Below are positions 1 through 11,457 of a DNA stretch of 11,457 nucleotides, in pieces. The position numbers and the translations under genes are program-made. Positions within the stretch are counted from its first letter, which is position 1. Every line of letters begins with the position of its first letter. The notes below the pieces were generated by a model that had not been told where the DNA came from, searched no databases, and worked only from the letters and a program-made list of their open reading frames with translations. Source of the stretch: Faecalibacterium prausnitzii (GTDB taxonomy: Bacteria > Bacillota > Clostridia > Oscillospirales > Ruminococcaceae); assembly GCA_002313795.1 (NCBI GenBank), contig DCCL01000163.1, positions 4,484 to 15,940 of the forward strand, written 5' to 3'.

Positions 1-94
1 TCCCCCCCCTCATCATTCTTGTCAAGTGAATCGGAAAAGACTGTCATTCTGACAAAATCCACCTTATCAATTCCAGCAATTTGACGGCAGACGC

Positions 95-139
95 AAAAAG
101 CCCCGGCGGGCACTGTCGTGAAACAGCGCCCGCCGGGGC
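95..139 (-). terminator. intrinsic terminator of the glg operon
   Basis: The arms at 100-116 and 123-139 form a 17-bp stem with a six-base loop, followed on the minus strand by five U (complement of 95-99). The only imperfect pair is a G-U wobble in the minus-strand RNA, but an A-C mismatch on the plus strand, so the element is built for minus-strand transcription. It lies 25 bases past the glgA stop codon. Confidence 0.95.
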
Positions 140-164
140 AGAATGGGGGTCTTTGATCTAGTTT

Positions 165-1583
165 TTACCAGAGGTTTGCGGTCTCGTTGTAGAGGCCCTC
201 ATAGCTCTTTGCGGAGACATCCCAGCTGAAGTCGCACTCCATGTCATGCTTGACAAGGTTGTGCCAGTCTTCCTTGCTGTAGTAGCGATCCTGTGCACGG
301 CAGCAGGCATCATACAGCTCATGGGCGCTGTAGCCTGCAAAGGTGAAGCCGTTGCCCTCGCCCAGTGTGCAGTCGTGGATGGAATCCCGCAGACCGCCGG
401 TCTCACGGACGATGGGAGGCGTGCCGTAGCGGCAGGCCACCATCTGTGCCAGACCGCAGGGCTCACTCTTGGAGGGCATGATGAAGACATCAGCGCCGGC
501 GTAGATCTCCTGCGACAGGGTCGGCTCGAAGCCGATGTAGGTGCCCACACGGCCCGGATGACGGCCGCACAGGTCGGAGAAGAAGTTCTCGTACTGGCTC
601 TCGCCGCTGCCCAGGATGACCAGCTCGATGCCGCGGTCCACCAGGCCGTCGGCCACGCTCTGCACCAGGTCGAAGCCCTTCATGCCGACCATACGGCTGA
701 CCATGGCGAAGACAGGGCTGCCGTCCTTATTCAGGCCGAACTTGTCCTGCAGGGCCTCCTTGCACTTTGCCTTGCCCTCATCAAAGTTGGTGATGTCGTA
801 GTTGAAGGGGATGTGCGGGTCGGTGGCAGGGTTGTTGGCCTCCATATCGATACCGTTCAGGATACCGCAGAGCTTATACTGCTTCTCCCGCAGCAGGGCA
901 TCCAGACCGTAGCTGAACCACGGGTCGAGGATCTCCTGTGCGTAGGTGGGGCTGACGGTGGTGATCTTATCGGCAGTCTCGATGGCGCCCTTCATGAAGT
1001 TGGCGCAGCCGTCGTACTCCACGATATGCTGGTCACGGCGACCGATGCCGCAGGTGTCTTCCAGAATATCGGTACCATACTTGCCCTGATAGGCGATGTT
1101 ATGGATGGTGAAGATGGTCTTGATGCGGTTGAACTTATCGAGATGGCGGTAGTACAGGTTCAGGTAGACCGGGACCAGTGCGGTCTGCCAGTCGTTGCAG
1201 TTGATGATATCGGGGGTGAAATCGATGTAGAACAGGGTCTCCAGAATCGCGCGGGAGAAGAAAGCGAAGCGCTCGCCGTCATCGTAGAAGCCATACAGGC
1301 CGCGGCGCTTGAAGTAGTATTCATTGTCGAGGAAGTAGTAGGTCACGCCATCGACCTCGGCCTTGAACAGGCCGCAATACTGGCTGCGCCAGCCCACGGG
1401 CACCGAGTAGTTGGTGACATATTCCAGCTTGTCGCGGAACTTCAGGTCGCCATACAGGGGCATGATGACACGGGCATCCACACCGTCCTTGACCAGTGCC
1501 TTGGGCAGGGAGCCGGCCACATCAGCCAGACCACCGGATTTTGCAAAGGGGGTTGCTTCCGAAGCAGCATACAGGATCTTCAT
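165..1583 (-). CDS. glgA: glycogen synthase (ADP-glucose type)
   Basis: A 472-residue GT5 family glycogen synthase that transfers glucose from ADP-glucose to the non-reducing end of a growing alpha-1,4-glucan in the cytoplasm. The N-terminus has the K-S/T-G-G-L nucleotide-sugar motif (K15-S-G-G-L). The C-terminal GT-B lobe has the family signature PSKSEPCGL, whose Glu (about residue 374) matches E377 of the E. coli enzyme. Length is normal for the family (about 470-480). I chose the ATG at 1583 because family members begin almost directly with the ILYAASE strand and AGGAAGGAG lies nine bases upstream. A second in-frame ATG at 1616, with its own GGGAGGA four bases upstream, would add 11 residues (MKTLYQEGANL). 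It is the last gene of the glgBCDA order, but a terminator-like hairpin separates it from glgD, so its expression may be set apart from the upstream genes. Confidence 0.96.
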   Translation of the reverse strand: MKILYAASEATPFAKSGGLADVAGSLPKALVKDGVDARVIMPLYGDLKFRDKLEYVTNYSVPVGWRSQYCGLFKAEVDGVTYYFLDNEYYFKRRGLYGFYDDGERFAFFSRAILETLFYIDFTPDIINCNDWQTALVPVYLNLYYRHLDKFNRIKTIFTIHNIAYQGKYGTDILEDTCGIGRRDQHIVEYDGCANFMKGAIETADKITTVSPTYAQEILDPWFSYGLDALLREKQYKLCGILNGIDMEANNPATDPHIPFNYDITNFDEGKAKCKEALQDKFGLNKDGSPVFAMVSRMVGMKGFDLVQSVADGLVDRGIELVILGSGESQYENFFSDLCGRHPGRVGTYIGFEPTLSQEIYAGADVFIMPSKSEPCGLAQMVACRYGTPPIVRETGGLRDSIHDCTLGEGNGFTFAGYSAHELYDACCRAQDRYYSKEDWHNLVKHDMECDFSWDVSAKSYEGLYNETANLW

Positions 1584-1634
1584 AAGATTCGCTCCTTCCT
1601 GATATAAGGTTTTCATCTATCCTCCCGCTGCGGC

Positions 1635-1687
1635 AAAAAGAGCGGGCGGGGGCACACGGTGCCCCCGCCCCTCTTTAAAAGAGGGGC
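1635..1687 (-). terminator. tandem overlapping hairpins between glgD and glgA
   Basis: On the minus strand two stems follow one another. The first pairs 1678-1687 with 1667-1676 (GCCCCTCTTT/AAAGAGGGGC). The second pairs 1659-1670 with 1644-1655 as a perfect 12-bp GC-rich stem with a three-base loop, followed by GCTCTTTTTG. The second is a good intrinsic terminator. The stems share 1667-1670, so they partly compete. A third, weaker pairing joins AGGGGCT near 1682-1688 with AGCCGCCCCT near 1700-1710. The element could reduce read-through into glgA, or be a dispersed palindromic repeat that landed in the operon. Confidence 0.75.
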
Positions 1688-1729
1688 TACCGGGGAGGGA
1701 GCCGCCCCTATGGGAGATCAAAGCTGCGC

Positions 1730-2857
1730 TCAGACGATGTGGTTCTTCTGAACGTAAACGGGGAAGCTCCTGGTACCGCTCAGCTTCTTGTCTGCGGTGA
1801 TGCGGACGTTCTTATCCGTCACAACGCAGTCCAGCTGTGCGCCGACTTCCACCACGGTATCCTGCATCAGGACACAGTTCTTGACGACGGCACCCTTCTT
1901 GACCTTGACGCCGCGGAAGAGCACGCAGTTCTCCACGGTGCCCTCGATGACGCAGCCATCGGCCAGCAGAGAATTGGTGACATTGGAACCAGCGACATAG
2001 CGGGTGGGGTTGTCGTCGCGGATCTTGGTATAGACAGGGCTCTTCTTGGGGAAAAGCGCATTCAGGTTTGCTTCGTCGATGAGCTTCAGATTCTCGTCGA
2101 AGTAGCTCTTCATGTCGCAGACATGGGCCACATAGCCGGTATACTCCACAGCGTGGATGTTCAGGATGTTGACATTGTGGGCCAGGATGTCGCGCTCAAA
2201 GTAGATGAGGCCGCGGGCAGTGGCGTCCTTGACCAGCTTGATGAGGGTCTGACGCTCCAGAACGTAGATGTTCAGGTCAAGGTTCTGCTTGCCGGGGCGG
2301 TAGTCGTTGAACAGCAGCTCGGTCACACGGCCGTCTTCATCGACGGTCAGGGTGTAGTTGTCGTTCTTGCGGCCCTCGGGGATCTCGGTCCTCTGGTAAG
2401 CCACGGTCACATCTGCACCGCTGGCCTGATGTGCAGCCAGCAGAGCGTTGAAATCGTAGTTGATGGCGATGTTGGCATCGCTCATGACCACGTAGCGCTC
2501 CTTCTGGTTCTCGAGGAAGCTCAGGATGGAGTTCAGTGCCTCCACGCGGCCGGAGTAGATGCGGACGCCCTTCTCAGCGAAGGGAGGCACGATGTTCAGA
2601 CCACCGTAGCGGCGGGCCATATCCCACTCGCGGCCGGTGCCCAGATGATCCATCAGGGAGTGGTAATTCTTGCGCACCACGACAGACACATTGGAGATGC
2701 CGCAGTTTGCCATGCTGGACAGGACAAAGTCCACCATGCGGTAACGGCCTGCGAAGGGGATCGAGGCCATGGCGCGCTCGGTCACCAGCTCAGGGACGGT
2801 GTTATCATAGCTGTTGGGAAAAATGATGCCCAACGCATTGTTGTTCTGGCTCAGCAT
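1730..2857 (-). CDS. glgD: glucose-1-phosphate adenylyltransferase-like subunit GlgD
   Basis: A 375-residue GlgC paralogue. In Firmicutes with both genes, GlgD is usually a poorly active or inactive partner that forms a hetero-oligomer with GlgC and activates it. The N-terminal nucleotidyltransferase fold is recognisable (PFAGRYRMVDFVLSSMANCG), and the C-terminal half has the left-handed beta-helix hexapeptide pattern (VIEGTVENCVLF, VVKNCVLMQ). It lacks the GGRGSRL nucleotide-binding loop seen in glgC; the equivalent segment reads LGIIFPNSYDNTV, as expected for GlgD. The ATG lies inside the last codons of glgC: ATGCTGA holds the start of glgD and the TGA of glgC, an overlap of seven bases that implies translational coupling. 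AAGGAGG lies ten bases upstream, inside glgC. With glgC frameshifted, ribosomes may not reach this overlap in phase, so GlgD output could also be affected. Confidence 0.95.
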   Translation of the reverse strand: MLSQNNNALGIIFPNSYDNTVPELVTERAMASIPFAGRYRMVDFVLSSMANCGISNVSVVVRKNYHSLMDHLGTGREWDMARRYGGLNIVPPFAEKGVRIYSGRVEALNSILSFLENQKERYVVMSDANIAINYDFNALLAAHQASGADVTVAYQRTEIPEGRKNDNYTLTVDEDGRVTELLFNDYRPGKQNLDLNIYVLERQTLIKLVKDATARGLIYFERDILAHNVNILNIHAVEYTGYVAHVCDMKSYFDENLKLIDEANLNALFPKKSPVYTKIRDDNPTRYVAGSNVTNSLLADGCVIEGTVENCVLFRGVKVKKGAVVKNCVLMQDTVVEVGAQLDCVVTDKNVRITADKKLSGTRSFPVYVQKNHIV

Positions 2858-4045
2858 ACTTCCTCGCCCTCCTTGACGGAATCAAATACTTTGGCGCCAT
2901 CCTTGACGGTAGCGCCTGCGCCGATGGTCAGACCGGTGCCGACGTGTGCGATGGGGCCGTCGCCGCCGATTTTGGCGCCTGCGCCCACAACGACATCCTC
3001 AGCCAGGATGCAGCGCTTGACCACTGCGCCTGCCTTGACCACGACGCCATCCATCAGGACGGCATCCTCAACGGTAGCGCCCTCTTCCACCACGACGCCT
3101 GCGCTCAGCACAGAGTGATTGACGCGGCCATAGATCTTGCAGCCTTCCGTGACCAGCGAATCCTGCACCACGGCGCGGGGGCCGATCTTCTGAGCGGGCA
3201 GCACCGGGTTGCGGCTGTAGATCTTCCACTTCTCGTCGAAGATGTTGATGCCGGAGTTCTCGGGGTCGAGGACTTCCATATTGGCTTCCCACAGGCTGTC
3301 GATGGTGCCGACATCGCGCCAGTAACCGGCAAAGCGGTAAGCGTACATCTTGCGGCCATCGCGCAGCAGAGCGGGGATGATGTTCATGCCAAAGTCGTTC
3401 TTGGAGTTGGGATCTGCCTCGTCCTCTTCCAGGTACTTCTTCAGGATATCCCAGTTGAAGATGTAAATGCCCATGGAAGCCAGGTTGGACTTGGGTACCG
3501 GGGGCTTTTCCTGGAACTCGGTGATCTTATCGTTCTCGTCTGCGACCATCAGGCCGAAGCGGGAAGCTTCCTTCCAATCCACTTCCATGACAGCGACCGA
3601 GAACTCTGCGCCCTTTTCCTTGTGGAAGCGCAGGAAGTCTGCATAGTCCTGCTTGCAGATCTGGTCACCGGACAGGATGATGACGTACTCCGGATCGTAG
3701 CTGTCAATGAAGCCGATGTTCTGGTAAATGGCGTTTGCAGTGCCCTTATACCAGTCCGTGCCCTTTGCCTGCTCATACGGCGGCAGGGTGTGGACGCCGC
3801 CGTAGCAGACGGTCCAGGTCCCAGGGCTGGCCATTGCCGATGTACTCGTTCAGCTTCTGAGGCTGATACTGCGTTGCGATGCCAACGGTATCGATGTTGG
3901 AGTTGACGCAGTTGGACAGCGGGAAGTCCACGATGCGGTATTTGCCGCCGAAGGACACCGCCGGTTTTGCCGTTTTCTGTGTCAGCGCATACAAGCGCGA
4001 GCCACGTCCGCCGGCAAGGATCATTGCCACGATTTCTTTTGCCAT
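2851..4045 (-). pseudogene. glgC: glucose-1-phosphate adenylyltransferase, frameshifted
   Basis: ADP-glucose pyrophosphorylase, which makes ADP-glucose from glucose-1-phosphate and ATP, the first committed step of bacterial glycogen synthesis. The frame opens at the ATG at 4045 (GGGGAG nine bases upstream) and gives 79 normal residues, including AGGRGSRL and [19 protein letters not shown], up to PWDLDR. One extra base at about 3808-3809 then shifts the frame, and the protein ends at a TGA at 3773. The rest continues in the next frame from [11 protein letters not shown] through SGDQICKQDY, EKPPVPKSNLASMGIYIF and a hexapeptide beta-helix to the stop at 2851. Removing one base gives 397 residues, normal for the family. 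No homopolymer or clear slippery site is present. It may be a real null allele or a sequencing error; all downstream conserved blocks look intact, so if real it is recent. Confidence 0.9.
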
Positions 4046-4121
4046 AGCTTTATTCTCCCCTTTAAAAGCATTTCCTGATAGTTTGGTGGAAATGGTTCAA
4101 CAATATCGGTGCGGGTCAGGC

Positions 4122-6305
4122 TTACTTCTCAGCCTTCTCCGTCTTTTTTGCCCGGGGCTTGCGGGCGGGCTTTACTTCCGGCTCCGCAGCCTTTTCGGCC
4201 TTGGGTTTTCTGCCCCGCTTGGCAGGTGCTTTTTCCTCTGCAGGAGCAGTCTCTGCCTTGGGCTTGCGGCCCCGTTTGGCCGGGGTCTTTTCCTCGGCCT
4301 TTGCCGCTTTGGCGGTCTTTGCAGCCTTTACAGCTTTTGCAGCCTTCTTGGGAGCGGCCTTTTCCGCAGCCTTCTCCTCTGCCGTCTTGCGGGTGCGCTT
4401 GATGGGCACCTCAAAGTACAGCACGCTCATGGGAGGCAGGGTGATGGTGATGCTCTGCTCAAAGCCATGGAGCGGCTTTTTCTTGGAGCGGACTGCCTTG
4501 TTGTGGACGCTGCCGGAGCCGCCGAACTCCTCGTCATCGCTGTTCAGGATCTCTTTGTAAGTACCGGAAGTGGGGGCACCCAGCATGTAGCCCTCCCGCA
4601 GGACAGGGTTGAAGTTGCAGACCACAAGGATCTGCTTGCCGCTGGCATCCTTCCGCAGGAATGCCACAACGCTCTGCTGCGAGTCATCGGGAACGATCCA
4701 CTGGAAGCCCTCCCAGCTGTAATCGATCTGCCAGAAGGCAGGGTGCTCTTTGTAGAATTTGTTCAGGGTCTTGACGTAGGTCTGCAGCTCGGTGTGCTTG
4801 TCGTAGCCCAGCAGCATCCAGTCCAGCGGCTTGGCCTCGTTCCACTCGGTGAACTGGCCGAACTCCTGACCCATGAACAGCAGCTTCTTGCCGGGGTGGG
4901 CCATCATGTAGCCGAAGAAAGTGCGCAGGTTGGCGAACTTCGCCTCGTAATCGCCCGGCATCTTATTGATGAGACTGCCCTTGCCGTGCACCACCTCATC
5001 ATGGCTGATGGGCAGCACGAAATTCTCGCTGAATGCGTAGAAGAAGCTGAAGGTGACTTTATTGTGGTTGCCGGAACGGAAAAGCGGGTCAGTCTTCATG
5101 TAGCTAAGCATGTCGTTCATCCAGCCCATGTTCCACTTGAAGTTGAAGCCCAGACCGCCGTCGGAAGCCGGTTTTGTGACCATGGGCCATGCGGTGGACT
5201 CCTCCGCGATCATGTATTTATGCGGGTGGCGGCCCAGCACCGTGGTGTTCAGTTTACGCAGGAAAGCCACGGCCTCAAGATTCTCCTTGCCACCGTTCTT
5301 GTTGGGCTCCCACTCGCCCTGCTTGCGGTTGTAATCCAGATAGAGCATGGAGGCCACGGCATCCACCCGCAGGCCGTCGATGTGGTACTGCTCCAGCCAG
5401 TAGAGTGCGCTGGAAATGAGGAAGCTCTGCACCTCACTGCGGCCGAAATCGAAGACCATGGTGCCCCATTCCTTGTGCTCGCCGCGCTTGGGGTTGGGGT
5501 CTTCGTAGCAGGGTTCTCCATCGAACATGTACAGGCCGAACTGGTCTTTGGGGAAGTGGGCCGGCACCCAGTCCATGATGACACCGATGCCCGCTTCGTG
5601 CATCTTGTCCACAAAAGTCATCAGATCCTTCGGGGTGCCGTAGCGGCTGGTGGGGGCAAAATAGCCCGTGACCTGATAGCCCCAGCTGCCATCAAAGGGA
5701 TACTCCATGACGGGCAGCAGCTCCACATGGGTATAGCCCATATCCTTGATGTACGGGATGAGCTGGTCGGCCAGCTCGGAGTAATTATAGGGCAGGTCGC
5801 CCTCCTTCATCTTCCAACTGCCGGCATGCATCTCGTAGATATTCATGGGGCCGTTGATGACGTCTTCCTTCTTCTGGGCCGTCTGCCATGCGCTGTCGTG
5901 CCACTCAAAGCCATTGATATCGTAGACCTTGCTGCCGTTGGAGGGGCGGGTCTCGGCGTGGAATGCATAGGGGTCGGCCTTGTAGACCAGGTCCCCTGCG
6001 CGGGTGGTCACGCAGTATTTATAGACATCGTATTCTTTCATACCGGGGATGAACAGCTCCCACACAGAGTCTCCGTCCACCTTGCGCATCGGGTGGCTGC
6101 CCGGTTTCCAGCTATTAAAATCGCCTACCACGCTGATGGCCGTCGCATGCGGTGCCCAGACGCGGAACACCACGCCTGTCTCCCCGGCCCGCTGCTCGAT
6201 GTGTGCGCCAAAATAGCGGTACGCTTCACAGTTATTTCCCTGCTTGAACAAATACACCGGCAGATCCGATGGATTGCTGCGGGTCTTTTCCTCAGTCGGT
6301 TTCAT
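4122..6305 (-). CDS. glgB: 1,4-alpha-glucan branching enzyme with basic C-terminal tail
   Basis: A 727-residue GH13 branching enzyme that cuts alpha-1,4 chains and re-attaches them as alpha-1,6 branches. Residues about 40-125 form the CBM48-type N-terminal domain (VVFRVWAPHATAISVVGDFNSW). The (beta/alpha)8 barrel follows, with D315 (GLRVDAVASM) as nucleophile, E368 (MIAEES) as acid/base and D436 (ISHDEVVHGKGS) as the third acid; their spacing matches D405/E458/D526 of E. coli. A beta-sandwich domain ends near residue 635 (SVLYFEVPI). Residues 636-727 are an unusual Lys/Ala/Pro-rich extension with a 15-residue repeat, EEKxPAKRGRKPKAE, at 671-685 and 690-704. The tail is in frame with no break, so it is part of the protein. 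The ATG at 6305 has GGGGAGGAG six bases upstream. It is the first gene of the operon, with 76 bases and no terminator before glgC. Confidence 0.96.
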   Translation of the reverse strand: MKPTEEKTRSNPSDLPVYLFKQGNNCEAYRYFGAHIEQRAGETGVVFRVWAPHATAISVVGDFNSWKPGSHPMRKVDGDSVWELFIPGMKEYDVYKYCVTTRAGDLVYKADPYAFHAETRPSNGSKVYDINGFEWHDSAWQTAQKKEDVINGPMNIYEMHAGSWKMKEGDLPYNYSELADQLIPYIKDMGYTHVELLPVMEYPFDGSWGYQVTGYFAPTSRYGTPKDLMTFVDKMHEAGIGVIMDWVPAHFPKDQFGLYMFDGEPCYEDPNPKRGEHKEWGTMVFDFGRSEVQSFLISSALYWLEQYHIDGLRVDAVASMLYLDYNRKQGEWEPNKNGGKENLEAVAFLRKLNTTVLGRHPHKYMIAEESTAWPMVTKPASDGGLGFNFKWNMGWMNDMLSYMKTDPLFRSGNHNKVTFSFFYAFSENFVLPISHDEVVHGKGSLINKMPGDYEAKFANLRTFFGYMMAHPGKKLLFMGQEFGQFTEWNEAKPLDWMLLGYDKHTELQTYVKTLNKFYKEHPAFWQIDYSWEGFQWIVPDDSQQSVVAFLRKDASGKQILVVCNFNPVLREGYMLGAPTSGTYKEILNSDDEEFGGSGSVHNKAVRSKKKPLHGFEQSITITLPPMSVLYFEVPIKRTRKTAEEKAAEKAAPKKAAKAVKAAKTAKAAKAEEKTPAKRGRKPKAETAPAEEKAPAKRGRKPKAEKAAEPEVKPARKPRAKKTEKAEK

Positions 6306-6320
6306 AAACAGCTCCTCCCC

Positions 6321-6347
6321 GCACAGGCTGCAAAGGCAGTCCTGTGC
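6321..6347 (-). promoter_or_regulatory. stem-loop in the glgB 5' untranslated region
   Basis: GCACAGG/CCTGTGC and CTGC/GCAG pair around a four-base loop, with one bulged A. The hairpin begins about six bases from the predicted transcript start and ends just before the glgB Shine-Dalgarno sequence. It could protect the 5' end of the mRNA or affect ribosome access. No known riboswitch is recognised. Confidence 0.55.
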
Positions 6348-6360
6348 CTTTTACTCTCTT

Positions 6361-6389
6361 ATATTAAAGAATTTTGTCTGATTTTTCAA
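6361..6389 (-). promoter_or_regulatory. sigma-A-type promoter of the glg operon
   Basis: On the minus strand TTGAAA (6384-6389, five of six to consensus) and TAATAT (6361-6366, four of six) are 17 bases apart in an AT-rich stretch. The predicted start is near 6354, giving a leader of about 48 nt ahead of glgB. Confidence 0.65.
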
Positions 6390-6496
6390 GGCTTTTTCAG
6401 AAAATATGCTATAATCTTTTCATCAGATTTTTTCTGTTATATACAACATCCCCAATTTTTCATAAGAATTATCGGTAAACATGACAGAATAAAGGC

Positions 6497-6559
6497 AAAA
6501 AAAGAAACATCCGCCCCGGATTTTGCGCATTTGGCACAAAACCAGAACGGATGTTTTTC
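6497..6559 (-). terminator. bipartite intrinsic terminator after the 3D-domain gene
   Basis: On the minus strand AAACATCCG (6548-6556) pairs with CGGATGTTT (6505-6513). Nested inside is a second stem, GGTTTTGTGC with GCGCAAAATCC (one bulge and one wobble), around CAAAT. After a short CTT, seven U follow (complement of 6497-6503). It lies 32 bases past the stop of the 3D-domain gene and upstream of the glgB promoter, so it isolates the two transcription units. Confidence 0.85.
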
Positions 6560-6590
6560 TTATGATTTACTTTGATTTTTCACACAGCCG

Positions 6591-7649
6591 TCAGCCGACC
6601 ACGTAAACATTGACATTGATGGCGCCGTTGATGACGGACTCCGCGTAGGTCTCATAGAACAGATCCACGAGGATGCGGCCATCCTGAACAGCGAGGCCGG
6701 TGTCGGTGGCCACGGCATAGCCATAGACGAAACTGCCATCGGTGGAGGTGATATACAGCAGGGTGCCGTAGGGGATCACGCTGGGGTCAACGGCCACGGT
6801 GCCGTAACCCAGACCCAGACCGGAAGAACCCTTGCCGGACTTGGCATAATAGCCGGTGGCCTTGCCGGTGAGCACTTTGCGGTAACTGGTGGGGGCGTTG
6901 GTGGTGCCGTCCGGCCCGGTGAGGGGGGAGACGGGTGCACCTGCGCCGTAAGTTTTCACGACATGGTCGGTGGGCTCCACCGTAGTGGTCACATCGGTGA
7001 CGACGCTGTTCTCCAGCTCGCCATCCACCCAGCGCTCCCGGGTGGTGACGGTCTGCTGACCTTCAGAGCCATGCTGCAGGGTGGTGGTGCGACCGGTGTT
7101 GCGGAAGTAGAGACTGGTGTAGACGTAAGAAGTGTCATAAGGGACAGACTGCGTCTCCACCTTGTCCTGATACTCGACGCGGTGCACCTCGATCTTGCTG
7201 CCCGCCGTGACCTTTGCGCTCAGGGCAGGTTCGGTGTAGTCATCCCCATCCAGGGTGATGCCGGCACGCTCCAGAGCATCCGCTACGGTGCCCACCACCA
7301 TTCGGACGGGGTACTCCTGACCGTCAGCCTCAATGGTGACGCTGAAGGCACGCTGGATGTTCAGGGATGCCAGACTGCCGCTGTAGGCAGTGTAGTAAAC
7401 TTCGTCTCCCTCCTCGGCCTGAATGCCGGAGAGATCCATAACGCTGGCAGGGTCGGTCTCGGAGCTGAGAACGATCTGCCGCGCACCGTGGGAGTCTGTG
7501 ACGTAGGTCAGCCGCAGATTCGCGGCGGTCACGGTCAGTGTGAACACGAGGCACACAGCCATGACGCAGAACGCCAGCACACGGGATGAGGCTGCACGGG
7601 TGCAGCCAGACAATGCTTTCTTAAATTTGACGGAAGCGATACGAGACAA
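6591..7649 (-). CDS. G5 and 3D domain cell-wall protein (YabE-like)
   Basis: A 352-residue exported or membrane-anchored protein. Residues about 24-43 are a hydrophobic segment after a basic N-terminus (signal anchor or signal peptide). Two DUF348-like ubiquitin-fold segments (about 47-90 and 97-160) precede a G5 domain (about 160-235, motif QDKVETQSVPYDTSYVYT). Residues 262-352 are a 3D domain, with the three aspartates at D288 (VAVDPSVIPYGT), D316 (ATDTG) and D329 (VDLFY). 3D domains occur in MltA-type lytic transglycosylases and in Rpf/YabE/YocH-like wall-remodelling proteins; G5 is linked to wall or sugar binding. There is no separate transglycosylase domain, so the 3D domain is the candidate enzyme. 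The start is uncertain: the only early candidate is TTG at 7649, and GAGAGGAG touches it with no spacer; the next ATG (residue 30) would remove the basic N-terminus. It is monocistronic, with its own promoter and terminator. Confidence 0.9.
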   Translation of the reverse strand: MSRIASVKFKKALSGCTRAASSRVLAFCVMAVCLVFTLTVTAANLRLTYVTDSHGARQIVLSSETDPASVMDLSGIQAEEGDEVYYTAYSGSLASLNIQRAFSVTIEADGQEYPVRMVVGTVADALERAGITLDGDDYTEPALSAKVTAGSKIEVHRVEYQDKVETQSVPYDTSYVYTSLYFRNTGRTTTLQHGSEGQQTVTTRERWVDGELENSVVTDVTTTVEPTDHVVKTYGAGAPVSPLTGPDGTTNAPTSYRKVLTGKATGYYAKSGKGSSGLGLGYGTVAVDPSVIPYGTLLYITSTDGSFVYGYAVATDTGLAVQDGRILVDLFYETYAESVINGAINVNVYVVG

Positions 7650-7678
7650 CTCCTCTCTTTTCAGATTTTGGAATACAG

Positions 7679-7749
7679 AGCGGGCCTGTATTTCAAGGCC
7701 CGCTTCTCCGTGCGTAAATACCCCCGCACAGCGGGTGCCGCAATGCGGC
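7679..7749 (-). promoter_or_regulatory. three-hairpin leader of the 3D-domain gene
   Basis: The predicted 149-nt leader has three consecutive stems in the minus-strand RNA: GCCGC/GCGGC at 7737-7749, CCCGC/GCGGG at 7723-7735, and a perfect 9-bp stem, AGCGGGCCT/AGGCCCGCT, at 7679-7704. None is followed by a U-tract. Wall-remodelling genes of Firmicutes are often controlled by c-di-AMP riboswitches, but I do not see that consensus here. The structure is unassigned. Confidence 0.45.
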
Positions 7750-7804
7750 TTTTCACTTCACCGTGATGAATTTTATGCGCTGCAACGTTTGTTGAGCGGG
7801 TAGT

Positions 7805-7833
7805 ATTTTAGCAGACCGGAGCCGCTTTGTCAA
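7805..7833 (-). promoter_or_regulatory. strong sigma-A-type promoter of the 3D-domain gene
   Basis: On the minus strand TTGACA (7828-7833, exact consensus) and TAAAAT (7805-7810, five of six) are separated by exactly 17 bases. Predicted transcript start is near 7798. Confidence 0.85.
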
Positions 7834-8256
7834 ATCAGCAGCTCTTTGCTTGATAATTGCTTCACATAGTTTTTTGTGCATTCTGCACATAGTTTTCTCT
7901 TGATTTTCCGAAATTCAATCGTTTTTCTCCGATTTTTTCGCAAAATCAAAGTCTTCATCGTTCATAATTTTTTAACATTCCAGATGCGTTTTTTATGGCA
8001 TTCCGGCCAGTATTTCCGGCTCTCTTTGCGGCGTCAAACCGGCCATAACCGGCCCATTTCCGACACAAATCATCCGCTGTTTTTTCCTTATTTTCAGTCC
8101 AAAAATAAGGACGAATTTCTCCCGGAAAATCTCGTTTGGCAAAATGCCGAACCCGCCAAATTCTCAATAAAAAAGTGTGTACTCCCGCTCCGCTCTCCGC
8201 TGCGCTACAATCGTAGCAGACACAGATGCAAAACAAAATGAAAGGAGTTTTTCCCT
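7834..8256. other. AT-rich intergenic region upstream of the tail-fibre gene
   Basis: About 420 bases without a convincing gene, AT-rich between 7840 and 8160 and unlike its GC-rich surroundings. It holds an operator-like palindrome near 7875, a perfect 9-bp inverted repeat CCTTATTTT/AAAATAAGG with a seven-base loop around 8087-8111, and two CCGGCC-containing near repeats around 8000-8060. A clear plus-strand promoter is missing. The best candidates are TACAAT at 8206-8211, inside GCTAC-AATC-GTAGC but with no matching -35, and TTGTCA/GATAAT around 7827-7857 with a poor 19-base spacer. Confidence 0.5.
7863..7896. promoter_or_regulatory. operator-like palindrome with flanking direct repeat
   Basis: TGTGCA-TTC-TGCACA is a perfect 6-bp inverted repeat with a 3-bp centre. 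It is overlapped by two direct copies of CACATAGTTTT (7863-7873 and 7886-7896) that start 23 bp apart. It sits between the divergently oriented 3D-domain and tail-fibre genes, upstream of the 3D-gene -35 box, so a regulator could act on either side. No protein is assigned. Confidence 0.4.
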
Positions 8257-9852
8257 ATGCAAATCAAGATCACAGCGCGGGAGTTCGGCGGCACCGAGTT
8301 CCTTGCGCACCCCCACCGGCTGCATCTGGGCGCACAGCAGGCCGAAGGCGTTGACCGCCTGGAATTCGTTCTGCCGCAGGCGTGGGCCGGGTGCATCGTC
8401 ACCCTCTATATCCGCCATGCAGACGGCACCCTGGCCGAACCGCTGGCGCTGGATGAAAGCGGTTGTGTCACCGTGGGCCGCAGCTTCACCGGCTGGGCCT
8501 CCGGCGAGTGGATGCTGGCCGCATCCAACGGGGATGGCTACACCGCCTACACCCGTCCGGGCCAGTACGACGTCCACGACATCCTGCCCACGGAAGGCAC
8601 CGGCGAGGAACTGACACCCTCTCTCTATGAGCAGTTCATCGCCCGGGTGGTAGCCAGCTCCAACGCCGCTGCCGAAGCCGCCAAGCGCGCCGCCGCCGGT
8701 GAGGAAAACGCCAAGCAGAGCGCTGCAAAGGCCAGCACCGCTGCCCAGCAGACTGCCGCTAACGCCACCCTTGCCGCAGGCTATGCGGAGCGGGCCGAGG
8801 CTGCCGCAGACCGGGCCGCCTCCTACGCCCCCGCCGAGGGCACCGTGCTGAGCGTCAACGGCAAGAGCGGCGCAGTTCGGCTGAATGCGCTGGATGTCTG
8901 GGCGCTGCCCCGCCCCGTCTCTCCGCAGGCGGGGCAGCTGGTGCGGGTGGTAAAAGTAGATGCTGCCACCGGCGCACTGACCGCCGACACCATCAGCCCC
9001 GACTCCCTCAGCGGTCTGGGCAGCGAGGAAAAGGCCCTGCTGCTCAAGCTGCTGGGCTCTGCCAGCTATACCGACCCGGACGCCCAGAGTAGTTATGAGG
9101 CCCTCAAAAAGCTGTGGGACACCACCCCATCCACCCCGCTGCCCGAGCCGGATATCATCCCGGTGGAGAAGGTGACGCTGAGCCAGCATACTCTGGAACT
9201 GAGCCGGAACAGCACTGCTGAGCTGAGCGTCTCCATCAGCCCCTCCGATGCCACCGACCAGACTGTGCTGTGGAGCGCCTCGCCGGAGGGCATCGTTTCA
9301 GTAGAGGCCGGCCGGGTGACAGCCCTTAGGACCGGCACTGCCACAGTCACCGTCACCTCCAATAGCAAGAGCGACAGCTGCACCGTGACTGTGACTCCCG
9401 CCGTCATCAGCCTTGCCACCGTCCGGAATGACAGCGGCGGCATCACCGCGTGGGACACTGCCCCTGCCCGGTCTGAGTTCTTCATGCCCCTGACCGCCAA
9501 AAAGGCCGGTCTGCAGCTCCGCTCCCTCTCCTTCCGGGTCAAGGGCTATATGGCCAGCCGGATGCGGACCGTTCTCCGCCGGTATGGCTCTGATACGCCG
9601 CTGGTGGATAAGCTTACCGATATCGCCCGGGGCTACAACGATGTGACCATCGACATGGGCGACTTCCCGCTGGAACAGAGCGTGGAATATCAGCTCTACT
9701 TTTCCGCCTCCAACAACTTCTATCCCCCTACGGTGGACTCTTCCTGGGTGGCGGCAAACAGTTATGTTGACATCGCCCACGGCAGCGCCTACTGCGAGGG
9801 TAACAGCAGCATCCTCTTCTCGGGCATCCTTGTGCTGCGGGAATCCGAGTAA
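8257..9852 (+). CDS. phage tail-fibre/baseplate-like protein with BIg2 domain
   Basis: A 531-residue protein resembling phage minor structural (tail fibre or baseplate) proteins of Clostridia. Residues 1-110 form a beta-rich N-terminal domain ending in a GQYDVHDIL segment. Residues about 130-190 are Ala/Glu/Lys/Gln-rich and should form a helical coiled coil. Residues 197-214 carry VLSVNGKSGAVRLNALDV, a motif typical of trimeric tail fibres before the shaft. Residues about 303-380 are a BIg2 (bacterial Ig-like) domain (PVEKVTLSQHTLEL through GTATVTVTS), common in adhesins and phage receptor-binding proteins. Residues 385-531 are a predicted beta-rich C-terminal domain of unknown ligand, perhaps carbohydrate. 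The ATG at 8257 has AAAGGAG nine bases upstream. There is no signal peptide, so export would need lysis or a tail particle. No other phage structural gene is in the window; the only partner is the holin-like gene downstream. Confidence 0.75.
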   Translation: MQIKITAREFGGTEFLAHPHRLHLGAQQAEGVDRLEFVLPQAWAGCIVTLYIRHADGTLAEPLALDESGCVTVGRSFTGWASGEWMLAASNGDGYTAYTRPGQYDVHDILPTEGTGEELTPSLYEQFIARVVASSNAAAEAAKRAAAGEENAKQSAAKASTAAQQTAANATLAAGYAERAEAAADRAASYAPAEGTVLSVNGKSGAVRLNALDVWALPRPVSPQAGQLVRVVKVDAATGALTADTISPDSLSGLGSEEKALLLKLLGSASYTDPDAQSSYEALKKLWDTTPSTPLPEPDIIPVEKVTLSQHTLELSRNSTAELSVSISPSDATDQTVLWSASPEGIVSVEAGRVTALRTGTATVTVTSNSKSDSCTVTVTPAVISLATVRNDSGGITAWDTAPARSEFFMPLTAKKAGLQLRSLSFRVKGYMASRMRTVLRRYGSDTPLVDKLTDIARGYNDVTIDMGDFPLEQSVEYQLYFSASNNFYPPTVDSSWVAANSYVDIAHGSAYCEGNSSILFSGILVLRESE

Positions 9853-9853
9853 C

Positions 9854-9882
9854 AAAAAATGCCGGCCTTTTTCAGACCGGCA
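9854..9882 (-). terminator. minus-strand terminator between the tail-fibre and holin genes
   Basis: TGCCGGTCT (9874-9882) pairs with AGGCCGGCA (9860-9868) around a five-base loop and is followed on the minus strand by UUUUUUG (9854-9859). One pair is G-U in minus-strand RNA but C-A on the plus strand, so the element fits minus-strand transcription although both flanking genes are on plus. It begins two bases after the tail-gene stop and would block antisense RNA from entering that gene. Confidence 0.7.
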
Positions 9883-9927
9883 GTGGAACAGACACATATC
9901 TTATAGCAGGAAAGCGAGGTAATTTTT

Positions 9928-10179
9928 ATGACACATCCCAAGATCTCCGCATCCACCCTGGCCCGCACGGCGGCGCTGGCGCTGGCACTGACCAATCAGG
10001 TACTCAGCGCAATGGGCAGACCCATCCTGCCCATTGCGAGCGAACAGCTGGAACAGCTCATTTCCAGCGGACTGACCGTAGCTGCCGCCCTCGCCAGTTG
10101 GTGGAACAACAACAGCTTCACCCCGGAGGCCATCGAGGCGGACGACTTCATGGCCCGGCTGAAACAGAAGAGCCTCTGA
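9928..10179 (+). CDS. phage holin-like protein
   Basis: An 83-residue protein of the SPP1-type phage holin family. Such holins accumulate in the membrane and open lesions that release endolysin or activate lysis. Two hydrophobic helices are visible: about residues 8-28 (LARTAALALALTNQVLSAMG) and 43-60 (EQLISSGLTVAAALASWW). The family hallmark W-x-NNSFT-x-EA-x-x-AD follows (WWNNNSFTPEAIEADD), with a basic C-terminus. Length is normal. The ATG at 9928 has GCGAGGT upstream with a spacing of about eight bases. It follows the tail-fibre gene by 75 bases on the same strand, but no endolysin gene follows it, which is unusual; the next gene is convergent. It may be a remnant of a prophage lysis cassette or a domesticated pore. 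Confidence 0.85.
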   Translation: MTHPKISASTLARTAALALALTNQVLSAMGRPILPIASEQLEQLISSGLTVAAALASWWNNNSFTPEAIEADDFMARLKQKSL

Positions 10180-10197
10180 CCCCATAAAGCAGAACAA

Positions 10198-10227
10198 CGC
10201 CCCGGAAGCTTTGACACTTCCGGGGCG
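10198..10227. terminator. bidirectional terminator-like hairpin between convergent genes
   Basis: CGCCCCGGAAG and CTTCCGGGGCG form a perfect 11-bp stem with an eight-base loop. It lies 18 bases after the holin stop and 25 bases after the stop of the convergent 61-residue gene. U-tracts are weak on both sides (GCTGTGTTTGTC on plus, TTGTTCTGC on minus), so it may leak. Confidence 0.65.
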
Positions 10228-10252
10228 CTGTGTTTGTCTGTCAGAGAAACAC

Positions 10253-10438
10253 TCAGGCCAAAACGATATCTTCCGTGGCCACATGGCTCTCCTGGGTGCT
10301 GATGACTGCAGCATGAACATCTGCGGCCTTCGCTGCCTTCGCAAAAAGGCCCGTATAGATGGATGCTCCTGCCAGCAGCAGGACCGCCAGTGCGCAGCCC
10401 ACCAAACGAATGGTCATGCCATCAATGTTTTCTTTCAT
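10253..10438 (-). CDS. small single-pass membrane peptide of unknown function
   Basis: A 61-residue peptide. Residues 1-10 (MKENIDGMTI) are short and polar, residues about 11-32 (RLVGCALAVLLLAGASIYTGLF) make one transmembrane helix or uncleaved signal anchor, and the rest is an Ala/His/Glu-containing tail ending DIVLA. I do not recognise a family. The ATG at 10438 is preceded by AAAGGAG with eight bases between, strong evidence that it is translated. An upstream in-frame GTG at 10543 would add 35 residues of low-quality sequence without a ribosome site and is not preferred. It has its own promoter, but a terminator lies between promoter and gene, so expression appears attenuated. It is convergent with the holin gene. 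A membrane peptide beside a holin could be an antiholin-like partner, but that is only positional guesswork. Confidence 0.65.
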   Translation of the reverse strand: MKENIDGMTIRLVGCALAVLLLAGASIYTGLFAKAAKAADVHAAVISTQESHVATEDIVLA

Positions 10439-10555
10439 GATGCCTTCTCCTTTTCCACCCGACGGACGCGCGGACACTGTTCCGCTGCGGCTCGTCTTTT
10501 CTTGGCTCCGGGCCCCCTCTATCGGCCCGCAGCAGCGATTCACTCACCGGGCAAA
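10439..10555 (-). promoter_or_regulatory. structured leader between attenuator and small-peptide gene
   Basis: On the minus strand GCTGCGG pairs with CCGCAGC across about 45 bases, enclosing a GGGCC/GGCCC stem. No promoter-like sequence is seen here, so transcripts reaching the peptide gene should come through the upstream terminator. Confidence 0.35.
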
Positions 10556-10587
10556 GAAAAAAGCCTAGGGCGAACACACCCCAGGCT
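10556..10587 (-). terminator. intrinsic terminator in the small-peptide leader
   Basis: AGCCTGGGGT (10578-10587) and GCCCTAGGCT (10562-10571) form a continuous 10-bp stem in minus-strand RNA with two G-U wobbles and a six-base loop, followed by UUUUUU. On the plus strand the two wobbles become mismatches. It begins about 14 bases after the predicted transcription start, so terminated transcripts would be about 45 nt. Confidence 0.8.
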
Positions 10588-10607
10588 CCATTGTCTGTCT
10601 GCTTTGT

Positions 10608-10636
10608 ATGATAGTCCTTTTTTCAGTTTTTGTCAA
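10608..10636 (-). promoter_or_regulatory. near-consensus sigma-A promoter, minus strand
   Basis: TTGACA (10631-10636, exact) and TATCAT (10608-10613, five of six) are separated by 17 bases on the minus strand. Predicted start is near 10601. It drives the short attenuated leader and, on read-through, the 61-residue peptide gene. Confidence 0.8.
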
Positions 10637-10639
10637 GAG

Positions 10640-10978
10640 CAGAATGAGAGGATTTCATTTTTATTTTTTGCTCTTTTCCGGCAGAATTTGCAGATGGACA
10701 ATTTCTGTGTTAGAAGCTGTTTTCATAAGCAGGGTGCACCGGACGACGAGAATTTTTGCACTCAGCCAAGGCGATTTTCCGCAGCAATCCTGACGGATCG
10801 CAAGGGAATTCAACGCAGGATGGGAGCAAAAAGGTCATCCGGGCGGTGTGCAATGCTTATAAAAACGGCTTCTTATACTTAATCTGCTGCCCTTCTCCAA
10901 TCTGGCAGCAGGGAGGAGGCGAATGCAATGTCTTCCCAGCCAGTTTTCTAAAAAAGTCAAGCAGGCAGAGTCTATATA
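10640..10978. other. intergenic region without a convincing gene
   Basis: About 340 bases. Open frames crossing it do not look like proteins. It contains a perfect 8-bp hairpin CTGCTGCC/GGCAGCAG (10884-10911), followed at once on the plus strand by GGAGGAGG and two overlapping micro-frames: ATG at 10923 (18 residues) and ATG at 10928 (7 residues). A -10-like TATACT lies at 10874-10879 without a matching -35. I see no tRNA, repeat array or known RNA. Confidence 0.5.
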
Positions 10979-11010
10979 ACAAAAAAGCAGTTCTGCTGAA
11001 GCAGAACTGC
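10979..11010 (-). terminator. intrinsic terminator of rpsI
   Basis: GCAGTTCTGC and GCAGAACTGC form a perfect 10-bp stem (10987-10996 with 11001-11010) with a four-base loop, followed on the minus strand by six U. It lies 21 bases after the rpsI stop codon, as expected for the native terminator of that gene. Confidence 0.88.
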
Positions 11011-11031
11011 CGGAAATCCGATACGGGTAAA

Positions 11032-11079
11032 TCAGCGCTTGCTGAACTGGGGTGCACGACGGGCAGCCTTCAGACCGTA
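11032..11079 (-). pseudogene. rpsI: 3' fragment of ribosomal protein S9 gene
   Basis: The minus strand encodes YGLKAARRAPQFSKR followed by TGA, the highly conserved C-terminus of bacterial ribosomal protein S9 (E. coli S9 ends in the related RRRPQFSKR; many Firmicutes end KKYGLKKARRAPQFSKR). Upstream the similarity stops: the preceding codons read FGSKAGE instead of the usual ERKK. The open frame begins only at an ATG at 11115 without a ribosome site, so this is not a working gene. The rpsI terminator follows directly. The best reading is that the original end of rpsI was cut off by an element entering from the right, while the body of rpsI lies beyond the far end of the element with its end rebuilt by the element's own att copy. 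A less likely alternative is a transposed fragment. Confidence 0.8.
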
Positions 11080-11085
11080 CTCACC
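11035..11085. other. probable attachment site of the integrated element
   Basis: The core of recombination should lie within the conserved rpsI 3' coding sequence, because S9 similarity begins abruptly at about 11080 and the recombinase gene sits about 110 bases to the right. The exact core cannot be fixed without the other junction. Confidence 0.45.
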
Positions 11086-11141
11086 TGCCTTTGATCCAAA
11101 AAGTCCAGTATTCATGCGGGTTTTCGGGCTTTCCTCTCTCA

Positions 11142-11162
11142 GTAAACCCATAGGTAAACCCA
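11142..11162. repeat. 9-bp direct repeat between rpsI fragment and integrase
   Basis: GTAAACCCA occurs at 11142-11150 and again at 11154-11162, 12 bp start to start. Its place between the presumed att core and the end of the recombinase gene is where arm-type recombinase sites or excisionase sites are found in tyrosine-recombinase elements. The function is inferred. Confidence 0.5.
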
Positions 11163-11188
11163 CGAAAACGAGAAATTTTTGGTACAGT

Positions 11189-11457
11189 TTAACGCAGCCC
11201 GAATGCAGCATTCACAACGCTGCTTAATTCCTCAGGTTTATTATACTTGACTTTCGCATAGATGTCCATAGTCGTTTTGCTGTTCTCATGGCCTGCCAGA
11301 TACTGCACCGTCTTAGGATCAACACCTTTGTAAATCAGATTGGTGATGTAGGTGTGCCGCAGCATATGCGGAGTCACCTTGAAGTCCATCGTATACACCA
11401 GTTTGGGATTGTTCGGCTGATGCTCACCAAGCCTTGGCTTTATTCTATGCTTGATGG
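11189..11457 (-). CDS. tyrosine recombinase/integrase, C-terminal part
   Basis: The last 88 residues of a phage-type integrase; the frame is open to the window edge, so the 5' part is missing only because the window ends. The catalytic C-terminal domain shows H-x-x-R (TPHMLRHTYITNL), then KTVQYLAGHENSKTTMDIYAKV, which supplies the second conserved His (GH) and the nucleophile Tyr (DIYA). These motifs resemble integrases of Firmicute integrative conjugative elements and prophages (Tn916-like and similar). The protein ends AAFGLR. The gene reads toward the rpsI fragment, with its stop about 110 bases from it, the usual arrangement for an integrase at the end of its element. An internal GTG at 11398 is not needed as a start because the similarity continues upstream. 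Confidence 0.93.
   Translation of the reverse strand, partial: IKHRIKPRLGEHQPNNPKLVYTMDFKVTPHMLRHTYITNLIYKGVDPKTVQYLAGHENSKTTMDIYAKVKYNKPEELSSVVNAAFGLR

Follow-up and report, generated by a model that had tools for sequence, protein, structure and literature searches.

A probable attachment junction of an integrative and conjugative element with paired tyrosine recombinases at the 3' end of rpsI in Faecalibacterium

The stretch of DNA analysed here, 11,457 nucleotides from Faecalibacterium prausnitzii (hereafter the window), very probably includes at its right end the attR of an integrative and conjugative element (ICE) that is inserted in the 3' end of rpsI of a Faecalibacterium chromosome and that carries paired recombinases, Int1 and Int2, together with a recoded rpsI tail. 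The window itself covers a single junction and the 269 bp from the integrase stop to its edge. Both ends, the repeat, an empty site, the conjugation genes and the recombinase pair were seen in relatives, and from these we infer that an element of the family found in genome G017 lies to the right of the window in this genome.

At the junction, the minus strand carries a lone copy of the S9 tail at 11032-11079, 48 nt from TAC to TGA that encode YGLKAARRAPQFSKR and a stop, i.e., the last 15 codons of rpsI plus the stop, which we read by sequence comparison as the displaced host copy. Similarity to the intact rpsI genes of loci L001-L005 and L007 ends at 11081, since the two bases preceding TAC match too, in agreement with the abrupt edge near 11080 that had been described in an earlier note on this DNA. 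A stem search located an 11-bp stem at 10986-11011 (minus strand), 3' of the stop of the fragment, that resembles the terminator following rpsI in F. prausnitzii L002; the native terminator proposed earlier is thus recognizable as a host-type rpsI terminator, now behind the displaced fragment. A recombinase gene occupies 11189-11457, likewise on the minus strand; its 3' end at 11189 is separated from the fragment by 109 nt, and its other end runs off the window edge. Its 88 open codons match the C-terminal part of PF00589 (E 4.7e-13) and contain all three catalytic motifs of the C-terminal part of Int2, namely HMLRHT, LAGH and the tyrosine of MDIYA. The arrangement claimed in the earlier note, a lone S9 C-terminus followed within about 110 bases by the 3' end of a tyrosine recombinase, is therefore upheld, as is its reading as an element junction within the 3' end of rpsI; the same junction is present in G017, in G414 and in the metagenomic contig MT839505. 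An Rfam scan of the whole window at gathering thresholds gave no match.

The window record is the sole sequence for the junction of this strain, and the genus does contain partial rpsI 3' repeats behind rpsI (L007), both of which would suit an assembly chimera or a rpsI end that was duplicated in tandem. The recurrence of the junction in three separate records (G017, G414 and MT839505), however, makes such an origin exceedingly improbable.

The left side of the window is native DNA from downstream of rpsI, as its synteny with F. longum CLA-AA-H243 (L001) indicates. There rpsI is intact, with its 48-nt end at 6548-6595, and beyond it the window segments 10978-11081, 9892-10652 and 7600-9842 align in that order at 77-83% identity, so that the flank at 7600-10652 is syntenic with the region after the intact gene; the 3D-domain protein encoded at 6591-7649 of the window shares 93% identity with its L001 counterpart. 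With an intact rpsI and a window-like left flank, L001 represents the unoccupied site, and the alignment with a relative lacking the element that the earlier note had suggested has thus supplied an empty site. A search of the L001 genome (G001) with the paired integrase gave no match at 1e-40. Two further features of the DNA downstream of rpsI were observed. Downstream of the rpsI fragment, at 8257-10179, the window encodes a protein of 531 aa with a Big_2 domain and an 83-aa holin of the SPP1 type; the DNA of the holin region is present in L001-L008, and the Big_2 gene has matches, in the same order, in L001, L002, L004 and L006-L008, which suggests a conserved phage-derived island in Faecalibacterium. 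A hairpin-rich module whose borders are partial copies of the rpsI 3' end, some inverted and some direct, also occurs downstream of Faecalibacterium rpsI (L007, 4110-4363; L001, 6548-6820; L082, 11964-12104).

Close relatives of the integrase were found in five of 31 Faecalibacterium genomes. The last 429 nt of the window match the Faecalibacterium chromosome G017 (contig C1, 3,102,523 bp) with 410 identities, and the integrase residues of the window are identical to Int2 of G017 (88/88) and to Int2 of G414; on this ground the window attR most likely belongs to the ICE family of G017. In the 111 kb of G017 examined, a scan allowing up to 12 mismatches detected the 48-nt repeat twice. The first repeat (372763-372810) is the tail of an intact rpsI, just upstream of which lies an L13-like ORF (371966-372394) taken as rplM, and the second (455126-455173) is a lone fragment adjoining the integrase. 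The positions of the two repeats (372763 to 455126) give an element of about 82.4 kb. Its products include a VirD4 of the CD1115 family (NF045973) and a VirB4 of the CD1110 family (NF045971), both above the NCBI cut-offs, as well as a PF03432 relaxase, topoisomerase III, ParB, a giant protein with an SNF2 domain, an NlpC/P60 protein, Int1 and Int2; an HTH_17 match reached 26.2 bits, slightly below the Pfam cut-off of 27. By this content the element is an ICE. The earlier note had expected a far junction with rplM and the rest of rpsI, at which a second copy of the repeat would be found and the element would rebuild the end of S9. This expectation has been realized in the relative G017, where the other 48-nt repeat ends an intact rpsI whose tail is synonymously recoded.

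A second element, of about 60 kb, lies in G008 between an intact rpsI and the integrase pair (398258 to 457963) and has much of its backbone in common with that of G017. Only about the first 20 nt of its displaced rpsI fragment stay together, because a hairpin-rich module, similar to those found after rpsI in other loci, interrupts the fragment at its GCACGTCGTGC palindrome. Signs of decay are visible in other loci as well: in L003 (after 4228) and L005 (after 7066), attL sequence resembling that of an element, with the terminator and GGTGGACAA repeats, comes after an intact rpsI, and the respective genomes, G003 and G005, gave no paired-integrase match at 1e-40, so these sequences are probable element remnants. 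Decay of this kind in the present strain, with attR and the integrase end kept and the element deleted or immobile, is nevertheless very improbable, as the 88 integrase codons in the window are open, their residues equal those of G017 and G414, and the three catalytic motifs are in place.

The point of strand exchange can be narrowed down by comparing near-identical elements that have entered rpsI in six genomes (G011, G250, G307, G166, G010 and G013). In their attR copies, the 60 nt preceding the repeat are invariant except at -1 (a or g), and TACGG at the start of the repeat is invariant as well, followed by host-specific synonymous differences from +6 onward and by sequence that differs throughout past the stop. 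Five smaller element groups were compared in the same alignment. In three of these (L138/L139/L061, L125/L126 and L101/L102), the first difference in the repeat likewise falls at +6; position -1 varies as well in L125/L126, and L138/L139/L061 and L125/L126 each show one element-side difference further out. The G182/G303 group (L136/L140) is little informative, having several element-side differences and only one in the repeat. The loosest fit is that of G017/G414 (L123/L124), with several element-side differences and a repeat that differs already at +1 (TACGG vs CACGG). From this pattern of variation, the crossover most likely takes place at the 5' edge of the repeat (about positions -1 to +5, gTACGG), which corresponds to 11075-11080 on the minus strand of the window. 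With a crossover at this edge, the 48-nt repeat would mostly not be the recombination core, and the element would supply its own rpsI tail and terminator. The attL and attR tails of G017 differ at many third positions while encoding an identical protein. The comparison by which the earlier note had wished to define the core was thus made on relatives: the 48-nt repeat was found, and the strictly shared core amounts to only about 5-7 nt at its 5' edge.

The near-identical integrase pairs of these six genomes are found in different species, their carriers including Faecalibacterium sp. An122, F. gallinarum and Angelakisella massiliensis, and point to a recent and wide spread.

Next to the core, a repeat search identified the motif TGGGTTTAC on the minus strand at 11142-11150 and 11154-11162, its only two occurrences in the window. 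The 111 kb of G017 contain five copies, of which three are located 3' of the attL core and two 5' of the attR core, with none elsewhere on either strand. These repeats are candidate arm-type integrase sites.

To what extent the two recombinases occur together was assessed in 396 genomes of the family, evenly drawn from a larger group, with matches counted at E <= 1e-110 and up to four candidates scored per genome. Matches were present in 24 genomes, 20 of which carry exactly two copies (counted at that threshold among the candidates scored), adjacent and on the same strand, and the genus sample likewise gave two matches in each of the five matching genomes out of 31. The match starts at or near a contig edge in G180, G294 and G310, and G334 has Int1 alone, without Int2. 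In G017 and G414, Int1 is directly upstream of Int2. The rpsI core, sought as a string in which synonymous bases were permitted and up to one mismatch was tolerated, adjoins the integrase in 21 of the 24 genomes with a match; G014, G221 and G334 are the exceptions, and G008 with its interrupted fragment is not one of the 24. The recurrence of the junction in G017, together with this frequency of the core beside the integrase, excludes chance as its origin. In G014 only the first part of the junction is core-like, followed by a palindrome; the paired-integrase junctions of G014 (L128, 2828 onward, minus strand) and G221 (L137, 2828 onward) share only the first ~17-30 nt and possibly represent secondary insertions in look-alike sites.

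Other sequence collections contain both paired and single integrases. A scan of viral contigs yielded eight loci, of which six were examined: L100-L102 each have a pair at rpsI, and L103-L105 have one integrase each. A search of phage and plasmid records found the pair in the Subdoligranulum record L061 and the same junction in the metagenomic contigs MT835962 and MT839505, all unannotated at the match, and the rpsI end in MT836114 and MT836102. A wider protein search yielded 4176 proteins at E <= 1e-80 among 7999 scored, of which the best 120 of 4176 were considered, with no gain in gene context. One of the metagenomic contigs, MT835962.1 (L060), was deposited as a bacteriophage and is an rpsI-inserted element (1107-10915) with a single integrase; it encodes very large, secreted-looking proteins and, by eye, no phage structural genes.

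Single integrases at rpsI, both with the core, are thus represented by L060 and by the viral contig L104, in which a 1210-aa ORF looks like a tape-measure protein by eye. These examples leave room for the attR in the window to stem from a prophage, or from another element with one integrase, at the same site, an origin that is quite improbable because the 88 residues of the window integrase are those of the paired Int2 of G017 and G414. The phylogeny agrees with a paired origin. A tree built from 56 rows, 45 of them different, separates Int1 from Int2, each group having an SH-aLRT of 96, and places the window fragment in the Int2 group, with L060, L103 and L104 outside both groups; the tree is the product of a quick search in which the window row fills 22% of the columns, and L140 and L141 enter it as 'single' although a second ORF is present in each.

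The relationship of the two recombinases was analysed in 18 complete pairs, a set that does not include L102, L140, L141 or the four near-identical copies L131-L134. In every pair, the two genes are open, have 125-156 nt between them and keep the arginine of GLRREE, HxLRH, GH and the tyrosine of MDIYA; the LKT lysine motif is found in every Int1 and in 17 of 18 Int2 sequences, the pattern being unmatched in L142. The distance matrices of Int1 and Int2 are correlated (Mantel r 0.87, 0/9999 permutations), a strength that is overstated because the 18 pairs include near-copies, and dN/dS is 0.03-0.11 in both genes in eight comparisons. By these measures, Int1 and Int2 are co-diversified and both under purifying selection. 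It is unlikely, therefore, that one of them is a relic of an earlier tandem insertion without a role in the movement of the element. Tandem accretion at rpsI has been described in streptococci (PMC5357655), and G334 does keep Int1 alone, but a relic would hardly have stayed open, closely spaced, co-diversified and similarly constrained in 18 pairs, and none of the 18 retains a core copy between the two genes, the best candidate having 17 mismatches of 48.

Taken as partners, Int1 and Int2 would recombine a short site where the final 48 nt of rpsI begin, with the small helix-turn-helix protein probably serving as the excision factor. The element would carry its own synonymously recoded 48 nt and terminator, so that the copy at attL would rebuild an identical S9 tail, and the original tail and terminator of the host would be pushed to attR. 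We infer that both recombinases are needed, perhaps as a heteromer like that of XerC/XerD or through a split between integration and excision.

XerC and XerD are paired tyrosine recombinases with a heteromeric mechanism. XerD and XerC-like chains match the C-terminus of Int2 in a PDB sequence search, and XerC/XerD are likewise two paralogues with the catalytic motifs kept. Unlike them, Int1 and Int2 are encoded side by side on a mobile element, and a shared synapse would be conjectural. Among PDB sequences, Int2 matches 6emy, 6en0 and 6emz ('Int protein') best; we take these to be the Int of Tn1549. In its VirB4 (NF045971), VirD4 (NF045973) and PF03432 relaxase, the G017 element is similar to the ICEs of the CD1110/CD1115 type, presumably Tn1549-like. 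Those ICEs have one integrase, in contrast to the present family, which is site-specific at rpsI and has two recombinases.

The insertion site itself is already known, as streptococcal elements use the rpsI 3' end. Streptococcal ICEs and IMEs at this site, as described in PMC4701971 and PMC5357655, have a tyrosine integrase, insert in the rpsI 3' end, show a direct repeat inside this gene and undergo tandem accretion there, features taken as common to both groups; the general statement of the earlier note that such integration is known in some Firmicutes is thus accurate for streptococci. In these descriptions, however, the tyrosine integrases are described singly, whereas those of G017 are paired, and the streptococcal rpsI ICEs belong to those that have ConjICESt3 modules, in contrast to the conjugation genes of the CD1110/CD1115 type in G017. 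Among the open-licence papers covered, we found no report of rpsI elements in Faecalibacterium and, among the matches listed, no paired tyrosine integrase in ICEs at rpsI, and the paired version at this known site has apparently not been reported there before.

The cargo of the relatives gives an indication of what such elements transport. In G017, the slot after the relaxase (L119/L120, 417562-431178) contains BrxA, BrxB, BrxC (1063 of its 1222 residues scanned), PglX, a small ORF, PglZ and BrxL, an order that we take to be that of type I BREX. The backbone of G414 is about 97% identical to that of G017, and its Int2 99% identical; the left end of this element is beyond its contig. Its slot (L153/L154), flanked by the same backbone, contains BrxC/DUF6079, PglXI, a cyclase, a Cap15-like effector, BrxHI, PglZ and BrxA, presumably a type III BREX, with the cyclase and the effector forming a CBASS-like pair between PglXI and BrxHI. 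Two proteins of the G008 slot run through PADLOC gave no defence match except a weak HTH match. Different BREX systems thus occupy one slot of the same ICE backbone in G017 and G414, the closest backbones to the window, and the cargo of the window element could be any of those in the relatives, or something else. We tentatively propose, with somewhat less than even confidence, that these elements belong to a widespread group of gut-Clostridia ICEs with an obligate Int1 and Int2 integrase derived from one old duplication, a short site where the S9 tail begins, a supplied, recoded 16-codon end (15 residues and the stop) and a cargo slot that trades whole anti-phage systems.

An essential ribosomal gene can tolerate an insertion only when its protein is restored. 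As the mapped crossover indicates that the element brings a synonymous tail of its own, the functional S9 gene of these strains would be part host and part element. A recombinase pair kept for so long in an ICE provides a testable system for why one integrase may be insufficient. As both ICEs and at least one prophage-like contig use the rpsI site in gut bacteria, and as different BREX systems are found in one slot, it may serve as a practical address at which mobile defence islands can be sought in Faecalibacterium and its relatives.
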